From positions 1 through 5,683 of the forward strand of contig JAUXAH010000135.1 in assembly GCA_030614945.1 (NCBI GenBank): a stretch of 5,683 bases of DNA, given 5' to 3'. Source of the DNA: Phycisphaerae bacterium (GTDB lineage: Bacteria > Planctomycetota > Phycisphaerae > Sedimentisphaerales > SG8-4). The notes below the pieces were generated by a model. The model saw nothing but the letters and a program-made list of their open reading frames with translations. It had not been told where the DNA came from and did not search any database. Below, piece after piece: positions 1 to 5,683 of the stretch (position 1 is the stretch's first letter; each line of letters starts with the position of its first letter). Made by a program: the position numbers and the translations under genes.

Positions 1-302
1 TCTACGGCAAAGACAGAATTTTGACAGTCAGCAATAAGCAACTTACCGTCAGCGATGGGCTTGGTCAGACGAGCGAGGAATTAAAATACGACGACGACGA
101 GGTTGGCTGGTATAGGGCGCTACTGGAGAATTTTGCTTTAAGTATATTATCGCCGGATGAAAATAAGCTCTGCAGCAGCGGCAGAGAGAACCTGAAGAAT
201 ATGGCGGTCATTGAATCAGCTTATCTTTCGGCGCGGACGGCTGTGCCGGAAGAGCCCGGCAGGATTCTGCAGATGGCACAGATCGAGCCGACGGATATTT
301 AG
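1..302 (+). CDS. C-terminal end of a probable Gfo/Idh/MocA-family oxidoreductase (partial, 5' truncated by window)
   Basis: The frame is open from the left edge (first full codon at 3, reading YGKDRIL) to a TAG at 300-302, about 99 residues, so the true start lies outside the window. The TTG at 21 is internal, not a start. The visible part reads as beta-strand-like sequence (RILTVSNKQLTV), then a helical stretch with FALSIL, and then NLKNMAVIESAYLSART followed by PEEPGRIL. That final pattern, with a small-residue helix ending in SAR(T/S) before a short tail, is how the C-terminal domain of Gfo/Idh/MocA NAD(P)-dependent sugar or polyol dehydrogenases usually ends. The Rossmann fold and catalytic Lys are not in view, so substrate and even family are tentative. 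It converges on the protease gene with a 24-base gap that shows no clear terminator hairpin. Confidence 0.6.
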   Translation, partial: YGKDRILTVSNKQLTVSDGLGQTSEELKYDDDEVGWYRALLENFALSILSPDENKLCSSGRENLKNMAVIESAYLSARTAVPEEPGRILQMAQIEPTDI

Positions 303-326
303 CTGGGCTTTTTCGCAGTTCAAGGC

Positions 327-1151
327 TTATTCGGCTTTATTGTTTGCTAACGGGTCCAGGACAAACTTTCGATAATCCTCTTTTCCGATTCTTAAGCCGC
401 CGAAGGTGCCGTACCTTGTTTGAATCCTTCCGTTCAAATATGCCAGCCGATTTTGAGGGTCCGGGTGGGTTGAGAAAAACTCAACCGGCCTGACCGCATC
501 CTCCCGCTCAAGCATCTGCATAGACTCAATGGTGCCATAAGGATTGTAGCCGGCGGCGACCATATAATCGAGACCGGCCAAATCAGCCTCTCTCTCGTCC
601 TTTCTGCTATATCGAAGTCCAATAATTTGTCGAGCGAGGTCTGCCGCCTGTAAAGCGCCCGCCGGTACTTTCGCACCACTGAGGGCAACAGCTAAAACCA
701 TTATTCCCGACTCGCTGGTCTCGCGGCTGGCAGCGGCTGCGTAGTGCCTTGCGACAACGTGGACAATCTCGTGTGCCAATATTCCTGCAAGCTGTGCCTC
801 GGTTGTCAGCTTCTTGAGCATCCCCTTTGTGATAAAGACATACCCGCCGGGCAGAGTGAAGGCATTAATCGATTTATGATTCAATGCCACGAAGTGATAG
901 TCCCAATAGGGCTTATGGCTAACGCGAGCGATTCTCTGTCCGACGCTGTCAATGTAGTTTTGCACACTTTTATTGTCAATTCTGCCGCCCATTTGCTTTT
1001 CAACTTCAGGAGCATATTGGCGCCCTATTTCAAAATCCTGCTGTTCCGGAATCAACATAAGCCGCTTTTGGCCGGTTATGGGGTTGACTGCACAGCCGGC
1101 GTAGAAGCAAAAGGAAACGGCTAATATCAGCAGCGCCAATTTTTTAGACAT
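327..1151 (-). CDS. M48-family zinc metallopeptidase, predicted lipoprotein
   Basis: A complete 274-residue protein. It opens with a lipoprotein signal: a charged MSKK, a hydrophobic segment, and a lipobox FYAGC with Cys20 as the likely lipidated residue, so the mature protein should be anchored in a membrane facing the periplasm. The zinc site is HEIVH at residues 127-131, with the third ligand supplied by the DEREAD segment at 185-190. Other M48 features are NAFTLPGGYVFITKGML (about 96-112), just before the metal site, and FFSTHPDPQNRL (about 225-236). Size and layout fit the periplasmic M48 group that includes BepA and LoiP, which act in envelope protein quality control. No TPR repeats follow, unlike BepA. 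The ATG at 1151-1149 has only a weak upstream GCAGG. The gene diverges from the rnf operon and probably has no functional link to it. Confidence 0.93.
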   Translation of the reverse strand: MSKKLALLILAVSFCFYAGCAVNPITGQKRLMLIPEQQDFEIGRQYAPEVEKQMGGRIDNKSVQNYIDSVGQRIARVSHKPYWDYHFVALNHKSINAFTLPGGYVFITKGMLKKLTTEAQLAGILAHEIVHVVARHYAAAASRETSESGIMVLAVALSGAKVPAGALQAADLARQIIGLRYSRKDEREADLAGLDYMVAAGYNPYGTIESMQMLEREDAVRPVEFFSTHPDPQNRLAYLNGRIQTRYGTFGGLRIGKEDYRKFVLDPLANNKAE

Positions 1152-1181
1152 AATTATGCCTGCAATTATGAAAAGTTCTGT

Positions 1182-1210
1182 TTGAAAATCTCAGCTATAT
1201 CCATTATAAA
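1182..1210 (+). promoter_or_regulatory. Candidate sigma70-type promoter for the small gene and rnf operon
   Basis: TTGAAA at 1182-1187 and TATAAA at 1205-1210 are separated by exactly 17 bases, in an AT-rich divergent intergenic region just upstream of the first gene of the operon. A start near 1217 would leave a leader of about 25 bases before the ATG at 1241. On the opposite strand a perfect TATAAT (plus-strand 1203-1208) overlaps this -10 box and could serve the protease gene, but I see no good -35 for it. This is a motif match only. Confidence 0.5.
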
Positions 1211-1240
1211 TTCTGTTTATTTTATAGGGTAGTGAAAACT

Positions 1241-1519
1241 ATGGCCCAGCAAAAATTCTGCGAAGACTGCAACCAGAAGCATGACTGCCGGGAGGTTTAC
1301 CGGAAGTTGGGAAACACTAAAGGCCCCCCGGTGGTTCTCAAAGCTGTGGTTGCGTTCTTGCTGCCCGTATTGGTTTTTATTGCTTCTTTAGCAGCTTTTG
1401 AAGCAATTTTAGTCAGAACAGCCCTTAGCTTTGTGCTGGCTTTGTCAGTGACTTTTGTCTGCATATTGATTACAAGAACGATATGTCATTGCTGTGAAGA
1501 CAGGGATCGAGAACAATAA
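1241..1519 (+). CDS. Small Cys-rich two-TM membrane protein, first gene of the rnf cluster
   Basis: 92 residues from the ATG at 1241. An in-frame GTG at 1232 would add three residues but lies only 2 bases after the AGGG at 1226-1229, so the ATG is preferred even though its spacing (11 bases) is long. The N-terminus has a compact metal-site-like motif, CEDCNQKHDC (Cys7, Cys10, His14, Cys16). It is followed by REVYRKLG, then two hydrophobic helices at about 31-54 and 59-81, and a C-terminal ICHCC (Cys82, 84, 85) before a charged tail. The length, the two helices and the position directly before rnfC resemble the place that RseC/SoxR-reducing-type proteins take in some rnf operons. The sequence is not recognisably RseC, so no function is assigned. 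A role in cluster delivery, assembly or redox regulation of Rnf is inference from context. Confidence 0.8.
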   Translation: MAQQKFCEDCNQKHDCREVYRKLGNTKGPPVVLKAVVAFLLPVLVFIASLAAFEAILVRTALSFVLALSVTFVCILITRTICHCCEDRDREQ

Positions 1520-1530
1520 CGAGACACTGG

Positions 1531-1550
1531 AATCCCGCTTGCGCGGGAAT
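1531..1550. repeat. GC-rich hairpin in the gap before rnfC
   Basis: TCCCGC (1533-1538) pairs with GCGGGA (1543-1548) across a TTGC loop. The outer A1531/T1550 also pairs after one mismatch. The sequence resembles the widespread short dispersed repeat of the ATTCCCGC...GCGGGAAT kind found between genes in many bacterial genomes. No T-run follows directly, so it does not look like an intrinsic terminator, and it lies inside the presumed transcript 27 bases before the rnfC ATG. Confidence 0.55.
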
Positions 1551-1576
1551 GGCATGTTTGTGCTGGGTTTTTGAAT

Positions 1577-3013
1577 ATGAGAATTGATACTAAAGGCAGA
1601 TTTACTTTTACGGGCGGAACCCACCCTCCGGAAAGCAAAGCGCTTACCAGTGAAAGCAAGATACAGTCTTTCCCTGCCGTCAAACAAGTTGCAATAATGC
1701 TCAGCCAGCATACCGGTGCTGTTTGCCGGTCTCTGACCAGAAAAGGAAACACGGTGCAGGCGGGTCAAAAGATCGGCGACTCGGATGCATTTGTGTCGGC
1801 ACCGGTTCATTCTCCCATCACCGGCAAAGTAAAAGAAATCGCCCTGCAGTCGCACCCGGTTTTAGGGCGAAGCCCGGCAATAGTTATAGATGCGTTACCC
1901 CACTATCCGCCAAAGCGGCCGGACTTTAAGTTAAAGGATGATTTCGATGAAAACAGCTATTCAGCGGAACAGATATGCGATGCCGTCCGTCAGGCGGGTA
2001 TCGTCGGTATGGGTGGCGCCGGGTTCCCGACGAGGGTAAAGATAGAACCAAACCCGCGATTGCCCAAAGAGACATTGATAATCAACGGATGTGAGTGCTG
2101 CCCGTATATCACCTGCGACTATCGTATTATGCTTGAGTGGACGAACCAAATTGTTGCGGGGATTAAGCTCGCCAGAAGAGCGTCCGGCTGCTCCAAGGTC
2201 TTTATCGGCATCGAAGATAACAAGCCGGAAGCGATAGAGGCGATGAACGCAGCGTTTCACCCCGTTAGAAATTCTATAAGTGGGGAACATCCTACAAAAG
2301 GGAAATTTTCTAACGGGGTAAAAACTTACGCAAAAAGAGACGGCATCAAAGTTGTGCCGGTCAAAACAAAATATCCACCAGGGGGTGAAAGACAGCTTAT
2401 AAAAGCGATTCTAAAAAAAGATGTCCCCACAGGTGGAATTCCGCCGATGATTGGTGTGGTGGTTCTTAACGTTGCCACTGTCGCGGCGATAGCCGAAGCG
2501 GTCGTTTATGATTCGCCGCTGACCCACAGGGTCGTAACCGTTACCGGAGAAGGCATTGCAAATCCCGGCAATTTCTACGTTCCGATAGGAACGCCGGTTG
2601 CCGAGCTTATCGAATTCTGTGGAGGATTGACCGAGGAAGCGGTAAAGGTCATTCTTGGCGGGCCGATGATGGGAATAGCAATCGCCGATTTGACAACGCC
2701 TGTTACAAAAACCACCGGCGCAGTAACCGTATTGACAAAAAAACAAATCGGCGCAGCCAAATTCGCAGGGCGCCAAACGCCTTGTATTCGCTGCGGCAGA
2801 TGTCTTGAAGTTTGTCCCGAGCATTTGAACCCGACGAAAATCGCCCATGCGGTAAAAAATAATCTTTTGGACGTAGCAGAAAGCTATTATATCAATGCGT
2901 GTACGGAGTGCGGCTGCTGCAGTTACGTCTGCCCGGCCAATATAGAGCTGACAGGATATATCAAGACAGGCAAAACGCTTCTTGCCGGGCAAAAGGAAAA
3001 GATGCCGGAATAG
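1577..3013 (+). CDS. rnfC: Rnf complex subunit C (NADH/FMN and 2x[4Fe-4S] subunit)
   Basis: RnfC is the soluble peripheral subunit that exchanges electrons with NAD(H). Counting 478 residues from the ATG at 1577 (an in-frame TTG at 1571 adds two), the N-terminus FTGGTHPPESK matches the RnfC N-terminal domain. A biotinyl-lipoyl-like segment SAPVHSPITGKV (about 74-85) follows. The glycine-rich GMGGAGFPTRVK (144-155) and NGCECCPYITCD (170-181) form the NADH/FMN region shared with NuoF, and TKYPPGGERQLIKAI lies at about 264-278. Two ferredoxin-type sites close the protein: CIRCGRCLEVCP (Cys403, 406, 409, 413) and CTECGCCSYVCP (Cys442, 445, 448, 452). These clusters separate it from NqrA. Two oddities: about 22 extra residues (about 228-249) are encoded by a palindromic element, and the usual CECEP reads CECCP. 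The ribosome binding site is weak. Confidence 0.97.
   Translation: MRIDTKGRFTFTGGTHPPESKALTSESKIQSFPAVKQVAIMLSQHTGAVCRSLTRKGNTVQAGQKIGDSDAFVSAPVHSPITGKVKEIALQSHPVLGRSPAIVIDALPHYPPKRPDFKLKDDFDENSYSAEQICDAVRQAGIVGMGGAGFPTRVKIEPNPRLPKETLIINGCECCPYITCDYRIMLEWTNQIVAGIKLARRASGCSKVFIGIEDNKPEAIEAMNAAFHPVRNSISGEHPTKGKFSNGVKTYAKRDGIKVVPVKTKYPPGGERQLIKAILKKDVPTGGIPPMIGVVVLNVATVAAIAEAVVYDSPLTHRVVTVTGEGIANPGNFYVPIGTPVAELIEFCGGLTEEAVKVILGGPMMGIAIADLTTPVTKTTGAVTVLTKKQIGAAKFAGRQTPCIRCGRCLEVCPEHLNPTKIAHAVKNNLLDVAESYYINACTECGCCSYVCPANIELTGYIKTGKTLLAGQKEKMPE
2255..2323. repeat. Palindromic element inserted in frame within rnfC
   Basis: A 13-base perfect inverted repeat, ACCCCGTTAGAAA (2259-2271) and TTTCTAACGGGGT (2307-2319), is extended by one mismatch and three further A-T pairs (2255-2257 with 2321-2323). 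The centre contains a smaller imperfect hairpin, roughly GTGGGGA (2280-2286) with TCCTAC (2290-2295). The element is read through in frame and encodes HPVRN at one end and SNGVK at the other. In RnfC proteins the flanking parts (EDNKPEAIEAM and GIKVVPVKTKYPPGGE) normally lie close together, so the extra residues correspond to the element. This resembles in principle the coding-region palindromic elements of Rickettsia. Confidence 0.8.
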
Positions 3014-3021
3014 TAAAAAAC

Positions 3022-3052
3022 AGCGTATAGCGGTTAGCGTATAGCGTATACG
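3022..3052. repeat. Short direct repeats in the rnfC-rnfD gap
   Basis: AGCGTATAGCG occurs at 3022-3032 and again at 3036-3046, a 14-base period, with a third partial GCGTATA running into a small palindrome, CGTATACG, at 3045-3052. It fills most of the 64-base gap between the rnfC stop and the rnfD ribosome binding site. There is no sign of a gene or terminator here. Confidence 0.6.
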
Positions 3053-3064
3053 TTAGTTTGTAAT

Positions 3065-3073
3065 AGGAAAAGG
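3065..3073 (+). promoter_or_regulatory. Ribosome binding site of rnfD
   Basis: The purine-rich AGGAAAAGG ends 4 bases before the ATG at 3078. It is the strongest Shine-Dalgarno-like site in the operon and fixes the rnfD start. Confidence 0.6.
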
Positions 3074-3077
3074 TTAA

Positions 3078-4124
3078 ATGTCCGAAAATATAACAGTTTC
3101 GTCTGCACCACATATCAGCAAGCCGCTTTCTACCCGCAGTGTTATGATAGATGTCATAATCGGTTTAGTCCCCGCTATGGCGGCAGCGGGCTATTACTTC
3201 CGCATCTATGCGCTCATCCTTATTTGCACCTGTGTTATTTCAGCAGTCGCAACCGAATGGCTTTGCAATCTAATCCGCAAAAAGCCCAATTCCCTCGGCG
3301 ACCTCAGTGCGGTGGTTACGGGGATAATCCTTGCGCTGTCACTTCCGCCGAGGAGCTGGCCATATTGGCAAATCATTATGATAGCTATAATCGGCAGCGT
3401 TTTCGCCGTCGCAATCGGAAAAATGGTTTTCGGCGGGCTCGGCGCCAATATCTTCAACCCTGCTATGGTCGGCAGAGCATTTTTGACCGCCTCCTTCGGT
3501 ATGATGATGACAAGCTGGACGGTTCCGGCCACAATCGATGGCAAGATGCCCAGAATTGCCCCGGAAAATATTGCTGCCGAAGACTCGGTCCAGGTACGGA
3601 CGCAGGCAACGCCACTGTGGTGGAGTAAGAAGGCCATAAAAGACAAAAATGGAGCTAAAATCTATAACGAACAACAATTTGAAGCTACGTTCACGGGCGA
3701 GGTCGGCGGCTGTCTGGGCGAAACCAGCACAATCGCACTGTTAATCGGCGGCCTGTATTTATTGATAAGACGAACGATAAACCCATCTCTCCCGTTGGCT
3801 GTTTTGGTTTCGGCTTTTGTCTTTGCTACGATTGCTTATCTTATTGATTCCGACGCCTACGTCCAGCCGGTCTTCCACTTGACCAGCGGGGCAATGTTGC
3901 TGTGCGCCTTTTTTATTGCTACCGACCCCGTTACCGCTCCTTTGACGACTAAAGGGATGTGGATTTTCGGAATCGGAATAGGAACAATAACAATGCTTAT
4001 AAGAATTGTCGGCGAATACCCGGAAGGCGTGATGTACGCTGTTCTTTTAATGAACGCTGTAACGCCGTTGATTGACAGGTTCTGCAAACTGGTCCCGGCA
4101 GGAGGTAAGCCGAGTGTGAAGTAA
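3078..4124 (+). CDS. rnfD: Rnf complex subunit D (membrane, covalent FMN)
   Basis: 348 residues, full length for RnfD, an integral membrane subunit that passes electrons through covalent FMN and contributes to ion translocation. Family hallmarks in order: DLSAVVTGIILALSLPP (about 75-91), GGLGANIFNPAMVGRAF (119-135), ATPL with the predicted flavinylated Thr178, GEVGGCLGETSTIALLIGG (207-225), ATDPVTAPLTTKGMWIFG (281-298) and EYPEGVMYAVLLMNAVTPLID (313-333). Multiple hydrophobic helices lie between them. The residues before the acceptor Thr read VRTQAT. The S/T-G-A-T form favoured by the flavin transferase ApbE has its Gly replaced by Gln, and no Asp stands three residues before the first Thr. 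The Cys clusters of RnfC and the gene order make NqrB unlikely. Confidence 0.96.
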   Translation: MSENITVSSAPHISKPLSTRSVMIDVIIGLVPAMAAAGYYFRIYALILICTCVISAVATEWLCNLIRKKPNSLGDLSAVVTGIILALSLPPRSWPYWQIIMIAIIGSVFAVAIGKMVFGGLGANIFNPAMVGRAFLTASFGMMMTSWTVPATIDGKMPRIAPENIAAEDSVQVRTQATPLWWSKKAIKDKNGAKIYNEQQFEATFTGEVGGCLGETSTIALLIGGLYLLIRRTINPSLPLAVLVSAFVFATIAYLIDSDAYVQPVFHLTSGAMLLCAFFIATDPVTAPLTTKGMWIFGIGIGTITMLIRIVGEYPEGVMYAVLLMNAVTPLIDRFCKLVPAGGKPSVK

Positions 4125-4130
4125 ATTAGG

Positions 4131-4185
4131 TTATCGGGAGATCAGGATACCAGGATGCAGTATATCAGGGGGTCAGGGAATCAGG
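4131..4185. repeat. Degenerate ATCAGG direct repeats in the rnfD-rnfG gap
   Basis: ATCAGG occurs at 4141-4146, 4164-4169 and 4180-4185, with related units ATCGGG (4133-4138), CAGGAT (4151-4156) and GTCAGGG (4172-4178) between them, all in one orientation. Units are irregularly spaced (about 8-15 bases), so this looks like a degenerate simple repeat rather than a CRISPR or iteron array. It occupies about half of the 103-base gap. Confidence 0.6.
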
Positions 4186-4227
4186 CAGTTCGTGACGTTG
4201 TGTCTTGGTGGGAAAAGAGGTTTTATA

Positions 4228-4860
4228 ATGGTTAAGATAAAACATTTTATCCAGCAAAGCTGGCTGCTGATTATTTCGTCATTCTTCTTCGGCCTGCTGA
4301 TAGCGATAGCTAACGCCCGCTGGTCAGACGAAATAGAGCAGAACAAAATTGATAAACTTAACCGCCTGACTGCCGCTCTGCTGCCGGAGGCCAGGCACTT
4401 CATCGACTTAGACACATTAGGCATAGAAATTGAAATCGAGCCCGCCAAAGGCAAAAGAAAAAAGATTAAAGTTTACAAGGCCGTCTCGGATGCGAACGAA
4501 TGTGTCGGGTGGAGTTTTAACGCCGCCGGCCAGGGTTTTCAAGACAAAATCGAACTGGTTATCGCTGTTGACAAAGATTTTCAAAAGCTCGCAGGCTTCG
4601 ACGTTTTAGCAAGTAATGAAACCCCCGGATTAGGAGACAAGATAAAATACGACGATGACTACCGAGCCCAGTTCAAGGGAGCGCCGGCTGGGGAACTCGA
4701 AGCAGTAAGAACACGCGATGCCAAGAAAAAACGGTCCCACATTGTCGTAATAAGCGGCGCTACAGTAAGCAGCGAAGCAGTCGTTAAGATAATAAATAAT
4801 TACATAACGCAGATAAAAAAGCAAATACAGCAGAAAGGATTAATCGGTAATGGCAAATGA
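4228..4860 (+). CDS. rnfG: Rnf complex subunit G (membrane-anchored, covalent FMN)
   Basis: 210 residues from the ATG at 4228, preceded by AAAAGAGG with 7 bases of spacing. An upstream in-frame GTG at 4192 lacks support. One transmembrane helix (about 12-29) anchors an outward-facing FMN-binding domain. Visible family motifs are NETPGLGDKI (130-139), an aromatic/charged segment DYRAQFKG (144-151), and SGATVSS (176-182), in which Thr179 is the predicted site of covalent FMN attachment by ApbE. The residue three before the Ser is Val173 rather than the customary Asp. The C-terminal AVVKIINNYI helix is typical. The 3' end overlaps rnfE by 11 bases, which suggests coupled translation. The electron path through RnfG and RnfD is established for the family, not shown here. 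Confidence 0.95.
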   Translation: MVKIKHFIQQSWLLIISSFFFGLLIAIANARWSDEIEQNKIDKLNRLTAALLPEARHFIDLDTLGIEIEIEPAKGKRKKIKVYKAVSDANECVGWSFNAAGQGFQDKIELVIAVDKDFQKLAGFDVLASNETPGLGDKIKYDDDYRAQFKGAPAGELEAVRTRDAKKKRSHIVVISGATVSSEAVVKIINNYITQIKKQIQQKGLIGNGK

Positions 4861-5482
4861 CCGACAAGCTGGCGGCGGTCTTTATAAGCAAACGCTCCTG
4901 GCCGGATTGTGGCGTGAGAATCCGGTCTTTCGGCTGCTGTTGGGAATGTGTCCGACGCTGGCGGTTACGGCAGCGGTCAAGCCGGCTTTGACTATGGGCC
5001 TTAGTGTCATCTTTGTATTGCTGTGCAGCAACATCGTGGTCAGCGTAATGCGCAACTTTCTCAAGCCGCACCTGCGAATCCTGATGTTTACCCTGACGAT
5101 AGCAACCTTCGTTACCATAGCGGATTTGTTCCTGAAGGCGTTTCAACCGGAAATGAGCGAGACGCTCGGCCCGTATGTCCCGTTGATTATCGTCAACTGC
5201 ATTATCATTTGCCGGGCCGAGGCCTGTGCCAGTAAAAACAACCTTATCGTAAGTATCATCGATGCACTTGGAATGGGCGTCGGCTTTACACTTACATTGT
5301 GCGTTCTGGCGGGCATCAGGGAGTTGCTCTCGACAGGCAAGATATTCGAGGTGCCGGTGATGCCTGATGCGTTCGTGCCGTGGGCTGCAATGAGTATGCC
5401 GGTGGGAGCATTTATCACTTTAGGGCTGCTGCTGGGCCTGGTGAACATAATCAGCAAAAAGAAATCAAAAATTAAAATGTAA
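4850..5482 (+). CDS. rnfE: Rnf complex subunit E (integral membrane, shares Fe-S site with RnfA)
   Basis: 210 residues, the usual RnfE/NqrD length, with about six hydrophobic helices. The start ATG at 4850 overlaps the rnfG end and has AAAGGA at 4834-4839, 10 bases upstream. The two signature cysteines lie in GMCPTLAVT (Cys34) and VNCIIICRAEACASKN (Cys117). In known Rnf/Nqr structures the equivalent cysteines of RnfA and RnfE bind an iron-sulfur cluster in the middle of the membrane. The DALGMGVGFTLTL segment (138-150) and GIRELLSTG (155-163) are also typical. The second signature usually reads GRAEAFA. Here two extra cysteines (121 and 126) replace the Gly and Phe. The lysine-rich C-terminus is normal. 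Confidence 0.96.
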   Translation: MANDRQAGGGLYKQTLLAGLWRENPVFRLLLGMCPTLAVTAAVKPALTMGLSVIFVLLCSNIVVSVMRNFLKPHLRILMFTLTIATFVTIADLFLKAFQPEMSETLGPYVPLIIVNCIIICRAEACASKNNLIVSIIDALGMGVGFTLTLCVLAGIRELLSTGKIFEVPVMPDAFVPWAAMSMPVGAFITLGLLLGLVNIISKKKSKIKM

Positions 5483-5521
5483 AAATCAAAGTGACATATA
5501 AAAATGCAAAAAGAAGATGTC

Positions 5522-5582
5522 ATTGCGAGCCCGAACAAAGTGAGGGCGTGGCAATCTCTGACCGGTGAATAGTTGAGATTGT
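5522..5582. repeat. Compound inverted repeat (CATTGCGAG-type dispersed repeat) between rnfE and rnfA
   Basis: ATTGC (5522-5526) pairs with GCAAT (5551-5555), and inside it GCCC (5529-5532) pairs with GGGC (5544-5547). The same right arm, CAATCTC (5552-5558), can instead pair with GAGATTG (5575-5581), so two alternative hairpins compete for one arm. The opening resembles the common intergenic repeat of the TCATTGCGAG...GCAATCTC kind seen in many genomes, including those of Planctomycetota and Deltaproteobacteria. It fills much of the 139-base gap. No T-run follows it. Confidence 0.65.
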
Positions 5583-5584
5583 TT

Positions 5585-5607
5585 CGAAATTCGATATTCG
5601 AATTTTG
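5585..5607. repeat. AT-rich hairpin before rnfA
   Basis: AAATTCG (5587-5593) pairs perfectly with CGAATTT (5599-5605) around an ATATT loop, with a wobble and a C-G pair extending it outward. It ends just before the rnfA ribosome binding site, so it could modulate rnfA translation or mark an mRNA processing site. It could equally be part of the neighbouring repeat. Confidence 0.5.
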
Positions 5608-5621
5608 GTATAGGAAATATT

Positions 5622-5683
5622 ATGGATACTCTTCACATTCTGCTTATTGGCTTTATATCCATCGTCCTGATTAAAAATCTCGT
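5622..5683 (+). CDS. rnfA: Rnf complex subunit A, N-terminus (partial, 3' truncated by window)
   Basis: An ATG at 5622 follows TAGGAA (5611-5616) with 5 bases of spacing and opens a frame of about 20 residues running off the window, MDTLHILLIGF then ISIVLIKNLV. A hydrophobic first helix running into a conserved Asn-Leu/Phe-Val segment is how RnfA begins (commonly ...LVNNFVL...). RnfA follows rnfE in the standard C-D-G-E-A-B order. It is the inverted-topology partner of RnfE and should supply the other cysteines of the shared membrane Fe-S site, but these lie beyond the edge. The identification rests mainly on position and the short hydrophobic N-terminus. Confidence 0.85.
   Translation, partial: MDTLHILLIGFISIVLIKNL

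What the first reader, a model, noticed from the sequence alone, without database searches (positions are those of the whole stretch)
2255..2323. Palindromic element spliced in frame into rnfC, adding about 22 residues to the protein
A 13-base perfect inverted repeat (17 bases per arm with one mismatch) with a nested hairpin lies inside the coding sequence and is translated as HPVRN...SNGVK. It falls between EDNKPEAIEAM and the KVVPVKTKYPPGGE segment, which are close together in ordinary RnfC, so it looks like a mobile palindrome that landed in a tolerated surface loop without breaking the frame. This is comparable in principle to Rickettsia coding palindromic elements, but in an essential-type bioenergetic protein of a different lineage. 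If the element recurs in other genes of this genome, it may be an unnamed protein-invading repeat family.
Basis: partly seen in the sequence, partly recalled or inferred. Interest (0 to 1): 0.72.

Follow-up and report, generated by a model that had tools for sequence, protein, structure and literature searches.

The report
Mobile hairpin DNA inside RnfC
A tiny mobile piece of DNA has landed inside an energy-metabolism gene and is read as 21 extra amino acids; it belongs to a large, apparently unnamed family that also sits inside other proteins in many groups of uncultured bacteria, and whose gene-carrying members hold one small DNA-cutting enzyme.

Summary
Window 2260-2318 is a 59-bp element, CCCCGTTAGAAA-N35-TTTCTAACGGGG, in frame in rnfC; with one 4-bp target copy it adds 63 nt (21 residues). 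Five of the best 120 RnfC homologs carry it; a relative 93-95% identical in DNA lacks it.
It is a miniature inverted-repeat transposable element. Its ends occur in at least 112 stretches from about ten phylum-level groups. Of 133 distinct insertions, 86 have identical 4-mers on both sides, consensus YNNR. In genes 36 of 38 insertions keep the frame, against 23 of 62 between genes; 33 of those 36 are open throughout. It works like Rickettsia palindromic elements, across phyla.
Likely partner: units of about 270-290 bp with such ends whose only gene is a GIY-YIG nuclease (17 of 20 places in 384 Omnitrophota genomes), 9 of 21 with exact 4-bp duplications. Three GIY-YIG units have other ends, and one of these shares its ends with a short palindrome in its own genome. 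That the nuclease moves the elements is inferred; a close relative with 93 arms has no small GIY-YIG gene.

The parts
1577..3013 (+). rnfC, 478 aa, host gene of the insertion (followed by rnfD, rnfG and an Rnf-Nqr membrane subunit, rnfE by order)
2260..2318 (+). 59-bp element CCCCGTTAGAAA-N35-TTTCTAACGGGG
   Evidence: same ends in at least 112 stretches of other genomes
2260..2271 (+). left terminal inverted repeat CCCCGTTAGAAA
2307..2318 (+). right terminal inverted repeat TTTCTAACGGGG
2256..2259 (+). left target 4-mer TTCA (YNNR); presumed diverged copy of the target, TGAA in relatives L133 and L129
2319..2322 (+). right target 4-mer TAAA (YNNR); presumed diverged copy of the target, TGAA in relatives L133 and L129
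2280..2295 (+). nested hairpin GTGGGGAACATCCTAC inside the element
2258..2320 (+). 63 nt read as the 21 extra residues 228-248, HPVRNSISGEHPTKGKFSNGV

Best explanation
Window 2260-2318 is a non-autonomous miniature inverted-repeat transposable element that inserted into a YNNR 4-mer of rnfC. It duplicated those 4 bases and so added 59+4=63 nt in frame (duplication shown for the family; at this copy the two 4-mers have diverged). The 12-bp ends are free of stop codons in two of three frames (xPVRN...SNGV and xPLEI...FLTG), so an element of length 2 mod 3 can be carried as extra residues. Selection on the host protein leaves mainly in-frame, open copies inside genes (shown statistically). The likely autonomous partner is a unit of about 270-290 bp with such ends and a 4-bp target duplication whose single gene is a GIY-YIG nuclease of about 86 aa; its last codons are the terminal repeat and its stop is often supplied by the target 4-mer (structure shown). 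Inferred: that nuclease, Slx1-like in fold, cuts at the repeat ends or their hairpins and makes a 4-nt staggered cut at YNNR, host repair fills in the gaps, and the short elements move in trans.
For: Homologous site empty in relatives. Same ends in at least 112 stretches. Exact 4-bp duplication in 86 of 133 insertions, 0 at 5 bp, cross-shuffle mean 18 and maximum 32. Frame kept in 36 of 38 genic against 23 of 62 intergenic sites, Fisher p 3e-9; 33 of 36 open, phases 27/7/2, the last being the stop-bearing phase. Element inside a matched Pfam domain in 4 of 20 ORFs scanned. GIY-YIG units: 17 of 20 places, 4 of 5, 1 of 2; 9 of 21 exact duplications, shuffle mean 1.6, maximum 6; median dN/dS 0.15. 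Other ends: L270 (TCCTGTTAGACCTC, TGAA), L315 (CCCCGCCCTTCCT, TTCA), L298 (TCCCGCCCCTC, one mismatch, TGAG); the L315 ends also bound a 46-bp palindrome with TGAA/TGAA in the same genome. Fold: confident model (pLDDT 90.6) matching UPF0213 and the branched-DNA nuclease Slx1.
Against: At the window copy the flanking 4-mers differ (TTCA, TAAA; relatives TGAA), so the duplication is not seen directly there. G001 holds 93 exact arms but only one GIY-YIG match, in a 468-aa UvrC-sized frame. Short elements of 60-262 bp show no internal similarity to the GIY-YIG units (59 tested). Only 3 of 70 GIY-YIG loci from host genomes carried the CCCCGTTAGARA ends, and 12 of 21 GIY-YIG units lack an exact duplication. 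In the Tsy transposon a GIY-YIG nuclease aids transposition but is not essential; a tyrosine recombinase does the work (PMC10293859 passages). GIY-YIG enzymes are not known to join strands (recalled). The insert is patchy on the RnfC tree: 4 changes for 5 carriers, and 31 of 500 shuffled labels do as well.
Confidence: 0.72

Rival explanations
1. The short elements are true MITEs, but an unseen classical transposase moves them; the GIY-YIG gene is a passenger or accessory that uses the same ends.
For: G001 has many copies and no small GIY-YIG gene in its draft; no internal similarity between short elements and GIY-YIG units; in Tsy transposons a GIY-YIG nuclease is a helpful but dispensable accessory (PMC10293859 passages); precise ends plus a fixed target duplication are typical of DDE transposases (recalled).
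Against: A scan of the loci then held for inverted arm pairs 75-5000 bp apart (1 mismatch per arm) found nothing longer than 281 bp, and among the arms listed for G001, G009, G015 and G022 (the last two lists cut) the pairs from 300 bp to 5 kb are a 445-bp composite and one 2.7-kb pair whose ORFs, read by eye only, show no transposase. Pairs 8-15 kb apart were not examined. IS1380 (PF13701) matched in 7 of 30 host genomes; its 15 loci hold one single exact arm (L147) and no arm pair. GIY-YIG recurs as the only gene with other end sequences.
Confidence: 0.28
2. The palindrome is a REP-type element moved by a Y1 (HUH, RAYT) transposase.
For: Y1_Tnp (PF01797) matched in 26 of 30 host genomes; short palindromes are typical of REPs (PMC3733652, passages).
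Against: A 4-bp target duplication is not expected of IS200/IS605-like insertion (recalled); no exact arm lies in any of the 30 Y1 loci fetched, of 121 matches in all; Y1_Tnp also rings in 5 of 14 control genomes.
Confidence: 0.04
3. The hairpin is a resident feature of RnfC or of its mRNA kept for function, not a mobile insert.
For: Near-identical insert peptide in five RnfC proteins, two of them only 81-82% identical to the window protein.
Against: Only 5 of the best 120 homologs carry it; the same ends lie in unrelated proteins and between genes; no Rfam match in 2100-2500.
Confidence: 0.03

Closest known systems
Rickettsia palindromic elements (RPE)
   Same: Palindromic repeat found between genes and in frame inside conserved protein genes, read as extra residues (PMC2229807 section 9; PMC10969869 passages).
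   Different: RPEs are described there as 105-146 or about 150 bp, in Rickettsia; the copies here run from 29 bp upward (29-72 bp, whose pattern capped the length; others to 268 bp), lie in many phyla, have fixed 12-bp ends and a 4-bp YNNR duplication, and have gene-bearing relatives. No sequence relation was tested.
Bacterial MITEs
   Same: Terminal inverted repeats, target duplication, no gene of their own, variable interior, a larger unit with such ends.
   Different: The larger unit carries no known transposase class that I found, only a GIY-YIG nuclease; elements reach down to 29 bp, with one of 23 bp for other ends.
REP elements with RAYT (Y1) transposases
   Same: Short dispersed palindromes in bacterial chromosomes, some inside genes (PMC3733652 passages).
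   Different: Here there is a 4-bp target duplication, and no exact arm in 30 fetched Y1 loci.
GIY-YIG nucleases in mobile elements: homing endonucleases, Penelope-like elements, Tsy, a casposon
   Same: A GIY-YIG nuclease tied to mobility; the closest solved relative is UPF0213 1zg2, then Slx1 and I-TevI by fold.
   Different: Those carry an intron, intein, reverse transcriptase, tyrosine recombinases or Cas1 besides (PMC5718144, PMC10293859, PMC4046053 passages). Here the GIY-YIG gene is alone in a 270-290-bp unit with inverted ends and target duplications at many sites.

Membership tests
MITE | terminal inverted repeats | tested here: met
   12-bp perfect ends
MITE | target-site duplication | tested here: met
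   for the family: 86 of 133; at the window copy the two 4-mers have diverged
MITE | no transposase gene of its own, dispersed copies | tested here: met
   59 bp; dispersed copies
MITE | ends shared with an autonomous element | tested here: inconclusive
   ends (often the CCCCGTTAGAGA variant) and duplication shared with GIY-YIG units, but autonomy of those units is not shown
Rickettsia palindromic elements | in-frame palindromic insert in conserved protein genes | tested here: met
Rickettsia palindromic elements | sequence of a named RPE family in Rickettsia | not tested
   no RPE sequence was fetched; the listed hosts are other phyla, so it is called RPE-like, not an RPE
REP/RAYT | palindrome flanks or lies near a Y1 transposase gene | tested here: not met
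   0 of 30 fetched Y1 loci (121 matches in all) hold an exact arm
IS1380 (piggyBac-like) | PF13701 transposase bounded by the same ends | tested here: not met
   7 of 30 genomes have PF13701; no arm pair in its 15 loci
GIY-YIG nuclease | PF01541 match and conserved GIY-YIG core residues | tested here: met
   each of the 120 listed homologs (of 2610) carries PF01541; Y3, Y5, Y16, G18, R24, E62 and N76 invariant in 27 rows; fold matches UPF0213 and Slx1
GIY-YIG transposon (proposed) | the nuclease is required for mobility | not testable with these tools
   needs a mobility assay

The most novel reading that the evidence does not exclude
The family is a new class of DNA transposon whose only protein is an 86-aa, Slx1-like GIY-YIG nuclease: a self-mobilising unit of about 279 bp with 12-bp ends and 4-bp YNNR target duplications, perhaps the smallest autonomous TIR element known. 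It comes in several end-sequence subfamilies with matching miniature derivatives, spreads across phyla, and makes new protein segments by inserting in frame.
Probability: 0.5. Interest if true: 0.95.

Novelty: new variant of a known kind. Interest (0 to 1): 0.85.

Why it matters
Protein-invading palindromes are described from Rickettsia in the texts I read. Here a family with defined ends and a target duplication does the same in Planctomycetota, Omnitrophota, Patescibacteria, Nitrospirota, Desulfobacterota-type and other genomes, and the frame statistics show selection acting on it. This makes it testable how mobile DNA adds segments to working proteins. If the 279-bp GIY-YIG units prove autonomous, a transposon can run on a single small nuclease outside the known transposase classes. 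Annotators also gain: many small GIY-YIG proteins end in ...RFLSLTG, which in the units read here is the terminal repeat in frame.

Tried and rejected
Own-genome search: no genome is held for the window, so relatives were used. IS1380 as partner: 7 of 30 host genomes, no arm pairs. Y1/RAYT: 26 of 30 genomes, no exact arm in the 30 loci fetched of 121 matches. A 2.7-kb arm pair in G015 (L331): ORFs read by eye, none looks like a transposase; taken as two unrelated arms. Internal deletion of GIY-YIG units as origin of the short elements: no internal similarity in 59 elements. RnfC structure: poor model, not used for the loop claim. Viral contigs: one hit, L001, which looks like a terminator; none for a pattern with 14-nt arms or for the GIY-YIG size class. 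Phages: only a 20-nt match of E 1 in two records of one phage. Plasmids: none. The first tree label was contaminated by a loose motif; the count was redone with the five true carriers, and those five were checked again by segment length. A first coding filter kept 10 GIY-YIG ORFs because it rejected upstream stops; one search used 14.

Full report
What is there. The window carries rnfC (1577-3013), rnfD, rnfG and an Rnf-Nqr membrane subunit (rnfE by order) on the plus strand. Inside rnfC, 2260-2318 reads CCCCGTTAGAAA-N35-TTTCTAACGGGG. One of 300 Markov sequences held a perfect 13-bp inverted repeat of this spacing, and the RNA fold has z -5.85. The insert is residues 228-248, HPVRNSISGEHPTKGKFSNGV.

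It is an insertion. Of the best 120 RnfC homologs (7999 in all), 5 carry the segment, the window protein among them: 117 could be anchored on both sides, 5 with 46 residues between the anchors and 112 with 21-29; of the other three, P0035 lacks it by eye, and P0043 and P0094 were not anchored but are 458 and 455 aa long. In the alignment of 30 chosen homologs it is 5 of 30. In eight rnfC loci from genomes that carry the family, aligned at DNA level, none has it, including L133 (G001), 94.8% and 93.0% identical upstream and downstream, where the site reads TGAA. Two RnfC sequences of known structure, 7zc6_C and 9eri_C, have a gap there. On the tree of 120 the five carriers need 4 changes, at least 2 forced by well-supported branches; 31 of 500 shuffled labels need as few.

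It belongs to a dispersed family. My tally from the record titles: Omnitrophota 37, Planctomycetota 21, Deltaproteobacteria-type 18, Patescibacteria 15, Nitrospirota 10, Nitrospinota 3, Elusimicrobiota 3, and one each of Proteobacteria, WOR-3, Clostridia, Aerophobetes and an unnamed bacterium. G001 has 93 exact single arms with 0 for the reversed-pattern control; G009 has 51 with 1. IMG/VR gave one hit, which looks like a terminator.

It transposes. Of 133 distinct insertions (window not included), 86 have identical 4-mers on both sides, 3 match at 3 bp and 0 at 5 bp; cross-paired flanks give a mean of 18 (maximum 32) and offset controls a mean of 1.3. In the left copies the first base is a pyrimidine in 130 of 133 and the fourth a purine in 128 of 133. 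TTTA and TAAA lead. At the window copy the 4-mers are TTCA and TAAA, both YNNR but not identical.

It invades reading frames. For 154 distinct insertions (window not included) the empty site was rebuilt in a script; 54 were dropped because they had under 700 nt of flank or a spanning ORF of 80-199 aa. Where an ORF of 200 aa or more spans the site, 36 of 38 elements have length+4 divisible by three; where no spanning ORF reaches 80 aa, 23 of 62 do (Fisher p 3e-9; other cut-offs gave 40 of 43, 32 of 34 and 28 of 30 genic). Of the 36, 33 are open through the element: 27 lie in the PVR[NK]...SNG phase, 7 in the PLE...FLTG phase and 2 in the stop-bearing phase. I scanned 20 of 29 such ORFs (from G001, G007 and G009) against Pfam: 17 match a family, and in 4 the element lies inside a matched domain: AIRS_C (L243), UvrD_C (L233), Radical_SAM (L235), PQQ_2 (L237). 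In RnfC it lies inside the Complex1_51K match. In four prepilin-like proteins of G001 it sits just before the TL[VI]ELLVVIAI segment.

Gene-bearing relatives. Two larger elements, L052:3676-3956 (TTTA on both sides) and L058:4300-4578, encode a GIY-YIG nuclease. PF01541 itself is uninformative: 32 of 32 host genomes and 12 of 14 controls have it. The informative search is by ends and length, a size class chosen after seeing those two. In 384 Omnitrophota genomes, 20 places in 15 genomes fit CCCCGTTAGARA-N238-268-TYTCTAACGGGG, with 0 for the reversed pattern. Seventeen of the 20 read as GIY-YIG, intact or decayed (15 loci read in full, five places judged from the 80 printed bases); G047:C42, G041:C60 and G041:C95 do not. 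In 145 genomes of the phylum of G032 (Patescibacteria) 4 of 5 places do (L348 judged from the printed bases). In 148 genomes of G001's order 1 of 2 does (L345). Most of these units have the end variant CCCCGTTAGAGA. Of 21 GIY-YIG units (size-class places without GIY-YIG left out), 9 have exact 4-bp duplications (shuffled mean 1.6, maximum 6 in 2000) and 12 match at 3 or more positions. Fourteen ORFs give a median dN/dS of 0.15 over the 11 usable pairs of 91. Four equal-length proteins from four phyla are 65-78% identical. Of the best 120 of 2610 homologs of one of them, 115 carry LTG or SNG after residue 75, as the terminal repeat reads in frame; since the query has that tail, this count is biased upward. 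In many units the codon after ..LTG is a stop made with the target 4-mer. The model of one such protein (P0127) is confident (pLDDT 90.6); Foldseek puts UPF0213 1zg2 first (E 4e-4), then Slx1 structures (E 0.008-0.04, probability 1.00) and I-TevI (E 0.06). Slx1 cuts branched DNA (entry title of 6sei), which would suit a hairpin-forming element (inference).

A test with other ends. Among 70 small GIY-YIG ORFs from host genomes, 7 have an inverted repeat with an exact 4-bp duplication, against 0-2 when right flanks are swapped (20 shuffles). Three are tight (265-283 bp) with YNNR targets: L270, L298 (one mismatch in the repeat), L315. The other four span 329-465 bp; only L266 (CGCG) fits YNNR, and I take them as chance or other repeats. 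In G014 the core of the L270 ends occurs only at that unit, with no short copy. In G031 the L315 ends occur also as a 46-bp palindrome flanked by TGAA and TGAA (reversed-pattern control 1 hit), and in G004 a 23-bp palindrome with these ends is flanked by TTTA and TTTA. So one further end sequence pairs a GIY-YIG unit with short elements, and one does not.

Limits. G001 has no small GIY-YIG gene in its draft. Short elements share no interior with GIY-YIG units. No assay links nuclease and movement. After first drafting this report I read passages of PMC10293859: in Tsy transposons a GIY-YIG nuclease sits beside tyrosine recombinases and helps but is not essential. I therefore lowered the novel case from 0.55 to 0.50 and raised the passenger rival from 0.25 to 0.28. 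Literature: no held paper contains either 12-mer. Searches joining GIY-YIG with inverted repeats (572 papers, 20 listed), Omnitrophota (1), target site duplication (12), MITEs (3) or insertion sequences (3) showed no bacterial GIY-YIG-only element in titles or abstract beginnings; neither did searches on coding palindromes (listings only). Passages read in PMC3627910, PMC5718144, PMC12455944, PMC10293859 and PMC4046053 describe none. RPE facts come from PMC2229807 section 9 and PMC10969869 passages; PMC3733652 was read by passages.

Noticed in passing
window 5519-5558: GTCATTGCGAG...CGTGGCAATCTC looks like a second, unrelated dispersed repeat; GTCATTGCGAG occurs 36 times in 21 of 360 held loci.
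   Followed up: partly
L187, L222, L234, L241 (G001): Four prepilin-like genes carry the element just before the TL[VI]ELLVVIAI segment, reading TPLE...FLTGF; perhaps a favoured or ancestral insertion site.
   Followed up: no
L270, L298, L315: GIY-YIG genes bounded by other inverted ends with 4-bp duplications, hinting at several end-sequence subfamilies.
   Followed up: partly
L356:269-291 (G004): A 23-bp palindrome flanked by TTTA on both sides, the shortest candidate element seen.
   Followed up: no
window 1532-1550: ATCCCGCTTGCGCGGGAAT inverted repeat just upstream of rnfC; not found exactly in the 360 held loci.
   Followed up: partly
L001:2101-2148: The only viral-contig match: the palindrome is flanked by A and T runs, like a terminator rather than an insertion.
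   Followed up: no
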